Part shown: in pieces, positions 1 to 39,180 of the stretch
Numbering within the stretch: position 1 is the stretch's first letter
Layout of the letters: the number at the start of each line of letters is the position of its first letter
From: Opitutus sp. GAS368
GTDB taxonomy: Bacteria > Verrucomicrobiota > Verrucomicrobiia > Opitutales > Opitutaceae
Assembly: GCA_945871085.1 (NCBI GenBank)
Contig: CAMBVX010000019.1
Location: 1 to 39,180 of the forward strand
Direction of reading: 5' to 3'
DNA length: 39,180 nucleotides
Notes under the pieces: generated by a model
What the model was told of the DNA's origin: nothing
Databases searched by the model: none
Seen by the model: only the letters and a program-made list of their open reading frames with translations
Made by a program: the position numbers and the translations under genes

Positions 1-78
1 TGCCTGATCTATTTTTTCGTCGCGCTGGCCGCCGTCGCCGTCGTGGTCGCCGGACTCTATTACGCGCTGCGCAAATAA
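1..78 (+). CDS. C-terminal end of a membrane protein (partial)
   Basis: The window opens inside a reading frame that runs 25 codons to a TAA stop. The visible residues form one hydrophobic stretch (CLIYFFVALAAVAVVVAGLY) followed by a short basic end (YALRK), which is a C-terminal membrane helix. The protein family cannot be identified from this fragment. It points toward pheA, which is convergent, with only 32 bases between the two stop codons. No hairpin terminator is visible between them. Confidence 0.55.
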   Translation, partial: CLIYFFVALAAVAVVVAGLYYALRK

Positions 79-110
79 TCGGACGCGTGCCCAGCCCGCC
101 CGCGCCCACC

Positions 111-1190
111 TCAACTCACCGCCGGATAACTCCCTAACCACTTCACCAACGGGCAAAATTTCTTCAGCTCGGCCAACGCTTCCTGCATCGCCGCGTCCTC
201 GTAGTGACCGGTCACATCCAAGAAGAAATAGTAATCCCACGGGCGCTTCTTGCTCGGCCGCGACTCAATTTTCGAAAGGTTGATGCCCCGGCTCGCCAGC
301 GGATTGAGCATCTTCAAGAGCGCCCCTGAATGAGACGCCGCCTCATCACCGAGCGACACGAGCAGGCTCGTGAGATCCTTGCCCCCCCCGACCGCCCCAG
401 ACGGTTTCCGCCCGATCACAAAAAACCGGGTCGTGTTGTCCGCCTTGTCCTGAATATTGCGCTCCACGACCGGCACACCGTGAAACTCCGCCGCGAGTTC
501 GCTCGCCACCGCCGCCGTGCCCGGCTCGCCCTTGGCGATCTGCACCGCCCGCGACGTGCTGGGCGCATCGATCAACTGCGCGTGCGGCAGGTGTCGCTGC
601 AACCAGTGCCGACACTGCGCCAGTGCCTGATCCTTCGAGTAAACCCGCGTGATCGCCTCAAGCGTCGAATTGGAAATCAGCGCGTGGTTAATTTCCAGAT
701 ACAGCTGGGCCACGATCTTCAGATCGCTCTCGACAAAACTGTCCAACGCCTCCCGCACCGAACCCTCGGTCGAATTCTCGATCGGGATCACCGCGTAATC
801 CGTCTCGCCCTTTTCGACCGCCGTGAAGATGTCGCTCACCGTCGCCATCGCGTGGTAATCCACACTCGCCCCAAATTTTTTCATCGCCGCCGCATGCGTG
901 TTGCTCGCCTCGGGCCCGAGATACGCGATCACCAGCGGCTTCTCCAACGCAATCGCCGCCGACATGATCTCCCGGTAAATCGCCCGCAACGCCTCGTTCT
1001 TGATCGGACCTTCGTTGCGCCCCGTGACCTTGCGCATCACGGCATCCTCCCGCTCCGCGACGTAGATCTGCCCGCCCTGGCTGCGCTTCACTTTGCCGAT
1101 TTCCGCCGCGAGGCCGAGGCGTTCGTTGATCAGCTCAACCAACTGAAGGTCGATCTGGTCGATCTTCTTGCGGATGGGTTCGAGGCTCAT
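111..1190 (-). CDS. pheA: Bifunctional chorismate mutase / prephenate dehydratase (P-protein)
   Basis: This enzyme converts chorismate to prephenate and prephenate to phenylpyruvate, the committed branch to phenylalanine in the cytoplasm. The 359-aa protein has an AroQ-type chorismate mutase domain (about residues 1-85, starting SLEPIRKKIDQIDLQLVELI). The prephenate dehydratase domain (about 90-275) shows PIENSTEGSV and the TRF signature in NTTRFFVIG. A C-terminal ACT domain carries GALLKML and the ESRP motif used for phenylalanine feedback inhibition. The frame is open further upstream, but the ATG at 1190 is chosen because the mutase domain starts there and it lies one base after the scpB stop (TGA-C-ATG). 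This implies translational coupling to scpB. No Shine-Dalgarno is visible. Confidence 0.95.
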   Translation of the reverse strand: MSLEPIRKKIDQIDLQLVELINERLGLAAEIGKVKRSQGGQIYVAEREDAVMRKVTGRNEGPIKNEALRAIYREIMSAAIALEKPLVIAYLGPEASNTHAAAMKKFGASVDYHAMATVSDIFTAVEKGETDYAVIPIENSTEGSVREALDSFVESDLKIVAQLYLEINHALISNSTLEAITRVYSKDQALAQCRHWLQRHLPHAQLIDAPSTSRAVQIAKGEPGTAAVASELAAEFHGVPVVERNIQDKADNTTRFFVIGRKPSGAVGGGKDLTSLLVSLGDEAASHSGALLKMLNPLASRGINLSKIESRPSKKRPWDYYFFLDVTGHYEDAAMQEALAELKKFCPLVKWLGSYPAVS

Positions 1191-1191
1191 G

Positions 1192-2184
1192 TCAGCTTTG
1201 CGCCGGTTTTTTCGGCTCACTCGCGGCTTCCGGCGCGACCTCTTCACTGACCGTCGGCACCGCAGCCTCGTCATTTGCCGCCGGTTCAATTTCCGGCGCG
1301 ACCACCGCCTCCGTCAGTCCTGCCCCGATCAGCTCGTCCTCCCCCCCCGAACCCGGCCCCTCCAATGGCAACTCCTCGTCCGATAGACCCATGTCCGTAT
1401 CCGTCGGCTTGTGCGCCGAGGAAGAATTTTTCAACCACTCATCAATCTGCCGCGACGACAGCACGTCCGACGCCGGCATTTCATCGAGCGCCTTGATGCC
1501 GACAAACTCGAGAAACTGATCCGTCGTCCCGTATTGAATCGGCCGGCCCGGCGTATCCGCCCGCCCGGTGATATAGACCAGCTCGCGTTCGAGGAGTTTG
1601 TTGATGCCCGCTTCCGCCGACACGCCGCGAATGTTCTCGATTTCACTACGCGTCACCGGTTGCCGATAGGCCACGACTGCGAGGGTCTCGATGGCCGACT
1701 GGCTCAGTTTCACCGGCGGCGGCTCTTGGCGCAAAATCCTCAGCCAACGCCCGAATCGCGGATGCGTCATCAGCCGATAGCCCGAGCTACCCTCGACCAA
1801 CACCAGCCCCTCATCCGCCACCCGCAAATCCGCCGTGATCTGGTCCATCGCCTCGCGAATCTGCGTCGCCGTCACGAGGGACGGCACTTCCGAGTAAAGC
1901 TCCGGATCCTTTTCGACCGAAGCCTCAGCCGGCACCTCCAAGACCTCCGCCAAGGGCGCGCCCGAAATCTCTGCGACCACCTCAGCTCCCGCTTCCGCCC
2001 GATCCCCCGCCGTCGCGCTTAGGTCCGCCGCGACCGCAGGGTTCTCGACCACCACTTCCGCCATCGGCAAAGCCGTCGCTTGGTTATGAAAGCGCGTAAA
2101 GGCTGCCTGCACATCCTTGATCGACAGCGATTGGTTGGTCGAAAGCAGCAAAGCCTTCAGCACTTTTTTCAGATTAAACGCCAT
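1192..2184 (-). CDS. scpB: Segregation and condensation protein B, ScpB-like
   Basis: ScpB is the winged-helix partner of the SMC-ScpA condensin complex that organises and segregates the chromosome. The 330-aa product begins MAFNLKKVLKALLLSTNQ, the first winged-helix segment. The conserved core ETLAVVAYRQPVTRSEIENIRG with RGVSAEAGINKLLERELV is characteristic of the family. It is longer than typical ScpB (about 180-200 aa). An Ala/Glu-rich insert of roughly 60 residues interrupts the first half, and an acidic Pro/Ala-rich tail of about 90 residues follows the core. The upstream in-frame ATG (2325) would add non-conserved residues, so 2184 is preferred. scpA is not adjacent; the neighbour upstream is divergent ilvD. 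Confidence 0.9.
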   Translation of the reverse strand: MAFNLKKVLKALLLSTNQSLSIKDVQAAFTRFHNQATALPMAEVVVENPAVAADLSATAGDRAEAGAEVVAEISGAPLAEVLEVPAEASVEKDPELYSEVPSLVTATQIREAMDQITADLRVADEGLVLVEGSSGYRLMTHPRFGRWLRILRQEPPPVKLSQSAIETLAVVAYRQPVTRSEIENIRGVSAEAGINKLLERELVYITGRADTPGRPIQYGTTDQFLEFVGIKALDEMPASDVLSSRQIDEWLKNSSSAHKPTDTDMGLSDEELPLEGPGSGGEDELIGAGLTEAVVAPEIEPAANDEAAVPTVSEEVAPEAASEPKKPAQS

Positions 2185-2492
2185 GCGGGTAGAGTTCCAC
2201 GAGTGAATGCGCCGCGCATTCCCCCACGCAACCACGAAAACGAATCGCCCGACTCCGGCCGGACGGGCGCTCTCCCAAGCGCCCACAGAAAAACTCCCAC
2301 CCCTAATTTTCAGCCCCCACCCCACCTCCGCTCACCCACTGCCCCACTGTGCTCGCCATCCCCCGAAACGTTCTGCCCGAAACGTCCTTGCCCCCTCGCC
2401 GCCTAGCTCTCACCTCTCAGCCCTCCGCACTCAGCCCCCCTTTCCCTCGCTCAACTCTCATCCCTCAACGCTCAGCTTTCCTCCCCCTTCCT
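2185..2492. other. Divergent scpB/ilvD intergenic region, pyrimidine-rich
   Basis: This 308-base region separates two divergent genes and must hold both promoters. No convincing -35/-10 pair was found. From about 2280 to 2492 the plus strand is strongly pyrimidine-rich, with repeated short CTCA and CCCC words and two GAAACGT words near 2366 and 2381. The ilvD leader therefore lacks any purine-rich ribosome binding site. An in-frame ATG at 2349 exists, but the residues it would add are low-complexity Pro/Ser/Leu. Confidence 0.5.
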
Positions 2493-4211
2493 ATGTGCCA
2501 AACCGCCCACTCCCTCCGCCCGCACTCGTCCATCGTCGTCGACGGCCATGACCGCGCCCCCGCCCGCTCCATGTTGCGCGCCGTCGGTTTCACCGACGAA
2601 GATTTCAAAAAGCCCCAGATCGCCGTCGCCTCCTCCGCCAGCAACATGACGCCCTGCAACGTCCACCTCGGCGAACTCAGCGAGCACGCGCAAAAGGGCA
2701 TCAACGCCGCCGGCGGCAAGGCCGTGTATTTCAACACCATCACCGTCACCGACGGCATCAGCATGGGTACGCAGGGCATGCGCTACTCCCTCGTCTCCCG
2801 CGACGTCATCGCCGACTCCATCGAGACCGCCGTCGCCGCCGAGGGCTTCGATGGCCTCGTCGCCATCGGTGGCTGCGACAAAAACATGCCCGGTTGCATG
2901 ATGGCCATCGCCCGTCTCAACCGCCCCGCCGTCTTCATCTACGGCGGCAGCATTCTCCCCGGTTTCGCCGCCGCCGACTGCGATAAACAGAAGCCCCTCG
3001 ACATCGTCTCCGTCTTCGAAGCCGTCGGGAAACACGCCAAGGGCGAACTCACCGACGCCGGCCTGCGCGACGTCGAGGCCAGCGCCATCCCCGGCCCCGG
3101 CTCCTGCGGCGGCATGTATACCGCCAACACGATGGCCACTGCCATCGAGGCCCTCGGCATGAGCCTCCCCAACAGCAGCGCCCAACTCGCCATCGGCAAA
3201 GAGAAACGCGACGACTGCGAACGCGCCGGCGCCGCCGTCATGGCCATGCTGAAAAAGGGAATCAAGCCCCGCGATATTCTCACGCGAAAAGCCTTCGAGA
3301 ATTCCATCACCGTCTGCCTCGCCCTCGGCGGCTCGACCAACCTCATCCTCCACCTCCTCGCCATCGCCCACTGCGCCGAAGTCCCGCTCGCCCTCGCCGA
3401 CTTCAAGACCATCGGCGACCGCGTCCCGCTCCTCGCCGACGTGAAACCGTTCGGCAAATATGGCATGGCCCACCTCATCCGTATCGGCGGCATCCGCCCG
3501 ATGATGAAGATCCTCCTCGATCGTGGACTCCTCCACGGCGAGTGCCTCACCGTCTCCGGCGAGACCGTCGCCGAGTCCCTCAAGGACGTGCAGCCCTACC
3601 CGTCCTACCCCGACCAGCAGGACGTCATCCGCCCCTGGGACAAACCCATCAAGGCCGACACGCACCTCCGCGTCCTCCACGGCAACCTCGCTCCTGGCGG
3701 TGCCGTCGGCAAAATCACCGGCAAGGAAGGCCTCTACTTCAAAGGCCCCGCCAAAGTCTACGAGAGCGAAGAAGACGCGCTCCAAGGCGTCCTCCGTGGT
3801 GATGTCGTCAAAGGCGACGTCGTCGTGATCCGCAACGAAGGCCCCGTCGGCGGACCCGGCATGAGAGAAATGCTTTCCCCGACGAGCGCCATCGCCGGCC
3901 GCGGGCTCATCAAGGATGTGGCGCTCATCACCGATGGACGCTTCTCCGGTGGCTCGCACGGTTTCGATGTTGGCCACATCACGCCAGAGGCGGCGAAAGG
4001 TGGCCCCCTCGCCATTGTGAAAAACGGCGACCTCATCGAAATCGACGCCGTGAAAAACACGATCAGCCTCCTCATCCCGGACGCCGACTACGCCGCCCGC
4101 ATGGCCGCCTACGCGCCACTCCCCCCGAAAGAAACCCGCGGCGTCCTCGCCAAATACGCGAAACTCGTCAGCAGCGCTTCGGAGGGCGCAGTCACGGACA
4201 AGAACCTGTAG
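2493..4211 (+). CDS. ilvD: Dihydroxy-acid dehydratase
   Basis: IlvD dehydrates 2,3-dihydroxy-3-methylbutanoate (and the isoleucine analogue) to the 2-keto acid, the third step of branched-chain amino acid synthesis. The 572-aa product has the expected length. The Fe-S cluster ligands are visible as Cys55 (NMTPCN), Cys128 (GGCDKNMPGC) and Cys205 (GPGSCGGMYTANTM). Lys130, the lysine carbamylated in the family to bind Mg, follows Cys128. The C-terminal signature TDGRFSGGSHGFDVGHITPE is intact. The ATG at 2493 is chosen because VVDGHDRAPARSMLRAVG follows at the spacing normal for the family. No other ilv or leu genes are nearby, so it appears to be transcribed alone. Three Cys ligands suggest a [2Fe-2S] type enzyme, but this is inference. 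Confidence 0.96.
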   Translation: MCQTAHSLRPHSSIVVDGHDRAPARSMLRAVGFTDEDFKKPQIAVASSASNMTPCNVHLGELSEHAQKGINAAGGKAVYFNTITVTDGISMGTQGMRYSLVSRDVIADSIETAVAAEGFDGLVAIGGCDKNMPGCMMAIARLNRPAVFIYGGSILPGFAAADCDKQKPLDIVSVFEAVGKHAKGELTDAGLRDVEASAIPGPGSCGGMYTANTMATAIEALGMSLPNSSAQLAIGKEKRDDCERAGAAVMAMLKKGIKPRDILTRKAFENSITVCLALGGSTNLILHLLAIAHCAEVPLALADFKTIGDRVPLLADVKPFGKYGMAHLIRIGGIRPMMKILLDRGLLHGECLTVSGETVAESLKDVQPYPSYPDQQDVIRPWDKPIKADTHLRVLHGNLAPGGAVGKITGKEGLYFKGPAKVYESEEDALQGVLRGDVVKGDVVVIRNEGPVGGPGMREMLSPTSAIAGRGLIKDVALITDGRFSGGSHGFDVGHITPEAAKGGPLAIVKNGDLIEIDAVKNTISLLIPDADYAARMAAYAPLPPKETRGVLAKYAKLVSSASEGAVTDKNL

Positions 4212-4379
4212 GTCTCGTCGCCAAATTCCGTGCTGCCTTGGCGCTCGACTGTCGGAGCGGGTTCACCCTGCGATCCGCGATCAGCACAACGCGGCATAAA
4301 ACCGCTCCTTCAGAACATTCTGCAGACGCCCCGGAGGAGCGTGCTCACGCGCGATTCGCGCCGAATCCACGTTCACGTC

Positions 4380-4553
4380 ATGAGCATGCACGATGCCGTT
4401 CAGACGATGCTCAAACCGGTTCCTCCCGACGTCTCGCTTCACGAGGTCGCCCGCGAGATCGCATCCATCGCGGGTATCCGCGATGGCTTCGCCCAGCTCG
4501 AACCAAGAGGAGGCAGCCCCATCGAGGAAATCGAAACGGTGATCCCAAAATAG
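4380..4553 (+). CDS. Small antitoxin-like protein of a decayed toxin-antitoxin pair
   Basis: This 57-aa frame reads MSMHDAVQTMLKPVPPDV, then SLHEVAREIASIAGIRDGFAQ, and ends IEEIETVIPK. The pattern 'GIRDGFAQLE...PIEEI' resembles the C-terminal part of short antitoxins that precede ParE/RelE-type toxins, although no named family can be assigned. The frame directly downstream encodes a toxin-like N-terminus that would overlap this stop codon, which supports the antitoxin reading. A second in-frame ATG at 4386 is an alternative start. The gene may no longer matter, because its partner is truncated. Confidence 0.45.
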   Translation: MSMHDAVQTMLKPVPPDVSLHEVAREIASIAGIRDGFAQLEPRGGSPIEEIETVIPK

Positions 4554-4630
4554 GCAGGAAAGTAATTCTTTCGCGCCGCGCGATTGAAGACATGGAGGCG
4601 ATTGTGCGCTACATCGCCGGCAACGATGTT
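4550..4630 (+). pseudogene. Truncated ParE/RelE-type toxin remnant
   Basis: Immediately after the antitoxin-like frame, a shifted frame reads GRKVILSRRAIEDMEAIVRY followed by IAGND. This matches the start of ParE/RelE-superfamily toxins (beta strand, then the helix 'A..D...I..YI'). Two defects are visible. The expected start codon, which would overlap the antitoxin stop as ATGA or ATAG, is ATA (4550-4552). The protein homology also stops after about 27 residues, where normal toxins have about 90-100. The break at about 4630 falls directly before a copy of the dispersed G-rich repeat (4635-4651), so an insertion or deletion linked to that repeat probably removed the 3' part. Confidence 0.45.
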
Positions 4631-4634
4631 ACCT

Positions 4635-4651
4635 ACCCTAAACCCCAAAGC
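4635..4651 (-). repeat. Dispersed G-rich 17-mer, copy A (inverted)
   Basis: Read on the minus strand this is GCTTTGGGGTTTAGGGT. It differs by one base from three plus-strand copies at 6388, 6579 and 7086. It sits exactly at the breakpoint of the toxin remnant. The sequence beside it on the minus strand (CACCGGGTCCG) partly resembles the CGGGGTCA word that precedes the other copies. Confidence 0.55.
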
Positions 4652-4656
4652 CGGAC

Positions 4657-4736
4657 CCGGTGCGACCGCACCGGTGTGACCGCATCGGTTCGACCGAGCG
4701 TCCGACCGCACCGGCCCGACCGCGCGTTCGACCGCA
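4657..4736. repeat. Degenerate 14-bp GC-rich tandem repeat, about six units
   Basis: Six units share the core CGACCGCA or a close variant (GTGACCGCA, CGACCGAG, CGACCGCG). Units start at 4657, 4671, 4685, 4699, 4711 and 4725. Four units are 14 bp and two are 12 bp, and the first two units differ at one base. The block lies between the decayed toxin and the 3' end of the oxidoreductase gene. No open frame with recognisable protein uses it. It may be a slippage-generated repeat, and its function is unknown. Confidence 0.6.
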
Positions 4737-4802
4737 CTTGTCCCGATTCCCAACGTGCACCCTTTTTCAGGTCCGGCCTCCGGTGCCCGCGCGCCCGCGC
4801 GC

Positions 4803-6257
4803 TTACGAGCCGATCAGCTTCGGCAGCTCGAAGCCAGGGCTGCGCGGGTCGGCGAGGAGCGCGTTGGCTTCCTTCGCGAACGCGCCGGTGTGGCGCTCGG
4901 TCTTCGGGTCGAAGGTGAGCCACGGGCCGACCACATAATCGGTGCCGTCTTCCGGCACGCCGACGCCGTCGCGCATGATCGCGTGCAGCTTCATGAAATG
5001 CTCATACGCGTCCTTGTTGTCGCCGAAACGGCCGGCCTTGGCGTTGAACGGCACCTTCGTGCCGAGCCGGTAGGAGTTGTTCATGAGGTGACCAAGCACC
5101 GAGCCGTAGTGGGCTTCCTCCACATTGCCGTTGGCCATTTCGGGTTTGCCGGCGCGGCAGGCCGCGATAAACGCACCCCAGTTGCCGCCGGGCGTCACCT
5201 TACCGGGCTTGATCGTCAGTTTTTCGCCGGTCGTGCTGCCCTTCGCGAAATACAGGTTGCGGATGATCTTCCCGCCGTCCTCAAAGTAATACTCGTTCTC
5301 CACCTGATGGAGGTAGCCCTGGTGGTTCACATTGCGGACGTTGAAGAACGCGTATTGCCCGTTGGGATATTCCGCGAGGGCGAACATCGTGTTCGGCGTC
5401 TCGCCCTGGTCGTTCCACTTGAAACGGCCGCCGAGCGCCATCACGCGCGTCGGGCTGGTGAGCTTCGGGTCAAGCGCCCAGCGCGCGACGTCGAGCTGGT
5501 GCGTGCCCTGGTTGTTCATGTCGCCATTGCCGGTCTTCCAGAACCAGTGCCAGTTGTAGTGGACGAGATTCGGGTGGTAATTGGTCACCGCGGGGCCGCG
5601 CCAGAGATTCCAGTCGAGATGGCTTGGCGACGCGGACGGTGCCTTCATGCCGATCGTGTCGCGCGGCTTGCAGCAATAGCCGTAGGAAATCTTCAACTTG
5701 CCGAACTTGCCCGCTTGAATCGCCTCGTGCAGGCCGGCGATCTTCTCGTCGCTGCGGCGCTGCGTACCGTGCTGGATCACGATGCCGTAGCGCTTCTGCG
5801 CTTCGACGGCCGCGCGGCCCTCAGCGACGTCGTGGCTCATCGGTTTCTCGACGTAGACGTGTTTACCCGCCTGCGCGCCCCAGATCGTCATGAGGGAGTG
5901 CCAATGGTTGGGCGTCGCGATAGAAATCGCATCGAGGGTCGGGTCTTCGAGCGCGCGCCGCACGTCAGAAAGGCCCTTGGCGGCGAATTTTTCGCCGGTC
6001 TTCTTTTTCAGATCCGCCAGCGACCTCTCCAGCACCTGCTGGTCAGGATCGATGAGGTAGGCGATCTCGACGTTCTTTTGCTCGGACCAGCCGCTAATGT
6101 GACTCTTGCCCCGGCCATTCAGGCCGACGACAGCGATGCGCAGGCGATCGTTCGCGCCGATCGTTCTGGCATAGGAAGGGGTGCTGCGGGCGAGCAGGGC
6201 TGCGCCGGTGGCGAGGGCGGAGGTCTGGAGGAAGGAACGCCGTGTGAACATGGTCAT
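4803..6257 (-). CDS. Tat-exported Gfo/Idh/MocA family oxidoreductase
   Basis: This is a predicted NAD(P)-dependent sugar or polyol dehydrogenase, exported folded through the Tat pathway. The 484-aa protein starts MTMFTRRSFLQTSALATGAA, a twin-arginine signal with an ALA-type hydrophobic core and a likely cut near SYA (about residue 30). The Rossmann fold follows (LRIAVVGLNGRGKSHISGW). The family signature EKPMSHDV supplies the conserved lysine, and the C-terminal alpha/beta domain includes NWHWFWKTGNGDMNNQGTHQ. The exact substrate cannot be read from sequence. The start is ambiguous between ATG 6257 and ATG 6251 (MFTRRSF), and both keep the signal. No partner gene is adjacent; its upstream side is a 1-kb repeat region. 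Confidence 0.9.
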   Translation of the reverse strand: MTMFTRRSFLQTSALATGAALLARSTPSYARTIGANDRLRIAVVGLNGRGKSHISGWSEQKNVEIAYLIDPDQQVLERSLADLKKKTGEKFAAKGLSDVRRALEDPTLDAISIATPNHWHSLMTIWGAQAGKHVYVEKPMSHDVAEGRAAVEAQKRYGIVIQHGTQRRSDEKIAGLHEAIQAGKFGKLKISYGYCCKPRDTIGMKAPSASPSHLDWNLWRGPAVTNYHPNLVHYNWHWFWKTGNGDMNNQGTHQLDVARWALDPKLTSPTRVMALGGRFKWNDQGETPNTMFALAEYPNGQYAFFNVRNVNHQGYLHQVENEYYFEDGGKIIRNLYFAKGSTTGEKLTIKPGKVTPGGNWGAFIAACRAGKPEMANGNVEEAHYGSVLGHLMNNSYRLGTKVPFNAKAGRFGDNKDAYEHFMKLHAIMRDGVGVPEDGTDYVVGPWLTFDPKTERHTGAFAKEANALLADPRSPGFELPKLIGS

Positions 6258-6387
6258 GGGTGGGGAAGACTTGGGGCCGGGGAAATGAAAGACGCAGACC
6301 GAGTCTGAACGATGCTCTTTTTGTGCGAATCGCCAACGGCGAAGGGGCGCGGCAAAAAAACGGGGTCACGGCAAGAAAACGAGATCC

Positions 6388-6405
6388 GCTTTGGGGTTTG
6401 GGGTT
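6388..6405 (+). repeat. Dispersed G-rich repeat, copy B
   Basis: The sequence GCTTTGGGGTTTGGGGTT occurs here. It is preceded about 20 bases upstream by CGGGGTCA (6361-6368), a word also present before copies C and D. The shared order CGGGGTCA, a variable A/G-rich spacer, then the G-rich 18-mer suggests a mobile-element end or REP-type unit rather than chance. Confidence 0.6.
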
Positions 6406-6578
6406 AGTTGGCGAAATCACGAATTTCTGACTGTGCGACAACCCGCCGCCTCGCGATGGACTTCGCCTTTTGCCGAAGCCCACGCCGCAGGCAGTTTCCG
6501 CTCCCGGATGCCGTCCTTCCGCTCGACCAGCTGACCATTGAGGAAAAGTTGCGGGGACAGAAAACGGGGTCAGGGAAG

Positions 6579-6595
6579 GCTTTGGGGTTTGGGGT
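6579..6595 (+). repeat. Dispersed G-rich repeat, copy C
   Basis: GCTTTGGGGTTTGGGGT occurs again, preceded by ACGGGGTCAGGGAAG (6564-6578). The distance from CGGGGTCA to the G-rich word is 6 bases here, compared with 19 and 14 in copies B and D. The orientation is the same as copies B and D. Confidence 0.6.
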
Positions 6596-6648
6596 AGACG
6601 CCATGATCTTATACCTATCGCCCAAATGATTCAGACTTTGATTTGCCG

Positions 6649-6833
6649 GGTAGCCGCGAGCGCCAGCGAGTGGTGATCCGTCCACTCGCTGGCGCTCGCG
6701 GCTACCGAAAAGTCCAGAGTTCAAAGGACGTTGGTATTATACCAACGTCATTTGAGTTTTGACTGCTGGTAGCTGCGAGCGTGAGCGAGTGGTGTTTCGA
6801 CTATCGTCCAAATATCACGCGACGTTGGTATTA
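6649..6833. repeat. REP-like palindromic unit doublet with nested inverted repeats
   Basis: A perfect 25-bp inverted repeat (6649-6673 and 6682-6706, 8-base loop) is built on GGTAGCCGCGAGCGCC and its complement. The right arm continues into a larger inverted duplication centred near 6738. There, 6682-6736 and 6740-6792 are complementary over about 53-55 bp with some mismatches, and end in the exact 10-bp palindrome arms GACGTTGGTA / TACCAACGTC. A third arm copy lies at 6768-6792 with three differences. The 13-mer GACGTTGGTATTA recurs exactly at 6727 and 6821. This is the organisation of REP/BIME arrays or of small non-autonomous elements. No intact transposase is nearby. Confidence 0.75.
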
Positions 6834-7085
6834 CTGAGCACGACGTCCGGGGCGCGCCGCCACCTTGCGGCTGACTTCATGCAGGTTGCTGAGATGCCCC
6901 GCCGGGCCGAGCCAGCGATTGGTTGCGGTCGCGCGCGCCTCCAGCGCCGCCGTGAGCGCGAGTTTCTAGGCGGCGAACCTTCCCCCGATCTTCAGGTCGA
7001 GCCAAAAGACGTCAGGTCTTCACTCTCGACGAATCGCCCGATCAGCCGCGTCTGGCACGATCACGCGGGGTCAGAAAATAGAGAA

Positions 7086-7103
7086 GCTTTGGGGTTTGGG
7101 GTT
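7086..7103 (+). repeat. Dispersed G-rich repeat, copy D
   Basis: GCTTTGGGGTTTGGGGTT occurs again, preceded by CGCGGGGTCAGAAAATAG. The stretch from 6834 to 7250 otherwise has no gene that can be supported. A minus-strand frame at 6831-6965 faintly resembles a transposase tail, and the rest is unassigned spacer ending at the ftsZ stop codon. Confidence 0.6.
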
Positions 7104-7250
7104 CATTCGAGCTTTCGGCTCACCGCCTCGTCCCACGGGACGCCATCGGAGCCTGACCCTAACGAACGTGGCGAATAACGGTCCAAAAAAAGATCACAAA
7201 TTTTAGGCGATGAGCCCATGGTCCTCGACCGGCCGGAAAAACCCTCATCT

Positions 7251-8561
7251 TCACAGCGAAATCTTGATCCCCTTGCGCAAATAGGTCGGCACATCGAGAT
7301 CTTGGCCGTCGAAGAGGTTTCGATCCGTCTTCTCGAAGTGCCCGCGACGCTCCACTTCGCCAAAACCAAACTCCTCCTGCGCGACCTTCGCCGCATGGAG
7401 ATTCCGCGCCTCGGCGCTGTCCGCGGCCCGCCCTGCCGTCGGCGGAAGGTGCTCTGCGGACTCGGCCACGGGGGCCAGGTTCGCGGGAGTATGCGCCGTG
7501 GGCCCATCAGCGCGCGGCCCGAACGGGGGCGGCGTCTTACTTCGCGCCGGCGGCGCCGGTCGCCGCGACGCCACACCGCGACCACCCATATCACTCGTGC
7601 CCAAGACGCACACTTCGACGCGACCCGCCATCGTTTCGTCGATCACCGCACCCATGATGATGTGCGAGTCGCGACCAAACTGGTCGGTGATCGCGCTCAT
7701 CAACTCGTTCACCTTGGGCAGCGTCAGATCAGCCCCGCCGAGGATATTTACCAGCAGCCGGTCGGCCTTGCGGGAAAACTCCGGCGCGTGCAGCAGCGGA
7801 CAAAGTTTCAGACTGGAAATCGTGTCCGCCACGGCGTCTTCACCCGTACCCTCGCCGAGGCTGAAGAGCGTCTTGCCCCCGCGTTGGTTGAACGCCTGCC
7901 GGAGCGTGGAGAAATCGAGATTGATCAAGCCCGTCTTGAAGAGCATCGCCCAAATTGATTTCACCCCGCGGCCGATCCACTCGTCCGCCCGCGCAAACGA
8001 ATCGAGCACGGTTTCGTTTTCCGCCGCTTCCTGCAACAGCACGTCGTTGGGGAGTGGAATGACCGCATCACAAACCTTGCGCAGCGCCGCGAGCCCCTCT
8101 TCGGCCTGTTTGAGCCGGCGACCGCCCTCAAACGAAAACGGCATCGTGACAAACGCGATGACGAGCGCACCCGTCTCGGCCGCGATCTCCGCCACGACGG
8201 GCGACGCCCCGCTGCCCGTGCCACCGCCCATGCCGGTCACGATAAACACGAGGTCACAATTTTTCACGACCGTCGCAATTTTCTCCCGGTCGGCCTCGGC
8301 CGCGACGCGGCCCAGCTCAGGGTCACCGCCGGCCCCCAGGCCGCGCGTGACGCCCATGCCGATGAGCACTTTGTCCTGCACGGGCGAGCTCGCGAGCGCC
8401 TGATAGTCGGTGTTGATCACCGCCATTTGCAGGCGCTCCAAGTTTTCCATTTTCAGGCGGTCCACCGCGTTGGAGCCCGCGCCGCCAACGCCGACGAGTT
8501 TGATCGCGATATTGCGATCCGTAAGGAGCCCGTGCTCGAGGGGAAGTTCGTTGAGATTCAT
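7251..8561 (-). CDS. ftsZ: Cell division protein FtsZ (tubulin-like GTPase)
   Basis: FtsZ polymerises at midcell and organises the divisome. The 436-aa protein shows the GTP-binding core: IKLVGVGGAGSNAVDRL (about 20-36), then GMGGGTGSGAS with the GGGTGSG tubulin signature at 112-118. After the globular domain a Pro/Ala-rich linker (about 325-415) leads to the conserved C-terminal peptide DVPTYLRKG, which binds FtsA. The T7 synergy loop is unusual: it reads GLINLDFSTL, so the first catalytic aspartate is present (Asp216) but the second, Asp212 in E. coli, is Thr219. The gene is last in the dcw operon, 9 bases after ftsA. The leader has no Shine-Dalgarno sequence. Confidence 0.96.
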   Translation of the reverse strand: MNLNELPLEHGLLTDRNIAIKLVGVGGAGSNAVDRLKMENLERLQMAVINTDYQALASSPVQDKVLIGMGVTRGLGAGGDPELGRVAAEADREKIATVVKNCDLVFIVTGMGGGTGSGASPVVAEIAAETGALVIAFVTMPFSFEGGRRLKQAEEGLAALRKVCDAVIPLPNDVLLQEAAENETVLDSFARADEWIGRGVKSIWAMLFKTGLINLDFSTLRQAFNQRGGKTLFSLGEGTGEDAVADTISSLKLCPLLHAPEFSRKADRLLVNILGGADLTLPKVNELMSAITDQFGRDSHIIMGAVIDETMAGRVEVCVLGTSDMGGRGVASRRPAPPARSKTPPPFGPRADGPTAHTPANLAPVAESAEHLPPTAGRAADSAEARNLHAAKVAQEEFGFGEVERRGHFEKTDRNLFDGQDLDVPTYLRKGIKISL

Positions 8562-8570
8562 GGCGGCAAC

Positions 8571-9785
8571 TCAGGAATTGGCGAAGAGGCGTTTCACGCC
8601 GGAGAGGAATCCGCCGGCGCGGCGGATCGGCGCGGACTTATCTGCTTGGGAGCTGACTCCGTAATAGAGCAGACCCAGACTGGTATGATAACACGGGTCG
8701 CGGAGATTTTCGCTCACCCACGTGGGCGCTTCACCGAGGTGCGCCGAGACGCCGAACACCTTCGCAGCCACATCGGCGAGGCCGGCGAGTTTCGCAGTGC
8801 CACCGGTCAGCACGACGCCGGCGGCGCAGGTCTCGGCGGTGAACGCGTTACCCAGTTTTTTCTTCACGACCTCGAGGAGTTCCCACGTGCGGGCCGCCGT
8901 GATCTGCTCGATGGCCTGCTGCGGAAACTGGCGGTCGCCGATGGCAAAATTTCCGTCGAGCATGACCTTCGTGGTTTTGTCCTTCGTCGTCACACTCGCG
9001 CGGCCGAAGCGGAGCTTGAGCTTCTCCGCCTGCCCGTCGGTCAGACGCAAGCCGATGCTGAGATCGTTCGTGAGGTGCGTGCCCCCGACCGGCACGACCC
9101 CGGTCGTGTGCGGTGCCCCATCGCGGTAGAGCACGTAGTCGGTCGTCCCGGCACCGATGTCGAGGACAAGCACCCCGTGCCGCCGCTCCTCGGGCGTGGT
9201 GACCATGTGGCCCGCCGCGAGACTCGAAAGGACGAGCTCGCGCACCTCCAAATTAAAGCCCCGGATCACGTGAATGTTATCCGCGAGCCGCTGCTCTTGC
9301 CCATGCACGGTCCAGTAGCCGACTTCGAGTCGCTGGCCGCCGATATTTTCCGGCATCGTCGAAACCAGACTACCATCGACGCGGAACGGACGGCGGATGT
9401 GATGCACGACCGCGCGATCGGCGGGGAGCTGCTTCGACTTTGCGAGATCGCACACGGTGCGGATGTCCCCCGCGTCGATCATATTGTCCAGCGCCTTCAC
9501 GGTCACCGTCGCCTCGTTGTAGAAGCCCTCCAGATGTCCACCGGTCTGGGCGAGAAACACGTGGTCGATGCGCTCACCCGCATCCCGCTCCGCCTGTTCG
9601 AGGGCACTGTGGGTGCATTCGCTGGCCGCCTTATAGTCGACCACGCCGCCCTTGATGACCCCGCGCGAGGAACACTCGCCGCAGCCGATGATCGCGAGCT
9701 CGCGCCCGGTGTATTCGCCGACAAGGACACTGATTTTGGAGGTGCCGATTTCAACGGCACCGAGGAAGGTGGGTCGTGAGCTCAC
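8571..9785 (-). CDS. ftsA: Cell division protein FtsA (actin-like membrane tether)
   Basis: FtsA is an actin-family ATPase that links FtsZ filaments to the membrane and recruits later division proteins. The 404-aa product has the N-terminal phosphate motif FLGAVEIGTSKISVLVGEY, the SHS2 (1C) domain region, the second phosphate loop VLVLDIGAGTTDYVLYR, and VVLTGGTAKLAGLADVA near the C terminus. The last 15 residues (GGFLSGVKRLFANS) form the expected amphipathic membrane-targeting helix. It starts with GTG at 9785, which overlaps the ftsQ stop in a GTGA arrangement. This indicates translational coupling. Confidence 0.95.
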   Translation of the reverse strand: MSSRPTFLGAVEIGTSKISVLVGEYTGRELAIIGCGECSSRGVIKGGVVDYKAASECTHSALEQAERDAGERIDHVFLAQTGGHLEGFYNEATVTVKALDNMIDAGDIRTVCDLAKSKQLPADRAVVHHIRRPFRVDGSLVSTMPENIGGQRLEVGYWTVHGQEQRLADNIHVIRGFNLEVRELVLSSLAAGHMVTTPEERRHGVLVLDIGAGTTDYVLYRDGAPHTTGVVPVGGTHLTNDLSIGLRLTDGQAEKLKLRFGRASVTTKDKTTKVMLDGNFAIGDRQFPQQAIEQITAARTWELLEVVKKKLGNAFTAETCAAGVVLTGGTAKLAGLADVAAKVFGVSAHLGEAPTWVSENLRDPCYHTSLGLLYYGVSSQADKSAPIRRAGGFLSGVKRLFANS

Positions 9786-10717
9786 AGTTTCGATTTGGGC
9801 TGGGAATGCGGAACAAGGTTTAACGTTGGCAGCGGCTGAAAAGCGACGGAGACCTCGCGCCCCAGCGAGAGATCAATTTTGCGCGGGGGGTTGGGCGCCG
9901 TCGCCAACGCCTCCCACTGGTAGTCAAGTTTGGCCAACTGTTGGAAAAAATCTCCGTTCGCACTAAACACCACCAGCGTGCCCGGCTTGGTGCGGACCTC
10001 GATCACCTCATCGGACCGCAGCCGCGCGAGCGAAACGACCTGCCACGTATGGTAGAGATGATCTGCGTCCAGCCGCGCGCGGGCCAGCAGTTCGGCCACG
10101 AGTCCCATGTCTTCGATCGGCTGGTATCTATCCTCCGTGCGCGTGAGCTTCACGCCGTCGAGCCACGGCAGCGTCGCAAGCAGCGCGGCCGCATACCCCT
10201 CGCCCGCGAACACCACACCATCGCGCGCGACGACGAGCGCTCGCTGTTCACCCCGCCAGTTGGCCATCACGCGCGCCACGGGTGAACGTTCGCCCACCTG
10301 CACCTTGAGCGTGTCGGGGAAATTTTTCGTCAGACTCACCGCATTCACCTGACCGCCGACCATGAGTTTCAGGCGCAGCGCCTGCAAATCGAGCTCCATC
10401 AACGAGGCGTTCTTCGGCAGCGCCAGCGTGCGGGCGAGCCACTCGTTGCCCAACACGCCGTCGGTGCGAAGTTCAAGCTGTTTGATCGGCACGGCGCGCG
10501 CGGCCTCGGGCATTTTCTGCGGATTTTCCTGCAACGCGCACGCGACTTCCCACAGGCCCCACGCGACAACACCGATCACGGCGGCAGCTCCCGTGGCGCG
10601 CAAGACCGAGGTCGTCAGCCGCCACTTGCCCTCGCGCGACATGGCGCGCGGTTTCACCGGCTGGGGAATATCTCTCCAGCTGCGGGCCGTCGGGGCGATG
10701 ATCACATCTTTACTCAC
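9782..10717 (-). CDS. ftsQ: Cell division protein FtsQ/DivIB
   Basis: FtsQ is a bitopic membrane protein that connects the cytoplasmic and periplasmic parts of the divisome with FtsB and FtsL. The 311-aa protein has a basic cytoplasmic N-terminus, one membrane segment at about residues 38-61 (TGAAAVIGVVAWGLWEVACA) and a POTRA-like domain (about 73-150). The FtsQ-type domain follows, with RDGVVFAGEGYAAALLATLPWL. Overall identity is recognised mainly from this architecture and from its place between ddl and ftsA. The start is GTG at 10717, overlapping the ddl stop as GTGA. Confidence 0.9.
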   Translation of the reverse strand: MSKDVIIAPTARSWRDIPQPVKPRAMSREGKWRLTTSVLRATGAAAVIGVVAWGLWEVACALQENPQKMPEAARAVPIKQLELRTDGVLGNEWLARTLALPKNASLMELDLQALRLKLMVGGQVNAVSLTKNFPDTLKVQVGERSPVARVMANWRGEQRALVVARDGVVFAGEGYAAALLATLPWLDGVKLTRTEDRYQPIEDMGLVAELLARARLDADHLYHTWQVVSLARLRSDEVIEVRTKPGTLVVFSANGDFFQQLAKLDYQWEALATAPNPPRKIDLSLGREVSVAFQPLPTLNLVPHSQPKSKL

Positions 10718-11655
10718 AATTTTTGCGCGGACGTCGCCGATTGAAAACGCTGCAGCGCAGGTCGCACCAGCTCCTGAACCAATCCCGTGAAATCCAGCCC
10801 CGCGCAGCGCGCACTCATTGGCAACAAACTCGTCTCTTTCATGCCGGGCAGAGTATTGATTTCCAGTAAAAACGCGTCGCCTTGCTCCGGTAAGATAAAA
10901 TCAACCCGCGCATAGTCGCGACAGCCGCACGCCGCGAACGCCGCCTCGGCCGCCGTCTGCACCTGCGCGGTGGTCACCGGGTCGAGCGGTGCCGGCGCAA
11001 AATACTCCGTCAGACCCTTCGTATATTTGCTCGTGTAGTCGTAGACGCCCGACTTGGGCCGAATTTCCACGACCCCCATCGCCTTGCCCCCGAGCACACC
11101 CACCGACAGTTCCCGACCGATGATCCGGCGCTCAATGAGCCACGAACCGCGCGTGATCGACGCAAGTTTTTCGCCGAGCGCCGCCGATCCCGCGATAACA
11201 CTCAACCCGACGCTGCTGCCTTCATTGTTCGGTTTTACGACGACGTGTTCGCCGAGTTTCGCGACGACCGTTTCTGCCGTCGGCTTTTCCGCCGCCATAA
11301 AACAAAAGGCATCCGCCACGCGCACGCCCCGCCCGGAGGCGGCTTCCTTCGTGCGGGCCTTATTCATGGTCAGCGCACTGCTGGCCGCGTCACAACCGGC
11401 GTAGGTCACACCCGCCGCATCGAGGAGCCCTTGCATCCCGCCATCTTCGCCAAAGGTTCCGTGCAACGTCGAAAACACCACGTGCCGCCTCGGATCGAGC
11501 CCCCACGGCAGCGCATCGGCGCTCAGCTCGAACAATTGGGTCGGAAACGAACGCGCCAGCGCGAGGGCGGACGCCTTCCCCGAACCCAGCGAAACGTCCC
11601 GTTCGGCGGAACTGCCTCCGGCCAACACAGCGATGATCGGTAGCGGTAGGCTCAT
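10714..11655 (-). CDS. ddl: D-alanine--D-alanine ligase
   Basis: Ddl joins two D-alanines using ATP to supply the end of the peptidoglycan stem peptide. The 313-aa ATP-grasp protein shows IIAVLAGGSSAERDVSLGSG at the N-terminus, then HVVVKPNNEGSSVGLSVI for ATP binding, the RVDFILPEQGDAFLLEINTL magnesium-binding strand, and LPGMKETSLLP. The ATG at 11655 is chosen over an upstream ATG (11670) because it overlaps the murB stop as ATGA and directly precedes the conserved strand. It is part of the continuous murG-murB-ddl-ftsQ-ftsA run. Confidence 0.95.
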   Translation of the reverse strand: MSLPLPIIAVLAGGSSAERDVSLGSGKASALALARSFPTQLFELSADALPWGLDPRRHVVFSTLHGTFGEDGGMQGLLDAAGVTYAGCDAASSALTMNKARTKEAASGRGVRVADAFCFMAAEKPTAETVVAKLGEHVVVKPNNEGSSVGLSVIAGSAALGEKLASITRGSWLIERRIIGRELSVGVLGGKAMGVVEIRPKSGVYDYTSKYTKGLTEYFAPAPLDPVTTAQVQTAAEAAFAACGCRDYARVDFILPEQGDAFLLEINTLPGMKETSLLPMSARCAGLDFTGLVQELVRPALQRFQSATSAQKL

Positions 11656-12635
11656 AAAACGTCTTTCCAATTTTTGCCGTAAAGCAGCACCTCGGGTTCA
11701 AGGTCCACGCCCTTGATCGCCTGCACGCGGGCGCGCACCTGGCGCACCAGTTCCAGCACATCGGCGGCGGTGGCGCTCCCCCGGTTCACAATAAAATTCG
11801 CGTGCGTCAGCGAGACCTCGGCATCGCCCACGCGCGCACCCTTCAACCCGCACGCATCGATCAGTCGCCCGGCAGAATTTTCAGGGGGATTCTTAAAAAT
11901 ACAGCCCGCGCTCGGTTCGCGCGGTTGCGACTCGTGGCGTTTGCGGGAGTAAGCATCCATCTGACGCTTCACGGCCTCCGCGTCGGACGTCGTCGCCGGT
12001 CGCAACACGGCCGCCAACGCGATCGCGTCGTGGAGCTCTGCGCAATGCCGATAGCCGACGTGCATCGTCGCCTTCGCGAGCGTGCGCACGTCGCCCTCGA
12101 TCGTCATGAGCGACACGTCCTCGACGACATCGAACATCCACCCGCCCATCGCCCCGGCATTCATGCGGAGCGCGCCCCCGACGTTACCGGGAATACCTTC
12201 GAGAAACTCAAAGCCTACAAGCCCCGCTTTGGCCGCGAGCCCGCACAAATTTTTCAACCGCAACCCGGCTCCGACGGTTACACAGCCATCTCCGCGCGGT
12301 GCAAAACCCGCCCACGCCTCGTGGGCGAGAGCGACGACCAATCCCTCCACGCCGTCGTCCGGCACGATGAGGTTTGAGCCTCGTCCGAGCATGTGCACCG
12401 CCACACCCCAGGTCCGCGCTGCGCGCAGGAGCACCTGCAGATCGGCGACCGACGTCGGCTCGGCGTAAACCCGCGCCGCACCGCCCACGCGCATCGTCGT
12501 CTTGGTCGCGAGCGGTTCCTCGCGGGTAAACTTGGTCCTCGCTGAGAGGCCGGGCTTCACGGCCGCGAAAAACTCAGCCCATGACTCCGCCGACTTCGGC
12601 TCATCGACCCTCGGGAGTCTTTGCTCGACGGTCAT
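11652..12635 (-). CDS. murB: UDP-N-acetylenolpyruvoylglucosamine reductase
   Basis: MurB is the FAD enzyme that reduces UDP-GlcNAc-enolpyruvate to UDP-MurNAc with NADPH. The 327-aa protein contains the FAD-binding TTMRVGGAARVYAEP, GRGSNLIVPDDGVEGLVVAL and LEGIPGNVGGALRMNAGA. Its C-terminal substrate domain has KRHESQPREPSAGCIFKNP. In E. coli the residue at the Cys of AGCIFKNP is the proton-donating serine (AGSFFKNP), so a Cys is used here; to my knowledge this variant occurs in other MurB proteins. The ATG overlaps the murG stop (ATGA). In many bacteria murC would lie just upstream of murB, but it is absent here. Confidence 0.95.
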   Translation of the reverse strand: MTVEQRLPRVDEPKSAESWAEFFAAVKPGLSARTKFTREEPLATKTTMRVGGAARVYAEPTSVADLQVLLRAARTWGVAVHMLGRGSNLIVPDDGVEGLVVALAHEAWAGFAPRGDGCVTVGAGLRLKNLCGLAAKAGLVGFEFLEGIPGNVGGALRMNAGAMGGWMFDVVEDVSLMTIEGDVRTLAKATMHVGYRHCAELHDAIALAAVLRPATTSDAEAVKRQMDAYSRKRHESQPREPSAGCIFKNPPENSAGRLIDACGLKGARVGDAEVSLTHANFIVNRGSATAADVLELVRQVRARVQAIKGVDLEPEVLLYGKNWKDVL

Positions 12636-13759
12636 GCGGCGGCGTGTTGGGGGTTGCGCGCGGCCGCGGCCGAGGTCGCGGTGATTTGCTCCAAATCATT
12701 CAGCATGAGCTCGAGCGGATCGGTGCGCCCCATGCGCTGGAGGTTGAACCGACACTCCCGCAACCGGCCGTCGTTGAAAATCAGCTGGAGCACCTCGGCC
12801 GTCAGGTTGGCGAGGCGCGTCTGGTCGACGACCACGCCTCCGCCCTGACTAGCGAAGAAGGCGGCGTTGGCCCGTTGGTGATCGTCGGCCGCCTCCGGGA
12901 ACGGCACGAGGATCGCCGGCGTTTCGCAGCGAATCAGCTCAGCAAGCGTCCCTGCCCCGGCCCGGGAAACGACGAGGTCAGCGGCCGAGAGCAGTTGCGC
13001 CACGCGATCACTGAAAACCACCGATTCCGTCCGCACGGGCACTCCGAGCTTCGACGTCAGCATCGTCACGCCCTCCTGGCCCTTACCCAAGCCGGTGACA
13101 CCGTAAACTTGCACTCCCGCACTGGCCAACAATTCGAGTTGGGTGCGCATCCAGTCATTGAGCACACCGGAACCCTGACTGCCGCCGAGCACGACGAGGA
13201 CCTTTTGCGTGAGATCCAGACCGGTCGCGGCCCGCGCGGCAGCGGGCAACTGGCGGACAAACTCACGCCGCACCGGCAAGCCGACATGGCGCGTGGCGGC
13301 CGCTCGGATACGCGGGATACTAATGCCGGACGGAAGATAAATGCGCCGCGCCAAACAACCGAGCGTGCGAATCGCCAGGCCCGGCACCCGGTTGGATTCG
13401 TGCAAGGCCACGGGCACGCCGAGTAACCGACCGGCCACGACGAGCGGGGCCGACGTGAACCCACCGAAGCCGACCAGGCCCACGGGACGCAACGCTCGCA
13501 CGAGCCGCACGCACTGGAGAAACGCGCGCGCTTGCGAGCCGATACATTTCAAAAACTGCAGCGGGTTGAGCGAGAATCCGCTACCCGGCAGACGCGCGAA
13601 GCGCAGGTGCGGGTATTTTTCCAGCAAACGTGCATCCACTTTTTTCTGACTGACGAGCAGCACGGCTTCGTGCCCGCGCGCCGCCAAGCCTTCGGCAAGC
13701 GCAATGCCCGGCGAGAGATGACCGCCCGTGCCACCGCAGGAAATCAGAAATTTACTCAT
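12632..13759 (-). CDS. murG: UDP-GlcNAc:lipid I N-acetylglucosaminyltransferase
   Basis: MurG adds GlcNAc to lipid I on the inner membrane face, making lipid II. The 375-aa GT28 protein has the N-terminal glycine loop FLISCGGTGGHLSPGIALAE, a second glycine motif VVLGGSQGSGVLN, and the UDP-GlcNAc pocket DLVVSRAGAGTLAELIRCET with PFPEAADDHQRANAAFF. Length and motif order are normal. The start ATG overlaps the ftsW stop as ATGA, and murB follows with the same kind of overlap. Confidence 0.96.
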   Translation of the reverse strand: MSKFLISCGGTGGHLSPGIALAEGLAARGHEAVLLVSQKKVDARLLEKYPHLRFARLPGSGFSLNPLQFLKCIGSQARAFLQCVRLVRALRPVGLVGFGGFTSAPLVVAGRLLGVPVALHESNRVPGLAIRTLGCLARRIYLPSGISIPRIRAAATRHVGLPVRREFVRQLPAAARAATGLDLTQKVLVVLGGSQGSGVLNDWMRTQLELLASAGVQVYGVTGLGKGQEGVTMLTSKLGVPVRTESVVFSDRVAQLLSAADLVVSRAGAGTLAELIRCETPAILVPFPEAADDHQRANAAFFASQGGGVVVDQTRLANLTAEVLQLIFNDGRLRECRFNLQRMGRTDPLELMLNDLEQITATSAAAARNPQHAAA

Positions 13760-14919
13760 GCCATCACCTCCCGCATCCCGCGCGCATCATCGGGTAAAGC
13801 CACCCGCCCCCAGGTGCGTTGCGTGTTCAGCAGAATACCCAACAGCAACCCCATGAGCAGGAGATTGGACAACCCGGCACTGATAAACGGCAGCGACATG
13901 CCCTTGGTCGGAAATATCCCGGTGACCACGCCCAGATTGATGATCGCCTGCAGGCAGATCATCAGCAGGCAGCCGGTCACGAGCAGAAAATGAAACAGGT
14001 TTGGCGCCCGCCGCAGGTGGACGATCCCCGCGATGAACATGATCGTGAACACGACCACCACGCCCAGCGTGAACCAGAGCCCGAGCTCTTCGCCGACAAT
14101 GGAGAAAATAAAATCTGTGTGCGCTTCCGGGAGGTAACTGAGTTGCTGGCGACCCTGCCCGAGCCCAGTGCCTTCCATGCCACCCGCCGCAAAGGCGGCG
14201 AGCGCCTGCCGCAGTTGGTAAGATTTTTCCTCGCTCAAAAATTCCGTCATGCGGCGGAGCCGGTTCGGGTTGTTGACCACCAGCACAGCAAACGCCGCGA
14301 CCACCAACGCAAATGTCGGCACCGTGTAACGCCATTTCGCCCCGGCGAGGAAGAGGAGCAACAACCCCACCGCCATCATCAGCGCGGCCGTGCCAAAATC
14401 CGGCTCCACGACGACTAGACCCGCAAAGCCGCCAATCATCGCCAAGGGCAGGACAAAGCCACGTTTGAATTCGCCGATGCGCGTTTGGTTCAACGCAAGG
14501 TAGTGCGCGAGGCAGAAAATCAGGCCGAACTTGGCGAACTCGGAGACTTGGAGCCGCGCCGCTCCATAGCCGAGCCAGCGCTTGCTGCCTTTCACCTCGA
14601 GACCGACATGCGGAATGAGCACCAAGACCAACAACACCAGCAGCACCCCGCCGATCCACCACGCGTAGCGGCGCAGATAGTCGAGGTTGATCCGGCTCGC
14701 GATGAAACAGATCACGGCCGCGGCGGCGACACCCACGAGCTGTTTTTGGAGATACTGATACGGCACCTCCACGCCTTGCTTCGTTTTAAACGATGCGCTT
14801 GCGCTGAACAAAATCGACAAGCCCAAACTGGTCAGGCCGAGCGCGCAGACGACGATGATCGTCGCGGGGTTCAGGAGGAACCGAGCACGAGGCCTGGCAG
14901 CGGACCGATCTTGGGCCAT
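13756..14919 (-). CDS. ftsW: Lipid II polymerase FtsW (SEDS family)
   Basis: FtsW is the SEDS glycosyltransferase that polymerises septal peptidoglycan with its partner FtsI. The 387-aa protein has about ten membrane segments. It shows the SEDS pattern: a polar loop KGSKRWLGYGAARLQVSEFA, the extracellular loop LSYLPEAHTDFIFSIVGEEL, and the C-terminal TGIFPTKGMSLPFISAGLSN. The start ATG follows the LysM gene stop by 23 bases, the longest gap in this part of the operon apart from the spacer before the LysM gene. FtsW usually follows murD in dcw clusters; here the LysM gene takes that position. Confidence 0.95.
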   Translation of the reverse strand: MAQDRSAARPRARFLLNPATIIVVCALGLTSLGLSILFSASASFKTKQGVEVPYQYLQKQLVGVAAAAVICFIASRINLDYLRRYAWWIGGVLLVLLVLVLIPHVGLEVKGSKRWLGYGAARLQVSEFAKFGLIFCLAHYLALNQTRIGEFKRGFVLPLAMIGGFAGLVVVEPDFGTAALMMAVGLLLLFLAGAKWRYTVPTFALVVAAFAVLVVNNPNRLRRMTEFLSEEKSYQLRQALAAFAAGGMEGTGLGQGRQQLSYLPEAHTDFIFSIVGEELGLWFTLGVVVVFTIMFIAGIVHLRRAPNLFHFLLVTGCLLMICLQAIINLGVVTGIFPTKGMSLPFISAGLSNLLLMGLLLGILLNTQRTWGRVALPDDARGMREVMA

Positions 14920-14942
14920 GGAGTTTCCGACGGACGCAACAG

Positions 14943-15857
14943 TTACGGTTTCTTGGGCGCGGGCGTTTCATCCACCCGGATAACTGGCACCTCGCCCGAA
15001 GCCGGCGTCGGTGGCTGGGCGCTGATCACCGGCGCCGGCTGATCCAGCTGCGGCGCGATGAACACCGGCCGACTCTCCATCGGTGCCTTCGACGCCGGAG
15101 CAGAACCCGGCGACTTGGCGGCCCCTTTGCCCGTCGTCGCATCCCAACCGGGGATGATGATTTCTTTTCCCGCCGCGAGTTTCAGCGGATCGGTAATGTT
15201 GTTGGCGATGGCCAGATCGCGCTGTCGAACACCATATTTTTGCGCAATCATGCTGAGCGACTCACCAGACTTGACCGTGTGCTTCAGGCCACCACCGGAG
15301 GACTTCGGCGTCGCCGCGGCGGGGGATTTTCCGGTGGCCGGTTCCGCCACGGGAGCAGCCGCCAGGGCGGCGGTGCGCCCGAGCGATTTGCCCGGGATAA
15401 TAAGTTTTTGCCCGGGCTGCAGCGCTGCGTTGCTCTTGAGGTTATTGGTGGCCGCGAGGTCTTGATAGCTGAGTTTGTGCTTGTTCGCGATGCTCCAAAG
15501 ACTGTCGCCGGATTTGACCGTATAGGTCGTCATCGGCGTCACATCTTTAACCGGCTCGGCCACCAACGTCGAAGCGGCGGGCGTATTCGGGCGCGTCGGC
15601 GTGAAGCGCACTCCACCGCTCGCCGCCGGCGTCGCCGCGGCGTCAGGGTTGAAGGCCATCGGCGGCGGCGCGGACCCGATCAGGGAAGGTGAGGCAGAGG
15701 GCACCGTGATCATCGGCGCGGGCTCGGTCTTCGCCACCGTATCAACCGGCGCCGGTGCCGGCTTCGAAGATGAACTGCAACCGGGGTTGGCAAAAATGAG
15801 GACGAGGGCAAACACGTGGATGCCCACGACGATGCCGAAAATTTTCAGGATTTTCAT
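14943..15857 (-). CDS. LysM-repeat cell-envelope protein, possibly a lipoprotein
   Basis: The 304-aa protein starts with an uncleaved-type or lipoprotein-type signal (MKILKIFGIVVGIHVFALVL). NPGCSSSS follows, so Cys27 could be lipidated, although the residues before it do not form an ideal lipobox. Two LysM domains bind glycan chains: residues about 111-156 (YTVKSGDSLWSIANKHKLSY) and about 192-237 (HTVKSGESLSMIAQKYGV). Pro/Ala-rich linkers surround them. No catalytic domain is visible. It is placed between mraY and ftsW where murD often lies, which suggests a role in the wall or septum. That role is inference. Confidence 0.85.
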   Translation of the reverse strand: MKILKIFGIVVGIHVFALVLIFANPGCSSSSKPAPAPVDTVAKTEPAPMITVPSASPSLIGSAPPPMAFNPDAAATPAASGGVRFTPTRPNTPAASTLVAEPVKDVTPMTTYTVKSGDSLWSIANKHKLSYQDLAATNNLKSNAALQPGQKLIIPGKSLGRTAALAAAPVAEPATGKSPAAATPKSSGGGLKHTVKSGESLSMIAQKYGVRQRDLAIANNITDPLKLAAGKEIIIPGWDATTGKGAAKSPGSAPASKAPMESRPVFIAPQLDQPAPVISAQPPTPASGEVPVIRVDETPAPKKP

Positions 15858-16144
15858 AGGAGGAATGTAGGGTGATAACTAAAGGCCGGGAGGAGTGAAA
15901 GCTACTTCAATCTAGGTGCGTGGATGGCGCGGTCAGTGACTCAAGGTGCAGCGGAGAACTTTGGCGTGGCGGCTGACCGCGCGCGCCGCGCGGACCAGGC
16001 GCGAATAAACGCGCGGTTACTCGTGACGACGGGCGCATACGCTTTCGGGCCAGCGATGAATCGGGTCTTCTCCGATGGCAGGCGGTTCGCCGGCCCTTCG
16101 GCCGGCGGGTGGAAACGAGAGGGGGTGGGGAGCAGTTTCATAGC
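15858..16144. other. Spacer between mraY and the LysM gene with a short hairpin
   Basis: This 287-base gap is the only sizeable non-coding gap inside the dcw operon. It contains a perfect 8-bp inverted repeat, CGCCGGCC-CTTC-GGCCGGCG, at 16088-16107. There is no U-run after it on either strand, so it is not a classical intrinsic terminator. A 66-codon minus-strand frame (15941-16141) begins 3 bases after the mraY stop, but its product is Pro/Arg/Ala-rich and unrecognised. An internal promoter for LysM-ftsW is possible, though no clear -35/-10 was seen. No trace of murD was recognised. Confidence 0.4.
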
Positions 16145-17272
16145 TTAACGAAGTTTCAGGGTGGCGAGGCCCGCGAGCGCGCAGATCAGTGAGAGCACCC
16201 AAAAACGCAGCACGACTTTCGTCTCGGGCCAGCCCTGCTTTTGAAAATGGTGGTGAATCGGCGCCATCCGGAAGAAGCGCCTCCCCTCCCCGGTCGGACT
16301 GCGTCGTTTGGTGTATTTGAATACGGCAACTTGAATGATCACGGAAACCGCTTCCCACACGAAAACGCCTCCGACAATCACCAGCGTCAGGGGCTGCTGC
16401 ACCATAAACGCCATAATGCCAATCAACCCGCCCAGGGCGAGCGAGCCGGTGTCACCCATAAAAACTTCGGCCGGATAAGAGTTGTACCAGAGGAACGCCA
16501 GACCGGCGCCGACCATCGCGCCGCACACGACGGTGAGCTCACCCGCCCCGGCCACGTAGGGGACCAAAAGATACTCCGACAGAATAATATTGCCGGCGAT
16601 GTAGGCCAAAATCCCATAGACGAGCGTGACGGAAATCGTGCAGCCGATCGCCAAACCATCGAGCCCGTCGGTGAGGTTGATCGCGTTGCTGAAGCCGACG
16701 AGCCAGAGGTAAATAAAAACAAACAACGCCGGCAGACCGAACACCCCCGAGAACGTGAGCACGGGATATTTCACGAACGGAACCCAGAGCTCGCGAATTT
16801 TTTCTGTGCTCGCCGGGTGCCAGAGGAGCGCCACGAGCGCGAGAATCGTCACCAGCGTTTGCCAGAAAATTTTCTCCTTAGACGAAATGCCGTGGCGATT
16901 CTTACGTACCACCTTGAGCCAGTCGTCGCGGAAGCCCACGGCGGTCAGCGCCGTGTAGACAAAGAGCGCGATGACCACCCAGATCTTCGGTGCCGCCCAC
17001 AGGAACGAACTGAAAAATACCGCGGCAAAAATGAGCAGACCACCCATTGTCGGGGTGTTCTTCTTGTCAAAACGCTGGGCGAGGTCGCCCGTCCGGTCGT
17101 CATCGTAATGCTGCCCAAATTTCAGTTTCCGCAATTTCGCGATCAACCACGGCCCAATGAGAAAGCCGATCAGCGCAGCCGTCACCGCCGCGCCCACCGT
17201 GCGAAAGGTTTGCGAGCGAAATACGCGCAACGGCCCGAAGAAATCCGCGTAATCGGCGAGATAGCTTAACAT
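16145..17272 (-). CDS. mraY: Phospho-MurNAc-pentapeptide translocase
   Basis: MraY transfers phospho-MurNAc-pentapeptide to undecaprenyl phosphate, forming lipid I in the membrane. The 375-aa, roughly ten-helix protein has the family motifs FDKKNTPTMGGLLIF, FSNAINLTDGLDGLAIG and VFMGDTGSLALGG. The histidine loop RMAPIHHHFQKQGWPETKVV is also present. The ATG at 17272 is chosen because MLSYLADYADFFGPLRVFR matches the usual N-terminus; an upstream ATG at 17356 would add unrelated residues inside murF. The start overlaps the end of murF by 7 bases. A 287-base gap follows downstream. Confidence 0.96.
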   Translation of the reverse strand: MLSYLADYADFFGPLRVFRSQTFRTVGAAVTAALIGFLIGPWLIAKLRKLKFGQHYDDDRTGDLAQRFDKKNTPTMGGLLIFAAVFFSSFLWAAPKIWVVIALFVYTALTAVGFRDDWLKVVRKNRHGISSKEKIFWQTLVTILALVALLWHPASTEKIRELWVPFVKYPVLTFSGVFGLPALFVFIYLWLVGFSNAINLTDGLDGLAIGCTISVTLVYGILAYIAGNIILSEYLLVPYVAGAGELTVVCGAMVGAGLAFLWYNSYPAEVFMGDTGSLALGGLIGIMAFMVQQPLTLVIVGGVFVWEAVSVIIQVAVFKYTKRRSPTGEGRRFFRMAPIHHHFQKQGWPETKVVLRFWVLSLICALAGLATLKLR

Positions 17273-18666
17273 GGCAGGGCGAGGACAGCTTGGTGCACGA
17301 GGACTTGCTCGAGCTGATACCGACGACTGCCTTTGATGAAGACCGATCCGCGCCACTCGGCGAGAAACGCGGCCACGGGCTCCAGCGCTGAAACCATACG
17401 AATTTGCCGCGTGAAATCATCCTGAGCCAACACGCCGACACAGACCTCGTGAGCTTGAGTGCCGATGACGAACAGCCGGTCGCATTCGCGCAACGGCAGC
17501 GAACGGCCGAGCTGGCGGTGGTGGGCGGGGGCGTCCGCCCCGAGCTCTTCCATACACCCGATCACGTAGAGCCGCGGCTCTTCTGCCGGCGCGATCGCGG
17601 TGAACATCGTGAGCGCGTCGGCCATCGAGGCCGGATTGGCATTGTAGCAATCAAGGTAGAGGAGGCGGTGGTCCTCGCGGCGAATTTCGCCGCGGAGTTT
17701 CGCGGGCAACCACCCGACCAGCCGAGCCTGGATCGCTTCGCGCGAGACGCCGAGCCACAGCGCCGCGCAAATCGCGAGCGCGGCGTTTTGCGCCATGCCG
17801 TCCGTGACGCGCCGCATTGTAAACACGAGCGGCGGCGGCGGGCCGTAGGCGAGCGTGATCGCCGTCGAGTCTCCGCGCTGCGTCACCGCGAAATACACCG
17901 TGTCCTTCGGCGGTTCAGTGGGCCGGATCACGGCGGCGGGCGCGACCACCATCGTGCGCACCCGCAAGTCGCGGAACGCGGCCAAATCCGCCACCTGCTG
18001 CGGGAAAATCGCCACGCCCGCAGATCGCGTTGCACCGGGCAGCACGGCTTTCTCCTGCGCCACGCCCGCAATGCCGCCGAGCTGCTGCGTGTGCGCGGGA
18101 GCCACGAGCGTGATGAGCGCTACGTCGGGCTCGATCATGTCGGCGAGCGCGCGCATCTCCCCGGGCGCGCTGATGCCGGCCTCGATGACAGCAAACGAGT
18201 GCTGCGCCGGATCGAGCCGGGTGAGCGTCAGCGGGACGCCCAAGTGATTGTTCAAGTTCCCCTCCGTCGCGTGCACTCCGCCCGTTTCGCCGCCGAGCAG
18301 AAGCGCGAGGAGATTTTTGGTGGACGTTTTTCCCGCGCTGCCAGAGATCCCGACGACGGGGCCAGGAAAATTGCGCCGATGCGCACGGGCGATCGCCTGA
18401 AACGCCGTCAATGGATCCGCGACCACGAGTTGGGGCAACGCGACCGCTGGGTTCGGCGCTGCGACCAGCGCCGCGCTCGCGCCGGCGGCGGCCGCGGCGG
18501 CCAAAAAATCATGGCCGTCGCGCTGCTCTGTCTTGAGCGCGACGAAGATCTGGCCGGGACGCACGGCCCGCGTGTCGATGGCAAAGCCCGTGAGCGGGCT
18601 CAGCGGTGGGGCCGTCCAGCGGCCACCGGTCCATTGCGCGAGTGTATCGGGTGCGAATACGGGCAT
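17266..18666 (-). CDS. murF: UDP-MurNAc-tripeptide--D-Ala-D-Ala ligase
   Basis: MurF adds the D-Ala-D-Ala dipeptide to UDP-MurNAc-tripeptide, the last cytoplasmic precursor step. The 466-aa protein has the N-terminal UDP-binding region (GFAIDTRAVRPGQIFVALK), the ATP P-loop GISGSAGKTSTKNLLALLL, EGNLNNHLGVPLTLTRL and the central-domain strand FAVIEAGISAPGEM. The C-terminal Mur ligase domain includes LDCYNANPASMADALTMF. The ATG follows the murE TAG with no gap. Ddl, which makes its dipeptide substrate, is encoded further down the same operon. Confidence 0.95.
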   Translation of the reverse strand: MPVFAPDTLAQWTGGRWTAPPLSPLTGFAIDTRAVRPGQIFVALKTEQRDGHDFLAAAAAAGASAALVAAPNPAVALPQLVVADPLTAFQAIARAHRRNFPGPVVGISGSAGKTSTKNLLALLLGGETGGVHATEGNLNNHLGVPLTLTRLDPAQHSFAVIEAGISAPGEMRALADMIEPDVALITLVAPAHTQQLGGIAGVAQEKAVLPGATRSAGVAIFPQQVADLAAFRDLRVRTMVVAPAAVIRPTEPPKDTVYFAVTQRGDSTAITLAYGPPPPLVFTMRRVTDGMAQNAALAICAALWLGVSREAIQARLVGWLPAKLRGEIRREDHRLLYLDCYNANPASMADALTMFTAIAPAEEPRLYVIGCMEELGADAPAHHRQLGRSLPLRECDRLFVIGTQAHEVCVGVLAQDDFTRQIRMVSALEPVAAFLAEWRGSVFIKGSRRYQLEQVLVHQAVLALPC

Positions 18667-20262
18667 CTACGTCGTCCTCGTCTTGCTGCGGAGGAGTTCC
18701 CGTGCGACTTGCCGATCATCGAAAGGAAACACCGTGTCGGCGTATTCCTGAATAATCTCATGGCCCTTGCCTGCGATGAGCAGGGAATCCCCGGGCTGGC
18801 ACGCATCGAGCGCGTCGCTGATCGCACGTCGACGATCAGCGACCCAGGAAATTTGGTCCGGGGCCGTGACCCCAGTTTTCATGTCAGCGAAGATTTGTGC
18901 GATCGCTTCGGTGCGAGGATTGTCGGCCGTCGCGTAGCCGTGATCGGCCGCGGCCTGCACTGCGCGGACCATGAGCGGGCGTTGCGTGCGGTCACGGTTA
19001 CCGCCACACCCGAAGACGACATGCACCTTGCCCGGCGTAATGGCGCGCAGCATACCGAGAGCATTCCGCAACGCATCGGCGGTGTGTGCGTAATCGACGA
19101 GCACGTTGAAGCGTTGGCCTTCGTCGATTCGCTCCATGCGGCCCGGCACATCTTTGAGCGCACGAAGTTTGGCGAGAAACACGATCGGGTCGCGGCCGAG
19201 GCCCCACGCGGTGGCGATGGCCGCGAGGAGATTGCTCACGTTGAAGCGACCGACCAGCGGTGAATCGATTAGCATCTCCCCTTGCGGCCAGACGAGTTTG
19301 AACGTGGCGCGAGCGGTCGTGAGCTGCACGTTTTCGGCGCGGACGATGGCTCGGGGATTTTCGCCGAACGTCACCACGCGGGCACCGGGGACTTCCGCGG
19401 CAATCTTCGCCACGAGTTTTTCGCCATGCGCATCGTCGAGATTCACCACGGCGACCTTGGGTGGCGCCCCGGTGCTGCCGTCGAATAGCCGGGTCTTCAC
19501 GTCAAAGTAAGCGGCCAACGTCTGGTGATAATCGAGATGGTCGTGCGAAAGATTGGTGAAGACGGCGGCCCCAAAGTGCACTCCCCGCACGCGCTGCTGG
19601 TCGAGGCCATGCGAGCTCACCTCCATCACCGCGTGTTTGCATCCGGCGTCGCGCATCTGCGCCATCAGACCATAAACGTCGAGCGACTCAGGCGTCGTCT
19701 GATACGAGGGCACGGTCCGATTGCCCAGTTCGTAGCTGATTGTGCCGAGCAGCCCGACCCGCTGATCGCCGTTGAGAAAATATTTCAGGATGTGGGCGAC
19801 CGTCGTCTTGCCGCTGGTGCCGGTCACGCCGATCACCGTCATCGCCCGATCAGGAAACTTGTAGTAACGCTGGGCCACCAACGCCAGGGCCTTGCGCGCG
19901 TCGGCGACGCGGATGAACGTCGCCTTCGCGGGCGGAAACGGGGGCATGTTTTGCGCGACAATCGCCACGGCACCACGGCTGATGGCTTCATCCACGTAGG
20001 AAACGCCGTCGGCCCGCAGACCAGGGAGGGCAAAGAATACGTTACCTGGCGCCACCCGACGGCTGTCGATGGCGAGGCCCGAAATCGGACGCTCCAGCTC
20101 ACCCTTGACGGCGACGAGCTCATCTTCGCGCAGGCAGTCGGAAAGTTTCGGCGCCGTCTTGAAGACGCGATTGAGGGCGAGCGTTTCGCCTCGAGTCCGG
20201 CGGGCCGGGCGCGGCTGAAACGCGTGAATGAGCGAATAATTGTGAGTGAGATAGCCGATCAC
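18667..20262 (-). CDS. murE: UDP-MurNAc-tripeptide synthetase, meso-diaminopimelate-adding
   Basis: MurE adds the third stem-peptide residue. The 531-aa protein carries the UDP-binding segment GLAIDSRRVAPGNVFFALPG, the ATP loop GVTGTSGKTTVAHILKYFL, EVSSHGLDQQRVRG, and the C-terminal signature TADNPRTEAIAQI. DNPR is the motif of meso-diaminopimelate-adding MurE, so a Gram-negative type A1-gamma wall is predicted. It is longer than the usual 490-500 aa because of an N-terminal extension of about 35 residues rich in Arg/Pro. The start is GTG at 20262, overlapping the ftsI stop as GTGA, and no internal start is better supported. Confidence 0.95.
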   Translation of the reverse strand: MIGYLTHNYSLIHAFQPRPARRTRGETLALNRVFKTAPKLSDCLREDELVAVKGELERPISGLAIDSRRVAPGNVFFALPGLRADGVSYVDEAISRGAVAIVAQNMPPFPPAKATFIRVADARKALALVAQRYYKFPDRAMTVIGVTGTSGKTTVAHILKYFLNGDQRVGLLGTISYELGNRTVPSYQTTPESLDVYGLMAQMRDAGCKHAVMEVSSHGLDQQRVRGVHFGAAVFTNLSHDHLDYHQTLAAYFDVKTRLFDGSTGAPPKVAVVNLDDAHGEKLVAKIAAEVPGARVVTFGENPRAIVRAENVQLTTARATFKLVWPQGEMLIDSPLVGRFNVSNLLAAIATAWGLGRDPIVFLAKLRALKDVPGRMERIDEGQRFNVLVDYAHTADALRNALGMLRAITPGKVHVVFGCGGNRDRTQRPLMVRAVQAAADHGYATADNPRTEAIAQIFADMKTGVTAPDQISWVADRRRAISDALDACQPGDSLLIAGKGHEIIQEYADTVFPFDDRQVARELLRSKTRTT

Positions 20263-22343
20263 GGGCGGAGGCCTTGGAGGGCGACGAGGTTGACGGTGGG
20301 GGTTGGCGACGTGCGGCTGCCGGCACTACGGTCGAGCAGTGGGATGAGTTGTTCACCGATGCGGCGGAAGGAAGGCGCGGCGACCTTGCCGCCATACGCG
20401 ACCCCACCGGGGCACGCGGCGTCGGCATCGTCGACGATCACCGAGATGACGACCTGCGGCCGGCTCGCCGGAAAGAATCCGACGAAGGACGCGACGTGGT
20501 GTTTGCGCGAGGGCATGAGCTTGGTTTTTCCACTGGGCATCAGCTCGGGCAGATATTTCTGGGTCGTGCCGGTTTTACCCGCGACTTCATAGCCGGGGAT
20601 CGCCGCTTCGGGCGCAGTCCCGCCCACCATGGCACAATGCGTGAGCAACTCGGCCATCGTGCGCGCGGTGCGCTCAGAGATGACGCGGCGGATTTCCTTT
20701 CGCTCGAAACCGTAGAGCGGCACACCCGCCGAATCGCGGACCTCACGCAAAATTTGGGGCTCGAGCAGCACGCCACCGCTCGCGATGACGCCCATGGCTT
20801 GGTGCATCTGCAAGACCGTGACCGCGATGCTGTGGCCCATCGGCATGCGCGTGATCGTGAGATCATTCCACCGCTTCGGTGGGCTCAGAATCCCCGGCTC
20901 CTCGTGGCCACCGGGAAATCCCGTCCGTTGACCAAAACCGAACGCGCGCACGTAGTCGTAGAAACGTTGTTCACCGAGCTTCATGCCGAGTTGGGCAGCT
21001 CCGCGATTGCTCGACCGTGAGACAATTTCCGCGACCGACAACGGGTGGTCGAAGTGGTGGTCCTCACCGGGCAGGCCACGCAGCTTGTTGCGATATTCGA
21101 TCTTCGTGATCGAGCAGTCGAAGCGGCTGTCCGGCGTCACGAGCCCCTGATCGAGCGCCGCGGCCGCCGCGACGATCTTAAAGACGGAACCCGGTTCATA
21201 GACGTCGGCCACCGCAATGTTCTTCAAGCGCGCGAGCTGATCGGGCGGAACCTTGTTGTATTCGTTGGGATTGAACGTCGGGTAATTGCCGAGCCCGAGA
21301 ATGAAGCCGTCGTCCGCGCGACTCACAATAATCGTCGCTTTGAGCGGCCGATATTTGTCGGCGATGTAGGTGAGTTCACGCTCGACGATGTTTTGCACAT
21401 TAGTGTCGAGGGAAAGCCGGACGCCGTAGCCATCGACGCGCTCGACGGCGCGGTTGCTGAACTGCGGGAGCTCTTTCGCCCGGCCATCGCGCTCGCCTTC
21501 GCGCCAGCCGTCTTGACCGCGCAGATAAAAATCAGCGAAACGTTCCACGCCGGCCATCGGCCGCTGCGTGCGGTCGACAAAACCTACCAGATGGGAGCCG
21601 AGTTGGTTGTGCGGGTAGGCGCGGCGGAAACTGCCGGTGGCGTAAACGCCCTTGATCCCCAGCTTCTTCACCTCGTCGTAAGTGGACTCCGAAATTTCAT
21701 CCGCGATTTTCGCCCACTGAATCTTCCGGCGGCCGGGCGCATCCGGGTCGGACTCATCCTCCGTCTCGTCCGCCGCACTGGCCGTCACATTAATGGCAAA
21801 CGCGGGGGCAGGCACTGCCTCGGCGGGATCGACGTCGAGGTCAGTCGCCACGGCCGCAGGCTCGGCGACCGCCGCCCCGGCTGGCCCGGCGGTGCCCGCT
21901 GGTGCTAAATTGAGAGTAAACACCAAGCCTGTCACGGCTGGGGTCGGCGCGGTGTCCGACGCAGGCGCAGGGCCCGGCTGCGCGGACGCCGTCGTCCGGA
22001 ACTTGGTGGTAAAGATCCGGCGCAAATCGGATTCTGATTTCCCAATCAGAGCGGCGAGTTGCGGCCATTTTTTCTCATCCTCCTTGCGCAGCGAATGCGG
22101 GTCCACACCGAGTTGGAGCACCGAACGGCTGGTCGCGAGCCGGGCCCCGCGGGCGTCAAAGATGTCACCGCGACGCGCGGGGTCGACGATCAGCTGCCGG
22201 CGCGTCTTGACGATGCTCCCGAGGAGTTCGTCGCGATTGATGACGTGGAGCCAGACCAACCGCGCGCCGACGAAGCCAAAGCACAGCAGGAGCGAGCCCG
22301 CGAGCAGCACGATCCGATAGTTGGAGGCGAAACCCTTCGACAT
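20259..22343 (-). CDS. ftsI: Penicillin-binding protein, septal transpeptidase FtsI (PBP3-like)
   Basis: FtsI cross-links septal peptidoglycan with FtsW. The 694-aa protein has one N-terminal membrane helix (about 10-32) and a pedestal/dimerisation domain starting at PARRGDIFDARGARLA. The transpeptidase domain has the three active-site motifs: Ser386-Val-Phe-Lys389 (EPGSVFKI), Ser444-Ser-Asn446 (SRSSNRG) and Lys590-Thr-Gly-Thr (AGKTGTTQ). A low-complexity Ala/Pro-rich then acidic stretch (about 115-205) interrupts the pedestal region, making the protein about 100 residues longer than E. coli FtsI. Its placement after ftsL and before murE supports a septal role. Confidence 0.94.
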   Translation of the reverse strand: MSKGFASNYRIVLLAGSLLLCFGFVGARLVWLHVINRDELLGSIVKTRRQLIVDPARRGDIFDARGARLATSRSVLQLGVDPHSLRKEDEKKWPQLAALIGKSESDLRRIFTTKFRTTASAQPGPAPASDTAPTPAVTGLVFTLNLAPAGTAGPAGAAVAEPAAVATDLDVDPAEAVPAPAFAINVTASAADETEDESDPDAPGRRKIQWAKIADEISESTYDEVKKLGIKGVYATGSFRRAYPHNQLGSHLVGFVDRTQRPMAGVERFADFYLRGQDGWREGERDGRAKELPQFSNRAVERVDGYGVRLSLDTNVQNIVERELTYIADKYRPLKATIIVSRADDGFILGLGNYPTFNPNEYNKVPPDQLARLKNIAVADVYEPGSVFKIVAAAAALDQGLVTPDSRFDCSITKIEYRNKLRGLPGEDHHFDHPLSVAEIVSRSSNRGAAQLGMKLGEQRFYDYVRAFGFGQRTGFPGGHEEPGILSPPKRWNDLTITRMPMGHSIAVTVLQMHQAMGVIASGGVLLEPQILREVRDSAGVPLYGFERKEIRRVISERTARTMAELLTHCAMVGGTAPEAAIPGYEVAGKTGTTQKYLPELMPSGKTKLMPSRKHHVASFVGFFPASRPQVVISVIVDDADAACPGGVAYGGKVAAPSFRRIGEQLIPLLDRSAGSRTSPTPTVNLVALQGLRP

Positions 22344-22346
22344 GGT

Positions 22347-22736
22347 TTAGTTGCTCCGCGCGACCCGGAAGGTGACGGGCACAAAGCCGTCGTTGAAAAG
22401 ATTGCGGTCACGGCGGCGCGCGAGCCGCCTCACGGGATCTTCGGTCACCCGCACGACTTGCGTGTCGGTCGCCGGCGCGAGCCCCAAGTGCCAGTCGGCA
22501 TTGCGGCGCGTCAGCGCTTCATAGCTTTGTTCGGACTCGACGATCGTCGCCGTGGCATCCAGCCGGCGCTTCACTTCGGCGATACTGGACTGGAGCGCCC
22601 GGTTGGTTTTGGCGGTCACGGAAATCTGGTGACGCACCCACACGGCACCGAGTCCGATCGCACCACCGAAGCCGAAGGTGACGAGGAGGCAAACGAGCAG
22701 TTGAGTAGCAAACGCCTGGTTGTCGTTTTTGCGCAT
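22347..22736 (-). CDS. ftsL: FtsL-like small divisome protein
   Basis: The 129-aa product has a short cytoplasmic N-terminus (MRKNDNQAFATQ), one membrane helix (LLVCLLVTFGFGGAIGLGAV) and then a heptad-like stretch of about residues 37-72 (TNRALQSSIAEVKRRLDATA), as in FtsL, which forms a coiled coil with FtsB. Sequence conservation in FtsL is always low. The assignment rests on topology, size and the invariant position between rsmH and ftsI. The C-terminal 45 residues lie outside the coiled coil and are basic. It ends 3 bases before the ftsI start codon. Confidence 0.75.
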   Translation of the reverse strand: MRKNDNQAFATQLLVCLLVTFGFGGAIGLGAVWVRHQISVTAKTNRALQSSIAEVKRRLDATATIVESEQSYEALTRRNADWHLGLAPATDTQVVRVTEDPVRRLARRRDRNLFNDGFVPVTFRVARSN

Positions 22737-22784
22737 GGGGAGGAGCGGGCTGGAGGGTTGGAGCAGAGGAAAGGGTGCGGCGGC

Positions 22785-23705
22785 TCAGAGCTTGCGCAGC
22801 GCGCGAAGTTTGGCCGAACGGCTGCGCGGATTGCTGGCGATCTCGGCCTCGCCCGGCGTCGTGGGCTTGCGGGTGAGCGGCTCGGCCAGCTTCACGCGCA
22901 GATCCTGCGGGAGGCCGTCGTTGGCGGTCTCAGGCTGACCGCACATGCGGCGGAAAAATTGTTTCACCGGCCGGTCTTCCAATGAGTGAAAGCTGATCAC
23001 CCCGAGCACGCCACCCGGGGCGAGCTTCGCAAAGGCTGCGGGCAACGCACGCTCGATGGCTCCGAGCTCGTCGTTCACGGCGATCCGAATGCCCTGAAAC
23101 GTGCGGGTCGCCGGATGGATCTTCGAAGCGTGGCGATCCCGGGGCGGAATCGCTTCGGCTATCACTGCCGCCAGCGGCGAGGTTCGCGCCAGCGCACCGG
23201 TGCCGCGCGCGGCCATCAACCCGCGCACCACGCTCCGCCAATTCGGTTCTTCACCACAGTCTCGCACCGCTCGGACGAGCATCGCTTCCGGGACGGTCTC
23301 CAACCAGAGGCTCGCGGGCAGGCCACTGCGCGGGTCCATGCGCATATCCGCCGGCGCGTCGTGCCGGAAGGAGAACCCGCGCTCCGTCTCGTCCAGTTGA
23401 AACGACGAAACGCCAAAGTCGAAGAGGATACCGTCAAATCCGGCCGTCGGCCAGGCCGCGAGCAGGCCGAAGTCGCGATCCACCAGCTCAAATCGTCCGG
23501 CGAATTCAGCCCTCAAGACCGCCGCTCGCGGAGCTGCGGCCGGATCACGATCAAGCGCGATCACATGGGTGTCCGGCGCGGCTGCGAGGATCGCCCGCGT
23601 GTGACCGCCGCCCCCAAAGGTGCAGTCCAAGTAGCGTCCCGCCGGGCGCGGTGCCATAAACTGCAGCACCTCGCGCAACAACACCGGTTGATGACCAAAG
23701 CTCAT
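22785..23705 (-). CDS. rsmH: 16S rRNA (cytosine-1402-N4)-methyltransferase
   Basis: RsmH (MraW) methylates C1402 in the 16S rRNA decoding centre using S-adenosylmethionine. The 306-aa protein begins [17 protein letters not shown], as is usual, with the SAM-binding loop [16 protein letters not shown]. Downstream come [20 protein letters not shown] and [14 protein letters not shown], and the C-terminal [18 protein letters not shown]. The frame also contains an upstream ATG at 23741, but that would overlap the preceding small ORF and adds non-conserved residues. It is the normal partner of mraZ at the head of dcw operons. Confidence 0.95.
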
Positions 23706-23721
23706 GGTCGCAGGATAATTC

Positions 23722-23973
23722 TCACCGGGCACCGGAGCCATGGGACGGGGTTTTCACTTTGGCTTTTTCCTTCAGGCCCACGGCACGAAGCACGAGCCCA
23801 TCGCGCACCCGGGAGGTCACCGTCGCGGCCGGAAACGCCCCACTGCGCTCCGCGGCGTCGATCCACGCCGGAAACCCCCGCCGGGACGGGGGGGAGAGCA
23901 GGGAAGGGACGACGACCGTCTTGCGCACCGGCAGACGTGCGACGGCAACTTTGATTTTGGTCGAGCGGCGCAT
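23722..23973 (-). CDS. Small hypothetical protein between mraZ and rsmH
   Basis: This 83-aa frame starts 3 bases after the mraZ stop and ends 16 bases before the rsmH start, a fit that suggests a real gene. The product is basic ([20 protein letters not shown] at the start, [17 protein letters not shown] at the end). It has no membrane segment, no Cys and no motif I recognise. mraZ and rsmH are usually adjacent, so an extra ORF here is unusual. It could also be a non-coding spacer that happens to stay open in this high-GC sequence. Confidence 0.45.
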
Positions 23974-23976
23974 GGT

Positions 23977-24450
23977 TTAAATTCCGAGTCGGCGCATCGT
24001 CTCGCCCTTGTCCTTAACCGCACTCGCTTGGACTTCGGTCCAGCAGGCCGGGGTGTAGATATTGAACTTCGTGAGCCCGCCGACGAGGACAGCCTCACCC
24101 CCTTTTTCGCCACCCTTGATCCCGGCGTGGAGGAGCAACTCCGCGTTGATCGAAATACGCCCTGCCTTGTCGAACCACAGCTGCTGAGTCTGCGAGAAAA
24201 AATTCGCGATGAACTCCTGCCCGTCATCGTCGCTCAGGGCGACGAGCTCGATCTTCGCCCGCAGTTTCGCCGCCTCGGCTGGCGGTAACACGGCGATATA
24301 TTTTCCGTTTTTTCCATTTTGCGGCACCGCCAACAACACGTCGTCGACATCGTGCGCGAACCTCCAAGCCGACGGAATCGTGATACGATTCCGGTCGTCC
24401 AACGAGTGCGTGAAGTGACTCGTATAACTAGGTTGTTGGGCCTGCGACAT
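23977..24450 (-). CDS. mraZ: Transcriptional regulator MraZ
   Basis: MraZ is a ring-forming DNA-binding protein that controls the dcw operon, including its own gene. The 157-aa product has the two MraZ half-domains: the first with HSLDDRNRITIPSAWR and the second with WFDKAGRISINAELLLHAGI. The characteristic D-x-x-x-R motif is present in both. It ends with a long helix rich in charged residues. The ATG at 24450 (MSQAQQPSYTSHF) is chosen over 24501, because the upstream codons overlap the operator-like repeats. It is the first gene of the cluster that runs to ftsZ. Confidence 0.93.
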   Translation of the reverse strand: MSQAQQPSYTSHFTHSLDDRNRITIPSAWRFAHDVDDVLLAVPQNGKNGKYIAVLPPAEAAKLRAKIELVALSDDDGQEFIANFFSQTQQLWFDKAGRISINAELLLHAGIKGGEKGGEAVLVGGLTKFNIYTPACWTEVQASAVKDKGETMRRLGI

Positions 24451-24470
24451 GGTAAGAGGGATACGACTGA

Positions 24471-24512
24471 TCCCATTTCGAAACATTTCCTCCCATTTCA
24501 CCCCACCGTCAA
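24471..24512 (-). promoter_or_regulatory. MraZ operator-like repeat array and possible -35 element
   Basis: Read on the minus strand, a -35-like TTGACG (24512-24507) is followed by units with a 10-bp period: TGGGGTGAAA, TGGGAGGAAA, TGTTTCGAAA, then TGGGA. MraZ proteins are known to bind direct TGGGN repeats spaced by 5 bases, so this matches with one degenerate third box. The -10 element 17-18 bases downstream is weak (GAAATG/AAATGT). The array ends 20 bases before the mraZ start codon. Autoregulation of the dcw operon is therefore likely. Confidence 0.7.
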
Positions 24513-25015
24513 GGAATTTACCTCTGAAAACACGGTTTTTTGCTCACATCTTATTCGCACGCGAAAACACCCACCTTAAATGCCCCAAAAAGAGGTCGGA
24601 AAATTCCCTCGCCTCGACTGCGCCAGGTCCGCGTCGAACCCGCCGCGGCTCGAGAATTCCCAGCCGCCCGCCAACCGCTCGAAACGCGGCGCAAAATTCC
24701 GACAGTTATGGCCGCGTGGAAATATATTGTTGGGCGGCTTACCGCTAATGTGCGATCGCACGAAATCTACTCCCTTAAAAAAACGCTCGCACCTGAAACG
24801 CGCGCCGAATTGTCTTCGTCTTTCCGAAACTCAGGCTCGACGTCACCCGCGATAGATCAATACGACTTACCTCCCTCGCCCTTCGCCCACTCCTCCCACT
24901 CGGCTGGGTCCATCGCCAAACCCGACCACCAAAATATCCGGATTTCTCCGCCACCCCATCCCCTCCCCAGCTTCTCCCCTTCTTTTTCTTCTCTCCCTCT
25001 CAACCAAAAAAAATC
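24513..25015. other. Divergent mraZ/DoxX intergenic region
   Basis: About 500 bases hold no supportable gene. The side next to mraZ is AT-richer and probably carries upstream promoter elements. The last 130 bases before the DoxX gene are strongly pyrimidine-rich on the plus strand and end in an A-run just before the ATG. I looked for RNase P, SRP, tmRNA and tRNA hallmarks and found none. Confidence 0.4.
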
Positions 25016-25459
25016 ATGAGCGAATCCTCCTCCTCCCCCACGCGTTGCGAATACACCTACGCATTCCTCCTTATCCGCCTCTGGCTCGGCCTCCGCGCCT
25101 TGTTCGCGGGCCTCGAAAAATTTGAAAAAGGTGGCTCCTACTCGTTCACCGCCTACTACGAAAACATGGGGCGCATGGCCGCCGGCATCACCGGCGCATC
25201 GTTCCTCCCGCTCTGGGCCACCAAGCTCTTCGCCATGAGTATCGGCTACCTCCTCATCGTCGTCGGCGTCACCCTCCTCCTCGGCATCAAAACGCGCCTC
25301 ACGCTCCTCGCCCACGGGCTCCTCTACGTCGCCCTTTCGTTCGGTCTCATGCTGGTGCAGGAAGGCGAAGGCGTCGCGTGGCTCGGTATGCACGTCGCCT
25401 TGGTGATCGGCGGCCTCCTGCTCGTGCAGCATAACCGTCTCGCCCTCGTTCGCGACTAA
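25016..25459 (+). CDS. DoxX-like integral membrane protein
   Basis: The 147-aa protein has four predicted membrane helices: about residues 15-33 (YAFLLIRLWLGLRALFAGLE), 65-83, 85-105 and 120-137. The LRLxxGxxxxxxGxxKF-like pattern RLWLGLRALFAGLEKFEKGG is typical of DoxX/DoxD-related families. The function of such proteins is poorly defined, and they are often linked to redox or membrane stress. The gene lies 32 bases upstream of the Gfo/Idh oxidoreductase on the same strand and could be co-transcribed with it. There is no Shine-Dalgarno; an A-rich run precedes the ATG. Confidence 0.7.
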   Translation: MSESSSSPTRCEYTYAFLLIRLWLGLRALFAGLEKFEKGGSYSFTAYYENMGRMAAGITGASFLPLWATKLFAMSIGYLLIVVGVTLLLGIKTRLTLLAHGLLYVALSFGLMLVQEGEGVAWLGMHVALVIGGLLLVQHNRLALVRD

Positions 25460-25491
25460 CCGGGCCCGGCCCCAACGCCCACCCACCCGCC

Positions 25492-26877
25492 ATGTCCGAC
25501 CTTCCCTCCTCTCTCTTCACTCGCCGCGATTTCCTGAGCACGAGCGCCAAGCTCGGAGCCTTTATCGCCGCCGCTCCCTACGTCGCCCGCGGTGCCGACG
25601 GCACGGGTTCCGATCAAGTCAACGTGGCTGTTATCGGCTGCGGTGAACAGGGCCGCATCCTCATCAATGCCGCGCTGAAAATCCCCGGCGTCCGTTTTAA
25701 GGCCGTCTGCGATATCTGGCCCGTCAATCGCAACTACGCCGAAAACATCCTGAAGAAATTCGGCCACGACCCGAAGCCCTTCGAGGATTACCGCGAACTC
25801 CTCGCCACCGTGAAGGATATCGACGCCGTGATCATCGCGACGCCGGATTTCAAGCACGCCGAGCACACCGTCGCCGCCCACAAGGCGGGCAAACACGTTT
25901 ACTGCGAGAAACTCATGTCCAACACCGTGGAAGGTGCCCGGTCCATGGTGGTCGCCGCCCGCGAATCCAAAAAGCTTCTACAATTGGGCCACCAACGCCG
26001 CAGCAATCCTCGCTACCAACACGCGAAGGATAAAATCGTCACCGGCAACCGCCTCCTCGGCCGGATCACGAACATTACTGGTGAGTGGCACCGTGCCGTC
26101 TCCGCCGACCTCGGCTTCCCCGCTGGCAAAGGCCTCTCGGACGCCAAACTCGCCGAATACGGCTACGCCAACATGCACGAGTTTCGCAATTGGCGTTGGT
26201 TCAAAAAATACGCCGGCGGCCCCATGTCCGATCTCGGTGCCCACCAAATCGACGTCTATAATTGGATGCTCGGCGTCAATCCCCGCACCTGTATGGCCAG
26301 CGGCGGCGTCGATTATTACAAGACCCACGAGTGGTATGATAACGCGATCGCCATCTTCGAATATCCCACCACCGAAGGCATCGTCCGCGCCACCTACAAC
26401 GTGCTCACCACCACGAGCGCCGGCGGCGGCTATCATGAGTATTTTATGGGCGATGAAGGCGCGTTGAAGATTTCCGAAAATCCGAAGGCGACCAAGCTCT
26501 ACCGCGAAGCCCGCGCCCCCGAGTGGGACGAGTGGACCACCAAGGGCGTCGTCGCCGCTCCGCTGTCCGGTGAAGGCGCTCCGCCTCCGGTCAAGCCGTG
26601 GGAAAAAGTGGGCGTCAAAAAACTCGGCGGCCCATCCAAGGCCACCGTCGACGTCCGCGAAACCGCCGCGCTCTCCGCGTGGGACATCCCCGTCACCCTC
26701 GACAAGGCGATCCACCAGCCCCACCTCGAAAATTTCTTCGACGCGATCCGCAAGGGCACCCCCCTCAACTGTCCCGGAGAATCCGCGTTTGCCACCGCCG
26801 TCACCATTCTCAAGATCAACGAAGCCGTCGCCGCGCAAAAGACTCTCACGTTTGCACCCGGTGATTTCATCGCCTGA
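25492..26877 (+). CDS. Tat-exported Gfo/Idh/MocA family oxidoreductase
   Basis: This is a second predicted exported NAD(P)-dependent dehydrogenase. The 461-aa protein begins MSDLPSSLFTRRDFLSTSAK, a twin-arginine signal cut near ARGAD. The Rossmann segment VNVAVIGCGEQGRILINAAL follows, then VIIATPDFKHAEHTVAAHKA. The usual EKP signature reads CEKLMSNTVEGAR: the lysine is kept but Pro is replaced by Leu. The C-terminal domain includes GGPMSDLGAHQIDVYNWMLG with the catalytic-type histidine. It shares only family-level similarity with the oxidoreductase at 4803-6257. The substrate is unknown, probably a sugar or sugar acid. The next gene follows after 29 bases. Confidence 0.9.
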   Translation: MSDLPSSLFTRRDFLSTSAKLGAFIAAAPYVARGADGTGSDQVNVAVIGCGEQGRILINAALKIPGVRFKAVCDIWPVNRNYAENILKKFGHDPKPFEDYRELLATVKDIDAVIIATPDFKHAEHTVAAHKAGKHVYCEKLMSNTVEGARSMVVAARESKKLLQLGHQRRSNPRYQHAKDKIVTGNRLLGRITNITGEWHRAVSADLGFPAGKGLSDAKLAEYGYANMHEFRNWRWFKKYAGGPMSDLGAHQIDVYNWMLGVNPRTCMASGGVDYYKTHEWYDNAIAIFEYPTTEGIVRATYNVLTTTSAGGGYHEYFMGDEGALKISENPKATKLYREARAPEWDEWTTKGVVAAPLSGEGAPPPVKPWEKVGVKKLGGPSKATVDVRETAALSAWDIPVTLDKAIHQPHLENFFDAIRKGTPLNCPGESAFATAVTILKINEAVAAQKTLTFAPGDFIA

Positions 26878-26906
26878 TTTCGAAACCACCCTCACCGATC
26901 CTTCCC

Positions 26907-27569
26907 ATGAAACGTTCCCGTCTGTCCCTCCTTCTCGCCCTCATCGCGCTCACGAGCGCGGCCCAAGCCGCGGATCAAGTTCCGCTCAAACTTGAGCTGC
27001 CCAAGCCGCTCTTCGCCGGCACCCCGCGCCCGATCCAGCTCCCCAACCTGGAGAAACCCCGCACCGGCAAGCGTCCTGACCTCATGGTCCCCGCCGGCAC
27101 CGTCAATCTCTCCAAAGGCAAGACCGTCACCAGCAGTGACGCCCTCCCCGTCATCGGCGAGCTCACGTTCCTCACCGATGGCGACAAGTCCGGCACGGAC
27201 GGCACCTACGTGGAGCTCGGGCCAACCCCCCAATGGGTGCAGCTCGACCTCGGCGCAGCCGCCAAAGTCGCCGCCATCGCTGTTTGGCACTTCCACTCCC
27301 AAGCGCGCGTCTACCACGACGTCGTCGTGCAGGTTTCGAACGACAAAGATTTCAAGACCGGCGTCACGACCGTTTATAACAACGACGACGACAACTCCTC
27401 GAAACTCGGCAAGGGCAAGGATCTCGCCTACATCGAGAACTTCGAAGGCCGCCTCTTCGAAGCCAAGGGCGCCGTCGGTCGCTACGTCCGCCTCTACAGC
27501 AACGGCAACACCTCCGACGAACTGAACCACTACTGCGAAGTCGAAGTTCACGGCTCAGTCGCAAAGTAA
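26907..27569 (+). CDS. Exported discoidin-like (F5/8 type C) carbohydrate-binding protein
   Basis: The 220-aa protein has a clear Sec signal (MKRSRLSLLLALIALTSAAQ, cut at AQA-AD). The mature part contains a jelly-roll-like domain: VNLSKGKTVTSSDALPVIGE, LTDGDKSGTDGTYVELG, PQWVQLDLGAAAKVAAIAVW, and the end VGRYVRLYSNGNTSDELNHY with CEVEVHG. This is the pattern of discoidin/galactose-binding domains. Such proteins bind sugars at the cell surface or periplasm. Position just after the exported oxidoreductase suggests a shared carbohydrate-related role, which is inference. A terminator follows. Confidence 0.75.
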   Translation: MKRSRLSLLLALIALTSAAQAADQVPLKLELPKPLFAGTPRPIQLPNLEKPRTGKRPDLMVPAGTVNLSKGKTVTSSDALPVIGELTFLTDGDKSGTDGTYVELGPTPQWVQLDLGAAAKVAAIAVWHFHSQARVYHDVVVQVSNDKDFKTGVTTVYNNDDDNSSKLGKGKDLAYIENFEGRLFEAKGAVGRYVRLYSNGNTSDELNHYCEVEVHGSVAK

Positions 27570-27596
27570 GCTGTCCCAAAGTTCATCAGATTCGGC

Positions 27597-27625
27597 AAGG
27601 GCGGACGATTTGTCCGCCCTTTCTT
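27597..27625 (+). terminator. Intrinsic terminator after the discoidin-like gene
   Basis: A 10-bp perfect stem (AAGGGCGGAC / GTCCGCCCTT, 5-base loop) is followed by TCTT. It begins 28 bases after the stop codon. It would end the DoxX-oxidoreductase-discoidin transcript before the Agl23-like gene, which starts 26 bases later. Confidence 0.75.
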
Positions 27626-27650
27626 GTGCCCGGACACGACGCACGTCTAA

Positions 27651-29114
27651 ATGCTACCCATGTTCGCCCCCTTTAGTCGCTGGCTGCCCCTTGCGCTTGT
27701 CGCGTTGGCTGCGCTCTGGCTGCGGACCCACGATCTGGCGCGACGTCCGATGCACGCTGACGAAGCCAATCAGGCCATCAAAGTCGGTGACCTGCTCGAA
27801 GACGGTCGCTACGCCTTCGACCCCCGCGACCATCACGGCCCCACGCTCTACTACGCCGCGCTGCCGATCGCTTGGGTCCGTGGCCAAACGACCACTGCCT
27901 CGCTCGACGAAACGACCGTCCGCCTCGTGCCCGCCCTCACCGGGACGCTCGGCGTGCTCCTACTCTTCGCCCTCGCCTCGCCGCTCGGCCACTGGCCCGC
28001 CCTCGCCGCCGCCGCGCTCATGGCCGTGGCCCCCGCATCCGTTTACTACAGCCGTTACTTCGTCCAAGAAACTCTGCTCGTCACGTTCACCCTCGCCGCC
28101 CTCCTCTGTGCCCAACGCTGGTGGCGCACCGGACACCCGTCATGGGCCATCGCCGCCGGCGTGTGGGCGGGCTTCATGCAAGCGACCAAAGCGAGCGCGC
28201 CACTCTTCGCCGCGTCCGCGCTCATCGCCCTCGCCATCGTGGTCCGCGCACGCCCTGCCTCCACCCGTCTCGCCCGCGACCTCGCCCTCGCCCTCTCCTC
28301 CGCGCTCGTCGTCGCCGCACTCTTCTATTCCTCGTTCGGCACGCACCTCGCCGGCCTGCGCGACGCCATCGCCACCTACACGCACGCCTCCGGCCGCGCG
28401 GCCGCCGGCACCAGCGGACACGAAAAACCCTTCTGGTATTATCTGAGCCTCTTCGGCTGGCACCGCGCAGGCGGCCTGCTCTGGCAACAACTCGCCTTCT
28501 CCCTCCTCGCCGCCGCCGGCTTCCTCGTCGCGTTGGCCAAGCACCAAAAAATTCTCCGCTGGGCCGCCCTCTACACATTGCTCGTCGTCGTCGCCGTCTC
28601 GCTCACGCCCTACAAAACTCCCTGGCACGCCGTGCACCTCGTGCCTGGTTTCGCCCTCCTCGCCGCCGGCGCGCTGGCCGCCCTCCCGTTCCGTCCGCTG
28701 GCCGTGGCCGTCGCCGCCTGTGCGCTCGCGCTGCAACTCACTCAAACCAACCTCGCCGCCTTCCTCCGTCCCGCCGACGCCCGCAATCCCTACGCCTACG
28801 TCCACAGTTCGCCCGATGTCCGCAAGCTCCCCTCCCTCGCCGCCGCCGCGCTCGCCCGCGCCCCCACCGGCACGATCCGCGTGATCAGTGAAGAATACTG
28901 GCCGCTCCCGTGGTATCTGCGCGCCGTTCCTGCAGCCTCCGTCGGCTACTGGTCCTCACCGCCCGCCGATTGCGACGGTGCCCTCGTCATCGCCTCGGCC
29001 ACGCACGCCGTCGCCGTGCGCGCCCGTCTCCGCGGCGACTACCACGAATCCTATCTCGGCCTTCGCCCCGGTTTCCTCTGCGTCGTGTTCACGCCTGTCA
29101 CCACCGTCCCATGA
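27651..29114 (+). CDS. GT39-like membrane protein of the Agl23/TIGR03663 type
   Basis: The 487-aa protein has about ten membrane segments. Its N-terminal periplasmic loop (RRPMHADEANQAIKVGDLLE) and DPRDHHGPTLYYAALPIAWV carry the Asp-Glu and HGP motifs of lipid-linked glycosyltransferase-like proteins. To my knowledge this loop matches the family called flippase activity-associated protein Agl23 (TIGR03663). A transfer of sugar or a role in a lipid-linked glycan is likely, but the substrate is unknown. Starts at 27651 and 27660 are both possible. The stop overlaps the next gene as ATGA, so it forms an operon with the glycosyltransferase and ApbE-like genes. Confidence 0.75.
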   Translation: MLPMFAPFSRWLPLALVALAALWLRTHDLARRPMHADEANQAIKVGDLLEDGRYAFDPRDHHGPTLYYAALPIAWVRGQTTTASLDETTVRLVPALTGTLGVLLLFALASPLGHWPALAAAALMAVAPASVYYSRYFVQETLLVTFTLAALLCAQRWWRTGHPSWAIAAGVWAGFMQATKASAPLFAASALIALAIVVRARPASTRLARDLALALSSALVVAALFYSSFGTHLAGLRDAIATYTHASGRAAAGTSGHEKPFWYYLSLFGWHRAGGLLWQQLAFSLLAAAGFLVALAKHQKILRWAALYTLLVVVAVSLTPYKTPWHAVHLVPGFALLAAGALAALPFRPLAVAVAACALALQLTQTNLAAFLRPADARNPYAYVHSSPDVRKLPSLAAAALARAPTGTIRVISEEYWPLPWYLRAVPAASVGYWSSPPADCDGALVIASATHAVAVRARLRGDYHESYLGLRPGFLCVVFTPVTTVP

Positions 29115-29812
29115 CGCCGTCCCCGCACTACTCGCTCGTCGTTCCGTTCTACAATGAGGCGGGCAACATTTTCCCGCTCATCGCAACAACCGTCGAAGTC
29201 CTCGCTGCCCTCGGCCGCGACTACGAAATCATTTTGGTTAACGACGGCAGCACCGACGCCACTGCCGCCGAAATCGCCGCCTGTATTGCCCGCTGGCCAC
29301 AATGCCGCGCACTCCACCAACCGCGTAATCTCGGCCAAGCCACCGCCCTCCTCGACGGCCTGCGTTCCGCCCGTGGCGAAATCATCCTCGCCATGGACGG
29401 CGATGGTCAAAACGACCCGCGCGATTTCCCCCTCCTGCTCGCCCCCGTCGCAGCCGGTACCCTCGATGTCGCGTGCGGCTGGCGCCACGACCGCCACGAT
29501 TCCTGGCTCCGCCGGCGCATGTCGCGCCTCGCCAATCTCGTCCGCGGCCGCGTCCTCGGCGATCACCTCCACGACAGCGGCTGCCAACTTCGCGCGATGC
29601 GTCGTGAAGTCGTCGCCTGCCTCTTCCCCTTCGAACTCCTGCAATCGTTCTTCCCCGCCATCGTCGTCGCCGCCGGTTTTCGTCTCGGCGAATTCCGCGT
29701 GCGCCACCACCCGCGCACCCGCGGCGAAGCCAAATACGGCCTCCGCCAACTCTGGCTGCGCCCCACCCTCGCGATGTTCCGCCTCCGCCGCATCCTCCGC
29801 GGCCGCCGATGA
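29111..29812 (+). CDS. Family 2 glycosyltransferase (dolichol-phosphate-mannose-synthase-like)
   Basis: The 233-aa GT2 protein shows SLVVPFYNEAGNIFPLIATT, then IILVNDGSTDATAAEI for nucleotide sugar binding, NLGQATALLDGLRSARGEII and the metal-binding LAMDGDGQNDPRDF. The later segment HDSGCQLRAMRREVV is typical of the polyprenyl-phosphate hexose synthase group. No C-terminal membrane helix is seen, so it should be peripheral. The longer frame from 28910 is rejected, because ATG 29111 overlaps the upstream stop (ATGA) and precedes the conserved strand directly. It could make a lipid-phosphate sugar used by the upstream GT39-like protein. Confidence 0.85.
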   Translation: MTPSPHYSLVVPFYNEAGNIFPLIATTVEVLAALGRDYEIILVNDGSTDATAAEIAACIARWPQCRALHQPRNLGQATALLDGLRSARGEIILAMDGDGQNDPRDFPLLLAPVAAGTLDVACGWRHDRHDSWLRRRMSRLANLVRGRVLGDHLHDSGCQLRAMRREVVACLFPFELLQSFFPAIVVAAGFRLGEFRVRHHPRTRGEAKYGLRQLWLRPTLAMFRLRRILRGRR

Positions 29813-30642
29813 CCTGGCCCGAATTTCACCACGAGGCGATGGCCACCACCTTCGCCATCGTCATCGCCGACCACACCCGCGACTACGCGCGCCAGGCCGC
29901 CGCCGCCGCCTTCCGCGAACTCGACCGCCTCGAAAGCGAACTCAGCCGCTATGTCGAATCCAGTGACATCGCCCGCGCCAACCGCCTCGCCCCCGGCGAA
30001 ACGATTTCCATCGGCGAAGATGCCCTCCACGTCCTGCTCATCGCCGCCGACGCCTCCCTCGCGACCGATCGCGCCTTCGACGCCGCCTACGCCTCGGAGC
30101 GTTTCGCCGATCAACCTGCGGACGCACCCCTCTTCACCCTCGATCCGACCGCCCACACGCTCACGTCGCACACCGCCCGATTGCACCTCGACCTCGGCGC
30201 CGTCGGCAAAGGCTACGCCCTCGACCGCATGGCCGCGCAACTCCACGAGTGGACCATCACCACCGCGTGCCTGCAAAGTGGCGGCAGCACCGCCCTCGCC
30301 CTCGCCCCTCCCGCCGGACACACCGGCTGGCCCATCGGTATCGGCGAAGACGTGACGCACCGGATGCTGGCGCTCACCCATGTCGCTCTCAGTGGTTCCG
30401 GCATCGCCGTCCAAGGCGCCCACCTCATCGATCCCCGCACCGGTGCCCCTTCACCGCGCAGGACCCGCACGTGGGCGCTCGCCCCCACTGCGGCGCTCTC
30501 CGACGCGCTCTCCACGGCTTTTTTCGTTTTCTCTGAAGCTGAGCTCACCGCGTTCTGCGCTGCCCACCCGGAGATCGGCGCGGCCACCGTCGTCTCCGCG
30601 ACGCAGCTGGCCACGCACGGCGCCCTCGTGCCCCCTCGATAG
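29809..30642 (+). CDS. FAD:protein FMN transferase, ApbE-like
   Basis: ApbE proteins covalently attach FMN to threonines of flavoproteins such as Nqr/Rnf subunits. The 277-aa protein has the family core LDLGAVGKGYALDRMAAQL, the glycine-rich TACLQSGGSTALALAPPAG, HVALSGSG, LIDPRTGAPSPRRTRTWAL and LSDALSTAFFVFSEAE. It lacks an N-terminal signal or lipobox, which most exported ApbE proteins have, so it may act in the cytoplasm or be secreted differently. It overlaps the glycosyltransferase gene as ATGA. The link to glycosylation genes is unexplained, and no flavoprotein target gene is in the window. Confidence 0.85.
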   Translation: MTWPEFHHEAMATTFAIVIADHTRDYARQAAAAAFRELDRLESELSRYVESSDIARANRLAPGETISIGEDALHVLLIAADASLATDRAFDAAYASERFADQPADAPLFTLDPTAHTLTSHTARLHLDLGAVGKGYALDRMAAQLHEWTITTACLQSGGSTALALAPPAGHTGWPIGIGEDVTHRMLALTHVALSGSGIAVQGAHLIDPRTGAPSPRRTRTWALAPTAALSDALSTAFFVFSEAELTAFCAAHPEIGAATVVSATQLATHGALVPPR

Positions 30643-30724
30643 CCGCGCCCCGGTCCCATCGGGCAAACCCTGCGGAGCGTTTCGCAAGAACCGGTGAGTC
30701 CGCCGCCGCCGCGTGCCGTAAGAT

Positions 30725-30743
30725 GAGGGTGTCCCCCACCCTC
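30725..30743 (+). promoter_or_regulatory. Hairpin directly before the gltD-like start codon
   Basis: GAGGGTG-TCCCC-CACCCTC is a perfect 7-bp stem ending one base before the ATG at 30745. In RNA it would occupy the ribosome footprint, so it may reduce or regulate initiation. It has no U-run, so it is unlikely to be a terminator. It may also be a chance feature of this GC-rich leader. Confidence 0.3.
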
Positions 30744-30744
30744 C

Positions 30745-32178
30745 ATGTCCTCGGCTAAAAACCCCACCTCGTCAAAATACGCTTGGTCGCTCATCGCCCG
30801 CACCGCGCCCCCCAAACGCGCCGCCGCCGAGCGCGTCGGTGATTTCCACGAAATCTATTCCGAGTTCGACGAGGCGACGGTCCGCGAACAGGCCAGCCGC
30901 TGCATCCAGTGCCCCAATGCCCTCTGCGCCCAGGCCTGTCCGCTTTCCAACCGCATTCCGGAGTGGCTCGCGCTCGCCGCCCAGGGTCAGTTTCTCGAAG
31001 CCGCCGCCCTCTCCCGTTCCACCAGTAATATGCCGGAGATTTGCTCGCGCGTTTGCCCCCAAGAGCGGCTTTGCGAGGGCGCCTGCATCCTCAACTGCAA
31101 GAGCGATCCCGTCGCCATCGGCTCGGTCGAGCGCTTCATCAACGAGTATGCCTTCGCCCACGGTGGCGTGGACGCCACGCCCGCCGCACCCAATGGCCTC
31201 CGCGCGGCCATCATCGGCTCGGGCCCGGCCGGCATGGCCTGTGCCGACGAGCTCGCGCAGCTCGGCTACGCCGTCACCGTCTTCGAGTCGCTGCTGCTAC
31301 CCGGCGGGCTGCTCGTCAACGGCATCCCGGCTTTCAAACTCGAAAAATCCATCGTCGCCCGTCGCATCGATCTCCTCGCGAAACGTGGCGTCGAATTCAA
31401 ACTCGGTGTCGCCATTGGTCGCGATGTTTCGCTCGCGGAACTCCGCCGCACGCACGATGCGGTCTTTCTGGGTCATGGCGCGCAAAAGTCCAAAACCGCC
31501 GGCGTGCCCGGCGAAAATTTCTGCGGCGTCGCCCAAGCGCTCCCGTTCCTGATCGAGAAAAACGTCGACTCCCCACTCGTGGACCTCCCGCCGATCGACG
31601 TCGCGGGGAAACGTGTCGCCGTCCTCGGCGGCGGCGATACCGCGATGGATTGCCTGCGGACCGCCCTGCGCGCCGGTGCCCAATCCGCCGTCTGCCTCTA
31701 CCGTCGCGACTTCGCCAACATGCCCGGCAGCCGCAAAGAATACTACAATGCCCTCGAGGAAGGCGCCGAGTTCCAGTTCCTCACCAATCCGGTGGCGATC
31801 CTCGGCGACGACCACGGCACCGTCACCGGCGTGCGTTGTGTGCGCATGGAGCTCGGCGCACCCGACGCCTCCGGCCGTAGTAAACCACGCGCCGTGCCCG
31901 ACTCCGAATTTGACGCTCCGGTAGATCTCGTCCTCGTCGCCTACGGCTTCGATCCCGTCGCTTTCCCCGAAGACAGCGAATTTTCCGCGATCAAGGTCAA
32001 CGAATGGGGCGGGATCATCGTCGACCGCAACCAGATGACCAGCCTCCCCGGCGTCTTCGCCGGCGGTGATTCTGTGCGCGGCCCCAGCCTCGTGGTCCAC
32101 GCCGTGCGCGACGCCCGCCGTGCCGCCGCCGGCATCCATCGTCAGCTCGCCCCGAAGCTCGCCGCCGTCGCGGTCTGA
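30745..32178 (+). CDS. GltD-like NAD(P)H oxidoreductase (glutamate synthase small-subunit family)
   Basis: The 477-aa protein has the N-terminal Fe-S domain with CIQCPNALCAQACPLSNRIP and CSRVCPQERLCEGACILNCK (8-plus Cys for two [4Fe-4S] clusters). An FAD-binding Rossmann loop follows (AAIIGSGPAGMACADELAQL), then GGLLVNGIPAFKLEK and the NAD(P)H loop KRVAVLGGGDTAMDCLRTAL. The C-terminal FAD contact is GVFAGGDSVRGPSLVVHAV. In glutamate synthase this subunit passes electrons from NADPH to GltB, but gltB is not adjacent. It could act with a distant GltB or another partner, so the gltD symbol is withheld. The length is normal for the family. Confidence 0.88.
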   Translation: MSSAKNPTSSKYAWSLIARTAPPKRAAAERVGDFHEIYSEFDEATVREQASRCIQCPNALCAQACPLSNRIPEWLALAAQGQFLEAAALSRSTSNMPEICSRVCPQERLCEGACILNCKSDPVAIGSVERFINEYAFAHGGVDATPAAPNGLRAAIIGSGPAGMACADELAQLGYAVTVFESLLLPGGLLVNGIPAFKLEKSIVARRIDLLAKRGVEFKLGVAIGRDVSLAELRRTHDAVFLGHGAQKSKTAGVPGENFCGVAQALPFLIEKNVDSPLVDLPPIDVAGKRVAVLGGGDTAMDCLRTALRAGAQSAVCLYRRDFANMPGSRKEYYNALEEGAEFQFLTNPVAILGDDHGTVTGVRCVRMELGAPDASGRSKPRAVPDSEFDAPVDLVLVAYGFDPVAFPEDSEFSAIKVNEWGGIIVDRNQMTSLPGVFAGGDSVRGPSLVVHAVRDARRAAAGIHRQLAPKLAAVAV

Positions 32179-32246
32179 CCATCGCCCCCAGAACACCCCC
32201 ACCCACGGGTGTGATTAAATCTGTGCCAGATCGCGAAAATGACTTT

Positions 32247-32316
32247 GGGTTCGGAGTTCCGCCTTTAGGCGGTTCCGACTCTGCACGTGCCCGCCTGAAG
32301 GCGGAACTCCGAACCC
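32247..32316. repeat. REP-like inverted repeat, type 1
   Basis: Two 26-base arms (32247-32272 and 32291-32316) match with one mismatch around an 18-base loop. The arms contain GGAGTTCCGCCTTTAGGCGG and its complement; the mismatch would be a G-T pair. It lies between the gltD-like gene and the DUF971 gene. No U-run follows, so a terminator role is secondary at best. Confidence 0.7.
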
Positions 32317-32418
32317 GGAGCATTGCGCAAACGAGGCACCCTATTAATCACCCCACCACCCGCTCCCGACAATTAACTGTCCTTCCCCGCGTAAAGAAAC
32401 TTTCCTGTTTCCCGCACC

Positions 32419-32718
32419 ATGCACGCGCCCACCAACCTCCAGCTCATCGGCAATGAAGTCGCCATCGTCTGGGACGACGGTGCGGAGAGCTACGTGACCT
32501 TTGAAAAACTCCGCGCCGGCTCGCCCAGCGCCGCCAACATCGGTGAGACCGACATCCTCGGTAACAAATACGGCGGCGACGGCCCGAAGAAATTCCCCGG
32601 CGTGCGAGTCGTCGGCTGGGCCATCGTCGGCAACTACGCCGTCCGCTTCGATTTCAGCGACGGCCACAATACCGGCCTCTACAGTTACGATTATTTGCGC
32701 CGCCTCGCGGCGACGTGA
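32419..32718 (+). CDS. DUF971 (GBBH-like N-terminal) domain protein
   Basis: The 99-aa protein contains VAIVWDDGAESYVTFEKLRA and RVVGWAIVGNYAVRFDFSDG with NTGLYSYDYLRRL. This is the complete small beta-rich domain also found at the N-terminus of gamma-butyrobetaine hydroxylase. Stand-alone copies are widespread and of unknown function; they often lie near Mrp/ApbC-type Fe-S genes, though none is here. The cysteine and histidine pattern that some relatives use for zinc is not present. It sits alone between two REP-like repeats. Confidence 0.8.
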   Translation: MHAPTNLQLIGNEVAIVWDDGAESYVTFEKLRAGSPSAANIGETDILGNKYGGDGPKKFPGVRVVGWAIVGNYAVRFDFSDGHNTGLYSYDYLRRLAAT

Positions 32719-32746
32719 GTCGATCACCGCGGGCCTGCACGAGTCC

Positions 32747-32819
32747 GAGGTAGGAGCCCGCTTGCGGGCGATTCGCCGACCTTTCATTTTCCCATCGCCT
32801 GCAAGCAGGCTCCTACCTC
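32747..32819. repeat. REP-like inverted repeat, type 2
   Basis: Two 26-base arms (32747-32772 and 32794-32819) match with two mismatches around a 21-base loop. The core is GGTAGGAGCCCGCTTGCGGG and its complement. It strongly resembles the REP family known from Pseudomonas-type genomes (GTAGGAGC...GCAGGC words), which is a family-level statement from memory. It ends 13 bases before the hisI start codon. Confidence 0.7.
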
Positions 32820-32832
32820 CAGTCATTTCACC

Positions 32833-33300
32833 ATGCCCACCTACGTCTTCCCCGCCCGCACCACGACCGCTGACATCGAACTCGGCTCGACGCTGCAGCC
32901 GAAATTCGGCCCCGACGGCCTGATCCCGTGCATCACACAAGACGTGCACACCGGCGAAGTCCTCATGTTCGCGTTCATGAACGCGCAGTCGCTCACGCAC
33001 ACGCTCACGACAAAAAAAGCCACCTACTGGAGCCGCTCGCGCAACAAACTCTGGGTGAAAGGCGAAGAGTCCGGCAACGTGCAGCACCTCCGCGAAGTGC
33101 GCACCGACTGCGACCAAGACGTCCTCCTCATTAAGGTCGAGCAAACCGGCGCCGCCAACGCCAGTTGCCACAACGGCTACAAATCCTGCTTCTACCGCAA
33201 ACTCGACGACGACGTAAACCCCGCCGACCCCGCGTCCTTCAAACTCGCCTTCACGAGCCAGCCCCTCTTCGACCCCGCGACGGTCTATAAGAAAAAGTAG
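32833..33300 (+). CDS. hisI: Phosphoribosyl-AMP cyclohydrolase
   Basis: HisI opens the purine ring of phosphoribosyl-AMP in histidine biosynthesis, using zinc. The 155-aa monofunctional protein shows DGLIPCITQDVHTGEVLMFA, then FMNAQSLTHTLTTKKATYWS and SRSRNKLWVKGEESGNVQHL. The metal site follows: DCDQD for the Asp/Cys ligands, and CHNGYKSCFYRK with two cysteines. No HisE fusion is seen. Other his genes are not in the window. The C-terminal 20 residues extend past the usual domain. Confidence 0.93.
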   Translation: MPTYVFPARTTTADIELGSTLQPKFGPDGLIPCITQDVHTGEVLMFAFMNAQSLTHTLTTKKATYWSRSRNKLWVKGEESGNVQHLREVRTDCDQDVLLIKVEQTGAANASCHNGYKSCFYRKLDDDVNPADPASFKLAFTSQPLFDPATVYKKK

Positions 33301-33697
33301 GGCCGGGTCTCCGACCCGCCCACCGGGGCCGTTCGGTCCCGCCCCGCCAAGCAAAACAAACCGCATCGGCCGCCACGCCTCGCGCACTCGCCCTTGAAGA
33401 CGCCACCGCGCTCCTCGCCGCCCCGGACGTCGTGCCGAGCAAATCAACCCCCGCTGGGCCGCACCGGCTCGCTCGATATCCGCTCCGCCGTTCGCCTCGA
33501 TCCTCAACATTTCCAGCGAACATTTTCCGCGCCACGCTTGCCCTCCCCCTCCCCCGCCCCTACGCCCTTTCTCGTCCACCGAAAAATCACTCTCCTTCCG
33601 CCATCTGACCTAACCCAACTCTAAATTCATTTCGCGTAGCTTCGGCTGCTGTCCATCACGAAACCGCTAATTTCGAACCAAAGGACATCGCTCGATG
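33301..33697. other. Intergenic region after hisI, no gene seen
   Basis: About 400 bases. There is no U-rich terminator. The first 260 bases are GC-rich and resemble coding composition, but no frame gives a recognisable product. From about 33560 the sequence becomes pyrimidine-rich and then AT-richer. A weak 5-bp hairpin (CGAAA/TTTCG) lies at 33659-33675, just before the structured element. Confidence 0.4.
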
Positions 33698-33870
33698 CAC
33701 GCCCCCGACTGGGGGCGTGTTGAAAGCGTTCCTTTGAGGGCTCTTAGCGGTGCCTGTGATGGGACGTGTGTAGATACGTCCCCTCTTCGTTTTAGGCACC
33801 GCAGAGCTTTCAAAGGAAAGCCGTCCGTAACAGGGCTGAACATCGCGCGAATGTTCATGCCCTGTGGCTT
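33698..33870 (+). ncRNA. Candidate structured RNA or folded repeat upstream of the RM-like operon
   Basis: Three hairpins sit close together. The first is a perfect 9-bp stem (33698-33706/33711-33719, loop GACT). The second is a 24-pair stem (33730-33755/33794-33817) with a 2-base bulge and two adjacent G-T positions, enclosing a 7-bp hairpin (GGGACGT/ACGTCCC). The third runs 33818-33870: 5 bp, a 7-base bulge, then 14 bp with a 1-base bulge. Hairpins two and three abut with no gap. The G-T positions are pairs only if the plus strand is RNA. No known RNA family is recognised, and a folded mobile repeat is an alternative. Confidence 0.4.
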
Positions 33871-33924
33871 CATACTTTGAATCTTCGGCGTCGCCTGACG
33901 TGTCGCCTGTCCCCGCGCAACGTC

Positions 33925-33943
33925 GGTTCGCTATAGTCGAACC
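33925..33943. promoter_or_regulatory. Short inverted repeat upstream of the RM-like operon
   Basis: GGTTCG-CTATAGT-CGAACC is a 6-bp inverted repeat ending 24 bases before the first methyltransferase-like start. Its place fits an operator or a promoter-proximal control site. It also resembles a tRNA T-arm superficially, but no tRNA body accompanies it. No C-protein gene is nearby. Confidence 0.3.
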
Positions 33944-33967
33944 CGCTCTACCCTGCCGCGTTCGCGT

Positions 33968-34612
33968 ATGAGCTTGGTAAAATCCAAGCAGCGCGTCGCC
34001 GATCATGGAGAGGTTTTCACGCCCGCGTGGCTGGTCGAGGCGATGCTCGACTTGGTGAAGGGTGAGACGGAGCGCATCGACTCGCGTTTCCTAGAGTCGG
34101 CGTGCGGGGACGGTAACTTTCTCGTGCAGATTCTGCGGCGCAAACTTGCCGCCGTAGAACTCAAATACGGCAAGTCCGACTTCGAGCGCCGGCACTACGC
34201 GCTACTCGCGCTGATGTGCGTTTATGGGATCGAACTGCTGCCGGACAACATCGCCGAGTGCCGCAGCAACCTGCTGGACATTTTCGCCGAGTATCTGGCC
34301 CTGGCTCCGGCTGACGACCTGTATCGCGCCGCGCTCTACGTGCTGTCGCAAAATCTCGTTCACGGCGACGCCCTGTCGATGCGCACCCAAACAGGAGAGC
34401 CGATCACCTTCGCCGAGTGGGGTTCTCTGGGTAAAGGCCGATTCAATCGACGCGACTTCCGCTTCGACAGCCTCACCCAGTCATCGGCCTTCAGTGCAGA
34501 GGGATCGCTATTCGCCAATCTCGGCATGCACGAGATTTTCACGGCGGCCAAAACCTACCCGCCGATGACGGTGGAAGAGTTGGCCGCCGCCGCGCCGGAG
34601 GCGACGTCATGA
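33968..34612 (+). CDS. Short N6-adenine-methyltransferase-like protein without NPPY motif
   Basis: The 214-aa protein has the N-terminal part of a gamma-type N6-adenine methyltransferase: GEVFTPAWLVEAMLDLV (residues 14-30) and a motif I-like SAM loop FLESACGDGNFLVQIL (41-56). GIELLPDNIAECRSNLL matches motif II and VHGDALSM motif III. No NPPY/DPPY motif IV is found before the stop. The C-terminal 60 residues (RFNRRDFRFDSLTQSSAF) are unrecognised. It might therefore bind SAM but not methylate alone. It overlaps the next, complete methyltransferase gene by ATGA, so the two proteins are probably made together. A heteromeric or regulatory role is inference. Confidence 0.7.
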   Translation: MSLVKSKQRVADHGEVFTPAWLVEAMLDLVKGETERIDSRFLESACGDGNFLVQILRRKLAAVELKYGKSDFERRHYALLALMCVYGIELLPDNIAECRSNLLDIFAEYLALAPADDLYRAALYVLSQNLVHGDALSMRTQTGEPITFAEWGSLGKGRFNRRDFRFDSLTQSSAFSAEGSLFANLGMHEIFTAAKTYPPMTVEELAAAAPEATS

Positions 34613-36192
34613 GCGACCAAGCCAGCTTCACCTTGCGCCGGCGCAATCCGGACGTGCTGACGTGTATCGCAAACCTCTCCAACGACGAGGTGTTCACGCC
34701 GCCCGAGTTTGCCAACCGGATGCTCGACACGCTGACCGAGGCGTGGGCCGCCAACCACGGTGGGGCGAACCTCTGGGCTGACCCGACGGTGACCTTTCTC
34801 GATCCCTGCACGAAGTCTGGCGTGTTTCTGCGTGAGATTACCCGCCGCCTGACCGAAGGGTTGGCGAAAAAGATTCCGGGTCTGACCCAGCGAGTGAACC
34901 ACATTCTGACGAAGCAGGTGTTCGGCATCGGGATCACGAAGATAACCAGCCTACTCGCGCGGCGTAGCGTGTATTGCTCGCGGCACGCGGACGGGAAGCA
35001 CTCCATCGCCAAAAACTTCGCCAGCGAGACCGGCAATATCTGGTTCAAGCGTATCCCTCACTCATGGGAAGGCGACCGGTGCAAATTTTGCGGGGCTGGA
35101 AAATCAGTTTTCGACCGGGCGGACGGCTTGGAGACCCACGCCTACGCGTTCATTCACACCGACAACATCAAGGCCCGACTGACCGAACTCTTTGGGAAAA
35201 ACATGCAATTCGACGTTATCATCGGTAATCCGCCCTATCAGTTGGCGAGCGACGGCGGGACACGGGACGGGCCAATCTATCAGCACTTCGTCGAACAGGC
35301 GAAGCGACTTCAGCCAAGATTCCTCGCCATGATCATCCCATCACGCTGGATGGCTTCCGGTCTTGGTCTCAGCGAGTTTCGCCAAGCAATGCTCGGCGAC
35401 CGGCGCATGCGCGAACTGGTGGACTATCCGGCGGCCAACGACGTGTTCCCCGGCGTCGAGGTCAAGGCGGGTGTCTGCTATTTTCTTTGGGACGCATCTC
35501 ACGACGGCGACTGCAAGGTGACAACGGTTCGGGGTGGTGAAGTCCTTGGGCCGATTCAGAGGAACCTTGGTGAATACGACGTTTTCGTTCGGGATGCGCG
35601 TGCCGTGTCGATCCTGCACAAGGTTCTCGGCCGCAGTGAAGCGCCCATCAACACGATCCTCGCTAGGGACAAAGAGTTTGGCTGGACATCGAACTTCGAC
35701 GGCTTCCACGAGAACGAGCGTTCAGGCGATGTGCCGCTCTACTACATTCGCAAGATGAAGCGCGATGTGGGTTACATCGAACGAAACGCAGTAACTAAAA
35801 GTGCCGATCGGATAGACACATGGAAGGTTCTGGTTCCACAAGCGTTCAATGGCGGAGATGCGATCCCTCATCAGATATTGGGTAAGCCGTTAATTGCTCC
35901 GTTGCCGTCAGTCTGCACTCAGTCGTTCCTCTTCTTCAGCGTTAGCTCCCGTAAGGCGGCCGAAAGTCTTCAGTCGTATTACACGACGCGCTTTTTCCGA
36001 TTCCTCGTCTCGGTGCGAAAGATAACTCAACACGCGACGCACTCCACATACGTTTGGGTGCCGATGCAGAGCTGGGATCGCACTTGGACGGACGAGGCTC
36101 TTTTCACAAAATATGGCATCACCCAAGAAGAGCAGGCCTTCATCGGGTCTCAGGTCAGGGAGATGAACCTCGATGCCGCCGCCGATGAGTAA
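34609..36192 (+). CDS. Eco57I-like N6-adenine DNA methyltransferase
   Basis: The 527-aa protein has DEVFTPPEFANRMLDTLTE (26-44), motif I FLDPCTKSGVFLREI (63-78), motif II VFGIGITKITSLLARR, and the catalytic motif IV FDVIIGNPPYQL with NPPY at 207-210. Between motifs II and IV an insert has Cys123, His126 and a CxxC pair (Cys158-Cys161, DRCKFCGAGKS), a possible metal knuckle. The region after NPPY (PIYQHFVEQAKRLQPRFLAM, IIPSRWMASG) is typical of Eco57I/type IIG-type enzymes, and the later part should hold target recognition. No nuclease motif is seen. The gene is less C-rich at third codon positions than its core neighbours. Confidence 0.85.
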   Translation: MSDQASFTLRRRNPDVLTCIANLSNDEVFTPPEFANRMLDTLTEAWAANHGGANLWADPTVTFLDPCTKSGVFLREITRRLTEGLAKKIPGLTQRVNHILTKQVFGIGITKITSLLARRSVYCSRHADGKHSIAKNFASETGNIWFKRIPHSWEGDRCKFCGAGKSVFDRADGLETHAYAFIHTDNIKARLTELFGKNMQFDVIIGNPPYQLASDGGTRDGPIYQHFVEQAKRLQPRFLAMIIPSRWMASGLGLSEFRQAMLGDRRMRELVDYPAANDVFPGVEVKAGVCYFLWDASHDGDCKVTTVRGGEVLGPIQRNLGEYDVFVRDARAVSILHKVLGRSEAPINTILARDKEFGWTSNFDGFHENERSGDVPLYYIRKMKRDVGYIERNAVTKSADRIDTWKVLVPQAFNGGDAIPHQILGKPLIAPLPSVCTQSFLFFSVSSRKAAESLQSYYTTRFFRFLVSVRKITQHATHSTYVWVPMQSWDRTWTDEALFTKYGITQEEQAFIGSQVREMNLDAAADE

Positions 36193-38722
36193 GACTATCG
36201 ACGAAATCCTCGCGCCCAAGCCGGAGGCTCGTCCGCGCATTTACGCCTACTCCATCGCGGACAAGGCGCACGCGGGGCTACTCAAGATTGGCCAGACTAC
36301 GCGGGACGTGAAGCAGCGCGTCGCCGAGCAGCTCCAGACGGCCGCGATCAAAAACTACACCATCGAACTCGACGAATCCGCCGAGCGCGACGATGGCACG
36401 ATTTTCAGCGACCACGCGGTGCGCGCGGCTTTGGCAAAGAAGGGTTTTGAAAACACCGCGTTGGAGTGGATGCGCTGCACGCTGAAGGCCGTGAAGACCG
36501 TCCTCACCGAATTGCGCACGGGCAAGAAATTGACCGGCACGCACCACGAGACGTTCGTGATGCGGCGGGAGCAGGTCGAGGCGGTCGAAAAAACCTACGA
36601 TTATTTCAGGTCGATCTGGGCGGAGAACAAAACGGCGGCGCCGCGGTTCCTATGGAACGCGAAGATGCGTTTCGGGAAAACGTTCACCAGTTACCAACTC
36701 GCCAAAAAACTCGGGGCCAAGCGCGTGCTCGTGGTGACGTTCAAGCCGGCCGTGGAGGATGCCTGGCAGACCGACCTCGAATCGCACGCGGACTTCAACG
36801 GCTGGCAATACCTGTCAAAGTCCTCCGGCGACGATCCGACGCAGATCAACCGCAAAAAGCCGGTCGTCTATTTCGGCTCCTTCCAAGACTTATTGGGCCG
36901 TGACGATGCGGGGAATATTAAGGCCAAGAACGAGTGGCTGCATGCGGTGAATTGGGACTTGGTGGTGTTCGACGAATACCATTTCGGCGCGTGGCGCGAC
37001 ACGGCCAAAGAGTTGTTTGAGGGCGAGGAGGAGGCGGTCGCCAAGAAGGAGACCAAGCTCGAATACGCCCCCGGCTTGGAAAGCGTGAACGAGGACATCG
37101 GCGAGCTCTCGACCCAGGAGGCTGAGTTTCTGCCCATCACCACCAAGGCCTACCTGTACCTCTCCGGCACGCCGTTTAAGGCGCTCGCGACGGGTGAGTT
37201 TATCGAGGAGCAGATTTTTAATTGGACCTACACCGACGAGCAGCGGGCCAAGGAGGCATTCGCGACCCAGCAGCCCGCCCCGTGGAATCCCTACGGCGCG
37301 TTGCCGCAGATGCGGCTGCTCACCTACCAGATGCCGGATGAACTGGTGGCGGTGGCGAGCGCGGGGGAGTTCGATGAGTTCGATCTGAACGCGTTTTTCG
37401 AGGCCTCGGGTGAGGGCGCCCAGGCGCAGTTCAAGCACAAGAGTGACGTGCAAAAGTGGCTGGAGATCATCCGCGGTGGCCATGCGTCCACGTCGGTGGA
37501 ATCCCTCAAGACCGGCACGCGACCGCCGTTTCCGTATTCCGATGTGCGCCTGTTGCCGTATCTCCAGCACGCGTTCTGGTTTTTACCGGACGTCGCAGCG
37601 TGTCGTGCCATGGCGAATCTGCTGGCCGAGAAACACAACGTATTCTGGCGCGATTACACGGTGATCGTCGCGGCGGGTGCCAGCGCGGGCATCGGCTTGG
37701 AGGCGCTGCCGCCCGTGCGCCAGGCCATCGGCGGCGGGTTCGACACCAAGACGATCACGCTCTCGTGCGGCAAACTCACCACGGGCGTCACCGTGCCGCA
37801 GTGGTCGTCCATTTTGATGCTGCGCAACCTGAAGTCGCCAGAGACGTATTTTCAGGCGGCGTTTCGCGTGCAATCGCCGTGGTCCATCAAGAACCCGAAT
37901 GGCGATAACCCGCACGAGGAGGAAATGCTCAAGCCGGTCTGTTTCGTTTTCGACTTCGCGCCCACGCGTGCCTTGCGGCAACTTTCCGAATACGCGATCG
38001 GGCTCTCGCCGAACGAACCGAATCCAGAGAGTGCGGTCCGGGACCTCGTGTCGTTCCTGCCGGTGCTGGCCTACGACGGTGCGAACATGACGCAGATCGA
38101 TGCGGGCGGCATCCTCGATATCGCGATCGCCGGCACCTCGGCTACGTTGCTCGCGCGCAAATGGGAGAGCGCACTGCTGGTGAACGTGGACAACGACACC
38201 TTGCGCCGGATTCTCGATAACCCCGAGGCGATGGCTGCGGTGGGGCGCATCGAGGGTTGGCGCGCGCTCGGTGACAACATCATCGAAACCATCATCAACA
38301 AGAGCGAGCAAGTGAAGGCGCTCAAAAACAAGGCGAAGGACAAGGACCTGTCGGCGAAGGAGCAGAAGCAGCTCACCGACGAGGAGCGGGAGTTCAAATC
38401 CAAGCGAAAGCTCGTGCAGGAAAAGTTGATCAAGTTCGCGACCCGTATTCCCGCCTTCATGTATCTCACGGATTTTCGTGAGAACACGCTGCAGGACGTG
38501 ATCACCAAGATCGAACCGGACCTATTCGAAACGGTCACGGGTCTGACGGTGAAGGATTTTCACCTACTCGTGCGACTCCGGGTGTTCAACACCGAGCAGA
38601 TGAATCAGGCGGTGTTCGCCTTCCGGCGTTACGAAGATGCCTCGTTGAGCTACACGGGCATCGAGAGTCATGAGGGCCTCACGCACTACGGGTTATACGA
38701 CACCGTGGTGGCGAGGGAGTGA
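36185..38722 (+). CDS. GIY-YIG (T5orf172-like) domain fused to SF2 helicase, restriction-subunit-like
   Basis: The 845-aa protein starts with a GIY-YIG-type nuclease domain of the T5orf172/MUG113 kind: RIYAYSIAD (18-26), GLLKIGQTTRDVKQRVAEQ (31-49) and DHAVRAAL near 77-84. An SF2 helicase core follows, with motif I NAKMRFGKTFTSYQLAK (158-174), motif II DEYH (263-266) and motif III SGTP (327-330). The second RecA domain has SCGKLTTGVTVPQWSSILML and motif VI QAAFRVQSPW. A charged helical stretch lies near 700-745. It probably cleaves unmodified DNA in an ATP-dependent way. ATG 36185 overlaps the previous stop; ATG 36173 is the alternative and has GGGAG 10 bases upstream. Confidence 0.85.
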   Translation: MSKTIDEILAPKPEARPRIYAYSIADKAHAGLLKIGQTTRDVKQRVAEQLQTAAIKNYTIELDESAERDDGTIFSDHAVRAALAKKGFENTALEWMRCTLKAVKTVLTELRTGKKLTGTHHETFVMRREQVEAVEKTYDYFRSIWAENKTAAPRFLWNAKMRFGKTFTSYQLAKKLGAKRVLVVTFKPAVEDAWQTDLESHADFNGWQYLSKSSGDDPTQINRKKPVVYFGSFQDLLGRDDAGNIKAKNEWLHAVNWDLVVFDEYHFGAWRDTAKELFEGEEEAVAKKETKLEYAPGLESVNEDIGELSTQEAEFLPITTKAYLYLSGTPFKALATGEFIEEQIFNWTYTDEQRAKEAFATQQPAPWNPYGALPQMRLLTYQMPDELVAVASAGEFDEFDLNAFFEASGEGAQAQFKHKSDVQKWLEIIRGGHASTSVESLKTGTRPPFPYSDVRLLPYLQHAFWFLPDVAACRAMANLLAEKHNVFWRDYTVIVAAGASAGIGLEALPPVRQAIGGGFDTKTITLSCGKLTTGVTVPQWSSILMLRNLKSPETYFQAAFRVQSPWSIKNPNGDNPHEEEMLKPVCFVFDFAPTRALRQLSEYAIGLSPNEPNPESAVRDLVSFLPVLAYDGANMTQIDAGGILDIAIAGTSATLLARKWESALLVNVDNDTLRRILDNPEAMAAVGRIEGWRALGDNIIETIINKSEQVKALKNKAKDKDLSAKEQKQLTDEEREFKSKRKLVQEKLIKFATRIPAFMYLTDFRENTLQDVITKIEPDLFETVTGLTVKDFHLLVRLRVFNTEQMNQAVFAFRRYEDASLSYTGIESHEGLTHYGLYDTVVARE

Positions 38723-38949
38723 GGATTTTGAGAGACACGATTTTCCCACGCATGGCTCTGCAAGCCCCGACCGAGCCCGAGTTCACCCGCATCCTCAGCA
38801 CCTTCCCCCTCGTCCCCCGCGCCCGTGAAAGCCGCCGCGCTGGCGGCGTTTCGCCTACCACCTCGGTCGTGACACGGAAACTGTGGTGGATTGAGTTGCC
38901 GGAGTAATCCCAGCTTGGCTTTGACGCTCCGACCGGGCGAGACTCGGCC

Positions 38950-39180
38950 ATGGCCCTGAGTTTCGAGTGGAACGAGAGCAAGGCGAAATCAAACCTCGCC
39001 AAGCATGGCGTGAGCTTTGAAGAAGCCTCCACCGTCTTCGGCGATCAGCGATCGCTGACGATTCCCGACCCGGCCCATTCACAGATGGAGGAACGCGCGA
39101 TTGTGCTGGGGCAATCGCATGAGTGGAAATTGCTGGTTGTCGTGCATACGGAGCGGGGTGACAATATCCGCATCATCAGC
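38950..39180 (+). CDS. brnT: BrnT-type toxin (partial, cut by window edge)
   Basis: The frame is open for 77 codons to the window end. It reads MALSFEWNESKAKSNLAKHG, then VSFEEASTVFGDQRSLTIPD and LLVVVHTERGDNIRIIS. This is the BrnT ribonuclease toxin pattern: FEW-(N/D)-x-x-K, N-x-x-KHGVSFEEA, and the HTERGD-IRIIS strand. BrnT toxins are RelE-like fold RNases paired with a BrnA antitoxin gene downstream, which would lie beyond the window. It begins 227 bases after the helicase gene; the gap holds no supportable gene. Only the last residues of the domain are missing. Confidence 0.85.
   Translation, partial: MALSFEWNESKAKSNLAKHGVSFEEASTVFGDQRSLTIPDPAHSQMEERAIVLGQSHEWKLLVVVHTERGDNIRIIS

What the first reader, a model, noticed from the sequence alone, without database searches (positions are those of the whole stretch)
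33968..38722. Three-gene RM-like module: short MTase-like protein, NPPY methyltransferase and GIY-YIG-helicase fusion
The three genes overlap (ATGA, then an 8-base overlap), so they are a unit. The restriction part differs from classical type III Res and type I HsdR: the nuclease-like domain is an N-terminal GIY-YIG/T5orf172 type fused to an SF2 helicase, and modification is split over two proteins. There is no HsdS and no PD-(D/E)XK motif that I could see. Similar sets may exist in databases, but the arrangement is not a standard RM type.
Basis: partly seen in the sequence, partly recalled or inferred. Interest (0 to 1): 0.7.

Follow-up and report, generated by a model that had tools for sequence, protein, structure and literature searches.

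The report
DrdVI-type restriction system with two-in-one gene
The three genes are a member of a known but little-studied family of bacterial DNA-defence systems (the DrdVI family), and comparing about a hundred relatives suggests that the middle gene is read twice, making one protein for marking the cell's own DNA and a longer one for attacking foreign DNA.

Summary
The three genes are real and overlap like an operon. They are not a new RM type: they match DrdVI of Deinococcus wulumuqiensis NEB 479 in order and sequence (M1 70%, M2 54%, R 77% identity). M1-2.DrdVI was cloned and is assigned GCAGCC (PMC6430315). The family is widespread (580 relatives found). Specificity sits in a hypervariable TRD of M2; the window's is 28% identical to DrdVI's, so another motif is likely.

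Comparison gave something I found in no paper I saw. M1 carries the AdoMet motifs but no NPPY; M2 carries NPPY but altered AdoMet motifs (90 of 90 loci each). Four viral records without detectable R encode only M1 plus the M2 C-half; in four other loci the M2 N-half is fused to R. A conserved Shine-Dalgarno plus start codon lies inside M2 exactly where the C-half begins (80 of 90 loci, 19 expected; supported by held-out loci and single-chain relatives). I infer that M1 plus internally started M2C is the methylase, and that M2N couples the same TRD to R. The window's own internal site is weak, and some loci do not fit. Nothing was tested at the bench.

The parts
33968..34612 (+). M1: AdoMet-binding half of the methylase (motif X GEVFTP, motif I ESACGDGNFL, motif II YGIE; no NPPY)
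   Evidence: 70% to M1.DrdVI; motif I glycines 90/90, acidic motif II 90/90, NPPY-like 0/90
34609..36192 (+). M2 full length: M2N + catalytic/TRD half, 59.4 kDa
   Evidence: Eco57I E 1.9e-33; 54% to M2.DrdVI; AF2 model of full M2 pLDDT 86.7
34609..35202 (+). M2N: homologue of M1 with altered AdoMet motifs; proposed coupler to R
   Evidence: M1-M2N hhalign probability 97.5%, E 7.8e-12 over 56 columns; M2N fused to R elsewhere; not found in four R-less viral records
34795..34830 (+). pseudo motif I of M2N, FLDPCTKSGVFL (first Gly of GxG replaced by Lys)
   Evidence: Lys in 90 of 90 loci
35080..35091 (+). CxxC (Cys158, Cys161 of M2), possible metal site
   Evidence: both Cys in 90 of 90 loci; function not tested
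35191..35202 (+). position of the conserved internal Shine-Dalgarno (TTTGGGAAAAAC here; often TTTGGAGGCGAC in relatives)
   Evidence: weak in the window (-4.2 kcal/mol, rank 86 of 90)
35203..36192 (+). M2C: product predicted from the internal ATG (Met199), 329 aa, 37.3 kDa, NPPY plus TRD
   Evidence: M2C-only genes can start at the same Met
35227..35238 (+). catalytic motif IV NPPY
   Evidence: 90 of 90 loci
35500..35991 (+). target recognition domain, hypervariable
   Evidence: median pairwise identity 0.35 against 0.78 for R; no correlation with R
36173..38722 (+). R: GIY-YIG nuclease-SF2 helicase/translocase, 95.7 kDa
   Evidence: (77% to DrdVI R); start 36173 supported over 36185
36230..36502 (+). 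GIY-YIG (T5orf172-like) domain of R, about residues 20-110
36554..37015 (+). ResIII/SF2 helicase N-lobe (AKMRFGKTF, DEYH)

Best explanation
It is an intact-looking restriction-modification system of the DrdVI family. SHOWN by sequence: family membership, three-gene co-occurrence, an exchanged TRD in M2, reciprocal loss of AdoMet and catalytic motifs between M1 and M2, and a selected internal start in the M2 gene across the family. INFERRED: (1) M1 (AdoMet half) and M2C (catalytic half plus TRD, started internally at Met199) assemble into one gamma-class N6-adenine methylase that marks one strand of an asymmetric site. (2) Full-length M2 keeps a pseudo-AdoMet half (M2N) that couples the same TRD to R. 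(3) At unmethylated sites R translocates with its helicase motor and cuts with its GIY-YIG domain. If the site is methylated on one strand only, as GCAGCC must be, cutting probably needs two sites or colliding motors, as in Type III/ISP enzymes (recalled analogy). One gene thus gives restriction and modification the same specificity while keeping the activities in different assemblies.
For: Homology and order to DrdVI. M1-2.DrdVI and M1-M2.MaeIV clones gave m6A motifs in E. coli (PMC6430315; PMC10113651). Co-occurrence. TRD: (Spearman R-M1 0.83, R-TRD -0.01; 13 TRD clusters in 75 loci). Reciprocal motifs. M1 homologous to M2N, not M2C. Viral records with M1+M2C in which neither R nor M2N was found: L173, L229 (single ORFs), L271, L171 (separate genes) (positive control L110); L173 lies beside a T7-like RNA polymerase. 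R-M2N fusions with a separate M2C gene: L198, L282, L304/L007, L378. Internal start: SD 80 of 90 against 19.0 (sd 3.7) by synonymous recoding; column second of 530, behind only the real M2 start; Gly(-3) GGA 69 + GGG 6 of 75, the most codon-conserved of 157 sites; other conserved internal Mets not in excess except one near the M1 3' end; hold-outs of the same type 10 of 13 against 1.8. Single-chain R-M2 genes: start-type codon in 26 of 28, 9 of 10 Leu/Val codons TTG or GTG against 1.7 expected, SD 19 of 28 against 7.3.
Against: The window's own internal site is among the weakest (TTTGGGAAAAAC ATG, -4.2 kcal/mol, rank 86 of 90), so M2C may be made poorly here. AF2 folds full-length M2, including M2N, as one complete CamA/BrxX/TaqI-like methylase, so M2N could also pack on M2C; the M1-M2C fusion model had a low-confidence M1 half and does not show the composite site. 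Of 135 genome and viral loci, 12 have R and M2C without an M2N hit: 4 truncated by contig ends, 6 single-chain or distant, and L042 and L075. One record with no R found keeps M2N (L178, contig ends 2.1 kb downstream). Among M2C genes separate from R-M2N, two do not keep the Met (L198, L378) but two do (L282, L304). Of four M2C-only genes beside which no M2N was found (L171, L271, L042, L075), two (L042, L075) lack an SD-like site at that Met. More distant loci show a weaker internal-start signal (17 of 29 against 8.5). Two single-chain genes lack a start codon there (L155 ATA, L322 CTC; both have ATG one codon upstream). Motif II of M2N was placed by eye. No expression, methylation or cleavage data exist for this genome.
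Confidence: 0.7

Rival explanations
1. Plain DrdVI-type system: full-length M2 together with M1 is the methylase, one holoenzyme M1-M2-R does everything, and there is no second M2 product; the internal ATG/SD is incidental.
For: The passages I saw describe only M1, M2 and R; AF2 folds full-length M2 as a complete methylase; the window's own internal SD is weak.
Against: 80 of 90 SD-like sites against 19 expected from synonymous recoding; same-type hold-outs agree; in single-chain relatives a start codon rather than a methionine is kept (26 of 28; 9 of 10 Leu/Val codons against 1.7 expected); M2C-only genes exist.
Confidence: 0.2
2. M2N is a real second cofactor or sensing site: the invariant Lys motif binds AdoMet in another way or another ligand, and M1 is a regulatory subunit.
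For: Motif X of M2N and the Lys/Gly pattern are invariant or nearly so, so M2N is not simply decaying.
Against: The acidic motif II residue (placed by eye) is lost in 90 of 90 M2N and kept in 90 of 90 M1; four viral records keep M1 and M2C while no M2N was found.
Confidence: 0.1
3. A silent copy: the operon is intact in sequence but not functional in this organism.
For: A fragment of the same kind occurs in the same genome (66-residue R tail at 92% identity) and pieces in a same-genus genome, so copies are lost often; the M1 start has no SD-like site (+1.7).
Against: All three ORFs are open and the motifs tallied are intact.
Confidence: 0.1

Closest known systems
DrdVI (Deinococcus wulumuqiensis NEB 479, pDrdVI; M1-2.DrdVI, GCAGCC)
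   Same: Gene order, all three proteins (70/54/77% identity), GIY-YIG-helicase R, gamma-type M2 with NPPY and C-terminal TRD.
   Different: TRD only 28% identical and in another cluster, so another motif is expected; internal SD weaker in the window than in DrdVI (-4.2 against -6.4).
MaeIV (Methanococcus aeolicus; M1-M2.MaeIV, GCACY)
   Same: Described as the same split methylase family (PMC10113651, passages).
   Different: Sequence not compared here; archaeal; other motif.
Single-chain R-M2 relatives plus separate M1, e.g. on Enterococcus and Lactobacillales plasmids (PADLOC model PDLC03626)
   Same: Same modules: GIY-helicase, M2N, M2C, mostly with a separate M1.
   Different: R and M2 fused, about 1,300-1,490 aa where complete; the start-type codon then lies inside the fused gene (26 of 28).
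Type ISP (LlaGI, LlaBIII)
   Same: Helicase-coupled m6A methylase with one-strand modification (recalled); the M2 model aligns to the LlaGI methylase at Z 20.0 and LlaBIII at 19.4.
   Different: Single polypeptide with Mrr-type nuclease (recalled) against three genes with GIY-YIG.
McrB-S / Cas11 (second protein from an internal start in a defence gene)
   Same: Two products from one defence gene (McrBS: PMC12707154 passage; Cas11b: PMC11899642 abstract).
   Different: There the short product modulates or completes an effector; here it is proposed to be the catalytic half of the methylase.

Membership tests
DrdVI family (split M1/M2 plus GIY-YIG translocase-REase) | three adjacent genes M1-M2-R | tested here: met
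DrdVI family (split M1/M2 plus GIY-YIG translocase-REase) | each protein homologous over its length to its DrdVI counterpart | tested here: met
   70%, 54% and 77% identity
DrdVI family (split M1/M2 plus GIY-YIG translocase-REase) | R carries an N-terminal GIY-YIG nuclease | tested here: met
   key residues invariant; T5orf172 in 7 of 11 family members, though not in the window's protein itself
DrdVI family (split M1/M2 plus GIY-YIG translocase-REase) | m6A on one strand of an asymmetric motif | not testable with these tools
   no methylation data
DrdVI family (split M1/M2 plus GIY-YIG translocase-REase) | same motif as DrdVI (GCAGCC; not required for membership) | tested here: inconclusive
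   TRD identity 28%, different TRD cluster: suggests no, but the motif cannot be derived
Type I RM | separate HsdS specificity subunit | tested here: not met
   no fourth gene in the operon; specificity-like variation lies in M2
Type III RM | Mod plus Res pair | tested here: not met
   R has a ResIII helicase but a GIY-YIG N-terminus, and modification is M1 plus an Eco57I-type M2 with NPPY after motif I and a C-terminal TRD
Type ISP | nuclease, helicase, methylase and TRD in one polypeptide | tested here: not met
   three separate ORFs

The most novel reading that the evidence does not exclude
DrdVI-type systems encode two alternative assemblies around one recognition half (M2C). M1:M2C, with M2C made from an internal start in the M2 gene, is the methylase. 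M2N:M2C (or R-M2N with M2C), whose AdoMet half has been turned into a pseudo-cofactor domain, is the recognition module of the restriction motor. Specificity is shared by construction, and the split into protector and attacker is set by which homologous half docks on M2C. Phages take only the protector (M1-M2C).
Probability: 0.43. Interest if true: 0.8.

Novelty: new member of a known kind. Interest (0 to 1): 0.57.

Why it matters
The locus itself adds one more member, with an unassigned specificity, to a family that is widespread but for which I saw motifs of only two members in the papers read. The family-level result matters more: it offers a reason why the methylase is 'split', predicts an extra protein that the annotated records I saw do not list, and suggests how a system with one recognition domain separates protection from attack. 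It is directly testable in DrdVI or MaeIV clones, and TRD exchange in M2 would be a simple route to new specificities.

Tried and rejected
Novel RM type: rejected once the plasmid search returned pDrdVI and the literature named the family.

Same specificity as DrdVI: not supported; the TRDs are 28% identical and in different clusters. I could not derive the window's motif.

Structure: no convincing relative of R or M2 in the PDB by sequence. The AF2 model of the M1-M2C fusion L229 had a poor M1 half, so Foldseek on it says little about the composite site; the M2 model was good but is a monomer and cannot tell whether M1 or M2N docks on M2C. No multimer prediction was run.

Generality of the internal start: a first set of more distant loci did not show it clearly (6 of 15). 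Later counts give 17 of 29 against 8.5 expected for other-type and 10 of 13 against 1.8 for same-type loci; that call left 40 places without the upstream pseudo motif out of both counts (25 of them printed, with and without SD). The hold-outs were not used to find the signal but come partly from the same scans. My first count of single-chain genes (16 of 16) used too narrow a motif pattern and missed 12 of them; the recount is 26 of 28, and is the one used. The idea that M2C genes separate from R-M2N always lose the start codon failed on that recount (2 of 4).

Rows dropped: loci with short flanks, distant R or missing ends; loci lacking a full-length copy of any of the three proteins (90 kept; L001-L010 left out). 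Loci are related by descent and some are near-duplicates, so counts are not independent events; the synonymous-recoding null and the other Met/Gly positions in the same genes are the controls.

M2N as always present with R: not strictly true (12 of 135 without an M2N hit, 4 of them truncated by contig ends); low HMM sensitivity may explain the single-chain ones. Second-round HMMs of M1 and M2N cross-hit each other, so each region was given to the better-scoring one.

More full M1-M2C fusions in plasmids, phages or Verrucomicrobiota genomes: I saw none, of which only the best rows are listed.

Not in print: the searches listed no paper that I could see to report an internal start in M2, the reciprocal motif loss or M2N-R fusions; I opened only the papers named next, and REBASE was not available. 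Read in whole: PMC6430315. Passages only: PMC4996451, PMC10113651, PMC1564403, PMC12707154, PMC4752239. Abstract and outline only: PMC11899642, PMC12898733.
Full report
OBSERVATION. Gene 2 starts inside the stop of gene 1 (ATGA at 34609). Gene 3 starts at 36173 (20-base overlap, Shine-Dalgarno-like site, -8.2 kcal/mol) rather than 36185 (8-base overlap, +0.3). Pfam gives N6_Mtase/MmeI_Mtase (below cut-off), Eco57I (E 1.9e-33) and ResIII (E 3.7e-7) for the three. The GIY-YIG domain is not scored by Pfam in the window's protein, but is in 7 of 11 family members, and its key residues are invariant. The window lies on contig 19 of a draft genome of 630 contigs. R was found in 6 of 95 genomes searched around it, the own genome included. 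GC is 63-70% upstream (28-32.5 kb) and 56-62% over the operon, in keeping with acquisition by transfer.

WHAT IT IS. A plasmid search returned R at 77-82% identity on plasmids of Sphingopyxis, Pseudosulfitobacter, Rhizobium, Acuticoccus and Deinococcus. The Deinococcus one is pDrdVI of NEB strain 479. There the same three genes lie in the same order, with 70%, 54% and 77% identity to M1, M2 and R. The genome paper assigns M1-2.DrdVI to GCAGCC, m6A, type IIG, and states that these methylase genes were cloned and expressed in E. coli (PMC6430315, whole text). [quoted passage not shown] that relative's methylase gene resembles M1 at its N- and M2 at its C-terminus (PMC4996451, passage). [quoted passage not shown] So this is a member of a known family. 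Fifty-five more loci lie in viral contigs.

CO-OCCURRENCE. With a close and N-terminally complete R and at least 2.6 kb upstream, M1 and M2 precede R in 56 of 58 genome loci, 29 of 30 viral loci, 7 of 8 plasmid/phage loci and the window; in 21 of these more than 150 bases lie between two of the genes. The exceptions are L042, L063 and L140 (no M1) and L016, where a transposase, a recombinase and streptomycin-resistance genes lie between M2 and R.

SPECIFICITY. In 75 close loci (R at least 66% identical to the window), identity along M2 drops after about residue 300. Median pairwise identity is 0.78 for R, 0.67 for M1, 0.69 for M2 up to residue 297 and 0.35 for the TRD. R correlates with M1 (Spearman 0.83) but not with the TRD (-0.01). 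There are 13 TRD clusters at 50% identity; the window is in a cluster of 24 and DrdVI in one of 25; their TRDs are 28% identical. The TRD is therefore exchanged between systems, and the window's motif is probably not GCAGCC.

RECIPROCAL DEGENERATION. In 90 loci with all three proteins, M1 keeps motif I (both glycines 90 of 90) and the acidic motif II residue (90 of 90) but never has an NPPY-like motif (0 of 90). M2 has NPPY in 90 of 90, but the first glycine of its motif I is Lys in 90 of 90, and the acidic motif II residue, at the position I placed by eye, is Gly, Ala or Ser in 90 of 90. M1 and the N-half of M2 (M2N) are homologous over motifs X and I (hhalign probability 97.5%, E 7.8e-12, 56 columns); M1 and M2C are not (0.3%). 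So the methylase is not simply cut in two: M2 has kept a second, altered copy of the AdoMet half.

NATURAL REARRANGEMENTS. Two viral records carry one ORF that joins M1 directly to M2 from 'MQFDVIIGNPPY' on (L173/L257 and L229/L172). Two more carry M1 and M2C as separate neighbouring genes (L271 and L171). In none of the four whole records was R or M2N found (the same queries found them in the control L110; records may be fragments, and L171 ends just after M2C). L173 lies beside a T7-like RNA polymerase and a gp2.5-like gene, so what looks like a lytic phage carries the protecting half. In four other loci M2N sits at the C-terminus of R while M2C is a separate gene (L198, L282, L304 and the Arthrobacter plasmid locus L378). 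In Firmicutes plasmids R, M2N and M2C are one chain, mostly with a separate M1. One reading fits most of this: M1+M2C is the methylase, and M2N goes with R. What does not fit: of 135 genome and viral loci, 12 have R and M2C but no M2N hit, of which 4 are cut by contig ends, 6 are single-chain or distant, and L042 and L075 are unexplained; L178 keeps M2N with no R found, its contig ending 2.1 kb on.

INTERNAL START. M2C-only genes can begin at the Met of 'M(Q/K)FDV..NPPY' (L171, L271, L042, L075; L210 and L212 open with it). In the 90 three-gene loci this codon is ATG in 89 and GTG in one, and an SD-like site precedes it in 80 of 90, against 51 of 726 other internal Mets. Drawing synonymous codons from each gene's own usage gives 19.0 (sd 3.7) instead of 80. 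By mean anti-SD energy the position ranks second of 530 columns of M2, just behind the real M2 start (-7.38 and -7.46 kcal/mol). The Gly three codons upstream is GGA in 69 and GGG in 6 of 75 loci, never GGC or GGT, while all Gly codons of M2 are 20% GGA and the 18 other conserved Gly positions 6-35%; it is the most codon-conserved of 157 four- or six-fold sites. Other conserved internal Mets of M1, M2 and R show no such excess, except one near the 3' end of M1 (9 against 3.9); at one Met of R SD-like sites are avoided (0 against 21.9). Thirteen held-out loci of the same type have GGA 11, GGG 2, and SD 10 against 1.8 expected; 29 held-out loci of other type have 17 against 8.5. In 28 single-chain R-M2 genes the aligned codon is ATG, GTG or TTG in 26, although the residue is Met in only 17; of ten Leu/Val codons nine are TTG or GTG where 1.7 would be expected; SD-like sites are 19 of 28 against 7.3 (some are near-duplicates). 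The two misses (L155, L322) have ATG one codon upstream. What is conserved is thus mostly a start codon rather than a methionine. Where M2C has its own gene beside R-M2N the codon is lost in two (L198 AGG, L378 AAG) and kept in two (L282, L304), so that comparison decides nothing. In the window the site reads TTTGGGAAAAAC ATG and is weak (-4.2 kcal/mol, rank 86 of 90).

MECHANISM. Best reading: M1 and internally started M2C form a one-strand m6A methylase; full-length M2 brings the same TRD to R through M2N; R moves with its helicase and cuts with GIY-YIG at unmodified sites. That M1-M2 clones methylate fits but does not separate M2 from M2C. AF2 gives a good full M2 with the CamA/BrxX/TaqI/LlaGI fold, which allows the bolder view that M2N:M2C is a cofactor-less recognition module competing with M1:M2C. 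The M1-M2C fusion model was too poor to help.

COMPARISON AND VERDICT. The window's operon is a new member of the DrdVI family with an unassigned specificity. The internal start, the reciprocal degeneration and the mobile M2N are, as far as can show, not described. Precedents for two proteins from one defence gene are McrBS (PMC12707154, passage) and Cas11b (PMC11899642, abstract).

Noticed in passing
window 38950-39180: A BrnT-type toxin gene runs off the window's end just downstream of the RM operon (Pfam BrnT_toxin E 1e-25).
   Followed up: no
window 33580-33967: The spacer between hisI and M1 is a repeat: 83-85% identical partial copies on two other contigs of the same genome.
   Followed up: partly
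L002 (own genome contig 401, 356-553): A 66-residue tail of a second R copy (92% identical) survives beside what looks like a glycine decarboxylase gene (my reading, not searched); a same-genus genome has scattered pieces of R and M2: repeated gain and loss.
   Followed up: partly
L353 9446-14718; L151/L266; L276: Extra M2C (TRD-carrying) ORFs near the system, one of them inverted in L151; they could be cassettes for switching specificity.
   Followed up: no
L284, L285, L300: Several M2-like ORFs around M1 downstream of a helicase in viral contigs, five in a row in L300; from second-round HMMs and not verified.
   Followed up: no
L046, L070, L112, L044 (between M1 and M2); L035 (between an M2 fragment and M2): Foreign genes inside the operon: IrrE-like metallopeptidase (twice), KilA-N protein, PDDEXK_3 protein, and an AAA/SMC-like ATPase in L035; 5 of the 10 inserts searched had no Pfam match.
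   Followed up: partly
L189 6737-7400: M2 is interrupted right at the MKF(D) position of the internal start by other DNA; not identified.
   Followed up: no
M1 C-terminus (e.g. L019, L018: QLDLF): Many M1 tails carry a short (Q/E)xxLF motif, which recalls the beta-clamp-binding consensus (recalled, not tested).
   Followed up: no
window M2 residues 158-161: An invariant CxxC in M2N (both Cys 90 of 90) plus a Cys kept in 89 of 90 upstream may bind a metal.
   Followed up: no
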